From NCBI GenBank assembly GCA_002813895.1, contig CP024912.1:2356001-2420000 (forward strand): a stretch of 64,000 bases of DNA, read 5' to 3'. This DNA comes from Cyanobacterium sp. HL-69 (GTDB lineage: Bacteria > Cyanobacteriota > Cyanobacteriia > Cyanobacteriales > Cyanobacteriaceae). A program made the position numbers and the translations under genes. Shown one piece after another: positions 1-64,000 of this stretch (its first letter is position 1; each line of letters begins with the position of its first letter). Under the pieces are notes generated by a model. It made no database searches, was not told where the DNA came from, and saw nothing but the letters and a program-made list of their open reading frames with translations.

Positions 1-115
1 CTATGCTGATATTCATGGTTAATAATTGATAATGGATAGAGACAAAAGAAAATAATTGTCTATGGCTTATAACGCCAACTCCCTCGATGTTTTCTAATTT
101 ACCCTCTCCCATAGG

Positions 116-150
116 AAAAAAGGAGATTTTTTTTAGGCCAAAATCTCCTT
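116..150 (-). terminator. Rho-independent terminator overlapping the ABC transporter stop codon
   Basis: Read on the minus strand, AAGGAGATTTT is followed by a short loop, then AAAATCTCCTT and a run of T. The TAA stop of the upstream ABC transporter gene (positions 133-135) lies in the loop side of the hairpin, so the last codons form the left arm. Confidence 0.75.
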
Positions 151-1878
151 GAGTTGATGTTGTTGCCAGAGGGTTTGATACAATCCTTTTTGGTTAAAAA
201 GTTCTAGGTGAGTGCCTGTTTGAACGATTTTCCCCCTATCCATAACAAAAATTCGATCGGCATTTTGCACGGCAGCTAGTTGATGGGTAATGAAGATAAC
301 GGTTTTACCTTCTTCTTGTTTCAGGTTTTCGAGAATTTGGGTGGCAGTTTTGTTATCCACGCTGGAAAGGGCATCATCTAGGATTAATATTTTTGATTCA
401 GCAAATAAAGCCCTAGCTAATGAACTTCTTTGGCGTTGCCCCCCTGAGAGGGTGATTCCCCTTTCTCCTACTAGGGTTTGGTATTGTTGCGGGAAGGTGA
501 TAATTTCGGGATGAATTTGGGCTTGTTTGGCGGCATATTCAATCTCTGGCATTTCACCAATGGGGTTACTATAGGAGATGTTGTCTTGGATGGTGCTAGA
601 AAATAGGAAACTTTCTTGGGGTACATAGGCGATCGCCCTGCGCAAATCTGTTAAATTAATTTTAGTAATATCAACCCCATCAATAAATAACTGCCCTTCT
701 TCAATTTCCAATAGACGAGGAATGGCATTGGCAAGGGTAGATTTTCCTGAACCTATTAAACCCACAATGGCAATGGTTTCACCCCCCTGAATTTTGAAAT
801 TGAGATTATCAAGGGCGGAAAAATTAGCCTCTGGATAGGTATAGGTGAGATTAACCGCTTCAATGTCTCCCCTCATGGTTTGCGCATCCATGGAAACAGC
901 ATCAGCATCGGTTTGAATTTTTGGTTCAGCTTGTAAAATAACTTCTAAACGCTCGATACTTACTTCACCCCTTTGATAAGTGGTAATGGTAAAACCGAGG
1001 AGGGCGGTGGGAAATACTAACCTTTCTACATAAATGATAAGGGCGATAAAGTCACCCACGGTGATTAATCCCGCATTAATATCGCTCGTACCTAACCAAA
1101 GTAACATTAATAAACTGATACTGGCGATACCTTGAATGACGGGAAATAAGATATTTCTGGTTCTCGCTAACCCCAAATTTGCTTTGAGTAAATTACGATT
1201 TTTTTCCCCAAAAGCTCTTCTTTCGTTTTCCTCTTGAGCATAAATTTTGATAAGGGCAATACCGCTCATATCCTCTTGGATTAGTTCGCTAATATCTGAT
1301 AGACTTTCTTGGACGTGGAGTTGCTCTTGGGCTAATTTACGGCTAAACAGTTGTACGGTGATTAACATGAGGGGGTAAACGGCGATCGCCACTAGCGTTA
1401 ATTTAACGTTAATCAACAACATAGCAGGGAGAGTCAAACCATAGGCAAAAATAGTATTAACCAAACTTAAAATAGCAAACCCTACCAAACGGCGAATATT
1501 ATCTACATCGCTAGTGGCACGGCTAATCAAATCCCCTGATGTGTTGGTACTAAAATAAGAAGGCTCCAATTTGAGAAGATGTTCAAAAATTCTTTGCTTT
1601 AAATCAAACTCTACCTGTCGGCCAATACCAAATATCATCATGCGGGAATACATTCTCATACCCCACATCACACAGGCTAAAATCACTAATATAATTACAT
1701 AAGTGATTAATTGATTAAAGGTAAAACTTTCTTGCAAATCATCAAAAATATTACGAATTAACCAAGGTATGGACACCCCGACTACATTCACCGCAAAAAG
1801 GGCAAACATACCCAAGTACATCATTTTACTGTAGGGTTTTAGATAAGAATATAAAATTTTCAGTCTGGGGTTTGCCAT
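133..1878 (-). CDS. ABC transporter, fused permease and ATPase (MdlA/multidrug exporter type)
   Basis: The 581-residue protein has a six-helix type I exporter membrane domain over about residues 15-310 and a nucleotide-binding domain over about 335-581. The Walker A motif GLIGSGKST, the Q-loop, the signature LSGGQRQR and the H-loop THQ are all present. Walker B reads ILILDDALSSVD, so the usual catalytic Glu after the Asp is replaced by Asp. In known heterodimeric exporters (MdlA/YheI type) this marks the degenerate site, so the protein may work with another half-transporter; no partner gene lies next to it. It acts in the plasma membrane and its substrate is unknown. The gene is divergent from homoserine dehydrogenase. 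Confidence 0.9.
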   Translation of the reverse strand: MANPRLKILYSYLKPYSKMMYLGMFALFAVNVVGVSIPWLIRNIFDDLQESFTFNQLITYVIILVILACVMWGMRMYSRMMIFGIGRQVEFDLKQRIFEHLLKLEPSYFSTNTSGDLISRATSDVDNIRRLVGFAILSLVNTIFAYGLTLPAMLLINVKLTLVAIAVYPLMLITVQLFSRKLAQEQLHVQESLSDISELIQEDMSGIALIKIYAQEENERRAFGEKNRNLLKANLGLARTRNILFPVIQGIASISLLMLLWLGTSDINAGLITVGDFIALIIYVERLVFPTALLGFTITTYQRGEVSIERLEVILQAEPKIQTDADAVSMDAQTMRGDIEAVNLTYTYPEANFSALDNLNFKIQGGETIAIVGLIGSGKSTLANAIPRLLEIEEGQLFIDGVDITKINLTDLRRAIAYVPQESFLFSSTIQDNISYSNPIGEMPEIEYAAKQAQIHPEIITFPQQYQTLVGERGITLSGGQRQRSSLARALFAESKILILDDALSSVDNKTATQILENLKQEEGKTVIFITHQLAAVQNADRIFVMDRGKIVQTGTHLELFNQKGLYQTLWQQHQLKEILA

Positions 1879-1960
1879 TGGGAAAGAAAAATAATAGTGT
1901 AAAGAGTCATTTACATTTTAACATTCCCCCCTGTAATTCTTCATTACTTATTGCCTCGGT

Positions 1961-2072
1961 TGCTATAATATGCTTACAATACTCAAGGAAGTGACTCTCC
2001 TAAAACTTAGTTTTTACCTCTAATGATGAGGAATTAAAAGGCTAAGTTCTTCGGGGTGGGCGCGAAGTCAAC
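1961..2072 (+). promoter_or_regulatory. Extended -10 promoter and structured leader upstream of homoserine dehydrogenase
   Basis: TGCTATAAT at 1961-1969 matches an extended -10 element. The 130-nt leader that follows has several self-complementary segments. AACTTAG (2004-2010) can pair with CTAAGTT (2042-2048), enclosing CCTC/GAGG (2017-2031). The next segment, CTTCG (2049-2053), can pair with CGAAG (2063-2067). TGACT (1992-1996) can pair with AGTCA (2066-2070), although this overlaps the previous stem by two bases. The arrangement resembles a regulatory leader, but I do not recognise a known riboswitch class. The promoter is inferred from the motif alone. Confidence 0.4.
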
Positions 2073-2098
2073 AGATTATATTGTGAAGGATAGATATT

Positions 2099-3394
2099 GT
2101 GGCGTTTAAAATCGGTTTATTAGGACTAGGTACTGTCGGAACTGGTACTGCAGAAATTATATATAATCCCCAAGGAAGACATCCCCTCCTAAATGATATT
2201 ACTATTGCCAAAATAGGGGTTAAATCTTTAGACAAACAACGAACTATTGACATAGCCCCAGAAGTTCTCACCACAGATTTAGAATCTATAGTTAGCGATC
2301 CTGATATTGATCTTGTTGTGGAGTTGATTGGGGGTTTAGAACCCGCTAGGAGTCTTATTTTAAAGGCGATCGCCTCTGGAAAGCACGTTGTTACCGCCAA
2401 CAAAGCAGTTATCGCTCGTTATGGTCAAGAAATTTTTGAAGCGGCGAAACAAGCCAAAGTATATGTACTATTAGAAGCGGCCGTGGGTGGTGGTATTCCC
2501 ATCATTGAACCTCTCAAGCAATCCCTTGGGGCAAACCGCCTTGAAACCATTATCGGCATCATCAACGGTACAACCAACTATATCCTCACGGAAATGACCG
2601 AAAAAGGGTCAGATTTCAAAGATGTATTACAAGAAGCCCAAGCCCTCGGTTATGCAGAAGCTGATCCCACCGCCGATGTAGAGGGTTATGATGCGGCTGA
2701 TAAAATATCCATCCTAGCTTCCCTTGCCTTTGATCGTCAGGTTAAAAGGGAGGATGTTTACAGCGAAGGTATTACCTCCATTACCAGCAGTGACATTGAC
2801 TATGCTGATAAACTCGGTTATGTGATCAAATTATTGGCGATCGCCCAGAAATCCACAGAAAATCAAGAAAGCCTAGAACTAAGAGTCCATCCCACCCTCG
2901 TCGAAAAATCCCACCCCCTAGCCAACGTTAACGGGGTATTTAACGCCATTCTTGTAGAAGGACAACCCCTCGGACAAGTTATGTTTTACGGGCCAGGTGC
3001 AGGTTCAGGCCCTACCGCAAGCGCCGTTGTTGCCGATATTCTCAATATTGTGGGAGTCTTACAAAGTAACCACGGGGCCCACTCCTTAGATCCCCTTCTC
3101 AGTTGCTCTCCCTCCCAGTCTGCAACCATTGCACCTATCGATGATGTTTCTACCCGTTTTTATGCCCGTTTCCTCTGTGCTGATGTACCAGGGGTCATAG
3201 GTCATTTAGGTACTGTATTTGGCGATTTTGGGGTAAGTCTTGCTTCTGTGGTACAGATTGGCTTCCAAGATAATCTAGCCGAAATTGTGGTAGTTACCCA
3301 TAATGTGAGGGAAGGTAATTTCCGTAGTGCTATCAAAAAGATACAAGAGTTAGAGGCGATCGAAAAAATACCCAGTATGATCAGAGTTTTATAA
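2099..3394 (+). CDS. hom: Homoserine dehydrogenase
   Basis: This enzyme reduces aspartate semialdehyde to homoserine in threonine and methionine synthesis. The 431-residue protein starts with the dinucleotide-binding motif GLGTVGTGT (residues 8-16). It continues with the homoserine dehydrogenase core, which includes AAVGGGIPIIEPLKQ near 125-140 and the glycine-rich PGAGSGPTASAVVADI near 300. It ends with a C-terminal ACT domain (about 350-431), the usual site of threonine feedback. The start codon is GTG at 2099, preceded by GAAGG. The length is typical for the monofunctional enzyme. It stands alone as a transcription unit behind the structured leader. Confidence 0.95.
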   Translation: MAFKIGLLGLGTVGTGTAEIIYNPQGRHPLLNDITIAKIGVKSLDKQRTIDIAPEVLTTDLESIVSDPDIDLVVELIGGLEPARSLILKAIASGKHVVTANKAVIARYGQEIFEAAKQAKVYVLLEAAVGGGIPIIEPLKQSLGANRLETIIGIINGTTNYILTEMTEKGSDFKDVLQEAQALGYAEADPTADVEGYDAADKISILASLAFDRQVKREDVYSEGITSITSSDIDYADKLGYVIKLLAIAQKSTENQESLELRVHPTLVEKSHPLANVNGVFNAILVEGQPLGQVMFYGPGAGSGPTASAVVADILNIVGVLQSNHGAHSLDPLLSCSPSQSATIAPIDDVSTRFYARFLCADVPGVIGHLGTVFGDFGVSLASVVQIGFQDNLAEIVVVTHNVREGNFRSAIKKIQELEAIEKIPSMIRVL

Positions 3395-3476
3395 AAGGGT
3401 TTAATTTTTTTAACAAGGAGCTTAAGCCCCAATCCCTTGCCCCTTGCCTAACACGTTTACCGATATAGACTTTTAG

Positions 3477-3493
3477 GGTGGGCATTGCCCACC
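3477..3493. repeat. Dispersed palindrome GGTGGGCATTGCCCACC
   Basis: This 17-bp perfect palindrome with one central base lies between the 3' ends of the convergent hom and mnmA genes. Close copies occur at 58642-58658 and 60096-60112, and a looser one at 31605-31622. It may act as a bidirectional terminator or as a REP-like element. Confidence 0.7.
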
Positions 3494-3532
3494 ATTAATT
3501 ATTTTTAAACCAGCAGCTGATTACCCATCGTA

Positions 3533-4591
3533 TTATTCGCTATCCTTCTCAATAATTCCTCCCCCCAAGAGCATATTCCCATGGTATAAAACCGCTGCTT
3601 GTCCTGGAGTAATGCCAAATTGAGGCTCCGAAAATATCAATTTAACTCTGTCATTGTCCAAAGGTACTACATTCACAGGTTCAGGGGTGCTACGATAACG
3701 AATTTTGACTTCTGCTTGAATGGGTGCAGAAGGTTGGGCAATGGATACCCAATTCATGCGCGCAACGGTACATTCTTTTTTCCCCCCCTCATCACGGGTA
3801 GCCACTATCACACGATTCATTACGGTATCTAGCTTCACAACGTACAAAGGTTCAGAATAAGCGACCCCTAAGCCTTTTCTCTGCCCGATGGTATAGTGAT
3901 GCACTCCATCATGTTCCCCTAATATATTACCCCTAAGATCAACTATTTCCCCTTGTTTGGGTTTGATATATTGGTCTAAAAAGTCTTTCATCGAGCCATG
4001 GGCTTCTATCAAACATAAGTCTTGACTCTCAGGTTTTTCGGCGGTACTCAGGTTAAATTTAGTCGCCATTTCCCTTGTCTGAGTTTTAGTCTGATTACCG
4101 AGGGGAAATATCAAATGGGCTAATAATTCTTGGGTTAAGTCATAAAGAAAATAGGATTGATCTTTATTACCGTCAACTGCTTTGAGGAGTTGAAAGCGAT
4201 CGCCCTTACTGTCATACTGAATCCTAGCATAATGTCCCGTGGCAATCTTATCAATACCAAGAGTTTCCTTTGCATATGCCAACATGGGCGGGAATTTAAC
4301 CGTGCGATTACACTGGGAACAAGGAAGGGGTGTAACACCATCTTCATAACCAGATATTACATAATCAATAATATGAGTTTGAAATAAATCACGGGTATCT
4401 ACCACATGATGGGGAATTTCTAGCTGCTCACATATAGAAGCCGCATCCACCATGCCTTCGGAACAACATTGGCCCTTACCTTTCATCAACCATAGGGTTA
4501 ATCCTTCCACATGATAGCCTTGATGGTGTAAGGTTGCCGCCGCAACGGAACTATCTACCCCCCCAGACAAGCCTACAACTACCTTATCCAT
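3533..4591 (-). CDS. mnmA: tRNA-specific 2-thiouridylase MnmA
   Basis: MnmA installs the 2-thio group on U34 of the tRNAs for Lys, Glu and Gln, using ATP and a relayed persulfide. The 352-residue protein begins with the PP-loop [15 protein letters not shown] (residues 8-22). It carries the catalytic cysteine pair in LPCSQCNR (near 95) and SQDLCLI (near 190). The C-terminal beta-barrel region contains [11 protein letters not shown]. The length fits the family. It converges on hom, and its upstream neighbour on the same strand is a glycosyltransferase gene about 95 bp away. Confidence 0.96.
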
Positions 4592-4685
4592 AATAATTTT
4601 AATATAACAATACTTTCTTACTTATAATATAACGCTACTGGTAATGGCTAATGGGTAGTTAATTATTTTGTTCTAGCTATGATTC

Positions 4686-5576
4686 TTAATTATTCAAACT
4701 TCCTTTAAACTTCATCAACTCATAAAGTTTAACCCCAATTTGATATTCATATTGACTGAGTAAACGCCCATAAATATAACCCGCTTTGCCATCAAGGAAT
4801 CCTAGTCGGATAATATAAAAGAGAATAAAACGCAATAATGGCTTAAAAGGTAGCCTTACCCATATTTTTTTGAGAAAACGCTTTCTTTGTACAGCATCAC
4901 CAAATAAATTTGCTCCGATGGTGCCATCATCATTTTGCCCCGTGAGAAAGTTGTAATATACCCTTGCTTCCCAGTTGGAGTAACGATTGTGACGGGCTAA
5001 CCATTCGTAAATGTCACGAAAATCGATGTGAAGCATATCATTGTGTAAATAGCCGACTTTACCGTCCAAAATAACGTGTTCGTGGACTTCGTTATCCCCT
5101 GTGTTTTTTATTTCTTCGGTATTTAGGTTTTCGTAACGTCCTAATTTGTGTCTGAATAACCGTAAATTCCAATCGGGATATTTACCACCGTGTCTAATCC
5201 ATTTACCAAGGAAAAATACTTTTCTGTTTAGGTAGTAGCCTTGGTAAGTATCATCTTCAATTTTCTTGGCAATTTCTGCCCAAAGTTCGGGGGTAATTCT
5301 CTCGTCACAATCAACAATCAACACCCAATCGTTTTTGAAAGGTAAGTTTTCCAATGACCAATTTTTTTTCTTTGGGGACTTACCATTGTAATGGAACTGT
5401 ACTACTTTCGCTCCTTTTTCTTCGGCAATGGCAATGGTGCGATCGCTACTTTGAGAATCAACTAAAAAAACTTCATCAGCATCAGCAACACTATCCATAC
5501 ACGCCTGAATGTTCTTTTCTTCATTTTTGGCAGGAATCAGAACAGATACAGGAATTTTTTTTTGTTCCACACCCAT
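4686..5576 (-). CDS. Glycosyltransferase family 2 protein
   Basis: The 296-residue cytoplasmic GT-A fold enzyme has the N-terminal nucleotide-sugar motif VSVLIPAKNEEKNIQACMDS (residues 9-28). It has an acidic pair in DADEVFLVDSQSSD and a DCDE metal-binding motif near 95. The C-terminal half, with HVILDGKVGYLHNDMLH, resembles the KdtX/WaaE group that modifies lipopolysaccharide. The acceptor cannot be told from sequence. It is transcribed divergently from the porin gene. Confidence 0.85.
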   Translation of the reverse strand: MGVEQKKIPVSVLIPAKNEEKNIQACMDSVADADEVFLVDSQSSDRTIAIAEEKGAKVVQFHYNGKSPKKKNWSLENLPFKNDWVLIVDCDERITPELWAEIAKKIEDDTYQGYYLNRKVFFLGKWIRHGGKYPDWNLRLFRHKLGRYENLNTEEIKNTGDNEVHEHVILDGKVGYLHNDMLHIDFRDIYEWLARHNRYSNWEARVYYNFLTGQNDDGTIGANLFGDAVQRKRFLKKIWVRLPFKPLLRFILFYIIRLGFLDGKAGYIYGRLLSQYEYQIGVKLYELMKFKGSLNN

Positions 5577-5743
5577 AACACCGCTTTATTTGTCTTTCAA
5601 TTTGTTTTACACATCTTATCTCAATATCATCGAAAAAACTTTTTTTTTACAACTTATTCAATATTATTTGCAATAATATCCACTTTTCTTTTATACTTAT
5701 TGATTATTATTCTTAAATAGTGTGTGAAGGAGATTAACTATCA

Positions 5744-7363
5744 ATGTCAGTAAAATCTTGGCAAAAACTAAATGCGATCGCGCAGTGCCATTTTATGATC
5801 GCCCTAGCCTCTTCCCTCAGTCTTGCTGTGGCAGAAGAAGCAAGAGGTAATGAAAATATATATCAGATAAACTCATTAGAGACTAATGAAAATAGTGTTA
5901 ATTTTTTATCACCAACAGATAATCAACTAGGACAAGTAACTTCTGTTAATCAACTAAGTGACGTATCCCCCACCGATTGGGCTTACGAAGCCCTTAGAAG
6001 TCTAGTAGAGCGTTACGGTTGTATTGTCGGTTATCCCGATCGCACTTTCCGTGGCAACAGAGCCTTAAGCCGTTATGAATTTGCCGCTGGTTTAAACGCC
6101 TGTATGCAATCTATTGAGCGTTTAATCGGTACTGGTGGAGTAGGTGATGAAGATATTGCCGCCCTCAGAAGACTAATAGCAGAATTTGAAACCGAACTGG
6201 CAACCCTAGGAGCAAGGGTTGACAACCTCGAAGGAAGAGTGGCTTTCCTAGAAGATCATCAATTCTCTACCACCACCAAATTAAGCGGAGAAGTAATCTT
6301 CACCCTTGCCAATGCCTTTGATAACAACTCCGATAATTTCCAAGGCACAGGAGTAGATAGAGATCAAACCATGTTTGCCAATCGAGCGCGTCTTAACTTC
6401 GATACCAGTTTTACAGGAAAAGATCGTCTCCGAGTTCGTCTGCAAGCCGCGAACTTTGAGCGTTTTGGTAATAGTAATATGTTGCGTTTAGGTCATGACA
6501 CTAATACAGATAATAGCTTTGAACTTGACACATTAGCCTATCGTTTCCCCGTAGGTGATGCTATTACCGCTCATGTAGGAACTAACTCCCTAGACGTTGA
6601 CGGTATCTTTGATGTTCACAATCCTTTTTTAAGTGGTGGTAGCACGGGATCATTAACCAGATTATTACGCCGAGATCCTCTCACCCTCAGAGGACCTGGG
6701 GGCGCAGGAGCGGGAGTTAATATCAAACTCAGTGACAGCTTAAAATTAAACGCTCTTTACCTTGCCAGTGATGCGAATGATCCAACGAGGGGTAATGGCT
6801 TATTCGATGGGGGATTTAGTACAGGGGCTCAGTTAAGTTATACTCCCTCTTCTAATCTAGCCCTTGCCTTCGCTTATCTAAGAACATATGAACCTGACAA
6901 CTCTGTAAACCTTGCTAGTGGCACCAGTACGGGAACAACAGCGAACCCCTTTGATGGACGTGGTGCTAGTTCAGATCGCTTCGGCTTACAAGGAAATTTT
7001 CGTATTTTGCCTCGGGTAAACTTGAGTGCATCAGGTAGTTATGTATCTGCGAATAATTTAAATCGCAGTGGAATTTTAGGTGCAGCTACGAATAGAGATG
7101 ATGCGGAGTTGTGGACCTGGGCGGCTAACGTTTCCTTTTTGGATGTAGGTAAAGAAGGAGCAATCCTTTCCGTTGGTGGTGGTATGCCTCCTCGCTCTCA
7201 ATTTGAAACGGATACTTCTTATATGGTAGAGCTACAATATCGTTATCCCATTAACCGTAATATCATTGTTACTCCTGGGCTATATGCGGTATTTAATCCT
7301 AACCATGACAGTGCCAATGATACTGTTTATGTGGGTGCTTTACGTACTACTTTCCGTTTCTAA
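5744..7363 (+). CDS. SLH-domain outer membrane porin (cyanobacterial iron-uptake porin / OprB type)
   Basis: The 539-residue protein has a hydrophobic N-terminal signal segment (about 13-30). An SLH domain follows over about residues 70-125 (DVSPTDWAYEALRSLVERYG, then GYPDRTFRGNRALSRYEFAAGL). A short coiled-coil stretch with ELATLGARVDNLEGRVAFLE lies near 145-175. The rest is an OprB-like beta-barrel ending in a terminal aromatic, TTFRF. The SLH domain is thought to bind peptidoglycan while the barrel sits in the outer membrane. The ATG is preceded by AAGGAG. Homologues in cyanobacteria carry inorganic ions or iron; the substrate here is inferred only from family. Confidence 0.9.
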   Translation: MSVKSWQKLNAIAQCHFMIALASSLSLAVAEEARGNENIYQINSLETNENSVNFLSPTDNQLGQVTSVNQLSDVSPTDWAYEALRSLVERYGCIVGYPDRTFRGNRALSRYEFAAGLNACMQSIERLIGTGGVGDEDIAALRRLIAEFETELATLGARVDNLEGRVAFLEDHQFSTTTKLSGEVIFTLANAFDNNSDNFQGTGVDRDQTMFANRARLNFDTSFTGKDRLRVRLQAANFERFGNSNMLRLGHDTNTDNSFELDTLAYRFPVGDAITAHVGTNSLDVDGIFDVHNPFLSGGSTGSLTRLLRRDPLTLRGPGGAGAGVNIKLSDSLKLNALYLASDANDPTRGNGLFDGGFSTGAQLSYTPSSNLALAFAYLRTYEPDNSVNLASGTSTGTTANPFDGRGASSDRFGLQGNFRILPRVNLSASGSYVSANNLNRSGILGAATNRDDAELWTWAANVSFLDVGKEGAILSVGGGMPPRSQFETDTSYMVELQYRYPINRNIIVTPGLYAVFNPNHDSANDTVYVGALRTTFRF

Positions 7364-7412
7364 ATTTACTTGCTGGATGGAAATAGCACCATAACATATC
7401 GATTTATCCAGA

Positions 7413-7439
7413 GGGCGTAATTAGTTTTTACGCCCTTTT
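7413..7439 (+). terminator. Rho-independent terminator after the porin gene
   Basis: GGGCGTAA (7413-7420) and TTACGCCC (7428-7435) form an eight-base-pair stem followed by TTTT. Confidence 0.8.
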
Positions 7440-7602
7440 GTTTGCGTCATCAAAGGGAAATTAATTGTTAGTGCAGAAAAAAAGGAAAATGTTTAAGCAA
7501 AAATACTCATCCCAGTGTAAAATGTATGATTTAACACCGCCAAAATTCAACATATCCGATAACCTGTAAACTAGATACAAGATTAAAAACCCTAAAATCA
7601 TC

Positions 7603-8985
7603 ATGAATAACAACCCCTCAGCAAACAAAATTCCCCACATCGTCATAGTCGGTGGTGGCTTTGCTGGTTTATACGCCGCTAAAGAGTTGGGCAAGGCTCC
7701 GGTAAAAGTTACCCTTGTGGATAAACGTAATTTCCATTTATTTCAGCCCTTGTTATATCAGGTGGCAACGGGTAGTTTATCCCCGGCTGAAATTTGCTCT
7801 CCTTTGCGCTTAGTGGTGGGTAGAAATCCTAATACCCGTGTTGTCTTGGATGAAGTGGTAGATGTTGACCCTGAGAAAAAACAGGTCATCATGAGAGAGG
7901 GAGTATTGGACTATGATAAGTTGATTATCGGTACTGGGGTAAGTCATCATTATTTTGGTAATGATCAATGGGAAGAAGAAGCCCCTGGTTTGAAAAGTAT
8001 TGAAAATGCCCTTGATATTCGTCGCAAAATTTTTCTCGCTTTTGAGGAGGCAGAAAAGGTATCTTCTCCCGAAGAAAAACAGGAATGGTTAACTTTTGCC
8101 ATTGTGGGTGGTGGCCCTACGGGGGTTGAGTTGGCAGGGGCGATCGCAGAAATTGCCCACAAAATTATTAAAAATGACTTCCAAGAAATTGATACTACCA
8201 AGGCAAAAATTCTCTTGATTGAGGGCATGGATAGGGTTTTACCTCCCTACTCCCCCGATTTATCCCAAAAAGCACAGGAATCTTTAGAAGAATTAGGGGT
8301 AACTGTGTTAACCAAACGCATGGTAAATAACATCGAAAATAACACCCTCACCATGCGCCATGGAGAAGAAACAGAAGAAATAAAAGCTCGTACTATCCTT
8401 TGGGCCGCAGGGGTAAAAGCATCGGGAGTGGCTAAAACCATCGCCGAAAGAACTAACGCCGAAACCGATCGCGCTGGTAGAATTATGGTAGAACCAAATC
8501 TAAGTTTGGCGGAATGTCCTGATATATATGTAGTGGGAGATTTAGCCCACTTTGCCCACCAAGGAGATAAACCCCTTCCAGGTATTGCCCCCGTTGCTAT
8601 GGCACAGGGTAAATATATGGCAAAATCCATTAAGGATGAAATCAAAGGTAAACCCGTTGTTCCTTTTAAATATGTAGATAAAGGAAGTTTGGCGGTAATT
8701 GGTGATAATCATGCGGTGGTGGATTTAGGATTTGTGAAGCTCTCTGGTTTACTTGCCTGGTTGGTATGGGTATTTGCCCATATCTACTATCTCATCGAGT
8801 TTGATAATAAGTTAACCGTAATGCTTCAATGGGGTTGGAATTATCTTACCCGTGGTAGGGGCGCAAGGTTAATTACTGGGGAAATTACGGAGAAAAATTT
8901 GATGACTAAATCATTTAATAATCCTCACTATCCTTCTTCACAAGATAATAATGATAAAACAGGAAAAGAGACGGTAAAAGTATAA
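7603..8985 (+). CDS. Type II NADH dehydrogenase (NDH-2), FAD-dependent
   Basis: This single-subunit, non-proton-pumping quinone reductase has 460 residues. The FAD-binding motif VIVGGGFAGLYAAKELG is at residues 14-30, and the NAD(P)H-binding motif AIVGGGPTGVELAGAIAE is near 166-183. The FAD-contacting segment IYVVGDLAH lies near 310. The region around 380-410 contains hydrophobic residues that usually attach the enzyme to the membrane face. Cyanobacterial NdbA, NdbB and NdbC paralogues differ in quinone use and regulation, and I cannot assign a letter securely. A terminator hairpin follows the gene. Confidence 0.9.
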   Translation: MNNNPSANKIPHIVIVGGGFAGLYAAKELGKAPVKVTLVDKRNFHLFQPLLYQVATGSLSPAEICSPLRLVVGRNPNTRVVLDEVVDVDPEKKQVIMREGVLDYDKLIIGTGVSHHYFGNDQWEEEAPGLKSIENALDIRRKIFLAFEEAEKVSSPEEKQEWLTFAIVGGGPTGVELAGAIAEIAHKIIKNDFQEIDTTKAKILLIEGMDRVLPPYSPDLSQKAQESLEELGVTVLTKRMVNNIENNTLTMRHGEETEEIKARTILWAAGVKASGVAKTIAERTNAETDRAGRIMVEPNLSLAECPDIYVVGDLAHFAHQGDKPLPGIAPVAMAQGKYMAKSIKDEIKGKPVVPFKYVDKGSLAVIGDNHAVVDLGFVKLSGLLAWLVWVFAHIYYLIEFDNKLTVMLQWGWNYLTRGRGARLITGEITEKNLMTKSFNNPHYPSSQDNNDKTGKETVKV

Positions 8986-9006
8986 CTTTTAATTCTTTTG
9001 ATGTTT

Positions 9007-9033
9007 ACCCCTCATGGTTAGAGGGGTTTTTTT
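9007..9033 (+). terminator. Rho-independent terminator after the NDH-2 gene
   Basis: CCCCTC (9008-9013) and GAGGGG (9021-9026) form the stem, followed by a run of seven T. Confidence 0.75.
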
Positions 9034-9071
9034 ATAAAAAATAGTTTTGAAATGTAATATAGTAAAAATAA

Positions 9072-10154
9072 ATGGTAGAAAATATTATTAATAATCCTCC
9101 AACATTATCTAAGTCCGAAAAACAGGAATTAATGCGATCGCTCTTACACAAAGAAGGGTGTTGGGTGGATTGGGGTAAAAAATGCCAACAACTACAAAAA
9201 GCAGGGGTTGACTCCCAAGAAATTTTTGAAAAAACAGGATTACAAAACAGTCAACAAAACCTCGTCATTGTCGCGTCCCAAGTATATGACAGTTTAGTTA
9301 ATACCGAAGTAGAAGAAAGCACCCTCCAATATTACCAAGGGCCTCGCAGCGACGTATTATACGAATTAAGGGTATTAAACCACCAAGAAAGAAAACAAGC
9401 CGCCCTCTATTGTGAAAACAAAAAATTAGACGTGGATGGGGCAAAGGAAGTGGCAAAAAATATGAAATTATTTGCCCGTATCTCTCAACCTCCCGAAGGC
9501 TTCACCAATCACCCAGGAGATACCGTGGCTTATCAACTGTGGAAAAGTGCTAAACAAAAGAAAACTCTCGCCGATAAAACCCGTCTCATTGCCGAAGGCT
9601 TGAAATATGCCCATTCGGAAGGGGCAAGAAATAAAATTCAACAACTATTAACCGATGTTGCTACCGCAGACACCGTAACCAAAATTCCTTTATTACCTGT
9701 ATATCGCCTAGAGGAAGAAGAACAAATTCCCTGTATTCTGCCTGTGGTTGGCTCATTTCCCTTGGCTTCATCACCCTTTGCAAATATTCCTAGCCTTTCA
9801 CCCCAAGAACCTTTTGATATAGTAGAAGTGTCTCAAGCCATGTCATTGGTTTCCATCCCCACATGGCAAGTGGTATTACAGGCAAAAAAACCCGTGGTAA
9901 TTACAGCCCATACCCATGATTTACCTCAACAACAGGATGAAAAAAATGAACCTATTTTAGTTGTGGTTGATGCAGATAATAGGGAATGGAGTTCACAATA
10001 TTATTTTTTAGTGGATGATGGCGGGGAGATTAAGTTTTCCTGGCTACCCACCCAACGCCATGGGCAAATTTTAGGCAGACTATTAGTAATTCTTAAGCCT
10101 CGGAGAATATTAGATGAGAATAATTTAACAGAGCCATGGCAAATGGACGATTGA
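9072..10154 (+). CDS. raf1: Rubisco accumulation factor 1 (Raf1)
   Basis: Raf1 is a dimeric chaperone that stabilises folded RbcL during assembly of form I Rubisco. The 360-residue length matches cyanobacterial Raf1. The N-terminal helical domain (about 10-190) contains EGCWVDWGKKCQQLQKAG and the conserved LYELRVLNHQERKQAALYC. A linker leads to the C-terminal beta domain (about 205-345), with PLLPVYRLEEEEQIPCILPV. The gene lies between NDH-2 and a phosphatase gene in the same direction; no Rubisco genes are nearby. The identification is by recognition of family motifs. Confidence 0.9.
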   Translation: MVENIINNPPTLSKSEKQELMRSLLHKEGCWVDWGKKCQQLQKAGVDSQEIFEKTGLQNSQQNLVIVASQVYDSLVNTEVEESTLQYYQGPRSDVLYELRVLNHQERKQAALYCENKKLDVDGAKEVAKNMKLFARISQPPEGFTNHPGDTVAYQLWKSAKQKKTLADKTRLIAEGLKYAHSEGARNKIQQLLTDVATADTVTKIPLLPVYRLEEEEQIPCILPVVGSFPLASSPFANIPSLSPQEPFDIVEVSQAMSLVSIPTWQVVLQAKKPVVITAHTHDLPQQQDEKNEPILVVVDADNREWSSQYYFLVDDGGEIKFSWLPTQRHGQILGRLLVILKPRRILDENNLTEPWQMDD

Positions 10155-10210
10155 TGATTGATTCAGGTTACAATATTAGTGTTAGTGGGCTGTTTAGAAA
10201 TTAAAAGTAA

Positions 10211-10966
10211 ATGACAGCAAAGACAAATAGACGGTTTGTGATAGGTGATGTTCATGGTCATTTTCAAGCTCTTATGGGCTTGTTAGAGGCGATCGCACCT
10301 ACTCCAGAGGATGAAATTTATTTTTTAGGAGACTTAATCGACAGGGGGGCAGACAGTGCCAAAGTCGTTGATTTTGTGATGGAAAATAACCACCAATGTA
10401 TTTTGGGCAACCATGAAGTTATGCTCCTCCAATCATTCACTCCTAAAGGTCTAAATCATATGTCCTTTCAGTCATGGCTCCAAAACGGCGGTTACTCCAC
10501 CATTACCAGTTATAAAAACAAAATTCCCCCCGAACACCTAGAATGGATGCGTCAACTACCTCTTCATATCGATTTAGGAGACTACTGGTTAGTCCATGCA
10601 GGGGTTGATCCCCATTTACCTCACCAAAAACAAAATTCTGACCAATTTTGCTGGATTAGAAGTGAGTTTCATAGCACCCCTGAGCCTTATTTTAAGGATA
10701 AAACCATTGTGATTGGTCATACCATTACCTTTACTTTTCCAGGGGTAAAACCAGGGCAAATAGTCCAAGGAAATGGCTGGATTGGCATTGATACGGGAGC
10801 TTATCATCATGGATACGGTAAGTTAACCGCCCTGGAGTTAAATGACTCCATGATTTATCAAGTAGATAGTTTTGGCAGACATTTTTCCAGTAAAAAACTC
10901 GAGGATGTGGTTCACAAAATTGACCCTCGTAACCTCGCTTTTAGGAAGCCAAAAATATTTTTCTAA
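10211..10966 (+). CDS. Metallophosphoesterase, PPP-type serine/threonine phosphatase
   Basis: The 251-residue protein has the PPP signature set: GDVHGHF (residues 12-18), GDLIDRGADS (near 40) and GNHE (near 67). Later metal-ligand histidines are in WLVHAGVD (near 126) and VIGHT. These bind a dinuclear Mn/Fe centre. Bacterial members include PrpA/PrpB-like protein phosphatases and ApaH-like Ap4A hydrolases. The short length and motif spacing favour a protein-phosphatase-like enzyme, but the substrate is not certain. It is codirectional with raf1 and plsY. Confidence 0.85.
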   Translation: MTAKTNRRFVIGDVHGHFQALMGLLEAIAPTPEDEIYFLGDLIDRGADSAKVVDFVMENNHQCILGNHEVMLLQSFTPKGLNHMSFQSWLQNGGYSTITSYKNKIPPEHLEWMRQLPLHIDLGDYWLVHAGVDPHLPHQKQNSDQFCWIRSEFHSTPEPYFKDKTIVIGHTITFTFPGVKPGQIVQGNGWIGIDTGAYHHGYGKLTALELNDSMIYQVDSFGRHFSSKKLEDVVHKIDPRNLAFRKPKIFF

Positions 10967-11036
10967 ATTTACATTAAAAACCCCTTAACAATATACATCT
11001 TATCCCTAATAATAGATCCAGTGTCTATGAGGATAA

Positions 11037-11684
11037 ATGATGAGTTTCTCAATTTTCATTGGTTTTGCCTTGATCCTGTCCGCTTATCTGCTCGGTTCTA
11101 TTCCTACGGGTTATCTCGCTGGTCGTATCCTCAAGGGAATTGACATTCGAGAACATGGTTCAGGTTCTACGGGTGCTACCAATGTGTTACGAACTGTGGG
11201 TAAAGGAGCCGCTGTGGGGGTTTTATTGGTGGATATGTTGAAAGGAATGATGGCGATCGCCCTTATTAAAGTAACCTACAATTATGTAGGCAGTGATGTA
11301 CTACCCCTAGGGTGGAAAGAATGGTTAGTAATGATAGGTGCCCTATTGGCAGTATTGGGTCATAGTAAATCTATCTGGCTCAACTTTTCAGGGGGGAAAT
11401 CCGCAGCCATAAGTCTTGGGGTATTGCTCGTAATGAATCCCTTTGTCGGTTTAGGAACATTGGCAACCTTCCTCATAGTATTATATCTTTCTCGTATCGT
11501 TTCCCTTAGCTCCCTCAGCGGTGCGATCGCCGTAAGCGTATTTATGGCAATATTCAACCCCTCCTTACCCTACCTAACCTTCGCCTTCCTCGCAGGAGCA
11601 TATGTCATCATCCGCCACCGTAGCAACATTCAACGGTTGATGTCAGGAAAAGAACCCCGTATCGGTCAAGCAGTATCTTCGTAA
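11037..11684 (+). CDS. plsY: Glycerol-3-phosphate acyltransferase PlsY
   Basis: PlsY transfers an acyl group from acyl-phosphate to glycerol-3-phosphate, the first committed step of phospholipid and galactolipid synthesis. The 215-residue polytopic membrane protein has the three conserved motifs: LGSIPTGYLAGRI (residues 19-31) with GSGSTGATNVLR (near 42), GHSKSIWLNFSGGKSAAISLG (near 103), and the terminal RHRSNIQRLMSGKEPRIG (near 193). All the expected helices are present. The start is the second of two adjacent ATGs. Confidence 0.95.
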   Translation: MMSFSIFIGFALILSAYLLGSIPTGYLAGRILKGIDIREHGSGSTGATNVLRTVGKGAAVGVLLVDMLKGMMAIALIKVTYNYVGSDVLPLGWKEWLVMIGALLAVLGHSKSIWLNFSGGKSAAISLGVLLVMNPFVGLGTLATFLIVLYLSRIVSLSSLSGAIAVSVFMAIFNPSLPYLTFAFLAGAYVIIRHRSNIQRLMSGKEPRIGQAVSS

Positions 11685-11927
11685 ATTTTATATCGTAATT
11701 TCACTTTAGGGCTACTAAAAGCCTCTCACTTTTAGGCAGAGGTAGTTTACATAGGGTGTAATGAAAAAGTATGCGCATTTAGCAGACTATTTTTTATTGC
11801 ACCATTAAAATATTTTGTATCCATAGAAATAACCTTTTAATATTTTTAATATAAATACATATTTCCCCCTTAATTTTATGTGCAAAAATTCGTTTATCAT
11901 ATAGAAAAGCTGTATAGGTGCAAGTCC

Positions 11928-14390
11928 ATGAGTGAAACTCAAGAATTCCGTCATATATTAGTCATAGAAGATCGCAAAGGAAGAAGAATTATATCCTTAG
12001 AAGACAACAACTACACCCTCGGAAGAGACTCCAATAACCCCATCGTCATCTATGACTATCAAGTGTCTCGCACCCATGCAACTTTAGAAAAAAAAGAAGA
12101 CGCCCAAGGAAGCACCTATCGCATAGTGGACGGAGACTTGCAGGGCAAAAGAAGCACCAACGGGATTTTAGTAAATGGACACGCCACCCTTTCTCATGAA
12201 TTAAAACATGGGGATTCAATTCGTTTTGCCAACGAAGCCAAAGCTAACTATTACATCATCGCCACAGAGTCAGGTATTGACCTTTTTAATCCCGACGACT
12301 TAGGAAATCTAAACTCCAGAAGCACCCTCACCAGCCCCACTACCCAAACAATGATTTCCAAGCAGGAAGAAGCAGAAAATCCTCAAGACCAAGAAGAATT
12401 AATACGTCTTGCATCCTTCCCTGAATTGTCTCCCCATCCTATTATCGAGGTGGACTGGGAGGGTAATATTACTTATCTTAACCCCGCTGCCAGTATCAAA
12501 TTTGAAAATCTTTATGAAGAAAAACTAAGTCATCCTATCCTTGCAGATTTATTAATAGAATCAAATAATCGTCAGGGAAATCTTTTCCTACGGGAAGTAA
12601 AAATAGGGGCAGAAGTATTTGAGCAATATGTTCACTACCTTTCCGAAAAAAAACTCATTAGAAGTTATATTTTCGACTTTACTAAAAGAAAACAAGCCGA
12701 AGCCCAACTAAAAGAAAGTGAGGCTCGTTATAGGGCTATATTACGCCAAACTTCTGAGGGTATCATTCTTGCCTATGCCCACAATAAAAAAATTATTGAA
12801 GTAAATGGAGCCTATGCCAAGATGATAGGCTATGGCACGGAAGAAATGAAAGAGATGACTCTTTATAATCTCATTGCTAGTGACTTACAGTTATTTAACC
12901 AAGATTTGGCCAGAATCGCCGAAAGAAAACAAGATACCCTTGCTCAGTATATCCATCGCTGTAAAGATGGAACTTTACTTAATTTAGAATCTAATATTAG
13001 TGTTATTAGTTATCAAAATAAAGACATTTTTTCTATTGTGGTGAAAAATGTTCCTGAAGCTACCCATACTGCTAACAAGTCTAGTTATTATCATTTTTAT
13101 GATAGTTTGACCAATTTAGCTAATAAAACTTTATTAGAAAAACAACTAGATTTTGCCCTTTTATCAGCTAAACGTTACCAACATTTTCTTGGTCTAATTG
13201 TATTAGAAATAAAAGGATTAGATGGATTTAAAAAAATCAGAGGAGAAGAGGAAACTAATAAATTTTTACAAAATTTTGCTCAAACTTTTGAGTCCTGTTT
13301 ACGTAGCTTTGATTTGGCCGCCAGATGGGATGATAATAGATTTATTGCTTTATTTTCCCGTATTAGGGGACCTAGAGATCCTGCTAAAATTGCGAAAAGG
13401 ATGGCTACGGTTTTTGAGCAGTATATTCAACAGCAAAAGGGCAATACTGACTTAGATTTAAATATTGGTATGGTGGTGTATCCCCTCGATGGGGATAATA
13501 CTGAGCATTTAATCCAAAGTGCTTTGGTATCTTTAGAACAATCTAGTCATGATGAGTCTGGAGTTGTTAGTTGGAGTGGATTTAAGATTAGCCCCAAAAC
13601 AGCTAGTTTACTTAGGTTGGAAAATTTGATTGGTAGCGCTATCCAAGAAAAACAGTTTTATCTGTGTTATCAACCTCAATTAAGTCTTCCCACTAATAGT
13701 TTAACGGGCATGGAGACGTTACTTCGTTGGAATCATCCTGAGTTGGGCAAAATTACCCCTAAACATTTTTTGAGATTGGCGGAGGAAACTGATTTTATGT
13801 TGCCTTTGGGGGTGTGGATTTTACAGACGGCAGTGGCTCAGATGAAACAATGGACAAGTCAGGGTTTCTCTACATTTCCTGTGACAGTTAATATTTCTAG
13901 TCGTCAGTTTAATCAAGATAGTTTTGTGGATTTAGTGGCTACTATTCTTCAGGAAACAGGTTTACCCCCTCAACAGTTGGAGTTAGAAATTACTGAAAAT
14001 TCTTTATTACAAAATCCTAGTTTTGCGGCTCAAAGTTTACAGCAATTGTTAGAGTTAAAAGTACGTTTATGTCTTGATAATTTTGGGGTGGGGGGTTCGT
14101 CTTTAGGTCATTTGCAACAATTTCCTTTTAATACTGTAAAAATTAGCCCAACGGTCATTAGTAAGTTAGAATCTAATCAGGCTTTTAATTCATTTATAAG
14201 GGCGATCGTTTCCTTTAGTGAAGGTTACAATTTGAAAGTTATTGCTGTGGGGGTAGAAAAACCTGCACAACTAGAATTGTTAAAAAGTCTAAACTGTTTG
14301 CAAATTCAAGGTAATTTATTTAGTAGTCCTTTACCCACTCAGGATGCTACTGCATTCTTGGAAAAGGGGAGTTTTTATATTCCTTCTTGA
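11928..14390 (+). CDS. FHA-PAS-PAS-GGDEF-EAL protein with degenerate catalytic motifs (first of three paralogues)
   Basis: I prefer ATG 11928 (820 residues) over the upstream GTG at 11880, because MSETQEFRHILVIED aligns with the start of the two paralogues. Domains in order are FHA (about 8-105, with RTHATLEKKED), a first PAS (about 160-245), a second PAS (about 255-375), GGDEF (about 390-545) and EAL (about 560-815). The diguanylate cyclase signature reads WDDNRF instead of GGDEF. In the EAL domain, EAL is ETL, the DDFG loop is DNFG, and the late AEGVE motif is AVGVE. Both activities are therefore probably lost and the protein may be a c-di-GMP or phosphothreonine receptor. It lies 140 bp before the second paralogue. 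Confidence 0.88.
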   Translation: MSETQEFRHILVIEDRKGRRIISLEDNNYTLGRDSNNPIVIYDYQVSRTHATLEKKEDAQGSTYRIVDGDLQGKRSTNGILVNGHATLSHELKHGDSIRFANEAKANYYIIATESGIDLFNPDDLGNLNSRSTLTSPTTQTMISKQEEAENPQDQEELIRLASFPELSPHPIIEVDWEGNITYLNPAASIKFENLYEEKLSHPILADLLIESNNRQGNLFLREVKIGAEVFEQYVHYLSEKKLIRSYIFDFTKRKQAEAQLKESEARYRAILRQTSEGIILAYAHNKKIIEVNGAYAKMIGYGTEEMKEMTLYNLIASDLQLFNQDLARIAERKQDTLAQYIHRCKDGTLLNLESNISVISYQNKDIFSIVVKNVPEATHTANKSSYYHFYDSLTNLANKTLLEKQLDFALLSAKRYQHFLGLIVLEIKGLDGFKKIRGEEETNKFLQNFAQTFESCLRSFDLAARWDDNRFIALFSRIRGPRDPAKIAKRMATVFEQYIQQQKGNTDLDLNIGMVVYPLDGDNTEHLIQSALVSLEQSSHDESGVVSWSGFKISPKTASLLRLENLIGSAIQEKQFYLCYQPQLSLPTNSLTGMETLLRWNHPELGKITPKHFLRLAEETDFMLPLGVWILQTAVAQMKQWTSQGFSTFPVTVNISSRQFNQDSFVDLVATILQETGLPPQQLELEITENSLLQNPSFAAQSLQQLLELKVRLCLDNFGVGGSSLGHLQQFPFNTVKISPTVISKLESNQAFNSFIRAIVSFSEGYNLKVIAVGVEKPAQLELLKSLNCLQIQGNLFSSPLPTQDATAFLEKGSFYIPS

Positions 14391-14530
14391 GTATTTGAAG
14401 ATGTGTTTACACTTCATTAATAAAATACTAGCCGTTAAGGTTATTCTTCAGTTATGAGAGTAGCTTTATAATTTTGATAACTATAAAATAATAGTCTTTT
14501 ATGATTAAATAAAAATACTTTTTATTAACT

Positions 14531-17155
14531 ATGAATAGCGATTACACGGCCACAGTCTTTAATAGTCAATTGCGAAATTTACTCCATGTTTTGGTGCTGA
14601 AGGATAAAACTTCTCGTCATACCATTCTTTTAGAAGATCAAAGATATACTTTAGGCAGAGATCCCCGTAATAATATTCCTATCAAATCAAAAAAAGTATC
14701 TCGTATTCATGGGACTATACTTCGTAGGGAAGATGCTCAACACAAAACTTTTTCCTATTGGCTGTTAGATGGTGATTTGATGGGTAATCGTAGTACCAAT
14801 GGGATATTTATTAATGATAAAAGATGTTTGGTTCAAGAATTAAAACATGGTGATGTTATTACATTGGGCATGGAAGTGGAAGGAGAATATCATATTCTTT
14901 CTGATGTCAACCAATTAGAAAGTTTGAGAGAGGAAGATTTTGATTCTCATCAAGGTGGGGGGGTTGCCAATACTAAAAGGTCAGATGAAAATAAAATTCA
15001 TAATTCCATAGATTATGATCGGGAGAATACTCCGACAATCATTAGTAGCTCTGATACCTTGTTTATATCGGAACCCACCGTAGAGTCTTTTGAGGAGAAT
15101 AGCAGTAATGCTAGTTCTGCGGATGCCTCTGAGGTTCAGTCTGATGAGTTAAGTCGCTTAGCTTCCTTTCCAGAATGGAGTCCTAATCCTATTATAGAGA
15201 TTGATTGGTCTGGAAGGGTAACTTATTTAAATCCTTCAGCGACAACTAAGTTCCCTACTCTGAGGTTAAATGAAACTAATTCGAGTCATCCTGTTTTAGA
15301 GGGTTTAGTTCAGGGTATCAAGAAGAATAGTGCTAGTTCTAATTTATTTGTTCGGGAAATAACCATTAAGAATCAGGTTTTTGAACAATATATTCATTAC
15401 CTATCGGAACAGAAGTTAGTTAGATGTTATATTTTTGATTTTACGGGGAGAAGAATTACTGCAACTCAGGTTAATGAGAGTGAGCAAAGATATAAAGCTG
15501 TTTTAAATCAGATTCAAGAGGGAATTTTTCTGGTGGATGCTGGAAGTAAAAAAGTTTTGGAAGCTAACAGTGCGTTGGCTAATCTCTTGGGTTATGGTTT
15601 GGATGATTTGCATTGTTTGAGTTTGAATGATGTATTATTTTTGAGTCCTGGAGAAGTGGAACAGAAAATAGATTTTTGGTTAAATAATCCTAATTCTGGC
15701 TCTGAAACTTTAAGTTATCGTCGTAAAAATGGTTTTTTATTGGAGTTGGAGTCTAGTCATTCTACTATTAGTTATGGGGATCAGAAAATTGTTTCTTTTA
15801 CGGTACATCCTGTTAGTCAAAGTTTAGGGACTGAGACGATAATTCAGGAACAGGGTTTGTTTGATTTGGAAACAAATTTACCTAATAGTCAGTTATTTTT
15901 GGAACAGTTAAACACTGCGATCGCCAATAGTTATCGTTTAGAACAACTGTTATGTGTAATTTTCGTAGAGCTAGAATTACCGAAAAACTTAAAAGAAAAA
16001 ATAAATAATAAAATTCAATTAACCTTATTAGAAGGCTTTTCCAAAAGATTAAGATCCTCTTTGCGCGGCGGTGATACCGTTGCTAGGTGGCAAGGAAACC
16101 AATTTGTGTGTTTATTACCTCAAGTCAGAAGTATTCGAGACATTGGCAAAGTATGTCACCGAATTTTAGAAACCTTAAAACCACCTTTTTTCTTAGAACA
16201 TCAAAAAATCCATATCAAAACCAGTATGGGCATAGCGGTTTATGATGAGGAAAATAATACGACAGAAACAATTTTGGCAAATGCCCAAAAAGCCTTAAAA
16301 AAAAGCCAAGAATTGGGCAGTAATAACTATAAATTTATCCAATCCAACATTCAAGCAGAAATAGAAAGACTTTTAAAGCTAGAAAAACTTTTAAACTCTG
16401 CCCTCGAAAAAAAGGAATTATCCCTCCACTACCAGCCCCGCATCAGAGTAGAAAATAAACAAATAACAGGGGTAGAAGCCTTTTTGCGGTGGAATCACCC
16501 CGAATTGGGGTGTATGTACCCCGGGCAATTTTTACCCTTAGCCGAAGAGACAGGATTAATTATGGACATAGGAGAATGGGTATTGGAAACCGCCTGTTTT
16601 CAACATAAAATCTGGTTACAAAATAATGTGATTAAACAACCCATTAGCATTAACATTTCTGGTTATCAATTCCAACAACCTAACTTTACAAATGTCATTG
16701 CCAATATCTTAGAACAAACAGACTTACCTCCACATTTTTTAGAACTAGAAATCACCGAAGAAACCATTGCCCAAGAGCTAGATTTGGCAGAAAAAACGAT
16801 CTCAGAATTAAAGCAAATGGGAGTAAAAATATGCTTAGATGATTTTGGTAAAGGAATGTCTGCTTTAGGCTATCTAAAGAAATTTCAAATTGATACCATC
16901 AAAATTGATAAAGATATTGTCCAAAACCTAGAGAATAATTCTCAAGACTTGGCCATTGTATCAGCTATAATTGGGGTAGGAAAAAACTTTAATATAGCTG
17001 TAGTGGCTGAAGGAATAGAATCCAAAGAACAACTAGCTCTTTTATTAGAATTAGGATGTGAGGAGATACAGGGTAATTTGTTGACAGAACCATTAAAAAT
17101 GGGTGATACAACCAATTTTCTTGCCAATCCAACCCAGAGTCTCACTTTATCATAA
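14531..17155 (+). CDS. FHA-PAS-PAS-GGDEF-EAL protein, GGDEF degenerate, EAL largely intact (second paralogue)
   Basis: The 874-residue protein has the same architecture: FHA (about 20-120, with RIHGTI), an acidic linker (about 130-205), PAS (about 210-300), PAS (about 315-425), GGDEF (about 435-590) and EAL (about 605-860). The cyclase signature is WQGNQF, so cyclase activity is unlikely. The EAL domain keeps most metal and substrate residues (VEAFLRW, SINIS, LELEITEE, LDDFG, AEGIES), with only Phe in place of Leu in EAL. A phosphodiesterase that hydrolyses c-di-GMP is therefore plausible. It is separated from the third paralogue by 35 bp, so the two are probably cotranscribed. Confidence 0.88.
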   Translation: MNSDYTATVFNSQLRNLLHVLVLKDKTSRHTILLEDQRYTLGRDPRNNIPIKSKKVSRIHGTILRREDAQHKTFSYWLLDGDLMGNRSTNGIFINDKRCLVQELKHGDVITLGMEVEGEYHILSDVNQLESLREEDFDSHQGGGVANTKRSDENKIHNSIDYDRENTPTIISSSDTLFISEPTVESFEENSSNASSADASEVQSDELSRLASFPEWSPNPIIEIDWSGRVTYLNPSATTKFPTLRLNETNSSHPVLEGLVQGIKKNSASSNLFVREITIKNQVFEQYIHYLSEQKLVRCYIFDFTGRRITATQVNESEQRYKAVLNQIQEGIFLVDAGSKKVLEANSALANLLGYGLDDLHCLSLNDVLFLSPGEVEQKIDFWLNNPNSGSETLSYRRKNGFLLELESSHSTISYGDQKIVSFTVHPVSQSLGTETIIQEQGLFDLETNLPNSQLFLEQLNTAIANSYRLEQLLCVIFVELELPKNLKEKINNKIQLTLLEGFSKRLRSSLRGGDTVARWQGNQFVCLLPQVRSIRDIGKVCHRILETLKPPFFLEHQKIHIKTSMGIAVYDEENNTTETILANAQKALKKSQELGSNNYKFIQSNIQAEIERLLKLEKLLNSALEKKELSLHYQPRIRVENKQITGVEAFLRWNHPELGCMYPGQFLPLAEETGLIMDIGEWVLETACFQHKIWLQNNVIKQPISINISGYQFQQPNFTNVIANILEQTDLPPHFLELEITEETIAQELDLAEKTISELKQMGVKICLDDFGKGMSALGYLKKFQIDTIKIDKDIVQNLENNSQDLAIVSAIIGVGKNFNIAVVAEGIESKEQLALLLELGCEEIQGNLLTEPLKMGDTTNFLANPTQSLTLS

Positions 17156-17190
17156 ATTATTCATCATTTATCTATCATATTCCCCACTAA

Positions 17191-19317
17191 ATGAGTAATC
17201 ATAAGACCAAATTAAATCACATTCTGGTGGTAGAAGAACTCAATAATCAGAGATTCTTTACCCTTGAATCCGAGGTCTATTCTATTGGGAGACATTCAAG
17301 TAGTGATATAAAACTAAACTCGGCCCCAGTATCTCGACATCACGGTACCATTATCAGAGATCACTTGGGGGATAATGAATATGCTTACACCCTCATTGAT
17401 GGCGATTTTAAAGGCCATAGAAGTCAAAATGGTATCTTAGTCAATGGCAAAAAAATTATTCGTCGTCGTCTTCAAGATGGAGATCAAATTTTATTTGGTG
17501 GAGAGGATATTAAAGGGATATATTATTTGGAGTCTGAGGCGCAAGTTAATCGCAATGTAGAAAAAAATGATAATTGGCGCATTGAAAAAAATCGCACTAA
17601 TTCGGCGAGGGAGGAGTTACAAAATACTCTGATTCTGTCGGAACAAAATTTATCGGGTAATTTACAAAGTGAGGAGATTAAAAGGTTAGCTTCTTTTCCT
17701 GAGTTATCTCCCCATCCCATTATAGAAATAGACTTTCAGGGTAAGATTACTTATATGAATCCTTCTGCTAAGTTATGTTTTCCTGACTTATCAGATGATG
17801 ATGAGGATAATGGGAAGCATCCTTTAATGATGAATATTAATATTCCTCAAGATAAAACCCATAGTCAATTAGAACAAAGGGAAGTTAGTTCTAACGATCG
17901 CCACTTTGAACAATATATTCATTATCTCTCAAAATACAACGTTATTAGAAGTTATATTTTTGATATTACCGAGCGCAAAATATCAGAAGCGAAGTTACAA
18001 TATCAAGCCTTCCATGATTCTTTGACGGGCATTGGCAATCGAGATTATTTCCATTGGCAACTAAATAATCGTCTCAGGGAAATGAAGGAAAAGGGAGATG
18101 ATTTTGCAATTTTATTTATTGATATAGATAGATTTAAAAATATAAATGATACTCTCAATCATTCCACGGGGGATAAATTATTAGAAAGTTTTTCTTTTCG
18201 GATTCTCTCTTGTCTTTCAACAGACTGTATTTTTTCTCGATGGGGAGGAGATGAGTTTATTTTGGGGTTACCCCTAGGAAGTCAAGAAAAAAATCACACT
18301 GGTTTGATTAACGATACCATTAAGGTGATTATGGATAGTCTCAAAAATCCCTTTTTGATTGAGAACTACACCATTTATGTTACCTGTAGTATTGGGATTG
18401 CTCTTTATCCTCAAGATGGAGATAATCAAGAGCAACTGATCAAAAATGCCGATATTGCCCTTTCTCGGGCAAAACAAATGGGTAAAAATAATTCCCAATT
18501 TTACACTACTCGCCTGAGTGAAGAGCAAATGCTCATGTTTGAGTTGGAAACCAGTCTTTATGATGCGATCGCCCATAACCAACTATACTTAAACTATCAA
18601 CCAAAATTAAACCTCGCCACCAACAAAATTGATAGTGCAGAAGCCCTTGTAAGATGGAAACATCCCACCCTTGGCATTATCTCCCCTGGCAAATTTATTC
18701 CCCTAGCAGAAGAAACAGGGCTAATTATTCCCATCGGGGAATGGGTATTAAAAACCGCTTGTCTTCAGGCTAAAAAATGGATTGAATTAGGTTATGGACT
18801 AGACACCATCGCCGTAAATATTTCCGTGAAGCAATTTCGGCAAGAAAACTTTGTCGAAGTCGTCAAAGATGTCTTGGAAGATGTCAACCTCGAAGCAAAA
18901 TATTTAGAATTAGAAGTAACCGAAAGTATTTTAATGCAAGATAGGGGCAAAACCGCTTTAATTATTAACGAATTGTCCGAGCTGGGTGTAAAATTTTCCC
19001 TAGATGACTTTGGTACTGGTTATTCATCTTTAAGTTATCTGAAAAAATTTCCTTTTCATACCATTAAAATTGACCAATCTTTCATTCGAGATTTGACAGT
19101 TAATCAACAAGATAGAGCCTTAATTGATGCAGTAATTACCCTCGGAAAAGGCTATAAAATGCAAGTAGTAGCCGAGGGAGTAGAAACAGAAGTACAACTC
19201 AATATTTTAAGAGAATTTAACTGCGATATTATTCAAGGAAGATGGCTTAGTATGCCTATTTCAGCCCCTGAATTTGAAAAATTCTTACAAAACTTTATCC
19301 ATGCCATGACAAAATAA
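17191..19317 (+). CDS. FHA-PAS-GGDEF-EAL protein with intact catalytic motifs (third paralogue)
   Basis: The 708-residue protein has FHA (about 8-105, with SRHHGTI), one PAS (about 165-250), GGDEF (about 265-430) and EAL (about 440-700). It lacks the second PAS of its two upstream paralogues. The cyclase domain has DSLTGIGNRDYF and the intact signature SRWGGDEFI. The phosphodiesterase domain has intact EALVRW, VNISVKQF, LELEVTE, LDDFGTGYSSL and AEGVET. It should be able to make or break the second messenger c-di-GMP. FHA domains usually bind phosphothreonine, which suggests a link to Ser/Thr kinase signalling. Confidence 0.92.
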   Translation: MSNHKTKLNHILVVEELNNQRFFTLESEVYSIGRHSSSDIKLNSAPVSRHHGTIIRDHLGDNEYAYTLIDGDFKGHRSQNGILVNGKKIIRRRLQDGDQILFGGEDIKGIYYLESEAQVNRNVEKNDNWRIEKNRTNSAREELQNTLILSEQNLSGNLQSEEIKRLASFPELSPHPIIEIDFQGKITYMNPSAKLCFPDLSDDDEDNGKHPLMMNINIPQDKTHSQLEQREVSSNDRHFEQYIHYLSKYNVIRSYIFDITERKISEAKLQYQAFHDSLTGIGNRDYFHWQLNNRLREMKEKGDDFAILFIDIDRFKNINDTLNHSTGDKLLESFSFRILSCLSTDCIFSRWGGDEFILGLPLGSQEKNHTGLINDTIKVIMDSLKNPFLIENYTIYVTCSIGIALYPQDGDNQEQLIKNADIALSRAKQMGKNNSQFYTTRLSEEQMLMFELETSLYDAIAHNQLYLNYQPKLNLATNKIDSAEALVRWKHPTLGIISPGKFIPLAEETGLIIPIGEWVLKTACLQAKKWIELGYGLDTIAVNISVKQFRQENFVEVVKDVLEDVNLEAKYLELEVTESILMQDRGKTALIINELSELGVKFSLDDFGTGYSSLSYLKKFPFHTIKIDQSFIRDLTVNQQDRALIDAVITLGKGYKMQVVAEGVETEVQLNILREFNCDIIQGRWLSMPISAPEFEKFLQNFIHAMTK

Positions 19318-19356
19318 GTTTTCAAATATTCTATAAATATTCTTATTAAAAAAAAC

Positions 19357-20970
19357 TTAGTTTTCGTCCTTCAAAGATAATAATTGTTCATTAATAGTAG
19401 CAAGATATACCTGAGCCGAATTTTCCTCCAAAATGCCTTTTCTGAGAGCATCAGTTATGGCACCTTGCTCAGCTAAATAAAGCCTTCGTTTCAAACTATT
19501 GATATATTTATCCTCCGTAATGCTTTTGCCCCGCTGGTTGTAAATATCCCTTAACTCCCTCTCCCCTTGGGCAATCTTAGCTTGATAACTAGCGAAAATT
19601 TCTTCATAAAGAGAGCGAGAAAGACTGCCAGATTCTAATAAATTGTTTAACTCCTTTTGGGCGGCTTTAGAAGCAATGAGGGTTAACTGTAGATTTTCGA
19701 TGGTTTTTTTGAGGGGAGAAGGTTTAGAAAGTTCTAACTTATTTACTAACCAAGGTAAGCTCAAACCTTGCCCCACTAGGGAGATTAATACAGTACTAAA
19801 AACAATGGCAATTACTTGGGTTCTTTCTGGTAAAGTAAAAGGTAAACTGATGGCAAGAGCCATGGATAACGAGCCTTTGACGTTGCCTAAAATTAAAACG
19901 TGTTGCCATTTTAGGGGAATAGGACGATCTAATCTTTTTAATAAAGATAGGAGAGGATAGATAGATAATACCCTGCCCATTTGATAACCGATGATAGCCA
20001 AAATGGCTAGGGGTAAGGTAGAGATGAGGGTTCGGGGTTCGATTACAATACCCACCAAAAGGAAAATAAAAGTATTTACCCCAAATCCAGCATATTCCCA
20101 AAAGTTGAGCAGAGTTACTTTGGTGGTGGCCGATATTTTCTTGAATCCTGAATTGCCGATAACCAATCCTGCAATCACCACTGCGATCGCACTTGATACC
20201 TCTAACAGTTGACCAATTTGAAAAGTAACTAAAGAAACTGCTACCGTCAATAATATACCACTAAGGGCATCATCCAACTGTTGAAATAAACCCACACATA
20301 AATAACCCAAACCCCAACCCAATAAACCCCCACCGAGGAAGGCAATTAAAACTTGAGTAATACCATCTGCAAAAGAAAAAGAACCCTGTAAATGTATTCC
20401 AGCGATAATATTTAGTAATACAAGGGCAACCCCATCATTAAACAAACTTTCTCCCTCTACGATGGTAGCCAGTCGAGAAGGCACTGACACCGTGCGGAAA
20501 GCGACAATTACCGACACAGTATCGGTAATGGTAAGAATAACCGCCATGGCGGCTACCGTAATCCAAGGTAAACCCATGGCTATTTGATAAAAAATAGCGG
20601 TGATGGTAGCAGCAATTAACACCCCCGGCACCGCCAAGACGGCAATGGGTTTGATAGTGCTTTTGAGACGACTAATATCAGTATTGATGGCGGCCTCAAA
20701 AATGAGAATGGGTAAAAATAGATTGAGAATAACGTCAGGATTTAGACTAACAAAGTCAGGTAATGTCCCCTGAGTGACGATTAAACCAGCTAAAACTAAT
20801 CCTACCACATAGGGGATTTTTAATTTTCTGCTCACTAAGGCAACAACAGTGGCAATGAGCAGTAAGATAATCAGGGCATCTACTAATCCTGTGATGTCGG
20901 CATTCTGAACGGGTAAGGATTCAATGTCAAATTCGGTAATAGTTTCGGCAATTATAAGGGATTTGAACAT
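19357..20970 (-). CDS. Na+/H+ antiporter, CPA1 (NhaP-like) family
   Basis: The 537-residue protein has about 12 hydrophobic helices over residues 28-420, followed by a helical cytoplasmic tail of about 110 residues. The transport motif GESLFNDGVALVLLNI (near 175-190) contains the Asn-Asp pair typical of CPA1 exchangers. It likely exchanges Na+ for H+ across the plasma or thylakoid membrane. The tail is rich in Glu, Lys and Arg and may be regulatory. It converges on the third GGDEF-EAL gene; rimM lies upstream. Confidence 0.9.
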   Translation of the reverse strand: MFKSLIIAETITEFDIESLPVQNADITGLVDALIILLLIATVVALVSRKLKIPYVVGLVLAGLIVTQGTLPDFVSLNPDVILNLFLPILIFEAAINTDISRLKSTIKPIAVLAVPGVLIAATITAIFYQIAMGLPWITVAAMAVILTITDTVSVIVAFRTVSVPSRLATIVEGESLFNDGVALVLLNIIAGIHLQGSFSFADGITQVLIAFLGGGLLGWGLGYLCVGLFQQLDDALSGILLTVAVSLVTFQIGQLLEVSSAIAVVIAGLVIGNSGFKKISATTKVTLLNFWEYAGFGVNTFIFLLVGIVIEPRTLISTLPLAILAIIGYQMGRVLSIYPLLSLLKRLDRPIPLKWQHVLILGNVKGSLSMALAISLPFTLPERTQVIAIVFSTVLISLVGQGLSLPWLVNKLELSKPSPLKKTIENLQLTLIASKAAQKELNNLLESGSLSRSLYEEIFASYQAKIAQGERELRDIYNQRGKSITEDKYINSLKRRLYLAEQGAITDALRKGILEENSAQVYLATINEQLLSLKDEN

Positions 20971-21090
20971 TGTAATGAGGATGGGGTGGTGGCAAGATGA
21001 AAAGATAAGGGCTAAATTTACAAAAAGTTTATTATGCTTGTTTCTCTTTTCTTAACTGATGTCTAATTGTCCTTTGTCCAATGTTAATTG

Positions 21091-21717
21091 TCAATTATCT
21101 AACAAACCGAGGGGGGGATTAATTTCGATTTTTTTATTACTTAAGTCCACAATGGGGACAATTTCTGTAACAAAGGGAATTAAAACGGTTAATTCTTTGG
21201 GTTTTTTCTCTTTTACTTTTTTGCGGCGAGAAACACGGCTAATGGTTTCAGGATTAGTGGGGGCTTTAGTTTCTGGGGTTGGTTGTTTGTGGAGTCTGAC
21301 TTCTAAAATTTCGTGGGCGGCACTAAATACATCGATGACAACCCCTATATTTTCCCCATCTTGTTGGTTATACACTTCCATACCGATTAAGTCGGCAACG
21401 TGATATTCGTTTTCCTTTAATTTAGGCCGATCGCCCTTATGTACCGAAAGTATAGCACCTTTTAAATTTTCCGCCTGAGTGCGATCGTTAATATCCTCCA
21501 GTTTTACCACATAAATATTTTTACCTGGAACTTTTCTTGATTTAATTAACTCAACAGCTTGGGGAGATGAGTGACTATTTATAATTAACCATCTTTGCCC
21601 AGGATTTTCAAACCTTTCAGGAAAATCCGTAGTAATGTTTACCCTAACCTCTCCTTTCAATCCAGAAACACCAACAATAGTGCCAATTTCAATTAAATCA
21701 TCAATATCCAAGCTCAA
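21091..21717 (-). CDS. rimM: Ribosome maturation factor RimM
   Basis: RimM binds S19 and assists maturation of the 30S subunit head. The 208-residue protein has the N-terminal RimM barrel (about 8-90, with IGTIVGVSGLKGEVRVNITTD), followed by the PRC-barrel-like domain (about 98-200, with YHVADLIGMEVY). It is about 30 residues longer than many homologues because of a charged insert (TPETKAPTNPETISRVSRRK, then KVKEKKPKE) before the final strands, which end in VLIPFVTEIVPIVD. Such inserts are seen in cyanobacterial RimM. Confidence 0.93.
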   Translation of the reverse strand: MSLDIDDLIEIGTIVGVSGLKGEVRVNITTDFPERFENPGQRWLIINSHSSPQAVELIKSRKVPGKNIYVVKLEDINDRTQAENLKGAILSVHKGDRPKLKENEYHVADLIGMEVYNQQDGENIGVVIDVFSAAHEILEVRLHKQPTPETKAPTNPETISRVSRRKKVKEKKPKELTVLIPFVTEIVPIVDLSNKKIEINPPLGLLDN

Positions 21718-22003
21718 CTACTCCATCACAAACTATTTTTTTACCTTCACAATTTTAACCGATTAGGGAAGATCAAACATTCTCCACTCCCCCAACCGCA
21801 GGAAAAAACACTAGAATGAATAAGCCCAAGACCATCTTAATGTTGAAATTTCCCATCAATTACTTATTGTTCTTCCCTATCCATAAAATAAAGTTTTATT
21901 GCAAAAGGTAAAGAATAAATTGCCAAAATCGGCAACTTCAGTAATGATCAATAGTGTTTAAAAGCATTTATACTAATCCGTTCTCAAATTTTATAAACAA
22001 AAA

Positions 22004-23287
22004 ATGAATATTGTAGTAGTTGGTCTTTCCCACAAGACAGCCGCCGTAGAAATAAGAGAAAAATTGAGTATTCCGGAAGCAAAAATAGAAGAATCCATAC
22101 AACAACTGCTTAGTTACCCTCACATCGAGGAAGTAGCCATTATCAGTACCTGTAACCGTATGGAAATTTATGCAACGGTATTAGAAACAGAGCAAGGGGT
22201 AAAAGAAATTACTCAATTCCTCGCCGAAACAGGGCATATATCTTTACCTGAATTACGCCGTCACCTCTTTATTTTGTTACACCAAGACGCTATTCGTCAC
22301 CTAATGCGAGTATCCGCAGGATTAGAAAGTCTTGTACTAGGTGAAGGACAAATTCTCGCCCAAGTCAAAACTACCCACAAACTTGCCAATAAATACAAAG
22401 GCATAAGCCGACTACTAGATAGACTATTTAAACAAGCCATCAGTGCAGGAAAAAGAGTACGCACCGAAACCAACATCGGTACGGGGGCTGTATCCATTAG
22501 TTCGGCTGCGGTAGAATTAGTCGATACCAAAGTTGACAATTTAGCAGACTTTAAAATTACCATCATCGGTGCAGGTAAAATGTCTCGTCTTTTAGTGCAA
22601 CATCTCGCCTCAAAAGGTGTCAACGCTATCAATATTGTTAATCGCTCTGCTAATCGCGCCAAAGAATTAGCCCAAAAGTTCCCTCAAGTGGAGTTAGCCA
22701 TTTATCACCTTGATGAAATGATGGCAGTGGTAGAGACTTCTGATTTAGTATTTACCAGCACAGGGGCAACAGAGCCTATTTTAACCAAAGAGAATTTATC
22801 CCCTCTCAATATAAATAATTCTCTGATGTTGGTAGATATTTCCGTGCCTCTTAATGTCGCTGGTGATGTGGAAGAATTAGACTTTGTTAAATCCTATAAC
22901 GTGGATGACTTAAAAGCCGTTGTAGCCCAAAATCATGCCTCTCGTAGAGAAATGGCAAGGGAAGCAGAAGCCTTATTAGAAGAAGAAATTGAATCTTTTG
23001 AACTATGGTGGCAATCCTTAGAAACCGTACCTACCATAAGTTGTTTACGCACCAAAATTGAAGGTATCAGGGAACAGGAATTAGAAAAAGCCCTCTCTCG
23101 TTTGGGTAGTGAGTTTGGAGAAAAACACCAAGAAGTTATCGAAGCCCTTACCAGAGGTATTGTTAATAAAATTCTCCATGACCCTATGGTACAACTAAGA
23201 GCTCAACAGGATATTGAGGCCCGAAGGAAGGCTTTAAACACTTTACAAACCCTGTTTAACCTCGAAATTTCTGAACAATTCGGCTAA
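22004..23287 (+). CDS. hemA: Glutamyl-tRNA reductase HemA
   Basis: HemA reduces glutamyl-tRNA to glutamate-1-semialdehyde, the first step of haem and chlorophyll synthesis. The 427-residue protein has the catalytic cysteine in [11 protein letters not shown] (near residue 50) and the signature [15 protein letters not shown] at the N-terminus. The active-site region [17 protein letters not shown] is near 107. The NADPH-binding domain carries [15 protein letters not shown] near 186. A C-terminal helical dimerisation domain ends the protein. The 286 bp before it hold no visible gene. Confidence 0.96.
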
Positions 23288-23298
23288 TTAACTACGTT

Positions 23299-23350
23299 AA
23301 AATTCCCTTTTTCTCCCCTTAAAGGGGGAGATGCCGTCAGGCAGGGGAGT
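23299..23350. repeat. Intergenic palindromic element with CTCCCC/GGGGGAG arms
   Basis: Between hemA and der, TCTCCCCTTAAAGGGGGAGA forms a hairpin. It is followed by GATGCCGTCAGGCAGGGGAG, which contains GCCGTCAGGC. From general knowledge, similar GC-rich palindromes are scattered in cyanobacterial intergenic DNA; no second copy was seen in this window. Confidence 0.45.
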
Positions 23351-23434
23351 TGTATGATTGGTATGTGATGAAAACTTAGTCTTGGGGATGAAAAAACAAT
23401 GTTTTCCATCAAAGCATAATTACTATTAATAGAT

Positions 23435-24793
23435 CTATACTTTCGTAGCTCTGTTTGCACCCATATTCTCACCTTCTCGCAGACGCTTACCACGCCAGAA
23501 TAATCTGAGGGGAGTTCCTTTGAAGCCCAATTGTTGACGGAATTGTTTTTCCATATAACGACGATAACCTTCATCCAAACGTTTAGGATCATTGACGAAT
23601 AAAGCTATACTAGGAGGCTTAACCGTTACCTGAGTACCATAATAGATTCTACCCTGCTTACCTTGTCGGCTAGTGGGAGGAGAGTGCCATTTAACTGCTT
23701 CTTCAATGACTTCATTAATAACAGAGGTACTAACCCTTTTACGATGTCCTTCGGCGGCTTTATCTACCAAATCGAGGATATTTTCTACTCTTTTCCCTGT
23801 CATGGCAGAGACAAAAATTCTTTCCGCCCAATCCATAAAGAAAAGGCGATCGTCTAACATTTTCTGGTATTCATAGATGGTATGGGAATCTTTTTCCACC
23901 GCATCCCATTTATTCGCCACGATAATAGCGGCTCTTCCTTCCTCAATGATTCTTCCTGCTAGTTTTAAATCTTGCTCGGTTACACCATCTAATATGTCAA
24001 TGACAAAAAGAACCACATCCGCCCTTTTAATGGCTTTGAAAGCTCGGTTAATGCCAAAAAATTCTGCTCCATAATCAACGTTTTTCTTACGTCTGACTCC
24101 TGCAGTATCGATGAGACGATAGGTTGTTTCGCCCCGACGTACTATCATATCGATCGCATCTCGGGTGGTACCAGATACAGGGCTAACAATGGCTCTACTC
24201 TCTCCAGTGAGAGCATTTAGCAAACTGGACTTACCCACATTAGGACGACCAATAATAGCCACCTTAATTTCTTCTTCCTGATCAATTTCATCCACAGGGG
24301 GAATATGTTTGATCAACTGGTCTAACATTTCTCCTGTACCATTACCATGGATTGCAGAGATAGGATAAGGCTCCCCTAATCCCAAATTCCAGAACTCCGC
24401 CGCTTGGGCTAGTCCCTGATTTTCCGATTCACATTTATTAACAACCAAGACAATAGGAACATTTTGGGTTCTTAACCATGAAGCGATTTCCTCATCCCCT
24501 GCCGTCAAACCAAACTTACCATCAACAACAAAAATAGCGGCTATAGCTTCACTCAGGGCTGCTTGGGCTTGTTCTCGGATGTAGGGTAAAAACTCCGTAT
24601 CATCATCAAATACTAATCCTCCCGTATCTACAATCTGAAATTCTCTATCTTGCCAAAATCCGGGGCGATAGGTACGATCTCTAGTAATACCCGGCTCATC
24701 AAAGACGATCGCATCTTGTTCCCCCGATAAACGATTAACAAGGGCAGACTTACCCACATTAGGGCGCCCGATTACGGCAACAATAGGAAGCAT
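23435..24793 (-). CDS. der: GTPase Der (EngA)
   Basis: Der is an essential tandem GTPase needed for 50S subunit assembly. The 452-residue form starting at ATG 24793 ([20 protein letters not shown]) is preferred over the longer reading from 24820, because the G1 motif normally lies within the first ten residues. Two G domains are visible: the first has [11 protein letters not shown] and DTGGLV, the second [12 protein letters not shown] (near 180) and DTAGVRRK. The C-terminal KH-like domain (about 350-440) ends with [15 protein letters not shown]. It is divergent from flv3. Confidence 0.95.
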
Positions 24794-24954
24794 AGCAGAT
24801 TTAACGGTAAAAATAACCAACTTCTTATTATAACCTTTTATAAAACTTTTTATGTTAAGAAATGCAAAAATCGTTCATCCCTCGACGAACTCCCGTCGGT
24901 GACTATAATGGAAAAAGCCATAATATAAAAAATTTATTAAGGGGGATTTTCTTA

Positions 24955-26679
24955 ATGGTTACAACTCCCATAAAAACCACAAAACGCTTAACAACTCAGG
25001 TGGAAAACATCGCCACTGACACCACTACCATACGCTCTCTTGATTGGGATCGAGATCGTTTTGATATAGAATTTGGTTTACAAAATGGAACCACCTATAA
25101 CTCCTATGTGGTAAAAGGAGAAAAAAACGCTTTAGTAGATACCTCCCACGCCAAATTTAAAGATCTTTATTTTGATGAACTAAAAAAAGTAATTGATCCT
25201 CAAACTATCGATTATTTAATTATCTCCCATACTGAGCCAGACCACAGTGGTTTGGTCAAAGATTTATTAGACATCGCACCTGATATTACCGTGGTCGCTT
25301 CCAAGGTTGCCATCCAATTCCTAGAAGGTTTTGTTCATAAAGACTTTAAACGACAAATTGTTAAAAACGGTGACCAATTAGACATCGGCAACGGACATAT
25401 TTTCGAGTTTATCAACGCTCCTAACCTTCATTGGCCCGATACTATTTTTAGCTATGACCATGGCACCAATATTCTTTTTACCTGTGATGCTTTTGGTTTG
25501 CACTATTGCAGTGCGGATATGTATGACCAAGATTTAGATGCCATTTCTCCAGACTATCGTTTTTATTATGAATGTTTGATGGGACCTAATGCAAGGTCTG
25601 TTCTTTCTGCCATGAAAAGAATGTCTGCCCTTGGGGACATCAAAATGGTCGCCAATGGACATGGCCCTATATTAAAACATAATACTCAAGAATTACTAGA
25701 TCGTTATCAGCGTTGGAGTAGCGAACAAAGCAAGGGAGAAAAAACTGTCGCTGTATTCTATATCTCTGATTACGGTTATAGCGATCGCCTTTCCCAGTCC
25801 ATTGCTAAGGGTATCACCAAAACAGGGGTTACCGTAGAAATGATTGACATCAACGGCACCGACATCCACGAAATACCCGAAATCGTGAGCCGTAGTGCGG
25901 GAATCGTTCTTGGAATGCCCCCCCTCAGTGACCATGGCGACATCGCCAATAAAGTGGGGGCTATCCTTGCCACCATCAACAGTAAGCAGATTTTTGGTTT
26001 GTATGAGTCCTATGGCGGAGATGACGAACCCATTGACACCTTCTCTTCCAAGTTGTCGGACTTGGGTTTAAATCAAATTTTTGCTCCCATCCGCATCAAA
26101 GAAACTCCCCACGAAATTACTTACCAAACCTGTGAAGAGTCAGGGGTGGATTTAGGGCAAGTTTTGACCAAAAAGACCAAAATTAGTAAAAGGAAAGCCT
26201 TAGACGTTGATTTAGACAAGGCTATGGGACGTTTGAGCGGAGGGTTATATATCATTACTGCTCAAAAAGGAGAAGAAACCAAAGGAGCGATGTTGGCATC
26301 TTGGGTGAGTCAAGCCAGTTTTGAACCCCCCGGATTTACCGTTGCTGTGGCAAAAGACAGGGCGATCGAATCTTTGTTACAGGTAGAGGACACCTTTGTT
26401 TTAAATATCCTTGAAGAAGGAAAATATCAAAACTTAATGAAACATTTTCTCAAAAGATTTCCCCCTGGAGCAGATCGTTTTGAAGGGGTGAAAACCACCG
26501 TCGCCACCAACAAATCTCCTATTTTAGTAGATGCGCTCGCTTATCTTGAGTGTGAAGTGGTTAGTCGTATGGATTGTGGAGATCATTGGATTGTCTATAG
26601 TAAAGTGACCACAGGCAGGGTTTCTAAATCTGACGCTTTGACAGCGGTACACCATCGCAAAGTAGGAAACTACTATTAA
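24955..26679 (+). CDS. flv3: Flavodiiron protein Flv3
   Basis: Flv3, usually paired with Flv1, reduces oxygen to water with electrons from photosystem I and protects it under fluctuating light. I choose ATG 24955 (574 residues), because MVTTPIKTTKRLTTQ aligns with cyanobacterial Flv3 and leaves the usual length. Domains are the metallo-beta-lactamase-like diiron domain (about 1-265), flavodoxin (about 275-410) and flavin reductase (about 430-574). All diiron ligands look canonical: HTEPDH, the His and Asp around LHWPDT and CDAFGLH, and NGHGP. This separates it from Flv1, which has replaced ligands. No flv1 gene is adjacent. Confidence 0.9.
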   Translation: MVTTPIKTTKRLTTQVENIATDTTTIRSLDWDRDRFDIEFGLQNGTTYNSYVVKGEKNALVDTSHAKFKDLYFDELKKVIDPQTIDYLIISHTEPDHSGLVKDLLDIAPDITVVASKVAIQFLEGFVHKDFKRQIVKNGDQLDIGNGHIFEFINAPNLHWPDTIFSYDHGTNILFTCDAFGLHYCSADMYDQDLDAISPDYRFYYECLMGPNARSVLSAMKRMSALGDIKMVANGHGPILKHNTQELLDRYQRWSSEQSKGEKTVAVFYISDYGYSDRLSQSIAKGITKTGVTVEMIDINGTDIHEIPEIVSRSAGIVLGMPPLSDHGDIANKVGAILATINSKQIFGLYESYGGDDEPIDTFSSKLSDLGLNQIFAPIRIKETPHEITYQTCEESGVDLGQVLTKKTKISKRKALDVDLDKAMGRLSGGLYIITAQKGEETKGAMLASWVSQASFEPPGFTVAVAKDRAIESLLQVEDTFVLNILEEGKYQNLMKHFLKRFPPGADRFEGVKTTVATNKSPILVDALAYLECEVVSRMDCGDHWIVYSKVTTGRVSKSDALTAVHHRKVGNYY

Positions 26680-26718
26680 ATAATTATCTCAAAAGCAAGG
26701 GTAAACTATATTTAAAAG

Positions 26719-26738
26719 CAAGGGATTTAAACCCCTTG
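26719..26738. repeat. Dispersed palindrome CAAGGGATTTAAACCCCTTG
   Basis: This 20-bp near-palindrome lies in the 197-bp gap between flv3 and the DUF3386 gene. A perfect copy, CAAGGGGTTTAAACCCCTTG, lies at 32510-32529. The rest of the gap shows no gene. Confidence 0.65.
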
Positions 26739-26876
26739 TTATACCTTATCAATTTGACCAATTATTCAGCAATATCAGCGGATGTATTAGATTTACTTTT
26801 AATAAAAAATAATCTCAATAACATCGCTATAGTACAATAAAGAAAATAGTAATTTAAACTACATTTAGAATAAAAA

Positions 26877-27515
26877 ATGACTCAGACATTAACTGCAGAA
26901 AATCTTTTTCGTTCAGCTTATGAAAACCGCTACACTTGGGACAGTGATTTCCCTGGATATACCTGTGATATTACTTTAAAATCCAAAGAAGGTACTTTCA
27001 CCGCCCAAGCAAAGATTGGGGCTGATCTCAAATTTGAAATCTCTGGCATCGAAAATGAGACGGTCAAAAAAACAATGGAACAACAATTATGGGAGATTAC
27101 CATTCACCGTGTTAACCATAGTTTTGAAAAAAGCCATGGCGATAATACTTTCACCTTTGGAGAAAAAGATGAAAATGGTGCAGTGGAAATTTTAGTGGGT
27201 GGTGCATCCGAGGGCAACCGCTACAAGGTAAAAGATAACAATGTTTGTTTTGTTTATCGTCGCATGGGTAAGGGCATTGTTGCTATTAATACCTTTGGTT
27301 TATTAAACACCGATCACGGTTATCTTTCCACTGGTTATGATTCTGTTTATTTAGATGCAGAAACCTTACAGCCCAGAGGTGCTAAAACTATCTTTAATGA
27401 TACTTTTGAAAATGTTGATGGTTATTATGTTTTAACTAATCGCACTATTACCACGGAGGAAAATGGTGAGCCTGTAACTACTGAATATCAGTTCTCTAAT
27501 GTAGTTTTAGGCTAG
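26877..27515 (+). CDS. DUF3386 family protein
   Basis: The 212-residue soluble protein has no signal peptide or membrane segment. The N-terminus (AENLFRSAYENRYTW) and the blocks FPGYTCDITLK, HRVNHSFEKSHG, RRMGKGIVAINTFGLLNTDHGYLSTGYDSVY and YYVLTNRTITTEENG match a family found across cyanobacteria and plastids with no assigned function. It is a stand-alone unit with a strong terminator. No catalytic motif is evident. Confidence 0.85.
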   Translation: MTQTLTAENLFRSAYENRYTWDSDFPGYTCDITLKSKEGTFTAQAKIGADLKFEISGIENETVKKTMEQQLWEITIHRVNHSFEKSHGDNTFTFGEKDENGAVEILVGGASEGNRYKVKDNNVCFVYRRMGKGIVAINTFGLLNTDHGYLSTGYDSVYLDAETLQPRGAKTIFNDTFENVDGYYVLTNRTITTEENGEPVTTEYQFSNVVLG

Positions 27516-27545
27516 TTTTGGTTCTGATTCTGTTTAAGTAAATGA

Positions 27546-27577
27546 CCCCGCTTTACCTATCATAAGCGGGGTTTTTT
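27546..27577 (+). terminator. Rho-independent terminator after the DUF3386 gene
   Basis: CCCCGCTT (27546-27553) and AAGCGGGG (27564-27571) form a stem, followed by six T. Confidence 0.85.
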
Positions 27578-28000
27578 GTTTCTACAGTAAGATGTTGAAT
27601 GAGTTATCCCTTTTTTGTCACTTTCCATTTTTTCTTACTATTAATTAATTTCATAACTCCTTATAATCAAAAGATTACATATACTACAATTTACTTTTCT
27701 TAATTTTGAGTCATCTTTTATTTTAAAGTAACAAATAATCGGGCGATCGCATATAGAGAAAGACTTTTAGAGTTTAGCAATTTCAAAGATTATCGGAGAC
27801 TGACAAAAGAGGGATAACTTTTGAGTATTGCTTCATCTCGTTGTTATGTAACCTTTAAAAGGTTGATTTTTTTTATTTATACGCTCAATAATCTGACTTT
27901 TTATTATTTCCGATTATCAAAAATTGTTACTAAAGAAACTAACAGCAACAACAATATTATAAACTATATCTTGGTTGTAAATAAGACAAATTAGGAATTT
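27578..28000. other. Intergenic region without a visible gene
   Basis: This 420-bp AT-rich stretch lies before the Ap4A phosphorylase-like gene. It contains one HIP1 site (GGGCGATCGC near 27743) and several T-rich runs. I see no RNA fold, repeat or small open frame that I can support. Confidence 0.5.
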
Positions 28001-28894
28001 ATGGGCGACAACAATCTTGATTTATGGAGCAAAATAAGTGCGACAACCATTCAAGCTCTCCAAGAAAAAGCATTAAAACCCATTGAGACTCAATATGAGT
28101 TTTTAAAGGAAAATAATATTAATTTTTTGATTAGAATTTTATATAATATTACGAGAAAAGAGAAGGCTAAAAAAATACAAAAAAAACAGCAAAAAAAAAG
28201 TAATTATAACCCTTTTTTACCTTACGAAGAGAAACTTTATGTTGATGATTTAGGAAAAAATCATGTTTGTATTTTAAATAAATATAACGTTGTTAATAAT
28301 CATGTTTTAATTATTACCCGTGATTTTGAACCCCAAGAAAATTTATTAAATTTAGCTGATTTAGAATCTTTTTGGACGGTATTACAACAGGTGAGCGGTT
28401 TAGGTTTTTATAACGCTGGACCTTTGGCTGGTGCATCTCAACCCCATAAACATTTGCAGGTAATTCCTTTTCCCCTTGCTCCTAATTTTCAAGGTTTTCC
28501 CATAGAAAAATTAGTGTTGAATCATCGATCTAAATTACAAGATTTTCACATTGTCACCCTTGATGAATTACCCTATGTACAGGCGATCGCCTTTCATAAC
28601 CTCTTGGGAAAATCTAGTTTAGAATGTGCCAAAATAACAGAAGAAATATATCATAAAATGTTAGATTATTTAACCATAGAAAATAATGGAAAAACTTCCC
28701 TAGGTAATTATAATTTATTGGTTACAAAACAGTGGATGATGATGATTCCGAGAACTAAACCAAAAGCCCAATCAATTTCTATTAATTCCCTTGGATTTGC
28801 TGGAGCTTTACTAGTCAAAAATCAAGAACAATTAGAGATTATTAAAGAGTATAAACCTTTGCACATCCTCAAGCAAGTAGGTATTGAGAAATAG
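28001..28894 (+). CDS. ATP adenylyltransferase / Ap4A phosphorylase-like HIT-superfamily protein
   Basis: Ap4A phosphorylases split diadenosine tetraphosphate into ATP and ADP using phosphate. The 297-residue protein has the N-terminal domain with NHVLIITRDFEPQENLL. The HIT-like catalytic motif is QPHKHLQVIP (near residue 148), where His-x-His holds the nucleophile. The C-terminal Ap4A phosphorylase block, NYNLLVTKQWMMMIPR (near 240), is also present. A lysine-rich stretch near residues 50-66 (KKIQKKQQKKS) is unusual. The length matches the family. It precedes the DUF3598 gene by about 80 bp. Confidence 0.88.
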   Translation: MGDNNLDLWSKISATTIQALQEKALKPIETQYEFLKENNINFLIRILYNITRKEKAKKIQKKQQKKSNYNPFLPYEEKLYVDDLGKNHVCILNKYNVVNNHVLIITRDFEPQENLLNLADLESFWTVLQQVSGLGFYNAGPLAGASQPHKHLQVIPFPLAPNFQGFPIEKLVLNHRSKLQDFHIVTLDELPYVQAIAFHNLLGKSSLECAKITEEIYHKMLDYLTIENNGKTSLGNYNLLVTKQWMMMIPRTKPKAQSISINSLGFAGALLVKNQEQLEIIKEYKPLHILKQVGIEK

Positions 28895-28973
28895 ACTATA
28901 TCATATCTTTCATTTCCACAACTTGAGTGGTGAACAGGGTAAAATGATTGAGGTTATTTTTAATTAAATTTTT

Positions 28974-29783
28974 ATGTCTTCACAGTGGGAACGTTTATTA
29001 AAAAATAGGGGGGTTTGGTTAGGTTCTTTTACTCAGTTTTCCCCTCGGGGTGAGTTTATCAAAGATACCCCCACGGAAATAAAATTGGAAGGGTTAAATG
29101 AAGATAAAACCATTCGCCTGACGGTGACAAGGTTGGGCCAAGATACACCGCCCCACGTCAATGAGTTTACTTATCTTAACCGTAGTATTTTCTTATTTGA
29201 GGAAGGACATTTTGCCAAAGGTAATATGCAGTTTAGTCCTTTTTCTAACTTTGGGGCGGAATTTGGCTTTTTTAAAGGCGACCGCCGCCTACGCATGGTA
29301 CAGTTATTTGATAAAGAGAGTAACTTTGAACAAGCTACCCTCATTAGGGAATTTCGAGAAAATACCCCCAAAAAAGAAAACCCTGCCCTCTCAATAGAGC
29401 AACTGTTAGGAGTATGGCAAGGGGAAGCTGTAACCCTTTATCCAGATTGGCGAGAGCCTGAAAGGTATTCTACTCGCCGAATATTAGAAGAAACAAGCAA
29501 CCAAATAAAACAAACCCTAAAAACTCCTTACCTAGCGTTTACCTCCACCGCCTCTGTGGAAAATAATGCTCTCACTTTTTCTGAAACGGGACAAGACATC
29601 AGAAGTTTACTATTACCTGATGGGGCATCCCTCACTTTACCCCTGAAAATTGCTCATCGTCAACCTTTCTTCCTTGAATGTGGCTGGTTAGTAGAACCCA
29701 ATCAGAGGTTAAGGATTATCCGCCGTTATGACGAAACGGGGGCATGGCAGAATGTTACGTTGGTAACTGAATTTAAACAATAA
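28974..29783 (+). CDS. DUF3598 family protein (lipocalin-like fold)
   Basis: The 269-residue soluble protein has two related halves. The first contains RGVWLGSFTQFSPRGEF (residues 12-28), the second LLGVWQGEAVTLYPDWREP (near 145). Repeated beta-rich halves are typical of DUF3598, which is related in fold to CpcS-type bilin lyases and other cyanobacterial lipocalin-like proteins. No direct bilin-lyase function can be claimed. There is no signal peptide. Confidence 0.82.
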   Translation: MSSQWERLLKNRGVWLGSFTQFSPRGEFIKDTPTEIKLEGLNEDKTIRLTVTRLGQDTPPHVNEFTYLNRSIFLFEEGHFAKGNMQFSPFSNFGAEFGFFKGDRRLRMVQLFDKESNFEQATLIREFRENTPKKENPALSIEQLLGVWQGEAVTLYPDWREPERYSTRRILEETSNQIKQTLKTPYLAFTSTASVENNALTFSETGQDIRSLLLPDGASLTLPLKIAHRQPFFLECGWLVEPNQRLRIIRRYDETGAWQNVTLVTEFKQ

Positions 29784-29853
29784 CAAACACCAAAAAACCA
29801 CCCCTAGTTAAATAGTGGTGGCTTATCAGTCACAAAAAATTAGTCTGGCTAGA

Positions 29854-30024
29854 TTAATTTTGGTCTTTGTTTTCTGTATTGTTAGACTGCTCATTAGAAC
29901 CACTGGAACTGTTATAATCCCTTCTTTTAAACTTAGAATTAAAACGGGTCGTTTTTTTTCTAAACTGACGAGCGTAAGCCTTGTTACGTTCTGCTTTTTC
30001 CTTTTTAGGATTGCTTTTAGCCAT
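29854..30024 (-). CDS. Small basic protein of 56 residues downstream of the RRM gene
   Basis: This frame starts at ATG 30024 with the ribosome binding site AGAGGA five bases upstream, and stops at TAA (29854-29856). The N-terminal 35 residues are strongly basic (MAKSNPKKEKAERNKAYARQ, then FRKKTTRF), and the tail is rich in Ser, Asn and Glu. It lies about 100 bp after the RNA-binding protein gene on the same strand. In cyanobacteria rpsU often follows rbp genes, but this protein does not match S21 in any way I recognise. An overlapping 87-residue frame on the same strand lacks a binding site and has an odd composition. The function is unknown; RNA binding is a guess from charge and context. 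Confidence 0.65.
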   Translation of the reverse strand: MAKSNPKKEKAERNKAYARQFRKKTTRFNSKFKRRDYNSSSGSNEQSNNTENKDQN

Positions 30025-30122
30025 TCTTTCCTCTTGAATAATATTTTTTTCTTTGATTTCCCATATAATTTAGTTGAGAAATCAAACATCGGATTATAGG
30101 GTTTTAAACTATAAAATAAAGT

Positions 30123-30422
30123 TTAGAAGCGATCGCCATTTCTACGACCACCACCGCCTCTGAAAGAATCTTTGTTGTTTTCACGAGGTCTAGCTTTATT
30201 AACCTTTAGCTCTCGACTCATCCACTCAGCACCGTCTAGGGCTTCGATAGCCGCATCCTCTTGGGTTTCGTTTTCCATTTCTACGAATGCAAAACCACGC
30301 ATACGACCGGTTTCTCTATCAGTGGGAATATGAACCCTTGTTACTGTACCATATTCTGCAAAGACCTCATTGAGATCATCTTTGCTTACACTATAGGAAA
30401 GATTTCCTACATATATCGACAT
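30123..30422 (-). CDS. Glycine-tailed RNA-binding protein with one RRM domain
   Basis: The 99-residue protein has a single RRM over residues 1-80. RNP2 is IYVGNLSYS (residues 3-11) and RNP1 is RGFAFVEME (near 43). The short C-terminal tail contains RGGGGRRNGDRF. It resembles cyanobacterial Rbp proteins that are induced by cold and locate some photosystem mRNAs to the thylakoid. Conserved aromatics for RNA contact (Tyr in RNP2, Phe-x-Phe in RNP1) are present. Its long 5' leader (30423-30599) is typical of this family. Confidence 0.92.
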   Translation of the reverse strand: MSIYVGNLSYSVSKDDLNEVFAEYGTVTRVHIPTDRETGRMRGFAFVEMENETQEDAAIEALDGAEWMSRELKVNKARPRENNKDSFRGGGGRRNGDRF

Positions 30423-30599
30423 CGATTGACGAACTCCTTAAATTGTTTAAATTGTAGAGAGCAAAGATGTTATTAATGAAGCCTATCAATAAATACGAAA
30501 CTATGTAACTGTAAATACTGAGTAAAATCTTATCACTAAATCTTGATTCCCTATGGTTTAGTATAACACCAAAAACAAAATTAACCATCCCCAATTTTC

Positions 30600-30941
30600 T
30601 TAAGATGGCAAGAATCGATCTAGGGCAGCTTTGAGGGCTTCTATCTCCATATCAATGGTACCATCTTCCGCTGCACGGGTAATACATTCGCTCAAATGTT
30701 CATCTAAAATGATTCTGGCTACCCTATCAAGGGCGCCCCTAATGGCAGCAATTTGAATAAGGATTTCAGGGCAGTCTCGATGTTCATTAATCATAGTCTT
30801 TATCCCCCTGACGTGACCTTCGATGCGTGATAGACGATTAATGACTTTGCGTCGAGATTCTTCGCTGTGAATATGTCCATGACTAGAATTTTCGACCTGA
30901 TGATTATGATGATGTTCTATGCCATGATTTACTATGCCCAT
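30600..30941 (-). CDS. Metal-sensing repressor of the CsoR/RcnR family (InrS- or CsoR-like)
   Basis: The 113-residue helical repressor has a His-rich N-terminus (NHGIEHHHNHQ, then SSHGHIHSEE) before the core domain. The core has the Cys-(25)-His-(4)-Cys spacing of the CsoR Cu(I) site: Cys in HRDCPEIL, then His and Cys in DEHLSEC. InrS, the nickel sensor of Synechocystis, keeps the same residues and adds an N-terminal His, so the His-rich tail here favours an InrS-like nickel sensor over a copper sensor. No efflux pump gene is adjacent; its target is not in the window. Confidence 0.88.
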   Translation of the reverse strand: MGIVNHGIEHHHNHQVENSSHGHIHSEESRRKVINRLSRIEGHVRGIKTMINEHRDCPEILIQIAAIRGALDRVARIILDEHLSECITRAAEDGTIDMEIEALKAALDRFLPS

Positions 30942-31137
30942 TCTCTTATTTTTTGTCCTAGTTATTCTAAATATTTCCTGATTGCAATTATAGTTAATTT
31001 CATCATGGACTTACTGAAATGGTTTAGCGGTATAGGGATTGAAACATTGCATTTTCTTTTGAGAGCATTAACTATATGTTATAATTCATAGTATAATCGT
31101 AACAATTTTTAATAGTATTTTAAGGAGAAATAATTTA

Positions 31138-31536
31138 ATGGCTGGTTTATTTGGTTGGTTGAAAAGAGGAAACAACAATAACAACACTTCTCAGGGAGCT
31201 TATTTTTTAGATCCCGATGATGCGAAAACCTATGGTGATATTGAATATATGCGTAAGACTAAAACTGTACGCAGAACATTTCCTAAAACTTTAGGTAGTG
31301 AAAAAGGTGCGGAATTAATTCAAGAAGTTTCTTCTGAAAAAATGGTTAAGAAAACCGCTTTTCAAAACTCTAATAATTTTAATAATACTCAAGGTAGTTT
31401 CAATTCTGTAGAGCAAACTTCCACCGAAAGCTCTAATACTGAGTCATCTTTTGCACCCAGTGAGCCTCAAAAACGTCGCCCTACGGATACTAACATGGAT
31501 ATGTTCCGTAATATGGCTAAAGGCATCAGAAAATAA
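31138..31536 (+). CDS. Conserved cyanobacterial protein of unknown function, Asn-rich
   Basis: The 132-residue protein starts MAGLFGWLKRGNNNNN. It contains a conserved-looking block, AYFLDPDDAKTYGDIEYMRKT, and then RRTFPKTLG (near residues 22-55). A low-complexity Ser/Asn/Thr linker (80-112) leads to a basic end, MFRNMAKGIRK. The ATG follows AAGGAG. There is no signal peptide or membrane span. I recognise the N-terminal pattern as a small cyanobacterial family but cannot name a function. Confidence 0.7.
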   Translation: MAGLFGWLKRGNNNNNTSQGAYFLDPDDAKTYGDIEYMRKTKTVRRTFPKTLGSEKGAELIQEVSSEKMVKKTAFQNSNNFNNTQGSFNSVEQTSTESSNTESSFAPSEPQKRRPTDTNMDMFRNMAKGIRK

Positions 31537-31604
31537 ATAGTTAACAGGTGTTGGATAATGGGTAATTCTTAATTACCCACGGCAATGCTTTAAATTTTAT
31601 TTTC

Positions 31605-31627
31605 GTGGGCGTTACTGCCCACTTTTT
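31605..31627. terminator. Probable bidirectional terminator GTGGGC-GTTACT-GCCCAC
   Basis: The stem GTGGGC (31605-31610) and GCCCAC (31617-31622) is followed on the plus strand by six T. It sits between two convergent genes and resembles the dispersed GGTGGGCA palindromes. Confidence 0.6.
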
Positions 31628-32454
31628 TATGTTCTAGTGAGTCTAATCTGGGCTAGGGTAAATATTACAGGAATAATACGAGTGTAGTTAGTGGCGATCG
31701 CCCTCCAGCCCAAATCGGCAAAAAAGTAACCCCACAAAGCAGGCCCTAAAAAGGCAAATGTGCCCCTCACTATGGTATAACGGGCTGTATTAACTATCAT
31801 TCCCCGTTTTGCTACTTGTAAAGCTAACTGAGATTGAAAACCAGAAGCAAGGGCAACACCCCCTTTTATTAAACCAGTTTTTGCTACCTGATAAGTGGTA
31901 AAATGGAGCGCAAATTGTTGAGCAATTTTTTTGAGTAACCAAGACTTTAAAATTGAGCTTACCGCCACAACCCCACTACCCTTGAGGATAATTTTTAGAG
32001 GATCATGTTGTAACCTTAAAGGTAAAGGCTCAGGAGTGGTAGAATTTGCCAAAGATTTAATCACCTGATTACGGATAGAATTCTGCTCATCAGTAGGTAA
32101 CTTTGCCCACGCCTTTTGTAGTAAATGCAAAAAAATCTCCGCTTCAATGTCAACGGTTGCCATAGATAAATCGTAGGGAATTTTGAGGTAACGGCAAACT
32201 TGAACTAATATTTCTCGGTAAGATACTTGATGGGTGCGACGTTTTAAAACTGTCATGCCATCTGCCGCTAAAAAACGAAATCTTTGCTCAATGGTATCTA
32301 ACCAGCTTGGTAAATCCTGACTTTGTACATCGATGGGGGCAGGGGTTTGTAAATAGTCGATGGGATTGAGACGACGACAAAATAAAATATTAGTTAGTTG
32401 TTGTAATTCTTCTTCGGTAGCAACTTCTAAAGCGCTTCTAAATTCATCCACCAT
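31627..32454 (-). CDS. YaaW / DUF3944-like protein
   Basis: The 275-residue protein has an N-terminal acidic helix with a conserved block EFRSALEVATEEELQQLTNI (residues 4-23) and RRRTHQVSYREILVQVCRYL-type sequence near 90. The middle (150-225) is hydrophobic, and the end is membrane-like (FAFLGPALWGYFFADLGWRA). Proteins of this kind are annotated as YaaW family with no assigned role. The C-terminal third probably inserts in a membrane. Confidence 0.72.
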   Translation of the reverse strand: MVDEFRSALEVATEEELQQLTNILFCRRLNPIDYLQTPAPIDVQSQDLPSWLDTIEQRFRFLAADGMTVLKRRTHQVSYREILVQVCRYLKIPYDLSMATVDIEAEIFLHLLQKAWAKLPTDEQNSIRNQVIKSLANSTTPEPLPLRLQHDPLKIILKGSGVVAVSSILKSWLLKKIAQQFALHFTTYQVAKTGLIKGGVALASGFQSQLALQVAKRGMIVNTARYTIVRGTFAFLGPALWGYFFADLGWRAIATNYTRIIPVIFTLAQIRLTRT

Positions 32455-32509
32455 AGTAATTAATAATTGATAGTTGATAAGTAAGTAGGCATAATTAAAT
32501 CGATTTAGG

Positions 32510-32529
32510 CAAGGGGTTTAAACCCCTTG
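32510..32529. repeat. Dispersed palindrome CAAGGGGTTTAAACCCCTTG
   Basis: This perfect 20-bp palindrome is followed by TTTATAAG in the gap before moeA. It matches the near-copy at 26719-26738 and may belong to an intergenic repeat family. Confidence 0.7.
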
Positions 32530-32695
32530 TTTATAAGAGTCTTAATAAAATAAGAGCTATAATTAATTTCGCCAACCTACTTAATGGATAATAGTGATTT
32601 TTACGTGTTTTTTGATGTTGGTAAGATATTCAAACCTTTTATAATTATAGTTTCTGATTCATTCAGCACACCTTAATACTGACTTTGAATTTTTT

Positions 32696-33913
32696 ATGTT
32701 ACCCATCCAAGAAGCCTTTGATATTATTATCGACTATGTTAAACCATTAGAAGAAATTGAAACAGTTAATTTAAGTCAAACCTATAATCGCATATTAGGC
32801 AAAGCAATAAATTCCCCTCATGATTTTCCCTATTGGGATAACTCTGCCATGGATGGTTATGGGGTGCGCTGGGAAGATTTAGAAAAAATTAGGGATGGTA
32901 AGGATGTTTATTTAGAAATAATTGAAGAAATTCCTGCGGGTTATATTCCCCAGAAAAAGGTTAAATCTAATCAGTGCGCTCGTATTTTCACAGGGGCGAT
33001 GATGCCAGAAGGGGCCGATACGGTGGTAATGCAGGAGAAAAGCCAAAGAGATGGTAAGTTTGTAAAAATTCTTGAGCCTTGCGCCAAGGGTAATTTTGTC
33101 AGGAAAAAAGGCTCTTTTTATGGGGCAAATGACTGTTTGTTACCTGCGGGAGTGAAGATAAATCCCCCTGAAATGGCTATTTTAGCCACGGCCCAATGTA
33201 CGGAAGTAAGTGTGGTGCGATCGCCATTAGTTGCTATACTATCCACAGGGGATGAATTGATTTATCCCCATGAAACCTTGAGTAAAGGTAAAATCATCGA
33301 TTCTAACCAATACCTACTCCATAGTTTTGTTAGCCAGAATGGGGCTATTTCCGTTCCTATGGGCATTGTACCCGATGAAAAAGAAAAATTAGAAGGGGCG
33401 ATCGCCTCTGCCCTCGAAAAAGCCGATTTTGTTTTATCCACAGGGGGAGTTTCTGTGGGGGAATACGACTATGTCAAGGAAATATTAGTTAAATTAGGGG
33501 GCAAAATATTGATGGAAAAAGTAGCCATCAAACCAGGTAAACCTCTTACCGTAGCTATTTTTCCCGACAATAAACTATACTTTGGTATCCCAGGTAATCC
33601 TGTTTCTACCATGGTGATATGTTGGCGTTTTTTGCGAAGTGCCATCTCCAAATTATCAGGGGAAACAAACTATTATTTACCCAAAATTGTCGAGGGTATC
33701 TGTCAAGAAAATTTGAAGGCAGAGGAAACAAGAGAGTGTTATCTATGGGGTAGGGCGAATATCGTTGATGGTAAATATAATTTTACCCTTTCTCGGGGGC
33801 TTCACAATTCAGGAAATTTAGTAAACTTACAACAAACTAACGGTTTAGCTATCCTTCCTGTGGGAGTTTCCCATGTTAATCAAGGAGAGAAAATTAAGAT
33901 AATGTTAGTGTAA
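32696..33913 (+). CDS. moeA: Molybdopterin molybdotransferase MoeA
   Basis: MoeA inserts molybdate into adenylylated molybdopterin to make molybdenum cofactor. The 405-residue protein starts with LPIQEAFDIIIDYVKPLEE and has the signature NSPHDFPYWDNSAMDGYG (residues 39-56). The catalytic domain has VVMQEKS and ILSTGDELI (near 183). The region VLSTGGVSVGEYDYVKEIL (near 246) binds the pterin, and FGIPGNPVSTMVICWRF (near 300) is conserved. The length is normal. It converges on the diheme cytochrome gene; no other cofactor genes are adjacent. Confidence 0.95.
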   Translation: MLPIQEAFDIIIDYVKPLEEIETVNLSQTYNRILGKAINSPHDFPYWDNSAMDGYGVRWEDLEKIRDGKDVYLEIIEEIPAGYIPQKKVKSNQCARIFTGAMMPEGADTVVMQEKSQRDGKFVKILEPCAKGNFVRKKGSFYGANDCLLPAGVKINPPEMAILATAQCTEVSVVRSPLVAILSTGDELIYPHETLSKGKIIDSNQYLLHSFVSQNGAISVPMGIVPDEKEKLEGAIASALEKADFVLSTGGVSVGEYDYVKEILVKLGGKILMEKVAIKPGKPLTVAIFPDNKLYFGIPGNPVSTMVICWRFLRSAISKLSGETNYYLPKIVEGICQENLKAEETRECYLWGRANIVDGKYNFTLSRGLHNSGNLVNLQQTNGLAILPVGVSHVNQGEKIKIMLV

Positions 33914-33958
33914 GAGGCAAAAGATAATAATTATTTATTGTCAATTATCCATTACCCT

Positions 33959-34468
33959 CTACTGCCATTCCTCACTCAAAGTGCGAAAATCGAAATCCGA
34001 TGCCCTAGAATGACATTCCAGACAACTGGTATGACTAACGGGAGAAGGTAAATCTACCCCTGGATGAAGGGCAAAAAAGTAACGGGATTGGGCGATGAAT
34101 TTTGGTTCAGTTTCGTTAACGGAAATGGGGCGAGAATAGGTGCTTAAATATTGCCACATTAATACTTGATTAAAACGGATAACTCCTTGTAGTCTTGTGC
34201 CGTAGTGGTTAAGGGGATTTTCGAGGATGGTTTTCCATGTGTCTGTAGGTAATACCGCTGGGGGAATGGCGAGATGGCAACTTGAGCAATTTTCGAGGTA
34301 GATTTCTTTTCCTACTTTATAGTTATCTGCCACTTTATCCACGGATTTGGGTGCCATGGGGTTTGCCATTGCTTTGGTGGTAATACTGCCCATGATTGTA
34401 CTCCAGCTAATGGCTACAATGGAGATTAAGATTAGTAAATATCTTTTTTTATCTTTTTTTTGTTTCAT
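33959..34468 (-). CDS. Diheme c-type cytochrome (DHC-like)
   Basis: The 169-residue protein begins with a basic, then hydrophobic segment (KKDKKRYLLILISIVAISWS), so it is exported or anchored to the membrane. Two haem-binding motifs are visible: CSSCH (near residue 60) and CLECH (near 148). Between them a PAVLPTDTWKTILENPLNHYG stretch matches the family usually annotated as diheme cytochrome c. It is likely periplasmic or lumenal and acts in electron transfer. Its partner is not known. Confidence 0.85.
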   Translation of the reverse strand: MKQKKDKKRYLLILISIVAISWSTIMGSITTKAMANPMAPKSVDKVADNYKVGKEIYLENCSSCHLAIPPAVLPTDTWKTILENPLNHYGTRLQGVIRFNQVLMWQYLSTYSRPISVNETEPKFIAQSRYFFALHPGVDLPSPVSHTSCLECHSRASDFDFRTLSEEWQ

Positions 34469-34599
34469 GGGGCGATCGCACTTTACTTTAGTAAAATAAT
34501 AAACGTTTACTTATCATATCATCAGTTTTATCAGTGTGTAATGAATGGTTTGTCTTTTTTTATGGTTAAATATTTATTAATTATGTCATTCAGATTACC

Positions 34600-35679
34600 C
34601 TAATTATTAAAATAATTAACTATTTCTTGGGCAATCATTTCAGTGCCATTTTTTCTTAATTTTTCTTTAGTCAAAGGAAGATTTAATTCTTGTTTTAAAA
34701 AATTCCAATCAGACTCAAAAAATTGTTCATTAGTTAATATTTGGTGATAACTATATTTTTTTAAACCTTCCATTAATAAAGGAGTCTCTGCAAATCCTTG
34801 TCGATCTAAAACTATCAAAGGAAGATTCAATCTCATTGCCTCTGCAAAGGTACTATAACCCGGTTTAGTCATAATTTTTCCACATAAAGGCATAAAATCT
34901 ACAGGGCGAAGGTAACTATTTGTAACCTTTAACAAATTGGGTAAATCAGGGGCATTTTTATTAAAAGAAATAAATTGCCAATCAGGAAAAAGAGCTAAAT
35001 TATGATAAGGAATAGACTGTAAACCAAGCCCCCCAAAACTTAATAAAATTGTTTTTTCTTTAGGGTTTTTCAGGTTAAATTTATTTCTTAATTCTTCTTC
35101 TGGATAACGAGGATTTCCTCCTGTTAAACCCATATCTTCCTTATGGTTAAAACTGCTCATTTCTTCGTGCATAGGTAGGCGAAAAAGGCGATCGCACTTA
35201 CCATAACAAGACTTCAACCATGATACCATAGACTTAAAATCATCTCCCCAAGGACGATAAATAAAATCCCAACCAAAATTACTCATCATCCAACAAGGAA
35301 TCTCTGCTTTTTGAGCAACTTCCGTCACCATAGCAGGAATATCAGCAAAGATTAAAGAAACCCCATTAACCCTGATAAACTCCACCTCCCCCGCCACAAT
35401 TTGCCCCTGACGTTGACGAAAATCATTCATCTTCTCAAGGGTAGCCCCCAAATCCATCTGGATACTATCCCGTTGAATTACCCCAATATCAAATGCCCTA
35501 GGACGATATATAAAATCACCATCAATATAAGATTCCAACAACCAACGGGGCGCCGTCGTCACCATTACCAATAAAATCTCAGGATTTATTTTTTGTACCG
35601 CACTAGCTACCGAAGCCATACGCACACAATGACCAAAACCATGATTAGTAATGGCACAATATAATACAGGCCGTGACAT
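34600..35679 (-). CDS. Glycosyltransferase, GT-B fold (MurG/GT28-like)
   Basis: The 359-residue protein has the N-terminal motif ITNHGFGHCVRMASVASA (residues 10-27), typical of UDP-sugar transferases that read GxGH. The C-terminal domain has ILLSFGGLGLQSIPYHNLAL (near 210-230) and MTKPGYSTFAEAMRLNLPLIV (near 273). It lacks the membrane-binding features of MurG itself. It is intact and lies beside disrupted glycan genes, so a role in surface polysaccharide is plausible. Donor and acceptor are unknown. Confidence 0.8.
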   Translation of the reverse strand: MSRPVLYCAITNHGFGHCVRMASVASAVQKINPEILLVMVTTAPRWLLESYIDGDFIYRPRAFDIGVIQRDSIQMDLGATLEKMNDFRQRQGQIVAGEVEFIRVNGVSLIFADIPAMVTEVAQKAEIPCWMMSNFGWDFIYRPWGDDFKSMVSWLKSCYGKCDRLFRLPMHEEMSSFNHKEDMGLTGGNPRYPEEELRNKFNLKNPKEKTILLSFGGLGLQSIPYHNLALFPDWQFISFNKNAPDLPNLLKVTNSYLRPVDFMPLCGKIMTKPGYSTFAEAMRLNLPLIVLDRQGFAETPLLMEGLKKYSYHQILTNEQFFESDWNFLKQELNLPLTKEKLRKNGTEMIAQEIVNYFNN

Positions 35680-35725
35680 AAATAAAAATTAAATAATCAA
35701 CACCAAATTGTAACTCACAAAACAA

Positions 35726-35990
35726 CTATTTCTTGGTTTTTACTCCCAATTTTCTAAACACCTTATCAATAAAAGTCGGGGGAGGATTATAGGGTTTAGG
35801 TTTCCCTACGAATTTTGGCATCTTTTCAGGTTCATGTAAATAACGATAGTGTAAGAAAATATCACGGTAAGGAAAATCAAGATTTTCCCCTGCACATGCC
35901 CTAGTAAAAAGACTGGAAGAAACTCCGATATAATGCAAATAAGTTAATCTAACTCCTTTGTCGTATAGCAGGTTATCTTTATAGAACCCA
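35726..35990 (-). pseudogene. 3' fragment of a glycan-type gene, truncated by an IS5-family remnant
   Basis: The open frame runs into the IS remnant without an ATG. In-frame upstream codons (PNGFYKDNLLYDKG, VRLTYLHYIGVSSSLF) reach about 35990, and the only in-frame start inside is TTG 35938. The C-terminus contains GENLDFPYRDIFLHYRYLHE. This resembles the end of cyanobacterial Npun_R2821/R2822-type glycosyltransferase-like proteins, a weak assignment. It is a different gene from the fragment on the other side of the IS remnant, so sequence between them has been lost. Confidence 0.7.
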
Positions 35991-35999
35991 TTTGGTATC

Positions 36000-36216
36000 T
36001 CAGGAAGCAGTGAGTCTTTTTAAAAGTAATCGAATAAAACATAAGTTAACTTTTTGGGTGGAGTTGAATAAGGTTCTTTCAAAGTTTTTGACCAAATTTT
36101 TACATCTTTCCATCCAAGCATTAGATCTTTCAATGATCCATCTTGCTTTGACTACCACAAATCCTTTTTTTCCTTCTGATTTTTTTTGTTCAGAAGAGAT
36201 TTTGCCTGATTTTTCC
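36000..36216 (-). pseudogene. IS5-family transposase remnant, C-terminal part
   Basis: The frame ends ...RLTAS and a TGA at 36000-36002. It encodes GKISSEQKKSEGKK and KARWIIERSNAWMERCKN, the catalytic Glu region of IS5-family DDE transposases (ERSNAWMER). Removing the inserted IS4 element and one 9-bp duplication (36208-36216) joins this directly and in frame to the part at 37372 onwards (...KKIRMEK then SGKISSEQ). The left part of the transposase is also truncated, so the copy is dead. Confidence 0.85.
36208..36216. repeat. 9-bp target-site duplication, left copy
   Basis: GATTTTTCC here is repeated at 37372-37380, immediately outside the terminal repeats of the IS4-family element. Confidence 0.9.
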
Positions 36217-37371
36217 CTCAGTACAGGACAAAAAAATAAAAAGAGGGGTTGCAATATTAGAAGGTAGGAGGTTTGATAGAAATTAACAAAAAATCAAACA
36301 AATCCTCCTATGAATCAGGTTAACTTACTTCGTGATAGTTTGAAAAAACATTTACCATGGCACGGTGCAAGACTAAATTTTCTAGCATTATTTTTGATGG
36401 CATTGATTCGTGTGCGAACCGTTGATTTAACAAGTCTTTCCTTAGCTTTTCGTACCTGTGCTAAACCAGAATCGAGCTATAAGAGACTTCAACGATTTTT
36501 TGCTAATTTTAACCTTGATTTGAGTCTGATTGCTAAAACCATAGTTTCCTTGATGAATATACCTCAACCATGGGTTTTAAGTATTGACCGAACACAATGG
36601 TGTTTTGGCTCTACTTGTTTTAATATTTTTGTTTTGGGTATTGTTCATAAGGGTGTTGCTTTTCCCATCACTTGGACAATGTTAGAAAAGAAAGGTAATT
36701 CTAACAGTTGTGAAAGAATGGATTTATTGGATCAATTCTGGGAGATTTTTCCCACAGCTCAAGTATCCTATATTTGTGGTGATAGAGAGTTTATCGGTAA
36801 GGAATGGTTGACTTATCTAATGATTGAACCTCAAATTCCTTTTCGTTTGAGGATTAAAGCAGATCATAAGATTGGTGATGGGCAAAAAAGTCTGGCCTCA
36901 TCAATTCTTTTTGCTCATCTTCGAATGGGGGAATCTCAAACTCTTTCAGGTAAACGTTGGGTTTGGGGAAGACAAGTTTATGTGTCTGCTTTACGTTTAG
37001 AAGATGGGGAGTTACTAATTGTAATTAGCAATGACTCTGGGAAGAGTGCAATTGCTGATTACGCTCATCGATGGGGCATTGAAACACTATTCGGGATGTT
37101 TAAAACCAGAGGATTTCATTTAGAATCTACTCATTTTAATCAGCCAGAAAGACTAAGTAAATTGTTCGCATTAATGAGTTTAGCTCTGTGTTGGGCAATT
37201 TTAATAGGAGAATGGTTACATGAACAGATACCATTAAAAATCAAAAAACATGGTCGGCGAGTAAAAAGTATTTTTCGTTATGGACTCGACCATCTAAGAA
37301 TGATCTTTCTTGACATCGATCTAAAACAGAATGAATTTATAAGATGTTTAAATTTTTTGTCCTGTACTTAG
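36217..37371 (+). mobile_element. IS4-family insertion sequence (IS10/IS50-like), complete
   Basis: This 1155-bp element is bounded by imperfect terminal repeats: left CTCAGTACAGGACAAAAAA (36217-36235), right (reverse complement) CTAAGTACAGGACAAAAAA (37353-37371), with one mismatch. A 9-bp duplication GATTTTTCC flanks it, the size seen for IS10/IS50-type IS4 elements, whose ends also begin with CT. It is inserted in an IS5-family transposase gene. One transposase gene fills most of the element. Confidence 0.92.
36310..37371 (+). CDS. IS4-family transposase
   Basis: The 353-residue DDE transposase has the first Asp in VLSIDRTQWCFG (near residue 97) and the second in YICGDREFIGKEWL (near 157). 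The YREK signature of the IS4 family is Y-AH-R-WGI-E-TLFGMF-K (near 253-267). The frame is intact and the element has clean ends, so it may still be active. Its TAG stop is formed by the last three bases of the element (37369-37371), inside the right terminal repeat. Confidence 0.93.
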   Translation: MNQVNLLRDSLKKHLPWHGARLNFLALFLMALIRVRTVDLTSLSLAFRTCAKPESSYKRLQRFFANFNLDLSLIAKTIVSLMNIPQPWVLSIDRTQWCFGSTCFNIFVLGIVHKGVAFPITWTMLEKKGNSNSCERMDLLDQFWEIFPTAQVSYICGDREFIGKEWLTYLMIEPQIPFRLRIKADHKIGDGQKSLASSILFAHLRMGESQTLSGKRWVWGRQVYVSALRLEDGELLIVISNDSGKSAIADYAHRWGIETLFGMFKTRGFHLESTHFNQPERLSKLFALMSLALCWAILIGEWLHEQIPLKIKKHGRRVKSIFRYGLDHLRMIFLDIDLKQNEFIRCLNFLSCT

Positions 37372-37380
37372 GATTTTTCC
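37372..37380. repeat. 9-bp target-site duplication, right copy
   Basis: GATTTTTCC matches 36208-36216 and directly follows the right end of the IS4-family element. Confidence 0.9.
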
Positions 37381-37848
37381 ATACGAATTTTCTTTCCAAT
37401 TTGTGGATAAACTTTTTCTAATTCCCTCATGATAAAATCAGGATGATAACCCGAATCCACGAGAATCGTAATTTTATGAACATTCATGGGTTTGGCACGA
37501 AAATAATCTATGTTCTCACTCAACATCATGATTAATCCTCGATCATCGGAAACACTTGCCTTTGTGCAACAAGTGAAAAAAGGAAATCCCAGACTATCCA
37601 CTGCTAAATGTCTTTTAATACCATTGGTGAGTTTATACCTACAAAATCCTTTACTCTCTACTCCTGCACTACAAGTATTTTGTACTGCTTGAGAATCAAT
37701 GATTATTAATCGAGTCCAAGTGGATTTTTTTTTACTTTTTCCCTTAGTTGCTTATGAAGCTCACACATCACCATTTCAAAGATACCCTCTTTTTTCCAGT
37801 TTTTATAATGCCAGTAAACTGTAGAATAAGGCGGTAAATCCTTTGCGT
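37372..37848 (-). pseudogene. IS5-family transposase remnant, N-terminal part with A9 frameshift site
   Basis: The remnant begins abruptly at DLPPYSTVYWHYKNWK (codon ending at 37840), so the first 50-70 residues and the left end of the element are missing. After REKVKK the first frame ends (TAA at 37706-37708). The transposase continues in the -1 frame through a run of nine A (37723-37731): STWTRLIIIDSQAVQNT, then NGIKRHLAVDSLGFPFF. IS5-family groups such as IS427 use such A-rich slippage sites, so the shift may be programmed. The reading then runs to KKIRMEK at the IS4 insertion point. The 5' end is fused to an unrelated gene. Confidence 0.85.
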
Positions 37849-38431
37849 TGTATAACTTTGATGCAGGTTTCCAAGAGTAATCATCTTTTGAGTTAAAATT
37901 TCTAACGGCAACAATAGCATCAACATAGCTGTAGTCATTCCAAGCACACCTATCTTGTTCAACAATCCACTGTAAGTTCTTTTCGACTAAGGTGTTTTTC
38001 CATTTTTGACTCTTAAGCTCAGAAGCTAGATTATAACTCACACCAAAAAAAGCAATATTTTCAAATATCTCTTTCCTCTCTGGATTACGAGAAATGATAT
38101 TAGGTTGAGGCCAGTGAGGCATAAAAAAGCGCTTGCAAGGCAGTAAGTATCTGTCTTCTTGTAATAACTGAATTTTAAAATCCCATAAATCTACTTCTTT
38201 TTTATTTTGTACAACACATAATTGTGCGTATGGGTGAGGATTTTGATCACCTTTAACACAAACCCATAAACTTTTATCTGATGGTTTTGATGTGTATGGA
38301 AAAGAATATCTATACCCAACAATGATCCCTTCCTCTGGCAATTTATCAACTAATTGACAAGAAAAATGAATGGCTTTTAATCGTAAATACGTTTGTAGAA
38401 TCCAACTGACAAATACATTTTTTGAATCCAA
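37849..38431 (-). pseudogene. 5' fragment of a glycosyltransferase-like gene fused to an IS5 remnant
   Basis: The frame starts at ATG 38431 and encodes about 194 residues of host gene: GIIVGYRYSFPYTSKPSDKS (near 35-54), PHPYAQLCVV, RFFMPHWPQPNIISRNPERK and WNDYSYVDAIVAVRNF, then SWKPASKLYNA. After this point homologues usually continue with an AGVP-type glycosyltransferase end, but here the sequence switches to IS5 transposase at about 37845. The open frame of 241 residues (37706-38431) is therefore a chimera, not one protein. It lost its C-terminal donor-binding end and is probably non-functional. The lost end is inferred from family memory. Confidence 0.72.
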
Positions 38432-38634
38432 ATCATTAATATCATTTGGAATTTAATATTCAGACAAGTTTGGTAAATAAAAATAAATGGGTATGTTATT
38501 TTTCACACTTTTTAAAATTTTATACTTTTATTCAATTCGTTTTTTTTGCCTGTATTATATGCTTAGAGATTAGTTGGACTATACTTGATTAGTAAACTAA
38601 CCGTAATGTTAACCATACCATGTAAAGTAATTCT

Positions 38635-39537
38635 ATGAGTTTACCTAATTTTTTAGTCATTGGTGCCGCAAAGGCAGGAACTACATCTCTATACTACTAT
38701 TTAAAGCAACATCCTGAAATTTTTCTACCATTTCAAAAAGAATTGAAGTTTTTTGCTTTTGAAGGAGAGACATTTGGGAATGCAATTAATAACATTGAGG
38801 ATTACAAAGAACAATTTAGAGATACTAAAGCAGAAACTGCCATAGGGGAAATTTCTCCTGTATATCTATGTTTAGCGTCTAAATCTGCCCCAAAAATAAA
38901 ACACTATCTCCCAGATGTAAAATTAATTGCTATTCTCAGAAATCCTGTGGAAAGGGCATATTCTCACTTTCTCTTTCGAGCTAGTAAAAGTTTAAATGCA
39001 GAGCCTTTACAGGACTTTAAACAAGCAATAATGGAAGAAGAAAGACGCTTAAAAGAAGGATATAGTTATCATTTTATGTACAAAAATACTGGATATTATT
39101 ATCAACATTTAAAACATTATTTTGACTTATTCCCCAAAGAGCAAATAAAAATATATTTATATGAAGACTTTACACAGAATACAAACTTAGTATTACAAGA
39201 TATATTTAGATTCTTAAATGTTAACGATAATTTTCTTCCAGACACGTCAGTCAAAAAAAATGTTACTCAAGGTATTAGAGAAGTTCCTAAAAATAAAACT
39301 ATTCACCAAATATTATCAAATAAGTCTTCTATCAAGACTAGTTTAAAATCTTTCATCCCTTCCCATTTGCGTTCTAGCCTATTGCAAACTATTAAAAAAT
39401 TAAACACACAAACATTGGATAAAAATATCACCTTACCCATATCTTTAGAATTTAAGGAAACACTTAAACAGAGTTATCGTGACGATATTTTATTGCTTCA
39501 AGATTTAATTGATAAAGATTTATCTCACTGGCTTTAG
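38635..39537 (+). CDS. Sulfotransferase (PAPS-dependent)
   Basis: The 300-residue protein has the 5'-phosphosulfate loop NFLVIGAAKAGTTSLYYYLK (residues 5-24). It also has the 3'-phosphate-binding block KLIAILRNPVERAYSHF (near 97-113). The KELKFFAFEGE segment after the loop is typical of heparan-type sulfotransferases found in bacterial polysaccharide clusters. It would transfer sulfate from PAPS to a glycan. It is intact, unlike the related gene that converges on it at 39689-40507. Confidence 0.9.
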   Translation: MSLPNFLVIGAAKAGTTSLYYYLKQHPEIFLPFQKELKFFAFEGETFGNAINNIEDYKEQFRDTKAETAIGEISPVYLCLASKSAPKIKHYLPDVKLIAILRNPVERAYSHFLFRASKSLNAEPLQDFKQAIMEEERRLKEGYSYHFMYKNTGYYYQHLKHYFDLFPKEQIKIYLYEDFTQNTNLVLQDIFRFLNVNDNFLPDTSVKKNVTQGIREVPKNKTIHQILSNKSSIKTSLKSFIPSHLRSSLLQTIKKLNTQTLDKNITLPISLEFKETLKQSYRDDILLLQDLIDKDLSHWL

Positions 39538-39688
39538 ACCATAAAGTAGTGGAATCATACTACATTAGAATGGTAGAGTTTATCATATAAGCCTTGCAGT
39601 GACTTACGAGGCTAATATTCTATCACTCAGTGAATTTAACTTTGGTGTATTTTTATTTGATTTAAAATCAAGTTTTTTATGAGTAAAT

Positions 39689-40512
39689 TTATGTTTTTAA
39701 CCAATTGGATAAGTCTCGAGTAATTAAATTTTCGAGTTGTAAAATATCTTCTTGATATAAGTCTATAAGTTTTTGTCTAATTTGAGTGGAAAGAATAGGT
39801 TTGCCAGTATTATGTTCTTTGACCTTATTCGCAATTTTAGTTCTCAAAAAGTTTGGGATAAAAGGTTTTACAATTGATTTTATAGGATTAGAGCGATTAA
39901 AAAGAGTATTAACAGTTCTGTTTTTTGGCACTTCTGTTTTATTATGAATTTTCTGAAAATTAATTGCAACATCATCTGCAATGTTTAAAAAATTAAAAAT
40001 ATCTTTAGTAACTAATTCTGGTTTAGTAATTATATCTTCGTACAAATAAACTCTTATTTGAGATGTGTCAAATATATCAAAGTATCTAGTTAATTGTTGA
40101 TAGTAAAAACCTCTTTGTATGTAATGCCAGTTATGACTCCAACCATTCTTTATTCTATTTTCTTCTTCCTTAATTGCCTGAGCAAAATTATAGTCAGTGT
40201 CAGGTTCATATCCTTGAGAAGTCCAGTATAAGTAATGGGAAAATGCTCTTTCCACTGGGTTTCTCAGGATGGCTATTAGTTTAACATCAGGAATATAATG
40301 CTTGATTCTTTGAACAGCTTTTTCGCTGTAGATGTATAGTGTTGAGGCTTCTCCAATCGCCCTTTGGGTGGTTACAGGGTCAAATAATTTTTGATAACTA
40401 TCAATATCAGTGACTCTATTTTTCATTACAAAAGTGCCTTTAGGGCCTGGATATTCTAATTTTTCTCCTTCTAGGGCCAAAAAATCAGGCTCTTTATGGG
40501 TTGGCATATATA
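39689..40512 (-). pseudogene. Sulfotransferase gene lacking its N-terminus
   Basis: The open frame from ATG 40507 encodes 272 residues (PTHKEPDFLALEGE, KLIAILRNPVERAFSHYLYW) but lacks the PAPS-binding loop (the GxxKAGTTSL region of its neighbour). Coding similarity begins at LYMPTHKEPDF, immediately next to the end of the IS630-family element, with an in-frame TGA just upstream. The 5' end was therefore removed at the IS junction. The protein, if made, should be inactive. Its C-terminal half resembles the intact gene at 38635. Confidence 0.85.
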
Positions 40513-41427
40513 GTCACTTTACTTAAGTATGAACCAATCAAGGGTAAAATAATGGATGAAGTAATTATTTTTATATTTAAGTATAATGCCCCATGATATA
40601 GAATTAAGACAAAAAGTAATTGACTATGTAGAAAATAGAGGTAACGTAACAAAAGCATCGAGAATATTTGGAATATCAAGAGCATCAATATATAGATGGT
40701 TGAATAGAAAAGATTTAAGACCAACAGTGGTCAAAACTCGTCAAAGAAAATTAGATAAATCAGCACTATATGAAGATGTAGTGAAAAATCCAGATGATAA
40801 ATTAATAGATAGAGCGAAAAAATTTGGAGTAACAATGTCAGCAATATCTCATGCATTCAAAAAAATGAACATAACAAGAAAAAAAACAGTTACGTTATAG
40901 AGAAAGAAATAGAAAACAAAGAATAGAATACTTACAAAAATTAAGAGAATTAGTCAAAAAATACGGAAGTAAGAGTATGGTATTTATTGATGAGTAAGGA
41001 TTTGAGGAAATAAGTACTTGCATTTATGGGTGGTCAAAAAAAGGAAAAAAAATTTATGATGAGAAACAAGGAAAACGAGGAAAAAGAGAAAATTTAGTAG
41101 CAGGAAGAAGAAAGAAAGAAAAAGATTTTATTGCTCCAATGATCTTTACAGGAAGTTTAAATGCAGAAAGTGTTGAATCATGGCTAAAAATGTATTTATT
41201 ACCATCACTAAAACAATTTTCAATACTAATAATGGATAATGCACCAATCCACCGAAAAAATATGATAAAAGAATTAGTAGAAGAAGCAGGTCATCTAGTA
41301 ATGTTTTTACCAACTTATTCACCAGATTTAAATGATATTGAACACGATTTTAGTGCTTTAAAAAGAGCAAAAATGTATAGCGATAGTACAATAACTTTAG
41401 ATGAAATAATTTACAATTATTGTACTA
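40509..41427 (+). mobile_element. IS630-family insertion sequence, degenerate
   Basis: The element lies between two truncated genes on the minus strand. The ends are placed at TA dinucleotides (TAGTCACTTTACTT on the left, reverse complement TAGTACAATAATTG on the right), which are only loosely alike, so the limits may be off by a few bases. The transposase is split into two frames, the second of which has an internal stop. Its two flanks are parts of different genes, so insertion was probably followed by a deletion or recombination. Confidence 0.7.
40586..40900 (+). CDS. IS630-family transposase, N-terminal frame (OrfA)
   Basis: The 104-residue frame has two helix-turn-helix regions: DIELRQKVIDYVENRGNVTK with IFGISRASIYRWL, and KFGVTMSAISHAFKKMNI. 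It ends after an A8 run (near 40881-40888), where a +1 (or -2) shift would continue into the catalytic frame (QLRYRERNRKQR). Two-frame arrangements are common in IS630-type cyanobacterial elements. Confidence 0.85.
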   Translation: MPHDIELRQKVIDYVENRGNVTKASRIFGISRASIYRWLNRKDLRPTVVKTRQRKLDKSALYEDVVKNPDDKLIDRAKKFGVTMSAISHAFKKMNITRKKTVTL

Positions 41428-41432
41428 GCTAA
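40895..41432 (+). pseudogene. IS630-family transposase, catalytic frame interrupted by TAA
   Basis: The frame encodes YLQKLRELVKKYGSKSMVF, then IDE, a TAA stop at 40995-40997, and GFEEISTCIYGWSKKGKK. In homologues the motif is IDESGFE, so a single base change (TCA to TAA) explains the stop. Downstream it keeps ILIMDNAPIH (second Asp) and LPTYSPDLNDIEHDFSALKR (Glu region). The copy should be unable to transpose by itself. The final stop lies at the right end of the element. Confidence 0.85.
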
Positions 41433-42219
41433 ATGTCTCAGTCTTATTTTTATTGACTATAAAAGGAATACATTTTACCAAAGCAGATTCTCTGATGGAA
41501 ATACAATCTATTTCTTGGAAAGTACAGCCATAGTAATGAATAACTGAACTAGCTTTTTCCTTGATAAGTTCATCCACCCCTATTCTTCCATGTTCTGTAA
41601 CACCCTCTTGAGTCATTAACTGTATCATTTTTTCTTTCCATAGATTCCATTCAGAATCATTTTTAGAATGAGAACTAAAGCCATAATAAATATCTAGGGT
41701 GGCTTGGGGTATTTCTTTTTTTATAATGTTCCATCCATAAAGCAACATTTGCTCTAGTCCTCTGCCGTAGTTTGAGGCGTAGATAATTTTGTATGGTTGC
41801 TTTGGAAAATCAGCATATTTTAGATAATCTTTAGTAACACCATTAGTAATTATTTTAATTTTTTTATTTTCTATTTCGGGCAATAAGTGGCGATGGTATC
41901 GTGATTTAACAAAAATCTGGTCATATTTACTCAGTTTTTCTTTTGAAACTTGTTCTGGCAACAAAACCTCATGTAAGTCTAAGTATAGTATATTTTATGT
42001 GCTTTGGTTGATTGATTTAGCCTCCACGGATAACGCCAAATAATCAAAATATTGTAAGTATCAAATGGATTAAATTTATCGTAACTTAAATAATTAACGC
42101 CATCATAGTTACCTTCCTGAGCACTACAATTATTAAAAATAGTTACTTGATAGCCTAGAGTTACCCATTGTTTTGACAAGGAAATTACGGCTATTTCTGA
42201 ACCTCCTAAACCCTTATCA
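41427..42219 (-). pseudogene. Glycosyltransferase gene, middle and 3' part, with frameshift and truncation
   Basis: This continues the 5' part at 43722-43855 across an inserted element. The first section (GLGGSEIAVISLSKQW, LGYQVTIFNNCSAQEG, ILIIWRYPWRLNQSTKAHKI) ends in a frameshift near 41985-41995, where two extra bases (TA) in ATATACTATAC bring in a stop. In the next frame it resumes with LYLDLHEVLLPEQVSKE, then IFVKSRYHRHLLPE and KIITNGV, typical of GT4/GT1 transferases. It then stops at FIVNKNKTETFS against the IS630 element, losing its C-terminal end. The gene has thus been broken in three separate ways. Confidence 0.85.
42214..42219. repeat. 6-bp target-site duplication, left copy
   Basis: TTATCA here is repeated at 43722-43727 outside the right terminal repeat. 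Deleting the element and one copy restores an open frame (EWSPKSLDKGLGGSEI). Confidence 0.85.
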
Positions 42220-43721
42220 CTGTAGTTTAGACTAAAAAAAATTGTAAGAGAATAAGTAAGCTAACAAAGATTAGCTCAAAAAGAAGATAAATGAATTTAA
42301 TAATGGCTTAAAAGTTATTTTTTTGGTCTTTTTTTAGTCTTAGATAAACGCTTTTTAACCGTAGGATAAACTTTAGCTTTGTTTCTTTTTCGCCCTTTAG
42401 GCCACCCATGAGATTTTCCCCGACTTTTAGGAGAAAGAGTAGGACTGCCAATATCCATCAATAATGAAATCATAGACTGAGCAACTCTTCCAGGGGTTAA
42501 ATTCTGTTGAGGTTTTTGCCATGGCAGATGATATTCTTTGACTAAATCCTTGGATAACCATAGCTGCCAAGTGATATTGACAATTAAATTGCTCCACCTT
42601 TGACAACTCTCAGGAGTGCGAAAACGAGGTAAAGTCCAATGTAACCTTTGTTTGGCGAAACGATACCAGTGGTCAACACCAAATCGTCGGCTATATTGAA
42701 TCCAAATATTGGAAGAAGATAAAAATTGCTCTCCCACCCAGATTAACCACAGTGGGCGATGTAAAGCACCAGTTTTTTTCGGCTTTAATCGTTCAATTTT
42801 AAACAGAGTTAGCTTTTGTGAAGGGGCATTGTAGAAATGAAGTTCTTCCCATTTACTCATACGTATTGTTCCTAGGGATGAATCTTCCATTTCCAATATT
42901 TCATGGGCATGGGGAAAATGGTCACATTGATTTAATTTCAACTTTGCCCCATGTTTTTTCGGTCTGCCTCTCCCGCTATAGGGTGGAGGATTACCATATA
43001 GACATAGATTCGAACGTACTCTAATCAACTTACTGATTTCAATATCTGCGGTTTGCTTAATAAATTTGCCATTGCCATACTCACAATCCAACACTACTAA
43101 TTTCGGTTTATTTTCTGGCAATTTTCTACACACTTGCCTTAGTTGCCATGTCCCTTTACCCAGAGGATTTTCAAAGGATGTGATTCTTTCGTGTCTTAAA
43201 GGTAATGCCCAACTTCCTTTCTCATTCAATGGTGGTAACCAAGCGATAGTGCTATATCCTTGTCCTATGACCGATGAATTGCTCGATGAATTAGAGTATT
43301 GATAAGTTCTATCTTTCATGGTGGGGCTATCTCTAAATGCCCACGGAGTGTGGTCTATACCCAGTAATATGTATTCTAATGGTGGTATTTCTTGAATACA
43401 TCTTTTCATCAATTTGTTACTATTTAGCCGACAATCTTCTATGGCTTCATAGGTACTATGCCATTGACGCCGAAAAAATGGAGATAGGGATAGTTGAGCT
43501 ACACTTCCTACTTTTTCCATGGTCATTATACTGTCCATCAACTCAAAAGTTGCATCTTTACTTTTGACCAACATTGAGTAACTATCTTCACGGAACTTTT
43601 CTATTCTGCTATATTTGTTCATGGAGAGAAAACTATATTTTTGCTTATTTATATTTTCTCTCTATTTTTCTTTTCTGTCTTGCCCTTCCTTCTTTCTCTC
43701 CCCATTTAGTCTAAACTACAG
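42220..43721 (-). mobile_element. 1.5-kb insertion sequence with perfect 17-bp terminal repeats
   Basis: The element is 1502 bp. Its left end CTGTAGTTTAGACTAAA (42220-42236) and right end TTTAGTCTAAACTACAG (43705-43721) are perfect inverted repeats, flanked by 6-bp TTATCA duplications. It carries one transposase gene on the minus strand. It interrupts a glycosyltransferase gene. Confidence 0.92.
42315..43622 (-). CDS. Transposase, cyanobacterial DDE type (NF041680-like)
   Basis: The 435-residue protein has an N-terminal helical region, then catalytic-looking motifs: LLGIDHTPWAFRDSP (first Asp, near 90), KLVVLDCEYGNGKFI (second Asp, near 170) and RRFGVDHWYRFAKQRLHW (near 325), plus a basic C-terminus (RKRNKAKVYPTVKKRLSKTK). 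The frame is intact and the element has perfect ends, so it may be active. The family name is a memory-based assignment. Confidence 0.82.
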   Translation of the reverse strand: MNKYSRIEKFREDSYSMLVKSKDATFELMDSIMTMEKVGSVAQLSLSPFFRRQWHSTYEAIEDCRLNSNKLMKRCIQEIPPLEYILLGIDHTPWAFRDSPTMKDRTYQYSNSSSNSSVIGQGYSTIAWLPPLNEKGSWALPLRHERITSFENPLGKGTWQLRQVCRKLPENKPKLVVLDCEYGNGKFIKQTADIEISKLIRVRSNLCLYGNPPPYSGRGRPKKHGAKLKLNQCDHFPHAHEILEMEDSSLGTIRMSKWEELHFYNAPSQKLTLFKIERLKPKKTGALHRPLWLIWVGEQFLSSSNIWIQYSRRFGVDHWYRFAKQRLHWTLPRFRTPESCQRWSNLIVNITWQLWLSKDLVKEYHLPWQKPQQNLTPGRVAQSMISLLMDIGSPTLSPKSRGKSHGWPKGRKRNKAKVYPTVKKRLSKTKKRPKK

Positions 43722-43727
43722 TTATCA
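43722..43727. repeat. 6-bp target-site duplication, right copy
   Basis: TTATCA matches 42214-42219. Confidence 0.85.
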
Positions 43728-43855
43728 AGACTTTTAGGACTCCATTCATAAAGAGTATGTCCAGTGTAATAAACAATAGATTTATTAGGCCATGTTTTAG
43801 CTGCCAATCGTTGATTAATCTGGCTGATTTTTCCCTGTATTTTACGCAGTAACAT
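43722..43855 (-). pseudogene. Glycosyltransferase gene, 5' part cut off by the 1.5-kb insertion sequence
   Basis: From ATG 43855 the frame reads LLRKIQGKISQINQRLAAKT, WPNKSIVYYTGHTLYEWSPK and SLD, then reaches the 6-bp duplication. It joins in frame to KGLGGSEIAVIS at 42219 once the element is removed. The sequence just upstream is the terminator of the convergent chlP side, so ATG 43855 is the likely start. Confidence 0.8.
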
Positions 43856-43880
43856 GAGTTTTATTGGTACAAATTTTTGA

Positions 43881-43914
43881 AAAAAAATAGAGGCGACTTT
43901 ATCAACCTCTATTC
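43881..43914 (-). terminator. Rho-independent terminator after chlP
   Basis: On the minus strand AATAGAGG and CCTCTATT form an eight-base-pair stem around a 12-base loop, followed by a run of T. It directly follows the chlP stop. Confidence 0.85.
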
Positions 43915-43943
43915 TAAATACTATTTGATTTTATGTTAACTTT

Positions 43944-45167
43944 CTATGGTGCGAGCGCATTTCCCCGTAGAAGACTACCAATGGTTTTAGCTGTAATTTT
44001 AAGCTGAGTTAAAGGATTTGCAGGTACTACGGTTTTGTAGAGGTAGCTATCGAAGGTGATTTTTTGTACATCGATGTCAGCACACATTTCCACAAAAGCC
44101 TCACGGGTAGCATCACTACGATAGAAAACTCTTTGTAAGATGTCTAATACTAAATAGGTAGTACCGTATTGTTTATCCCAACGTTTGAGGTAAGTTTTTA
44201 AATCCGCTTCGGTGGGTACTCTTTGACCATTATTGCTGGTTTCTACAATCACCTCAGCACACATTCTGGCACTTTTTGCGGCGAAGTAGATACCTTCTCC
44301 AGAGGATTTGGTAACGGTACCCGCTGCATCACCCACAAGGGCTACTCTGCCCACTACACGACGGGGGCGAGGATGTTCGGGAATGGGGTGAGCTTCTACT
44401 TTGATGATTTCTCCCCCCTCAAGGCGTTTGGCTGCTCTCTGACGGATACCGGCTTGTAAGTCTTTAATCATGGATTGGTTGACTTTCATGGTACCTGTAC
44501 CGACGGCAACGTGATCATATTTAGGAAATACCCAAGCATAAAAGTCGGGAGATACATCGTTACCCACATACATTTCGGCTAATTCATCATAGTATGCCAT
44601 TTTGTCTTCAGGGAGTTTGATTCTTTCCTGAAAGGCGATCGCATAGTTATAATCCCCAGCATCAATGGCTTTTGCGATACGAGAATTGGCTCCATCGGCA
44701 CCGATTACGAGGTCAACTTTAAGGGTTTTCATTTCCCCTTGGGCGCTACCATTGGAATGGTCTGCATAGTGAAGGGTATAAGGGCTAGTATCATTATCGG
44801 GAATGTCTAATTGATATACCGTACCATTGATGAGGTTCGCCCCTAGTTCAGCGGCGCGATCGCGCATAAAACCATCTAAAACCTCACGGCGACACATCCC
44901 AATGTACTCATTATCCTTGAGAGTTTGACCGATATTCACCTCAATATTGGAAGGAGAAATCATCTTCATTTTACGAACCCGACGGTCAATGATTTCGGGA
45001 GGTAAATCAAACTCATCCACCATACATAGAGGAATAGCACCGCCACAAGGTTTAGCGTTATCTAGTTTTCTTTCAAACAAATAGGTTTCAATACCCGCTT
45101 TTGCCAAAATTTCAGCTGCTGAGGATCCAGAAGGTCCGCCGCCTACTACTGCTACCCGAATTGTCAC
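43944..45167 (-). CDS. chlP: Geranylgeranyl reductase ChlP
   Basis: ChlP uses NADPH to reduce the geranylgeranyl chain for phytyl in chlorophyll and tocopherol. The start is the GTG at 45167 (TIRVAVVGGGPSGSSAAEIL), giving 407 residues, the usual length. A longer reading to 45275 adds 36 unrelated residues. It has the FAD motif VVGGGPSGSSAAEIL (residues 6-20), GADGANSRIAKAI near 158, and VALVGDAAGTVTKSSGEGI near 286. It is a stand-alone unit. In most cyanobacteria chlP is single copy. Confidence 0.95.
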   Translation of the reverse strand: MTIRVAVVGGGPSGSSAAEILAKAGIETYLFERKLDNAKPCGGAIPLCMVDEFDLPPEIIDRRVRKMKMISPSNIEVNIGQTLKDNEYIGMCRREVLDGFMRDRAAELGANLINGTVYQLDIPDNDTSPYTLHYADHSNGSAQGEMKTLKVDLVIGADGANSRIAKAIDAGDYNYAIAFQERIKLPEDKMAYYDELAEMYVGNDVSPDFYAWVFPKYDHVAVGTGTMKVNQSMIKDLQAGIRQRAAKRLEGGEIIKVEAHPIPEHPRPRRVVGRVALVGDAAGTVTKSSGEGIYFAAKSARMCAEVIVETSNNGQRVPTEADLKTYLKRWDKQYGTTYLVLDILQRVFYRSDATREAFVEMCADIDVQKITFDSYLYKTVVPANPLTQLKITAKTIGSLLRGNALAP

Positions 45168-45398
45168 GGTATTCTTGCTCCTAAAATTTATATTTTTAAT
45201 AAATTGCTTTTTGTATCTATTATAAAAAGGTAAAGGACAATGTCCTATCCTTCGATAAATTTTTCCATATTGCAACAGTCCTTAACAAAGAAAGCAATAT
45301 TTCTTAACACTTCTCATTTTGTAGTTGTGTACAAATAATTTTTCTACCTCAAATTCAGAAGAATCAATAAGACCATTAGATATTAAATTATCTATCGA

Positions 45399-45974
45399 TT
45401 AAGTGTATAGATTTAATAAGGCTTGTAAACCGCCCTGAAAACCAGACCCCACGGCATTAATACGCCATTCGCCTTCTTGTTTATACAATTGAGCCATGAT
45501 AACTGCGGTTTCCACAGAGAAATCTTCGCTCAAATCGTAGCGTAATATTTCTTCCTTGGTTTGGACATCTACTAGACGAATATAGGCATTATTCACCTGA
45601 CCAAAGTTTTGTTTTCTTTTATCGGCTTCGTATATGGTGACGGTGACGACAATTTTTTCCACCTCTGGAGGTACTTTTCTCAAGTCCACAATCAATCCTT
45701 CATCATCTCCATCTCCATCCCCAGTACGGTTGTCTCCTAAAAGTTTGACAGACTGATCAGAATCGGGACTAACTAGGTTATTGTAAAAAATAAAATGTTT
45801 ATCGGAAACAATTTTTTCATTACTCCCAAGAAGGAAAACTGAGGCGTCTAGGTCAAAATCTCCCCCCGTATCGGTGGTATTTACATCCCAACCTAGTCCA
45901 ATAAAACCAGCTACTAAGCTCGGTGCTACTTTGGTTAATGAAATTCTTTGTCCTTTTTCCAGTGAAATACTCAT
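45399..45974 (-). CDS. TerD family protein (stress / tellurite resistance type)
   Basis: The 191-residue protein has the family core LVAGFIGLGWDVNTT, then GGDFDLDASVFLLG (near residue 40) and YNNLVSPDSDQSVKLLGDNR (near 65). The block DGDGDDEGLIVDLRKVPPEV (near 87) provides the acidic cluster that binds calcium in TerD proteins. The end VGSGFQGGLQALLNLYT is also typical. It is a cytoplasmic protein whose exact role in cyanobacteria is not known. It is divergent from lpxD, with 10 bp between the start codons. Confidence 0.9.
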   Translation of the reverse strand: MSISLEKGQRISLTKVAPSLVAGFIGLGWDVNTTDTGGDFDLDASVFLLGSNEKIVSDKHFIFYNNLVSPDSDQSVKLLGDNRTGDGDGDDEGLIVDLRKVPPEVEKIVVTVTIYEADKRKQNFGQVNNAYIRLVDVQTKEEILRYDLSEDFSVETAVIMAQLYKQEGEWRINAVGSGFQGGLQALLNLYT

Positions 45975-45984
45975 AGTTTAACCC

Positions 45985-47022
45985 ATGAAATTTAGTGATA
46001 TTATTAGTCAATTATCCCCCGAAAGTCACAGTTTAAACCAAAATCCTGAACTTAATCCTGAAATTGTTACTATTACTCCTATTCAAGGGGCGATCGCCCA
46101 TAGCATAAGCTATATTGAAGGGGATAAATTTGCAAAGATGGTAGCTACCACCCCGGCATCAGCCCTTATTCTACCATGTGATCAAACTTTACAAGAAAAC
46201 GCAACGAACAGGGGGATCGCTTGGTTATCATCTTCCTATCCTCGTCTTACTTTTGCCCAAACCATTGAGCTTTTTTATCAACCCCACAGGCCAGAAGCCA
46301 AAATTCACCCGAAAGCAGTAATTGCTGATGAGGTAATCATGGGGAAAAATGTCGCTATCGGAGCTAATGCGGTTATTGGCGAAGGAGTAACCCTAGGAGA
46401 TGATGTGGTAATTCATCCTAATGTTGTGGTTTATCCTAATTGTGTTGTAGGCGATCGCACCGAGCTTCATAGTAATTGTAGTATTAATGAAAGAACCCAA
46501 ATTGGAGCAGACTGCGTTATTCAAAGCGGAGCAGTCATTGGAGCGGAGGGATTTGGCTTTGTTCCCGTACCCCAAGGATGGTACAAAATGCCACAATCAG
46601 GATACGTAATCTTAGAAGACGGTGTGGAAATTGGTTGTAATAGTACAGTAGATCGTCCTGCGGTGGGAACGACAACCATAGGCAAAAATACTAAACTCGA
46701 TAATTTGGTGCATATTGGTCATAATTGTCAAATAGGTGAAAACTGTGCCTTTGCCGGGCAAGTGGGTTTAGCTGGTGGAGTTACAGTGGGTAATAGAGTC
46801 ATCTTAGGAGGGCAGGTGGGTATCGCTAATCAGGCGGTCATTGGTGATGGAGCGATCGCCTCTGCCCAGACAGGAATTTCTAGCAACGTAAAATCAGGAG
46901 AAACCGTCTCAGGCACCCCCTCGATGCCCCACAAACTCTATTTAAAAGTAGCAGGGATGTATAAATATCTTCCCGATATGTATAAATTCTATAAAGAATT
47001 AAAAAGAAACAATCAGAATTAG
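45985..47022 (+). CDS. lpxD: UDP-3-O-acylglucosamine N-acyltransferase LpxD
   Basis: LpxD adds the second acyl chain in lipid A synthesis. The 345-residue protein has an N-terminal uridine-binding domain (1-100) and a left-handed beta-helix made of hexapeptide repeats (GKNVAIGANAVIGEGVTLG; VVYPNCVVGDRTELHSNCSI). The catalytic His region is NLVHIGHNCQIGENCAFAGQ (near 239). A C-terminal helix follows. The length is typical. Confidence 0.94.
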   Translation: MKFSDIISQLSPESHSLNQNPELNPEIVTITPIQGAIAHSISYIEGDKFAKMVATTPASALILPCDQTLQENATNRGIAWLSSSYPRLTFAQTIELFYQPHRPEAKIHPKAVIADEVIMGKNVAIGANAVIGEGVTLGDDVVIHPNVVVYPNCVVGDRTELHSNCSINERTQIGADCVIQSGAVIGAEGFGFVPVPQGWYKMPQSGYVILEDGVEIGCNSTVDRPAVGTTTIGKNTKLDNLVHIGHNCQIGENCAFAGQVGLAGGVTVGNRVILGGQVGIANQAVIGDGAIASAQTGISSNVKSGETVSGTPSMPHKLYLKVAGMYKYLPDMYKFYKELKRNNQN

Positions 47023-47047
47023 GGCTTGTTCCAAATAAATAATTTTT

Positions 47048-47075
47048 GGGTGGGGAAACCTACCCTCTTTTTTTT
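47048..47075 (+). terminator. Probable terminator after lpxD
   Basis: GGGTGG (47048-47053) can pair with CCTACCC (47059-47065), followed by C and a run of eight T. Confidence 0.55.
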
Positions 47076-47158
47076 AAAAATTAGTGGACATAATGAAATT
47101 TATTTGCAATAATGAGGATAAGCAAAAAGTTATTGCTAAATATTAGCAGGAAGTAACC

Positions 47159-47338
47159 ATGTACGTTTGTATTTGTAATGCCGTTACAGAGAAAGATATT
47201 CACAAAGCAGTGAAACAAGGCGTATCTTCTATTGATCAATTATCTGAGCAAACTTCCGTATCCCTTCGTTGTGGTAGTTGTCAATCTCGTGCTTGTAAAG
47301 TCTTGGAAATGGCTCTGGCTAACCCTTCTGTCCGTTAA
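47159..47338 (+). CDS. Bfd-like [2Fe-2S] ferredoxin (bacterioferritin-associated type)
   Basis: The 59-residue protein (ATG 47159, TAA 47336-47338) starts MYVCICNAVTEKDIHKAVKQ. Its four cysteines, at 4, 6, 38 and 41 (CxC and RCGSC), match the [2Fe-2S] ligand spacing of Bfd. Bfd proteins donate electrons to release iron from bacterioferritin. AGGAAG lies just upstream. It is a single gene; no bacterioferritin gene is nearby. Confidence 0.9.
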   Translation: MYVCICNAVTEKDIHKAVKQGVSSIDQLSEQTSVSLRCGSCQSRACKVLEMALANPSVR

Positions 47339-47421
47339 ATCAATTTGAGACAAGCAAAGGTATCATCTAATAGTTTTTATGGAAATAGTTTAATTTTTAC
47401 ACCAAAAAAGTTTCAATAAAA

Positions 47422-47445
47422 AACAAGGAACCGAAGTCCCTTGTT
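47422..47445. terminator. Probable bidirectional terminator downstream of the Bfd gene
   Basis: AACAAGGAAC and GTCCCTTGTT form a stem with one mismatch around CGAA. It lies between two convergent genes; a T-rich stretch follows on the minus strand. Confidence 0.6.
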
Positions 47446-47471
47446 AAGTGAAAAAGAAATTTAATTAATAA

Positions 47472-49217
47472 TTATTTTCGACGAATGGTAACACCATGTA
47501 AGTCACTGTGTTCTAATCCTTGATAGTTATGACCTCCTGCTATGGAAGCAACTGAGGCAGAATCCTCCGTATTAGAGCTACGTAAAACTGAGACTAAACG
47601 ACCAAAAGACCCATTGTATTGTAATTCTACTACTCCTACCCCAGGGCAACTCCCTTGGGAAGAATGGGCTACAGATACGGGAATAGGACCACGGAAAGCT
47701 ACGTATAGATATTTGCCGTCGGGGCTTTCTTCCATTAAGTCAGGGGCTGGATCGTTTTTTGGTAAATCAGCATCATCGTTAATAGAGGCGATCGCACAAG
47801 CACCCATACCATTGCCTTTTCCATCCTCAGAAGTTAAGTCATAGGATAGATGGTCAAAAGTTTGGGAATTAAATACTTCGATGATATTTTGAATCCTATC
47901 AACAGTGTGTATATATTTTCCATTAACAGTTCTCGCCATACCGTGACTATCACGACGGGTGGTAATTCCAGGTAATTGTCCACTATTGTTGGTGGCTTCT
48001 CCTCTGGTATTGCCATTGGTGGCGGTGTTATCAGCACCTTTATAGACTAATGTGGGATATGGGGTATTCGGGGCATTTGCTGTATCTCCGAAGGCTGTAT
48101 CATCAATGTTATAAACGGTAAAGGTTGATTGAGTTGCTCCAGCATCGGAGGCAGATATTCCTCCATTGAGCCACATTTTTCCGTTTACTTCCACCCCTCC
48201 ACAACCAGCACCATTGAGGACTTGATTGTCATATTCTCCAACGATTGTCATGGGAGTTTGTTCGGTATTGGCTACTAATAAGCCTCCTCCTGCAAGAGTA
48301 ATATAAGCATGGTTGGTACTAGACACAATGGGGCAGATAATTAAATTATTGGTTCTACCTCCTAAAATGGGGTTTTGGTCTGCTGTGCAACCGTTTTCTT
48401 TACATACACCATTGGGGGTTAAGTCTGCCATGGCAGCTTGTTGGTAATCACCGATAATTTCCCCCATAAGATCATGGTTGTGGGCATTTTTACCGAGAAA
48501 AACCGTGGCAGGAGCAGTAACTTCCATTCCTTTACCTACCCCAAGGGAAGCAGATTTGTTGTAGATGGCATTGGTAATTTTACCTTGAGCATCTCTGGTG
48601 ATGTCAATACGTTCTAATAGTTTACCGTTGAGGTTGGCCACTAGAAGAGCGCTGCCGTCATCATTCCAAAATGACATATGGACGGAACGCCCTGCGGGGC
48701 TACCGTTGGTACCTGTGACACGGAAAAGGGCGATCGCCTCTTTAGTTTCCCCATCCATGATGCCCACATAACCACCTGTGGGAGCAAAAAGGTTAAGGTT
48801 AAGGTATTTATTTTGAGGATCGGTAATCATGCCGTGTAAACGACCAAAACCAGGTAAATCGGCGATGGTTTGTCCTGTGGCTCCATTTTCGTTATATTCG
48901 GTTAAAGTGGGAGGAAAAACGGCATTTACATCACAAGGGCCATCCCCTGCACGGTTATTTCCGTCACAGCCGAGGGGCTGGGCTTCTATTCCAGACTCAA
49001 TTTGTTGTTCGATGTCTTTACTATCCCAAATCCAAATTACTCCCCCATCGGTGCCAATGGTTTCAATACCGACTACGGAGTTAGATTGATCTGAACCCCA
49101 AACTTCATATCCTGTATGATCCATGGCAACTCCCTGATAGACGATAAGAAGGGTCGTTGCGATCGCAATTAATACTAGATTAATTCCTCTGGGAATAATC
49201 TTAAATTTTCCTAACAT
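47472..49217 (-). CDS. Secreted His-rich protein of unknown function, likely beta-propeller
   Basis: The 581-residue protein has a signal peptide or membrane anchor (residues 10-31). The rest is rich in Gly, Asn and Asp in short beta-like blocks (FGRLHGMITDPQNKYLNL, GGYVGIMDGETKEAIALFRV, DSHGMARTVNGKYIHTVDRI), a pattern that fits a propeller. Histidines recur in turn positions at 34, 128, 180, 246, 248, 303, 425, 437, 456, 518, 563, 570 and 574. Cysteine pairs CDGNNRAGDGPC and CKENGC may form disulfides. Metal binding is possible but not shown. No family name can be given with confidence. Confidence 0.7.
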   Translation of the reverse strand: MLGKFKIIPRGINLVLIAIATTLLIVYQGVAMDHTGYEVWGSDQSNSVVGIETIGTDGGVIWIWDSKDIEQQIESGIEAQPLGCDGNNRAGDGPCDVNAVFPPTLTEYNENGATGQTIADLPGFGRLHGMITDPQNKYLNLNLFAPTGGYVGIMDGETKEAIALFRVTGTNGSPAGRSVHMSFWNDDGSALLVANLNGKLLERIDITRDAQGKITNAIYNKSASLGVGKGMEVTAPATVFLGKNAHNHDLMGEIIGDYQQAAMADLTPNGVCKENGCTADQNPILGGRTNNLIICPIVSSTNHAYITLAGGGLLVANTEQTPMTIVGEYDNQVLNGAGCGGVEVNGKMWLNGGISASDAGATQSTFTVYNIDDTAFGDTANAPNTPYPTLVYKGADNTATNGNTRGEATNNSGQLPGITTRRDSHGMARTVNGKYIHTVDRIQNIIEVFNSQTFDHLSYDLTSEDGKGNGMGACAIASINDDADLPKNDPAPDLMEESPDGKYLYVAFRGPIPVSVAHSSQGSCPGVGVVELQYNGSFGRLVSVLRSSNTEDSASVASIAGGHNYQGLEHSDLHGVTIRRK

Positions 49218-49317
49218 AATAATTTGAATAAGTAATGATTAATAGTTAACTTGTGAAGTGTTTACTATTAGAATGAAATGTAATCTTTACCTATTGTCAA
49301 TTCTCCATGGTTAATTG

Positions 49318-50586
49318 TCAATCATTGACTATCAACCTTTTTCTTTTGGGAATTATCTCGTTAGATACTGACCAATATTCACAGGCTTGACTCATATTAT
49401 ATTTCATCAAATCTATGGCTGGTGTTTTTAGTTTTTTTGGGTAGTCTAATTCTTTGGTATCTACTTCTAAATTTTTAATAACTTCATCCCCCAAGGCTTT
49501 GGCAAACATAGGAATAACAGCGTTACCAATTTCCCTAAAACCATGCCAAATTGTCTCGTGAAATAAAAACCAATCAGGAAAAGTATGTAATCTTGCAGCT
49601 TCCCTGACAGTGATACAGCGAGGTTTTTCATAATGAATAGGGCGCGGAGCAGTATGAGAGCCTTTATCTCTTCCTGTACCTGCTCTGAGGGTATTACATA
49701 AACCTGTGGGAGAAAGTTTAAGAAAGCGACTTATTTTGTCTATATCTCCTTGAGATAATGATTCAAAGCGTTTTTTAGATTTTTCTGTATGGTTTGATCC
49801 CAAATGATTATAGACAAGATTATCCCTTTGTCTTTGATGACAAAACTTATATATCCCTTGAGGTTGTAAACTAAAATTTTTTCTAAATCCTGAATAGTCT
49901 AACTTTTCAGCTTCAATACCTTGATTAATACCTATAAAAGCAGGAATAGAGTTTAGATCTGCGATCGCCCCTTTCACATTATTAAATTCCCCCGTTTCCA
50001 CAGGATAATCAAGGGGAGTAACATCTTTTCGACTCCCTAACAAAATTAATCGTTTTCGCCTTTGTGGTGCCCCAAAAACACTGGCATCCATAACCTTCGG
50101 TGGGGCTATATCATAACCAATATTATCAAACTCCTCCATCAACTCCTGCAAAAATTGCTGATGTTTTCCTGCCAACATTCCAGGCACATTTTCAAAAATA
50201 AAATATTTAGGTTGTAAATCTTTAATTACTCTTACATATTCAAAAACCAGAGAATTTCTAGGATCATCCCATTGACGTTTTCCCATCAGAGAAAATCCCT
50301 GACAAGGAGGCCCCCCTGCCACCAAATCGAGATCTTTTTCGAGGAGAATATTTTTTAAAACAGCAGTATCTAATTTACTAATATCTTGGCAAATGGTTTT
50401 AGTGTAGGGAAAATTAAGATGATGAATAAGAGCATGAATAGGATCAATTTCCACCGTAGCAACAATGTCAAATCCCGATGCTTCTAAACCCAAAGACATC
50501 CCACCGCATCCTGCAAATAAATCAATGGCAATGGGTCTTTTCTTTAATGGAGAATTGATAATTGATAATTGAGAATGAAGGATCAT
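49318..50586 (-). CDS. DNA cytosine-5 methyltransferase (C5-MTase), orphan
   Basis: The 422-residue protein has the C5-MTase motifs: I, AIDLFAGCGGMSLGLEASGF (residues 20-39); IV, with the nucleophile in GGPPCQGFSLMGKRQW (near 92-107); VI, FIFENVPGM; VIII, GAPQRRKRLILLGSR (near 170); and X, FREIGNAVIPMFAKAL. No restriction endonuclease gene is nearby. It resembles Synechocystis M.Ssp6803I, which methylates CGATCG, the core of HIP1, though the target here is an inference. The start at 50586 is followed by repeat-like AT-rich codons (HSQLSIINSPLKKRP), so the true start may be near the KRPIAIDLF block. Confidence 0.85.
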   Translation of the reverse strand: MILHSQLSIINSPLKKRPIAIDLFAGCGGMSLGLEASGFDIVATVEIDPIHALIHHLNFPYTKTICQDISKLDTAVLKNILLEKDLDLVAGGPPCQGFSLMGKRQWDDPRNSLVFEYVRVIKDLQPKYFIFENVPGMLAGKHQQFLQELMEEFDNIGYDIAPPKVMDASVFGAPQRRKRLILLGSRKDVTPLDYPVETGEFNNVKGAIADLNSIPAFIGINQGIEAEKLDYSGFRKNFSLQPQGIYKFCHQRQRDNLVYNHLGSNHTEKSKKRFESLSQGDIDKISRFLKLSPTGLCNTLRAGTGRDKGSHTAPRPIHYEKPRCITVREAARLHTFPDWFLFHETIWHGFREIGNAVIPMFAKALGDEVIKNLEVDTKELDYPKKLKTPAIDLMKYNMSQACEYWSVSNEIIPKRKRLIVND

Positions 50587-50813
50587 CTAGTCTATGGGTA
50601 ATTGTTCACCAGAAGATTAATTGTCCATGGTTAATTGCCTACTGTCAATTATTCTCTCCATTGCTTTAATTACTAACTCCTGTTTCAATAATATACTAAT
50701 TAGAGCGGGGAACAGGCAACAGATAGTAATTGTTTATTGTCAATTGTTACACGGTGAACAATAGTAAACTCTACTAATCGGATTTGGTATAATCTGCTTT
50801 ACCATCAAATAAT
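50587..50813. other. Intergenic region with TTAATTGTCAAT-like repeats
   Basis: This stretch contains several related short motifs: GGTAATTGTTCACC, GGTTAATTGCC, CTGTCAATTATT, TTGTCAATTGTT. Similar motifs flank other genes (33936-33960, 49295-49325, 21085-21100). No gene is visible. Confidence 0.5.
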
Positions 50814-50840
50814 AAAAAACCCCCTACCGAAGTAGAGGGT
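50814..50840 (-). terminator. Rho-independent terminator after psaB with a TTCG loop
   Basis: On the minus strand ACCCTCTAC, loop TTCG, GTAGGGGGT forms a nine-base-pair stem (one T-G pair), followed by six T. TTCG is an especially stable tetraloop. Confidence 0.9.
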
Positions 50841-50873
50841 TGAATCTCAATTACTAACTGTTATTAGTTTCGT

Positions 50874-53075
50874 TTAACCGAACTTACCAGCCGTAGAAGC
50901 AATCAAGAAGGCTGCGTAGGTGAGGATGTAGCCAATGGTGAAGTGGGCTAAACCAACCAAACGAGCTTGTACGATGGACAATGCAACGGGCTTGTCTTTC
51001 CAGCGAACTAAGTTAGCTAGAGGAGTACGCTCGTGTGCCCATACGATGGTTTCGATCAACTCTTGCCAGTATCCACGCCAAGAGATTAGGAACATGAAAC
51101 CAGTTGCCCAAACGAGGTGTCCGAAGAGGAACATCCAAGCCCAGACGGAGAGGTTATTAACACCATAGGGGTTATAACCGTTGATTAACTGAGCGGAGTT
51201 CGCCCATAGATAATCTCTGAACCAACCCATGAGGTAGGTAGAGTTTTCGTTAAACTGGGCAACGTTGCCAGTCCATACACCGAGGTGTTTCCAATGCCAG
51301 TAGAAGGTTAACCAACCGAGGGTGTTTAACATCCAGAACATAGCGAGGTAGAAGGCATCCCACGCGGAGATGTCGCAAGTACCTCCACGGCCAGGACCAT
51401 CACAAGGGAAGGAATAACCGAAGTCTTTTTTGTCGGGCATTAGTTTAGAACCACGAGCATCTAAAGCACCTTTTACCAATATTAAGGTAGTGGTATGTAA
51501 ACCAAGGGCGATCGCATGGTGTACTAAGAAGTCACCAGGACCGATGCTGAGGAATAAGGAGTTAGTACCACTGTTGATGGCATCTAACCAACCAGGTAAC
51601 CATACTGCGCTAGAAGTAGAAGCAATACTTTCAGGGTTAGCAAGTAAGGCATCAAAACCATAGAGAGCTTTACCAGAAGCAGCTTGTACAAATTGAGCGA
51701 ATACAGGCTCGATGAGGATTTGTTTTTCGGGAGTACCGAAAGCAACCACTACATCGTTATGAACATAAAGTCCGAGGGTGTGGAAACCTAAGAAGAGGGA
51801 TACCCAGCTGAGGTGAGAAATAATCGCCTCTTTATGTTCTAGCATACGGGCTAAAACGTTATCTTTGTTAGCTTCGGGATCATAATCACGAATAAAGAAG
51901 ATCGCACCGTGGGCAAATGCACCAACCATTAAGAATCCAGCAATGTACTGGTGGTGGGTGTAAAGGGCCGCCTGAGTGGTGTAGTCCTTAGCGATGAAAG
52001 CATAGGAAGGTAGAGAGTACATATGTTGAGCCACCAAGGATGTTACAACTCCCAAAGAAGCTAGGGCTAAACCTAACTGGAAGTGTAAAGAGTTGTTGAT
52101 GGTGTCGTATAAACCTCTATGTCCTGCGCCTAATCTTCCAGAAGGAGGATTGTGAGCCGCTAAGATGTCTTTGATGCTGTGACCGATTCCCCAGTTAGTG
52201 CGGTACATATGACCAGCAATAATGAAGATAACGGCGATCGCCAAGTGATGGTGTGCAATATCAGTCAACCATAAAGACTCAGTTTGGGGATGGAAACCAC
52301 CTAAGAAAGTAAGGATTGCAGTTCCAGCTCCATTAGCAGTTCCGAAGGCATGACTAGCAGTGTCAGGGTTTTGAGCATAAACACCCCAGTTTCCAGTAAA
52401 GAAAGGAGCTAACCCAGCAGGGTGAGGTTTTACACTCAAGAAGTTGTCCCAACCTACATGAATACCACGGGATTCAGGGATTGCTACGTGAACCAAGTGA
52501 CCAGTCCATGCTAAAGAACTCACACCGAACAAACCAGCTAAGTGGTGGTTGAGGCGAGATTCAGCATTTTTGAACCAAGAGAGGCTAGGACGGAACTTAG
52601 GTTGTAAGTGCAACCAACCAGCAAACAAGAACACAGCAGAGAGGATTAAAAGACCTACCGCACCGCTATATAAGTCTTGGTTGGTGGTCATACCAATGGT
52701 ATAAAACCAGTGATAAACACCAGAGTAAGCCACGTTTACGGGGCTAGATGAACCAGCTTGAGAGAAAGCATCGATCGCACCTTGACCGAAATGAGGATCC
52801 CAAATCGCATGGGCGATGGGACGTACGTTTAAAGGATCTTTGATCCATTGCTCAAAATTGCCTTGCCATGCTACATGGAATACGGTACCGGAAGTCCAAA
52901 GAAAGATAATCGCCAAATGACCGAAGTGAGAAGCAAAAATCTTTTGATAAAGGTTCTCTTCGGTCATACCGTCATGGGTTTCAAAGTCATGAGCGGTAGC
53001 TATTCCGTACCATATCCGCCTTGTAGTTGGATCTTGGGCTAAATCTTGGCTAAATTTGGGAAATTTAGTTGCCAT
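50874..53075 (-). CDS. psaB: Photosystem I P700 apoprotein A2, PsaB
   Basis: PsaB is the second large subunit of the photosystem I reaction centre and binds P700, chlorophylls, carotenoids, phylloquinone and the shared Fx cluster. The start is ATG 53075 ([19 protein letters not shown]), giving 733 residues, the usual length; the reading to 53189 has an unrelated extension. The Fx motif [15 protein letters not shown] (near 559) contains the two cysteines. Many His residues in the 11 helices are present. It is downstream of psaA by 260 bp and is followed by a strong terminator. Confidence 0.98.
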
Positions 53076-53335
53076 AGCTTTTTCTAGGAAGTCTCCTGTT
53101 ACACAATGAGGGTCAACGTTTGTATTTTGTCGTTGCTCAATTTTGTTTTTTTGCTCTTGCCCAGAGCCTATGAGGATAAGTCCGGGCAAGTGTTTAAAGT
53201 TGTTTTTCTTAATTTCGTTGAGAATGGTTAAAACATTATCAACTTAATAATTTAGGTTTTAAAACGGCTTCATTTGTTATTTTATAACCTATTTAACCGT
53301 CCCTTTCCCCACAATTGTAGAGAAAGTTTACATTC

Positions 53336-55588
53336 CTAACCAACTGCCAAAATACGACAGAGGAAGAATGCCCAAGTAGTTACAATACCTCCTAAGAGAT
53401 AATGAGCTACCCCAACCGCACGACCTTGAACAATGCTCAAAGCACGGGGTTGAATTGCAGGGGCTAGATTGAGTTTGCTGTGAGCCCATACAATGGATTC
53501 GATTAATTCTTGCCAATAGCCACGTCCACTAAAGAGGAACATTAAGCTGAAAGCGAAGATAAAGTGACCTGCGAGGAACATAATTCCGTAAGCAGATAGA
53601 GCAGAACCGTAAGAGTTAATTACGTTAGCGGCTTGTGCCCATAAGAAGTCTCTTAACCAACCATTGATGGTAATAGCACTTTGGGCAAAGTTACCGCCAG
53701 TAATGTGAGAAACCGTACCATCGGGAGCCACCGTACCCCAAACATCCGATTGCATTTTCCAGCTAAAGTGGAAGATTACGATGGATAAGGAGTTGTACAT
53801 CCAGAATAAACCTAAGAACACATGGTCCCAACCAGACACTTGGCAAGTACCACCACGACCAGGTCCATCACAAGGGAAACGGAAGCCAAGCTCAGCTTTA
53901 TCAGGGATAAGTCTGGAGCTACGGGCATAAAGTACACCTTTAAGAAGGATTAACACGGTAACGTGAATGGTAAAAGCATGGATATGGTGAACCATGAAAT
54001 CAGCAGTACCTAAAGCAATGGGCATCATAGCCACTTTGCCACCTACGGCCACTACATCGCCACCAAAAGCATAACTAACGGGGGCGGAAGCGAAAGGTGC
54101 TGTGCCACCAGGGGCTACAGTGTGAAGGTTCTGAATCCACTGAGCAAATACAGGTTGTAACTGAATTGCACTGTCAGAGAACATATCTTGAGGACGACCT
54201 AAAGCTCTCATGGTGTCGTTGTGAATGTATAAACCGAAGCTATGGAAACCAAGGAAAATACATACCCAGTTAAGGTGAGAGATAATAGCGTCTCTATGAC
54301 GTAATACTCTATCTAAGAGGTTATTAACATTTTTAGCAGGATCATAATCACGAACCATGAAGATGGAAGCGTGAGCTCCAGCACCTACGATGAAGAAACC
54401 ACCGATCCACATATGATGGGTAAAGATGGATAACTGTGTACCGTAATCGGTAGCAAGGTAGGGGTAAGGAGGCATGGCATACATGTGTTGTGCCACGATG
54501 ATGGTTAAAGAACCAAGTAATGCTAAGTTAATGGCTAATTGGGCGTGCCATGAAGTGGTTAAAATTTCATAGAGTCCAGTGTGACCTTCACCAGTGAAGG
54601 GCCCTTTGTGACCTTCTAAAATTTCTTTCATGCTGTGACCAATACCCCAATTAGTGCGGTACATATGACCAGCAATAATGAAGAGAACTGCGATGGCAAG
54701 GTGATGGTGAGCGGTATCAGATAACCAAAGACCACCAGTTACAGGGTTTAATCCACCTTTGAAGGTCAAGAAATCGGAGTAAACACCCCAATTTAATGTA
54801 AAGAATGGTTTTAAACCTTGGGCGAAACTGGGATACAACTCAGCCATTTTACCTGCATCGAGGATGAACTCGTGGGGTAAAGGAATGTCAGCAGGCGCAA
54901 CCCCAGCATCTAATAACTTATTAATAGGTAAAGATACGTGGATTTGGTGCCCTGCCCAACCCAAAGAGCCTAACCCTAGTAAACCAGCGAGGTGGTGGTT
55001 CATCATGGATTCCACATTTTGGAACCATTCTAGTTTAGGAGCCGCTTTGTGGTAGTGAAACCAACCAGCAAAGAGCATTAAACCAGCCATGACTAAACCA
55101 CCAATGGCGGTTACATAGAGCTGATAGCTATTGGTAAAACCGGAGGCTCTCCATAGTTGGAAGAAGCCAGATGTGATTTGAATACCTTGGAAACCACCGC
55201 CCATGTCGCCATTGAGGATGTCTTGTCCTACAATAGACCACACTTGTTGAGCGCTGGGTTTAATGTTCATGGGATCGGATAGCCACGCTTCATAGTTGGA
55301 GAAACGTGCTCCGTGGAAATACATCCCACTTAACCAAACAAATACTACTGCTAAATGACCAAAGTGAGCGCTAAAGATTTTACGAGAAATATCTTCTAGG
55401 TCGCTAGTTTGGCTATCGAAATCGTGTGCGTCGGCGTGAAGATTCCAAATCCAAGTGGTGGTTTTGGGTCCTCTAGCTAAAGTGCGATCAAAGTGTCCGG
55501 GTTTGCCCCATTTCTCGAAAGAAGTAGGTACCGGATTTTTGTCAACGGCTACTTTAGCCTTCGCCTCTTTTTGAGGGGTTACTGTCAT
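53336..55588 (-). CDS. psaA: Photosystem I P700 apoprotein A1, PsaA
   Basis: PsaA pairs with PsaB in the photosystem I core. The start is ATG 55588 ([17 protein letters not shown]), giving 750 residues, as in other cyanobacteria; the reading from 55609 adds seven residues. The Fx-binding loop [19 protein letters not shown] (near 572) holds the two cysteines. The C-terminus reads [20 protein letters not shown]. It is cotranscribed with psaB in most cyanobacteria. Confidence 0.98.
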
Positions 55589-55647
55589 GAGTGATTCTTC
55601 TCTCGACAAATACTTAAACTACTACATTAACCATGATGATAATGGGT

Positions 55648-55708
55648 ATTTGCTACAGTTGTGGGATTTGCTTAACAATATTTAAAATTTGCTTAACAAT
55701 TGCTACGA
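55648..55708 (-). promoter_or_regulatory. Phased direct repeats upstream of psaA
   Basis: Two identical 14-bp copies of ATTTGCTTAACAAT lie at 55666-55679 and 55687-55700, spaced by exactly 21 bp. Related copies, ATTTGCTACAGT (55648-55659) and ATTGCTACGATT (55699-55710), flank them. On the psaA strand this reads ATTGTTAAGCAAAT. The spacing suggests binding of a regulator on one face of DNA. RpaB-type HLR1 sites in cyanobacterial psa promoters also use repeated elements, but the sequence here does not match the classic HLR1 (TTACA) closely. Confidence 0.5.
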
Positions 55709-55801
55709 TTACGCCATAGCTTAATCTTTGGTAACAAAAGTCAAGGTTTTGTTACTTTTCTTTATGTATGGGATTTTAGGGATTGAAATGGTTGTTTTTC
55801 C

Positions 55802-56608
55802 CTAAAATTTGAGTTGAGAAATAATCTGGGCAACTCCGTTATTCTCTACGTTATCGGTGGTATAAGTGGCGATCGCCTTTAATTGTGTAGGGGCATCTCC
55901 CATGGCAACACCAATTTGGGCGTACTCAATCATGGTGTAATCGTTAAAATTGTCACCAATGGCCATTACCTGCTGAGAGGATAAACCTAGTATTTTTTCT
56001 GTTACATACTTAATAGCATCCCCTTTATGGACATGGGCGGAGGTGGCTTCTAGGTAAGTAGGATTGGACTGGGTAAGGTAAAGATTACGGTTGTGGTAAC
56101 GTTGCTTGAGATCATCTAATAAGGAGCGAATGAGGGATGGATTAGGGCTTAGAGCTAGTAGTTTGGTGGGGGATTGACTCAACAAATTCCTTAAATCATC
56201 CACCACATTAACAATAATGCCTGATCTCTCGATATAAGAATCAGTTTTCTCCGTAACTTTATCTACGTATAGTTGATCGTTAAAATAAACGTGAATTTCT
56301 ACCTCATGGGAGCGAAGGTAATCTAATAATTCTAGGGCTACTTCGTGGTCGAGGGGACGATGGGAAATCATTTCCCCTGTAACGGGATTTTGTATCCAAG
56401 CCCCATTGTAGGAGATTATCGGTAAATCTGCCCCTATTTCATCATGGAAGCGATGGGCTGAGCAATACATTCTGCCCGTGGCTAAGCCTACTTTTATGCC
56501 CCTACTTTGAACTTTTTTGATGGCTTCAATTACTTCAGGATTGACTTTGTTGGATTCCCCTGCAATGGTACCGTCAATGTCTAAAAATAATACTTTGATA
56601 TTTTCCAT
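55802..56608 (-). CDS. HAD-superfamily phosphatase, Cof type
   Basis: The 268-residue protein has HAD motif I, LFLDIDGTIAG (residues 7-17). The rest of the catalytic set is IISYNGAW (substrate), a lysine in VHKGDAIKYV (near 193) and motif IV, VMAIGDNFNDYTMIEYA (near 214). The Cof-type cap lies between about 85 and 190. Substrates of this group are sugar and cofactor phosphates; the specific one is unknown. Confidence 0.87.
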   Translation of the reverse strand: MENIKVLFLDIDGTIAGESNKVNPEVIEAIKKVQSRGIKVGLATGRMYCSAHRFHDEIGADLPIISYNGAWIQNPVTGEMISHRPLDHEVALELLDYLRSHEVEIHVYFNDQLYVDKVTEKTDSYIERSGIIVNVVDDLRNLLSQSPTKLLALSPNPSLIRSLLDDLKQRYHNRNLYLTQSNPTYLEATSAHVHKGDAIKYVTEKILGLSSQQVMAIGDNFNDYTMIEYAQIGVAMGDAPTQLKAIATYTTDNVENNGVAQIISQLKF

Positions 56609-56704
56609 GGTTTTTTGTGATGATTTATATAGTTTATATCTTGAAACTTAATTCCAATATAATTTTGTTAGTTCAATAAAGTTATCGCTTTTGGGAAGAA
56701 AATT

Positions 56705-57691
56705 GTGTTAGATACTATTTGCATTTTTTCGACAATAAAAGCTTCTTTGGAAGAAACGTCTTCTTTCATTGAATATCATATTCAAATAGGGATTGACTTT
56801 CTAATTATATTTTTCGATCATCCGCAAGATGAAGCCATAAAAAAATACCAAGACAATAAAAAAATAATGTGTATTTCCTGTACTCCTGAGTATTGGGAGC
56901 AGAAGACGAGTAAGAAACCATTGTCCGTAGAGGAAAGACAAGAAATCAACGCAAAGTTTGCTTTAAAAATCGCTCGTTCAAAAAAAATCGACTGGATTAT
57001 TCATATTGATGGAGATGAATACTTATACGGATATGAAAAATCTATTAAAGAAATACTATCTAATATCAATAAAAAAAATCATTTAGTAAGATTTCCAGCA
57101 GTAGAAGCTGTTCCTTATGAGTTAAACCATATTAACCCCGTTCAAGAAATTAGTTTGTTTAAGGTTCATCCTTTAACTAGATTAGGAAAAGATTTTAAGG
57201 CGAGTCGATGGAATTATTTATGTTTGCTATGGGAAAAAATTACTTACCGTTTGAAGTTTTTCTTGGCAAATATTTTATGTGAAGGATTAGACAGAAAAAG
57301 TTACATAAGAGGCTACCTAATCGGGAAATCAGCAGCAAGAGTAAATAGTGATATTACAGGATTTAGATGTCATTTTCCCATAGCTGAAAAAAATAAATTG
57401 CTCAATTACACTATGGTTGATAATTTAATTATTTTACATTTTAATTGTTCCTCTTTTGAGTTATGGAAACTAAAGTGGAAAAGAAGACTTGATAACACAG
57501 TAAGCCAGAAAAGACTTAATAATGTACAGAAAAAAGAATTAAAAGTATTTTCTGACCATTTTTTATTGGCTGAGAATAATAAACAATTACAAAACATTTA
57601 TAAAAGTTTATATTTTTTAACTGATAAACAAAAAAGTATATTGAAAAAATTAAAACTGCTCATAGAAATTAATATTTATCAACAATTATAA
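56705..57691 (+). CDS. Glycosyltransferase family 2-like protein
   Basis: The 328-residue protein begins at GTG 56705 (LDTICIFSTIKASLEETSSF). It has the N-terminal fold of Glyco_tranf_2_4 proteins: FIEYHIQIGIDFLIIFFDHP (residues 22-41) and the acidic motif WIIHIDGDEYLYG (near 97-109). The acceptor region has a basic C-terminal tail. It overlaps the 3' end of the convergent retropepsin-like gene by 13 bp. Confidence 0.82.
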   Translation: MLDTICIFSTIKASLEETSSFIEYHIQIGIDFLIIFFDHPQDEAIKKYQDNKKIMCISCTPEYWEQKTSKKPLSVEERQEINAKFALKIARSKKIDWIIHIDGDEYLYGYEKSIKEILSNINKKNHLVRFPAVEAVPYELNHINPVQEISLFKVHPLTRLGKDFKASRWNYLCLLWEKITYRLKFFLANILCEGLDRKSYIRGYLIGKSAARVNSDITGFRCHFPIAEKNKLLNYTMVDNLIILHFNCSSFELWKLKWKRRLDNTVSQKRLNNVQKKELKVFSDHFLLAENNKQLQNIYKSLYFLTDKQKSILKKLKLLIEINIYQQL

Positions 57692-58140
57692 TGATGGAGA
57701 AAAGAGTTTCCTGTATCCACTAAAAAGCGATTTTTGACGGCACCTCTACCCAGTAACATTCTAAAGCCCATGGAGTCTCTATTGGTTAGGGTAAGGGCGA
57801 TCGCCCATGAAATATCACCTAAAATAATCTTAGTCTCGATTACCGGTCGAGTTTCGGAAATGCCCCCCGAATTTTTAACAGTGCGATATTCCAAGAGGGG
57901 TGCTGTAGTTAACACAGAAGTTTGATTATCTTTTTGAATAGGATGAATTTCAAACTCCACAATTTTTTGATTTTCCCTTTCCACAACATTGACATTAAAG
58001 GCATGGAGGGCCGATGTTTTTGCCCCAGTATCAATTTTTGCCTTAATGTCTTTTACCCCTAATTGTGGCAAGGCTAGATATTCTCGCCAACCAATTAATG
58101 GTAAAGATTGATTTTTACTAATATTCATATCACCCAGCAA
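57679..58140 (-). CDS. Retropepsin-like protein (putative ATP-dependent zinc protease / RimK-associated)
   Basis: The 153-residue protein has the aspartic motif KAKIDTGAKTSALHA (near 34-48), typical of the family annotated as RimK-associated or putative zinc protease. The block RDSMGFRMLLGRGAVKNRFLVDTG ends the domain. The true start may be the internal ATG at MNISKNQ. It is close to the CAAD gene (3 bp), so the two are likely cotranscribed. No function has been proven for the family. Confidence 0.8.
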   Translation of the reverse strand: MLGDMNISKNQSLPLIGWREYLALPQLGVKDIKAKIDTGAKTSALHAFNVNVVERENQKIVEFEIHPIQKDNQTSVLTTAPLLEYRTVKNSGGISETRPVIETKIILGDISWAIALTLTNRDSMGFRMLLGRGAVKNRFLVDTGNSFLHHYNC

Positions 58141-58143
58141 CTA

Positions 58144-58497
58144 TTAATCATCCTTTCCAGCAATAACTCCTTTTGCCTTACTAACTAAGCCCATAACATC
58201 CTGTAAAGAAATTTTTAATAGAGACAAAATACCGATAACTACCAACACAAAGCCTATTAAAAAACTAGCATCAGAAAGATATAAACCTACAATCACAATA
58301 AAATAAGGAGACAAAATAGCACTAATTTTTTCCACCAACTTCACCGTTTGAATTTGCTCTTTATCCATCACATCATCAGGAATGGGAGCCGAGGATTCTT
58401 CTATCTCAACATCGGTATTACCATAATTAGTTGGGGTTAAATTTTCCATGGTAGGATTTATTTCGCTTTTCTTTTCTTTGTTTCCCTTACTAAACAT
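58144..58497 (-). CDS. CAAD-domain membrane protein (CURT1-like)
   Basis: The 117-residue protein has an acidic N-terminal half with no clear fold. Then come LVEKISAILSPYFIVIVGLY and SFLIGFVLVVIGILSLLKIS, two transmembrane helices (about residues 57-95), and an amphipathic C-terminal segment. This matches the CAAD domain, a thylakoid membrane anchor also found attached to some cyanobacterial aminoacyl-tRNA synthetases and related to CURT1, which shapes thylakoid edges. Here the domain is free-standing. Confidence 0.85.
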   Translation of the reverse strand: MFSKGNKEKKSEINPTMENLTPTNYGNTDVEIEESSAPIPDDVMDKEQIQTVKLVEKISAILSPYFIVIVGLYLSDASFLIGFVLVVIGILSLLKISLQDVMGLVSKAKGVIAGKDD

Positions 58498-58641
58498 GAC
58501 AGAATTATCCTCTTCTTATTAAATATCAATCAATTAAACTATAGCAATCCTTTAGGATTTGTGTACAAGTCAGGACAGAAAATTTGCCCTGATGAAAAAA
58601 ACAAAAACAACTTGTTCCTCAAACAAAATACCATGGAGAAT

Positions 58642-58658
58642 AGTGGGCAATGCCCACT
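58642..58658. repeat. Dispersed palindrome AGTGGGCAATGCCCACT
   Basis: This copy lies between recA and the CAAD gene. It shares the core GTGGGCA-TGCCCAC with the copies at 3477, 60096 and 31605. Confidence 0.7.
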
Positions 58659-58709
58659 TTACAAAACTCATTGTCTGGTTTTATGGGAAAGTCAAGTAAC
58701 TATATCTTT

Positions 58710-59768
58710 TTACTCCTCGCTATCGTAATCACTACTATTTGACCCAGCAAAGTTAACATTATTAATATCAAGGTTTTCCTTAACTTTTTGTTCCACAATT
58801 AAAGCTAACTCAGGATTTTCTTCCAAATAACGAACAGCATTATCTCTACCTTGGGCAATGTTATCACCCTCATAGCTATACCAAGCCCCTTTACGACTAA
58901 CCACGTCAGTTTTTTCTGCTAAGTCGAGAAGGCAACCAGTGCGGGAAATTCCTGAACCAAAAATGATGTCAAATTCAGCAATACGAAATGGAGGGGCAAC
59001 TTTATTTTTCGCCACTTTTACCTTCGCCCTGATACCGTATTCTCCATCACTACCTTTTTTAAGGGTTTGAATTCTGCGGATGTCTAAACGTACAGAAGCA
59101 TAGAATTTTAATGCGGTACCTCCCGTGGTAACTTCAGGGCTACCATAACTAATACCGATTTTTTGACGTAGTTGGTTAAGGAAAATTACTGTAGCGCCGG
59201 ATTTACCAATATTTCCTGCAATTTTTCTCAGGGCTTTACTCATCAAACGAGCCTGTAAACCCACTTGTAAATCTCCCATTTCTCCTTCAATTTCGGCACG
59301 AGGTACGAGAGCGGCTACGGAGTCAATAACTACTAAATCGACGGCGGCACTACGCACCAGTTGATCTACTATTTCGAGGGCTGATTCTCCATTGTCAGGC
59401 TGGGCTACCAGTAGGTTATCTATATCTACCCCCAAAGCACTGGAATAATTAGGATCTAGGGCATGTTCCGCATCGACAAAAGCCGCTACGCCCCCTGCTT
59501 TTTGTACTTCTGCGATCGCATGGAGTGCTAGAGTTGTTTTACCAGAACTTTCAGGACCATAAATTTCGATAACTCTACCTTTTGGTAAGCCACCTCCCAA
59601 TGCTAAATCAAGAGTCAAGGCACCACTAGAAATGGTTTCTACTTTCATTTTGGTGGCATCACCAAGCCGCATAATTGCCCCTTTGCCGAAGTTGCGCTCA
59701 ATTTGAGTGAGGACTAGGTTAAGTGCCTTTTCTTTGTCTGAACCTTGTGTGCTGGTACTTGTAGCCAT
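58710..59768 (-). CDS. recA: Recombinase RecA
   Basis: RecA forms the strand-exchange filament for homologous recombination. The 352-residue protein has Walker [16 protein letters not shown] (near residue 70), Walker [14 protein letters not shown] (near 145) and the DNA-binding loops [14 protein letters not shown] and [17 protein letters not shown]. The C-terminal acidic tail ends in SDYDSEE. The length is normal. No recX or lexA gene is adjacent. Confidence 0.98.
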
Positions 59769-60124
59769 GATTTTCCTGTTATTTTATCTACTCGTCTTTA
59801 ACTTAGTATAGATGTTATTTTCTATCCTAATTTTTCCTAATGTTATTAGTACATCAGTATCAAAATTATACTTTATTTTGGGCAAAAAAAGATTATTGGT
59901 TTGTGAAAATTACTATGACTCATTCTTTTAGTGGGACTAAAGGCTCTTAGGCAAGGCCTGTCCACTTTGTGAGTGCCTTTAAAAAAGAGATTATTCATTA
60001 AAAAATTTCTATGGGGAAGCAAATGAGGAAATAGAATTTAATGGGAATTTAGTAGTTATGGGAGATGGTTTTGATAGGAATAGTTAAACGATAATGGTGG
60101 GCAATGCCCACCGTACAGATAATT
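59769..60124. other. recA upstream region with a dispersed palindrome
   Basis: This 356-bp gap holds the recA promoter region, an imperfect hairpin AGGCAAGG...GTGCCTTT near 59950-59983, and the palindrome at 60096-60112. I see no gene. Confidence 0.45.
60096..60112. repeat. Dispersed palindrome GGTGGGCAATGCCCACC
   Basis: The 17-bp palindrome is the reverse complement of the copy at 3477-3493. It lies just downstream of the 3' end of the 295-residue gene and may act as a terminator. Confidence 0.7.
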
Positions 60125-61012
60125 TTATACCTCAAGCATGGCCCGACGAATTAACCTAGTGGCAATAGATTGGGTGCCAGTGTGTTCAAAATAGTTGGTG
60201 GACATATCAAGGAAAGCGGCTACATAATCGAGTTGATCATCGGAAAATTCTACAAAACTCTGTAGGTTTTTCATAACCTTACCTTGGGTTAAATTGCGAT
60301 CGCCCACAAACCCCGTCATCCACCCAGTGACGGCCCCAAAACTCTTATGGACAAATTCCAGCTGCCCCGCAGGATTGCCCCCTGGAATAAATTTACTAAC
60401 CTTAGAGAAAGAGCCATTTTGAGACAACTCCTTAGGACTTAGATTGTTGAGAGTTGATTGTACCGCCAAAATAAAATCAGGACCAAAGGGAATTAGAGCA
60501 TCGATACACACAAGGGCAGCCATACGCATCAGGGCTTCTCCTTCATACTCCTTCAAAGCCTTGACAAAATCCCCAATACTGTCCCCCGGTAAGCCATTAA
60601 TCTGACAAAAAGCGACAATTTCCACCACTAATTTAATGGATAAATCCAAAGCCTGTGCTTTTTCATTGTTGGGGGTTAACTTGTTGAGGAAACTAAGAAA
60701 ACCAATCTTTTCCCCTACTTTATTCGCTAAAGCAGCAGTACCTAATGCGGAATCAGCATTATCAACGGTTTGATATAACCATAAAGCCCTTTGATAACCT
60801 TGATTTTTATCATTGTATAACCACACGGCGCGATCGCCTATTTTTTGAATCCATTTCTCATCGGTTTCCTGACTAATATCCCGAATCATCTGCTCAAAAT
60901 TAGTCGGGTTTTGCCACTGCCCCGGTGCTACAAAATCTAGGGAATTCAATACCATGGTGGTCAAATTACGCTTTGGTAAATTATCCACTAAATCAAAAAT
61001 AGCTTTACTCAT
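60125..61012 (-). CDS. Conserved cyanobacterial protein of unknown function (295 residues)
   Basis: The protein is alpha-helical in pattern with no signal peptide. Repeated helical blocks include AIFDLVDNLPKRNLTTMVLN, FEQMIRDISQETDEKWIQKI and DSIGDFVKALKEYEGEALM. It lies 13 bp after the lipoprotein gene on the same strand and is likely in the same operon. I recognise no domain; the all-helical layout could be a scaffold or regulator. Confidence 0.7.
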   Translation of the reverse strand: MSKAIFDLVDNLPKRNLTTMVLNSLDFVAPGQWQNPTNFEQMIRDISQETDEKWIQKIGDRAVWLYNDKNQGYQRALWLYQTVDNADSALGTAALANKVGEKIGFLSFLNKLTPNNEKAQALDLSIKLVVEIVAFCQINGLPGDSIGDFVKALKEYEGEALMRMAALVCIDALIPFGPDFILAVQSTLNNLSPKELSQNGSFSKVSKFIPGGNPAGQLEFVHKSFGAVTGWMTGFVGDRNLTQGKVMKNLQSFVEFSDDQLDYVAAFLDMSTNYFEHTGTQSIATRLIRRAMLEV

Positions 61013-61025
61013 AACTTTTATACTC

Positions 61026-61538
61026 CTAATTTAAACTAGCTAAACCATCGAGATCAAATTTGCCCAACCAAGTCTCTCTATCTGCTACGCTAAAGCCATC
61101 ATCCATTGACCTGACTGTCACTTGAAATCTATCTTCTACTAATACCGCCGTTGCTCTTGAGCCTTTTTGAGCCGCAGGATAACCCCCTATTTGCTCTTGA
61201 CTATCAGCAAAATCATCCTTGGCAGAGGGATTACTAATGGTATCAAAAACTCCTAAAGTTGCCACATTTTGCCCAGAGTCTTTTAGAATAGCTTCCACAA
61301 AACCATCTTTTTCTTGGGTAAAAACTCGCTCATAATTTCCCTCACTAGGGGGGAAAAAGCGGTTAAAACTAGAACCGTCCTCGGCATCGGTAGAGACGGC
61401 AGTATCACGTCTTCCTGCGTCAATACTTTCTTGTTGCGCCCCTTCAAACCTTGATGGGGTACTATCTCCACAAGCGGGGAGAATCACCAGTAAACAGGCG
61501 AGGGAAAAACCAATTATTAAACGAGATAACTTTTTCAT
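61026..61538 (-). CDS. Lipoprotein of unknown function
   Basis: The 170-residue protein has a type II signal peptide with lipobox LPAC (residues 20-23), so it is anchored by Cys23. The mature part has an Arg/Asp-rich region and a short domain (YERVFTQEKDGFVEAILKD, RATAVLVEDRFQVTVRSMDD). It is the first gene of a pair with the 295-residue protein. The function is unknown. Confidence 0.78.
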   Translation of the reverse strand: MKKLSRLIIGFSLACLLVILPACGDSTPSRFEGAQQESIDAGRRDTAVSTDAEDGSSFNRFFPPSEGNYERVFTQEKDGFVEAILKDSGQNVATLGVFDTISNPSAKDDFADSQEQIGGYPAAQKGSRATAVLVEDRFQVTVRSMDDGFSVADRETWLGKFDLDGLASLN

Positions 61539-61905
61539 TTGATCTAAATTTAGCTAAAATTGACTTTTATAATTTATCACTCATACCAATTTTAAATGAT
61601 TTATTAGCTATCAAATATTAAAAAAACTTTTATTTTTAAAAAAAAATTCTAAATATTGTTAGTAAACAATGCTAAATTTTACAAGAATTATTAACAACAA
61701 ACAACTTTATTTTACATTAATATAATTAAATCCTTTGTCTCAAAATATCTTTTCTTGAAATATCGCTCTTATTATTTTATGGTTATTTCTTAATCATTTA
61801 TATTTTTATTACCTCAAAAAAAGTAACCTTTATATAATTATTGAAAAATACTAAAACAATAATTTAGTCTAAAAACTTCACAAAAAATATACTTCTATTT
61901 AAATA
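61539..61905. other. AT-rich intergenic region without a visible gene
   Basis: This 367-bp stretch is more than 80% A+T by eye, with long A and T runs, between two divergent genes. It probably holds promoters of both sides. I see no RNA gene, repeat or small frame that I can support. Confidence 0.5.
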
Positions 61906-63135
61906 ATGCGTATTCTTATTTATTCTTATAATTACCACCCAGAACCCATCGGCATTGCTCCTCTAATGACAGAATTAGCAGAAGGATTAGTAAAAAAAGG
62001 TCATGAAGTAAGGGTTTTAACCGCTATGCCCTGGTATCCTGAAAGTAAAATTTATCCTGAATATAGAGGGAAAATCTATACGGAAGAAGAAAGAAATGGT
62101 GTAAAAATTTATCGGTCCTACGTATGGGCAAGTCAGAAAAGAAATTTTATAAATAGAGCTATGTTTGAGCTTAGTTTTGCTTTTTTTAGCTTCTGGCAAG
62201 GGTTAAAACCGTGGAAACCTGATGTTGTTTTATCTACTATTCCTGGGCTTCCTGTGATAGTTCCTGCTTATTTATTAAGTAAAATATATGGCTCTCCTTT
62301 GGTGATAAATTTACAAGATATATTACCCGATGCGGCGGTTCATGTGGGTTTATTGACGAATCAAAAATTAATTAAAATATTTTCTATATTAGAAAAATTT
62401 GCCTATAAAAAAGCCAATAAAATTTCAGTAATTGCCGATGGTTTTATTAAAAATTTAGCAAATAAAAATGTAGATATGGATAAAATTGTCAAAATACCCA
62501 ATTGGGTTGATGTAGATTTTATTAAACCTATGGCAAAGGAGGATAGTTATTTTATTCAGGAAAATAACTTACAGGGAAAATTTGTGGTGATTTATTCTGG
62601 TAATATTGCCCTGACTCAACCCGTTGAAATTTTAATAGAGGCGGCTAGTGAGTTAAAACATTTAGATAATTTAATGGTGGTGATTGTGGGCAAGGAGGAA
62701 GCGCTGGCAAGGTTGGAAAAATATCGTCAAGAGTTGGGATGTGAGAATGTTTTACTAAAGCCTTTTCAGCCTAGGGGAAAGTTACCGCAAATGTTGGGGG
62801 CGGTGGAAGTAGGCATGGTGACGCAAAAAAGTAATGTGATTGATTTTAATTTACCTTCTAAAATTCCTGTATTATTGGCTAGTGGTTGTGTTCTTATCGG
62901 TTCTGTGCCTGAGTCTGGCACTGCTGCCCAAGCTATTCGAGAGAGTGGGGGTGGGGTGGTAATTCCCCCGGAGGATGCTGTGGCTTTGGCTAGGCAAATT
63001 GAGGAGTTTTATCATAATCCCGAACTTGTGGGGCAGATGAGTATGGCAGGGCGTAAATATGCGGAAACTCATTATTCTTTTCAAGGCGCGATCGCACTTT
63101 ATGAACAACTTTTTGATGAGGTGATGAGGCGATGA
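61906..63135 (+). CDS. Glycosyltransferase family 4 (WcaI-type)
   Basis: The 409-residue GT-B enzyme begins RILIYSYNYHPEPIGIAPLM (residues 2-21), typical of WcaI colanic-acid transferases. It has VVLSTIPGLPVIVPAYLLSK in the N-domain and IVKIPNWVDVDFIKP at the domain junction. The donor-binding domain has FVVIYSGNIALTQPVEILIE (near 226). It would add a sugar to a lipid-linked precursor of extracellular polysaccharide. The sugar is unknown. Confidence 0.87.
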   Translation: MRILIYSYNYHPEPIGIAPLMTELAEGLVKKGHEVRVLTAMPWYPESKIYPEYRGKIYTEEERNGVKIYRSYVWASQKRNFINRAMFELSFAFFSFWQGLKPWKPDVVLSTIPGLPVIVPAYLLSKIYGSPLVINLQDILPDAAVHVGLLTNQKLIKIFSILEKFAYKKANKISVIADGFIKNLANKNVDMDKIVKIPNWVDVDFIKPMAKEDSYFIQENNLQGKFVVIYSGNIALTQPVEILIEAASELKHLDNLMVVIVGKEEALARLEKYRQELGCENVLLKPFQPRGKLPQMLGAVEVGMVTQKSNVIDFNLPSKIPVLLASGCVLIGSVPESGTAAQAIRESGGGVVIPPEDAVALARQIEEFYHNPELVGQMSMAGRKYAETHYSFQGAIALYEQLFDEVMRR

Positions 63136-63254
63136 GGGGTAGGGGTGATAAAACTTTGATTATTTATTATCCATGATTAATTATTCATTGATTTATGGTA
63201 GAGTTAACCTAAAGGACAAAACCACCACTACCGTTATCTTTGAGCAATTTTACG

Positions 63255-64000
63255 ATGGTAAATATTAATAATCAATCTGTTGCTTATCAGAGCTTAAATA
63301 GTTCTCGTCAATTAAAGGATTGTACCCTAGGAGCGATCGACATTGGTACTAACTCCATCCATATGGTAGTGGTGAAAATTAATGCCCAAATCCCTTCATT
63401 TACCATTATTGCCAAAGAAAAAGATACCGTGAGACTGGGCGATCGCAACCCAGAAGATGGCAACCTAACCCCAGAAGCCATGGAGCGGTCACTGTCTGCC
63501 CTAAAACGGTGCAAGGACTTAGCTGATAGTCTAAAAGTAGATCAAATCATTGCAGTGGCCACCAGCGCCACCAGAGAAGCCCCTAACGGCATGGATTTTT
63601 TAAATCGCATTGAGTCAGAATTAGGTATTAAAGTTGATCTAATTTCGGGGCAAGAAGAAGCAAGAAGAATATATTTAGGAGTGCTTTCAGGCATGGATTT
63701 TGGGGGTGGAATCCATAGCCTCATTGACATTGGCGGCGGCTCCACGGAAATGGTGTTGGCCGACAATCAAGAAACCCGTCATCTTAGTAGTACTAAAGTA
63801 GGGGCAGTAAGACTTAATCAAGATTTTATCACCACCGATCCCGTTAGCGAGAAAGAATTTATCCGTCTCAAAGCCTATATTCAGGGTATGTTAGAGCGTC
63901 CTGTGGATGAATTTAAAAATGCCCTAAAACAAGGAGAAAAGCCCTTCTTGGTGGGTACATCAGGCACCATTGAAACCATTGCCATCATCGATGCCATGGA
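63255..64000 (+). CDS. ppx: Exopolyphosphatase / guanosine pentaphosphatase (Ppx/GppA), partial
   Basis: The first 248 residues are visible; the gene runs past the window edge. ATG 63255 precedes VNINNQSVAYQSLNSSRQLK. The ASKHA phosphate-1 motif is GAIDIGTNSIHMVVVKI (near residues 27-43). The IATSATREAPNG-type motif (near 97) and IDIGGGSTEMVL (near 157) follow, with FLVGTSGTIETIA near the end. Enzymes of this family remove terminal phosphate from polyphosphate or pppGpp. Confidence 0.92.
   Translation, partial: MVNINNQSVAYQSLNSSRQLKDCTLGAIDIGTNSIHMVVVKINAQIPSFTIIAKEKDTVRLGDRNPEDGNLTPEAMERSLSALKRCKDLADSLKVDQIIAVATSATREAPNGMDFLNRIESELGIKVDLISGQEEARRIYLGVLSGMDFGGGIHSLIDIGGGSTEMVLADNQETRHLSSTKVGAVRLNQDFITTDPVSEKEFIRLKAYIQGMLERPVDEFKNALKQGEKPFLVGTSGTIETIAIIDAM

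Follow-up and report, generated by a model that had tools for sequence, protein, structure and literature searches.

Gene set and domain organization

The window, a 64,000-nucleotide stretch of the Cyanobacterium sp. HL-69 genome (contig CP024912.1, positions 2,356,001 to 2,420,000), contains three neighboring open reading frames on the same strand, here called P1, P2 and P3, which encode related c-di-GMP signaling paralogues (Table 1). The longest reading frame of P1 runs from a GTG at 11880, but most orthologues share the start at ATG 11928. In all three proteins, FHA, GGDEF and EAL domains were matched by Pfam, all well above the curated cut-offs. The original prediction of three paralogues with one architecture and an FHA domain therefore holds for these domains, but not for the PAS region, since two PAS domains are present in P1 and P2 and only one in P3, which lacks PAS2. 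The motifs quoted in that prediction (WDDNRF, DNFG and AVGVE for P1, WQGNQF for P2, and GGDEF, EAL and DDFG for P3) are present letter for letter.

PAS1 is a diverged domain. In the P1 of the window it occupies 12417-12713 and scores below the Pfam PAS cut-offs, and among 53 family members 47 gave weak Pfam PAS matches (E-values up to 1, the best being 3e-5). An AF2 model of PAS1 showed a PAS-like order of strands and helices with a pLDDT of 80-90 across most of its length; a full-length AF2 model of P1 (12 sequences) was poor in its N-terminal part and was left out of use. The set thus carries FHA, diverged PAS, GGDEF and EAL domains in an order like that of CdgSH. Promoter and terminator scans of the triplet gave no excess above shuffled sequence. 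Genome-wide (3.3 Mb, 99.99% complete), 15 GGDEF, 8 EAL and 14 FHA matches and a single PilZ match were found, as well as about 20 matches over the cut-off to Hanks-type Ser/Thr kinases.

Table 1. Coordinates of the three genes and of their diagnostic residues in the window.
Feature	Position	Strand	Basis
P1, FHA-PAS1-PAS2-degenerate GGDEF-degenerate EAL	11928..14390	+	820 aa; ORF, Pfam, conserved ATG, clade of 14 rows
P1 linker Thr141, candidate phosphothreonine	12348..12350	+	Family alignment, shuffle test, linker pLDDT 25-43
P1 I-site R459-x-x-D462 (RSFD), kept	13302..13313	+	Arg and Asp in 13/13 aligned orthologues
P1 degenerate A-site WDDNRF	13326..13343	+	W(D/N)(D/E/N)(N/D/T)xF in all orthologues
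P1 Asn718, replacing second metal Asp of DDFG (RocR D296 position)	14079..14081	+	All P1 orthologues covering the site have N, G or S
P1 Val774, replacing metal Glu of AEGVE (RocR E352 position)	14247..14249	+	V in all P1 orthologues covering the site
P2, FHA-PAS1-PAS2-degenerate GGDEF-intact EAL	14531..17155	+	874 aa; ORF, Pfam, motifs, clade of 14 rows
P2 linker Thr176, candidate phosphothreonine	15056..15058	+	One of five invariant residues in the 72-residue linker
P2 I-site R512-G-G-D515 (RGGD), kept	16064..16075	+	Arg and Asp in 13/13 aligned orthologues
P2 degenerate A-site WQGNQF	16088..16105	+	W(Q/E/D)xxxF throughout the orthologues
P2 EAL domain, catalytic residues intact	16391..17092	+	Pfam, motif alignment
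P3, FHA-PAS1-GGDEF-EAL, two intact active sites	17191..19317	+	708 aa; ORF, Pfam, motifs, clade of 14 rows
P3 linker Thr146, candidate phosphothreonine	17626..17628	+	Invariant in 11/11 orthologues
P3 intact GGDEF A-site	18244..18258	+	GGDEF in 11/11 orthologues
P3 EAL domain, catalytic residues intact	18553..19257	+	Pfam, motif alignment

Catalytic motifs and inhibitory sites are divided among the three proteins

The catalytic motifs read WDDNRF, LDNFG and AVGVE in P1, WQGNQF, DDFG and AEGIE in P2, and RWGGDEF, EAL, DDFG and AEGVE in P3, and the EAL triplet itself is worded ETL, EAF and EAL, respectively. All P1 rows having a GGDEF domain carry W(D/N)xxxF in place of GGDEF. The EAL domains were compared with RocR, whose metal ligands are E175, N233, E265, D295, D296 and E352 and whose substrate is bound by Q161 and R179 (PMC7911125). 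All six ligands are present in P2, P3 and their orthologues. P1 has lost two of them, the equivalents of D296 and E352, and thus lacks the full ligand set of an active phosphodiesterase; the other four and the substrate-binding Gln and Arg are kept (residues retained in the domain are Gln582, Glu596, Arg600, Asn655, Glu687, Asp717, Lys738 and Gln794). The residues required of a bifunctional enzyme are therefore found in both domains of P3, in the EAL domain only of P2 and in neither domain of P1. Degenerate GGDEF domains are present in over 40% of GGDEF-EAL proteins generally (PMC3974145).

The RxxD I-site shows the reverse of the A-site pattern, being kept in P1 and P2 and having lost its Arg in P3. 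Both Arg and Asp are present in every P1 row still having a GGDEF domain, and the equivalent position of P3, upstream of the A-site, reads LSTD, with Arg missing in 11 of 11 orthologues. Loss of the A-site with retention of RxxD across orthologues, the signature of an I-site type c-di-GMP receptor, is thus seen in P1 and P2. They resemble in this respect PopA, PelD and CdgA, I-site receptors with degenerate GGDEF domains for which c-di-GMP binding was shown, as cited in PMC3974145; for P1 and P2, such binding is predicted from the residues. Because none of the P3 orthologues has the Arg, the I-site is not structurally obligatory, and because degenerate GGDEF domains in other lineages have sometimes lost it too (L049, L050, L059), its presence in P1 and P2 cannot be taken for granted. 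A kept I-site is, in itself, no proof of c-di-GMP binding. In P1 its surroundings stand out as a conserved core while the domain elsewhere diverges: 8 of the 12 residues around the site are invariant, versus 31 of the 160 in the whole domain (p=0.0002 by a hypergeometric test, a descriptive value, since the columns were picked after the pattern was seen). In P2, conservation of the corresponding segment does not exceed that of the remaining GGDEF domain (p=0.25).

A nearly invariant threonine follows the FHA domain

The phosphothreonine-pocket residues of the FHA domain (R33, S47, R48, H50, S76 and N78) are each present in 84-86 of 86 proteins, so that the Arg, Ser, His/Arg and Asn characteristic of the pocket are conserved. 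The closest solved structure is the FHA domain of Slr1951 from Synechocystis, and OdhI and GarA are also among the Foldseek matches of the modeled domain. These binding residues, kept throughout, and the roughly 20 Ser/Thr kinase genes in the genome support the possible phosphothreonine input of the original prediction.

The linker between FHA and PAS1 is variable and harbors a nearly invariant Thr, followed by L/M/I and then I/V/F, in 80 of 86 family proteins, a count that spans related sequences and not 80 independent events. When the real linkers were realigned, the best column held Thr in 78 of 85, and in eight trials with shuffled linkers the best column for any residue reached 22-30 of 85; the short motif was observed in 64 linkers versus 3.9 expected. 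The Thr persists where the remaining linker is nearly unalignable, as in P2, where the linker has 40% identity and 5 of 72 positions are invariant. It is also found in most single-copy relatives and in many of the PAS-less third members of a second kind of triplet described below. The linker was modeled by AF2 with very low confidence (pLDDT 25-43), as expected of disorder.

OdhI and GarA are regulators of metabolic enzymes that carry a phosphorylatable Thr in a flexible N-terminal region. They are comparable to the present proteins in combining an FHA domain with a Thr in a flexible tail and differ in the N-terminal location of that Thr and in having no c-di-GMP domains. Another parallel is offered by DgcB of Bdellovibrio, in which FHA binds the phosphothreonine of its own N-terminal tail (LEKpTSIVASD, hydrophobic at +2 and +3) and switches the GGDEF domain (PMC6733907). 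As in DgcB, the window proteins couple an FHA domain to a c-di-GMP enzyme and hold, in a flexible stretch beside the FHA domain, a conserved Thr with hydrophobic residues after it. In DgcB, however, the Thr lies N-terminal to FHA, EAL and PAS domains are absent, the I-site is present, and phosphothreonine binding was shown, whereas the window Thr is a candidate. It could instead have a structural role or serve to bind a partner.

Small proteins with FHA as their sole domain (139-191 aa) were also noticed in many cyanobacterial genomes, in this family and in others (for example L094 at G000:C1:835000-837000 and L120-L139). They have an OdhI/GarA-like layout with the Thr behind the FHA domain, in an acidic tail that in nearly all of those read ends D-(I/V)-T-L-I.

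A proposed division of labor in c-di-GMP turnover

The motif pattern suggests a divided-labor c-di-GMP module, with a receptor-like P1, a phosphodiesterase P2 and an uninhibited bifunctional P3 under phosphothreonine-FHA gating, a reading to which we give an even chance of being correct. In such a module, an old tandem set of c-di-GMP paralogues would have split the work. P3 could probably catalyze both synthesis and breakdown of c-di-GMP and, having lost the I-site Arg, would escape shut-off by its product. P2 would act as a phosphodiesterase whose dead GGDEF domain senses c-di-GMP through the I-site. P1, presumed dead in both domains, would serve as a c-di-GMP receptor or regulator, a role suggested by its kept I-site and EAL substrate-binding Gln and Arg. 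A Hanks-type kinase would phosphorylate the linker Thr, and an FHA domain of the same or a sister protein would then bind it and switch activity or assembly. We infer the enzymatic activities, c-di-GMP binding, phosphorylation and contacts among the three proteins from sequence. By analogy with CdgSH, P3 may be a net phosphodiesterase and not "the active enzyme" of the set. It is also conceivable, but improbable in our estimation, that sister FHA domains bind phosphorylated linker Thr residues to give a kinase-built P1/P2/P3 complex, in which P1 would sense c-di-GMP and balance synthesis by P3 against breakdown by P2.

Ser/Thr phosphorylation and c-di-GMP signaling have mostly been studied separately. 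A single conserved Thr beside a phosphothreonine-reading domain provides a one-residue test of the link between the two. The fixed A-site/I-site split over three sisters is, moreover, a natural experiment in how a bifunctional enzyme becomes a receptor, a degrader and an uninhibited maker.

Orthologous arrays and their remodeling

The tandem P1-P2-P3 array was found in the same order in 11 genomes of the genus and family of the window (G000, G001, G002, G004, G006, G008, G009, G011, G012, G013 and G014); the contig of G001 stops inside P3, and two TGA codons interrupt P3 in the draft genome G012. In a tree of 103 GGDEF-EAL rows, P1, P2 and P3 formed separate clades of 14 rows each (SH-aLRT 100; the tree was from a quick search, with SH-aLRT and not bootstrap support). 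Each protein thus has its own clade, with motif losses fixed across orthologues, and not the single genes with random motif loss that would have argued against a coordinated system. A Prochloraceae bin carries a same-order triplet whose members join or neighbor the P1, P2 and P3 clades (with a support of 98 for P2). Another kind of triplet, with proteins of about 858, 699 and 602 aa and nearly intact motifs, was identified in Crocosphaera, Cyanothece, Aphanothece and Chroococcus. Tandem FHA-GGDEF-EAL arrays therefore recur in other unicellular cyanobacteria, contrary to the initial impression of a non-standard arrangement, and the idea that the triplet is a peculiarity of one strain was rejected. 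In this second kind (L077-L091, L109-L113), the first member carries GSDEF; a motif-poor version of it occurs in genus g12 and its family.

Several genomes depart from the tandem arrangement. G007 and G010 retain all three genes at three separate places. In G003, an in-frame fusion links P1 residues 1-672 with P3 from residue 138 onward in a protein of 1,240 aa, and P2 is gone; this fusion (L033:4046-7768) also lacks the last part of the P1 EAL domain, the P3 FHA domain and the P3 linker Thr. G005 (L056:1512-6260) has a reduced array, in which P1 lacks PAS2 and GGDEF. The same P1 retains its degenerate EAL domain (AVGVEK), P2 is without PAS domains, and P3 appears to be in pieces. Because the sets of G007/G010, G003, G012 and G005 are dispersed, P2-less, interrupted or cut down, no lineage-independent need for all three genes is apparent. 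With the genes dispersed in G007 and G010, fused in G003 and remodeled in G005, adjacency is dispensable. The relay originally envisaged, like any physical coupling, is not supported as stated.

These departures bear on the main alternative, that the paralogues have no joint function, each responding to its own FHA and PAS signals, and that their clustering is a relic of tandem duplication. The retention of dispersed genes in G007 and G010, the P2-less fusion in G003 and the different make-up of arrays in other families all agree with it. Against it, ten other family genomes have the same three types together and in the same order, also where the flanks differ, and the order is repeated in the Prochloraceae bin. 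The plsY-like and antiporter-like genes that flank the triplet in the window are found in G003 and G004, and in nine other genomes no neighbor inside the examined stretch matches those of the window. We regard independent action of the paralogues as possible but rather less probable than the divided-labor module.

Domain conservation and selection

Per-domain dN/dS values were computed by NG86 between the window and its nearest relative, L034, where both values were computable. They were 0.030 (FHA), 0.016 (PAS1), 0.022 (PAS2), 0.114 (GGDEF) and 0.098 (EAL) for P1; 0.050, 0.056, 0.169, 0.077 and 0.050 for the same domains of P2; and 0.058 (FHA), 0.090 (PAS1), 0.064 (GGDEF) and 0.050 (EAL) for P3. 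With dS close to or exceeding 1 for most segments, the ratios are rough. The range of 0.016-0.17 indicates purifying selection and argues against decay. The FHA and PAS1 domains of P1 are the best-conserved stretch of the whole set, with 81% and 87% mean pairwise identity, and among the folded domains of P1 conservation is lowest in GGDEF (55%).

This contrast within P1 would also suit allostery that does not involve c-di-GMP reception, in which the degenerate GGDEF domains act as dimerization or GTP-binding regulators of the EAL domains, with P1 as a dominant-negative partner or scaffold for P2 and P3. A precedent is CdpA of Vibrio cholerae, whose phosphodiesterase activity needs its degenerate GGDEF domain and not c-di-GMP (PMC3974145). 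The I-site Arg and Asp, invariant in P1 and P2 with the Arg lost in P3, speak against this explanation, and we consider it unlikely. Simple relaxation, by which the degenerate domains would be decaying leftovers, draws on the low conservation of the P1 GGDEF domain and its loss from P1 in G005 but is very improbable, given that dN/dS is about 0.1 for both the GGDEF and the EAL domain of P1 and that the same substitutions (E-to-V; W-acid-x-x-x-F) are fixed across the clade.

Relation to known systems

The domain combination of the set is already known, and degenerate GGDEF domains are ordinary. CdgSH of Anabaena PCC 7120 shares the FHA-PAS-...-GGDEF-EAL architecture and is a bifunctional, phosphodiesterase-dominant enzyme with both sites intact and a working RxxD feedback site (PMC8682488). 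It differs in being encoded by a single gene, in its extra GAF domain and in having both sites active, whereas the window has three copies among which the motifs are divided and the I-site is lost in the one predicted to be active. A Microcystis aeruginosa FHA-GGDEF-EAL hybrid with the same domain combination was reported in 23 of 24 genomes (PMC7063779), as one protein per genome and not three as here. In family f33 of the same order, single-copy FHA-PAS1-GGDEF-EAL proteins of 868-891 aa, likened to CdgSH by description only, have intact EAL and RxxD motifs and mostly the linker Thr, and GGDEF is intact in all but one of five. In a literature search covering few subscription journals, we found no paper on tandem arrays, a fixed A-site/I-site split or the linker Thr, nor one on the Synechocystis genes slr1102-slr1104.

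Of 291 genomes of the phylum, 46 have relatives according to a profile search with PAS1, and many of these relatives are single-copy. Finally, Gloeocapsa-type sisters of P1 (L063:4992-7487, L076:6597-9095) have a far more degenerate EAL domain (LEASLYW, DNFG, AQNVTT), which suggests a receptor-like state taken further.
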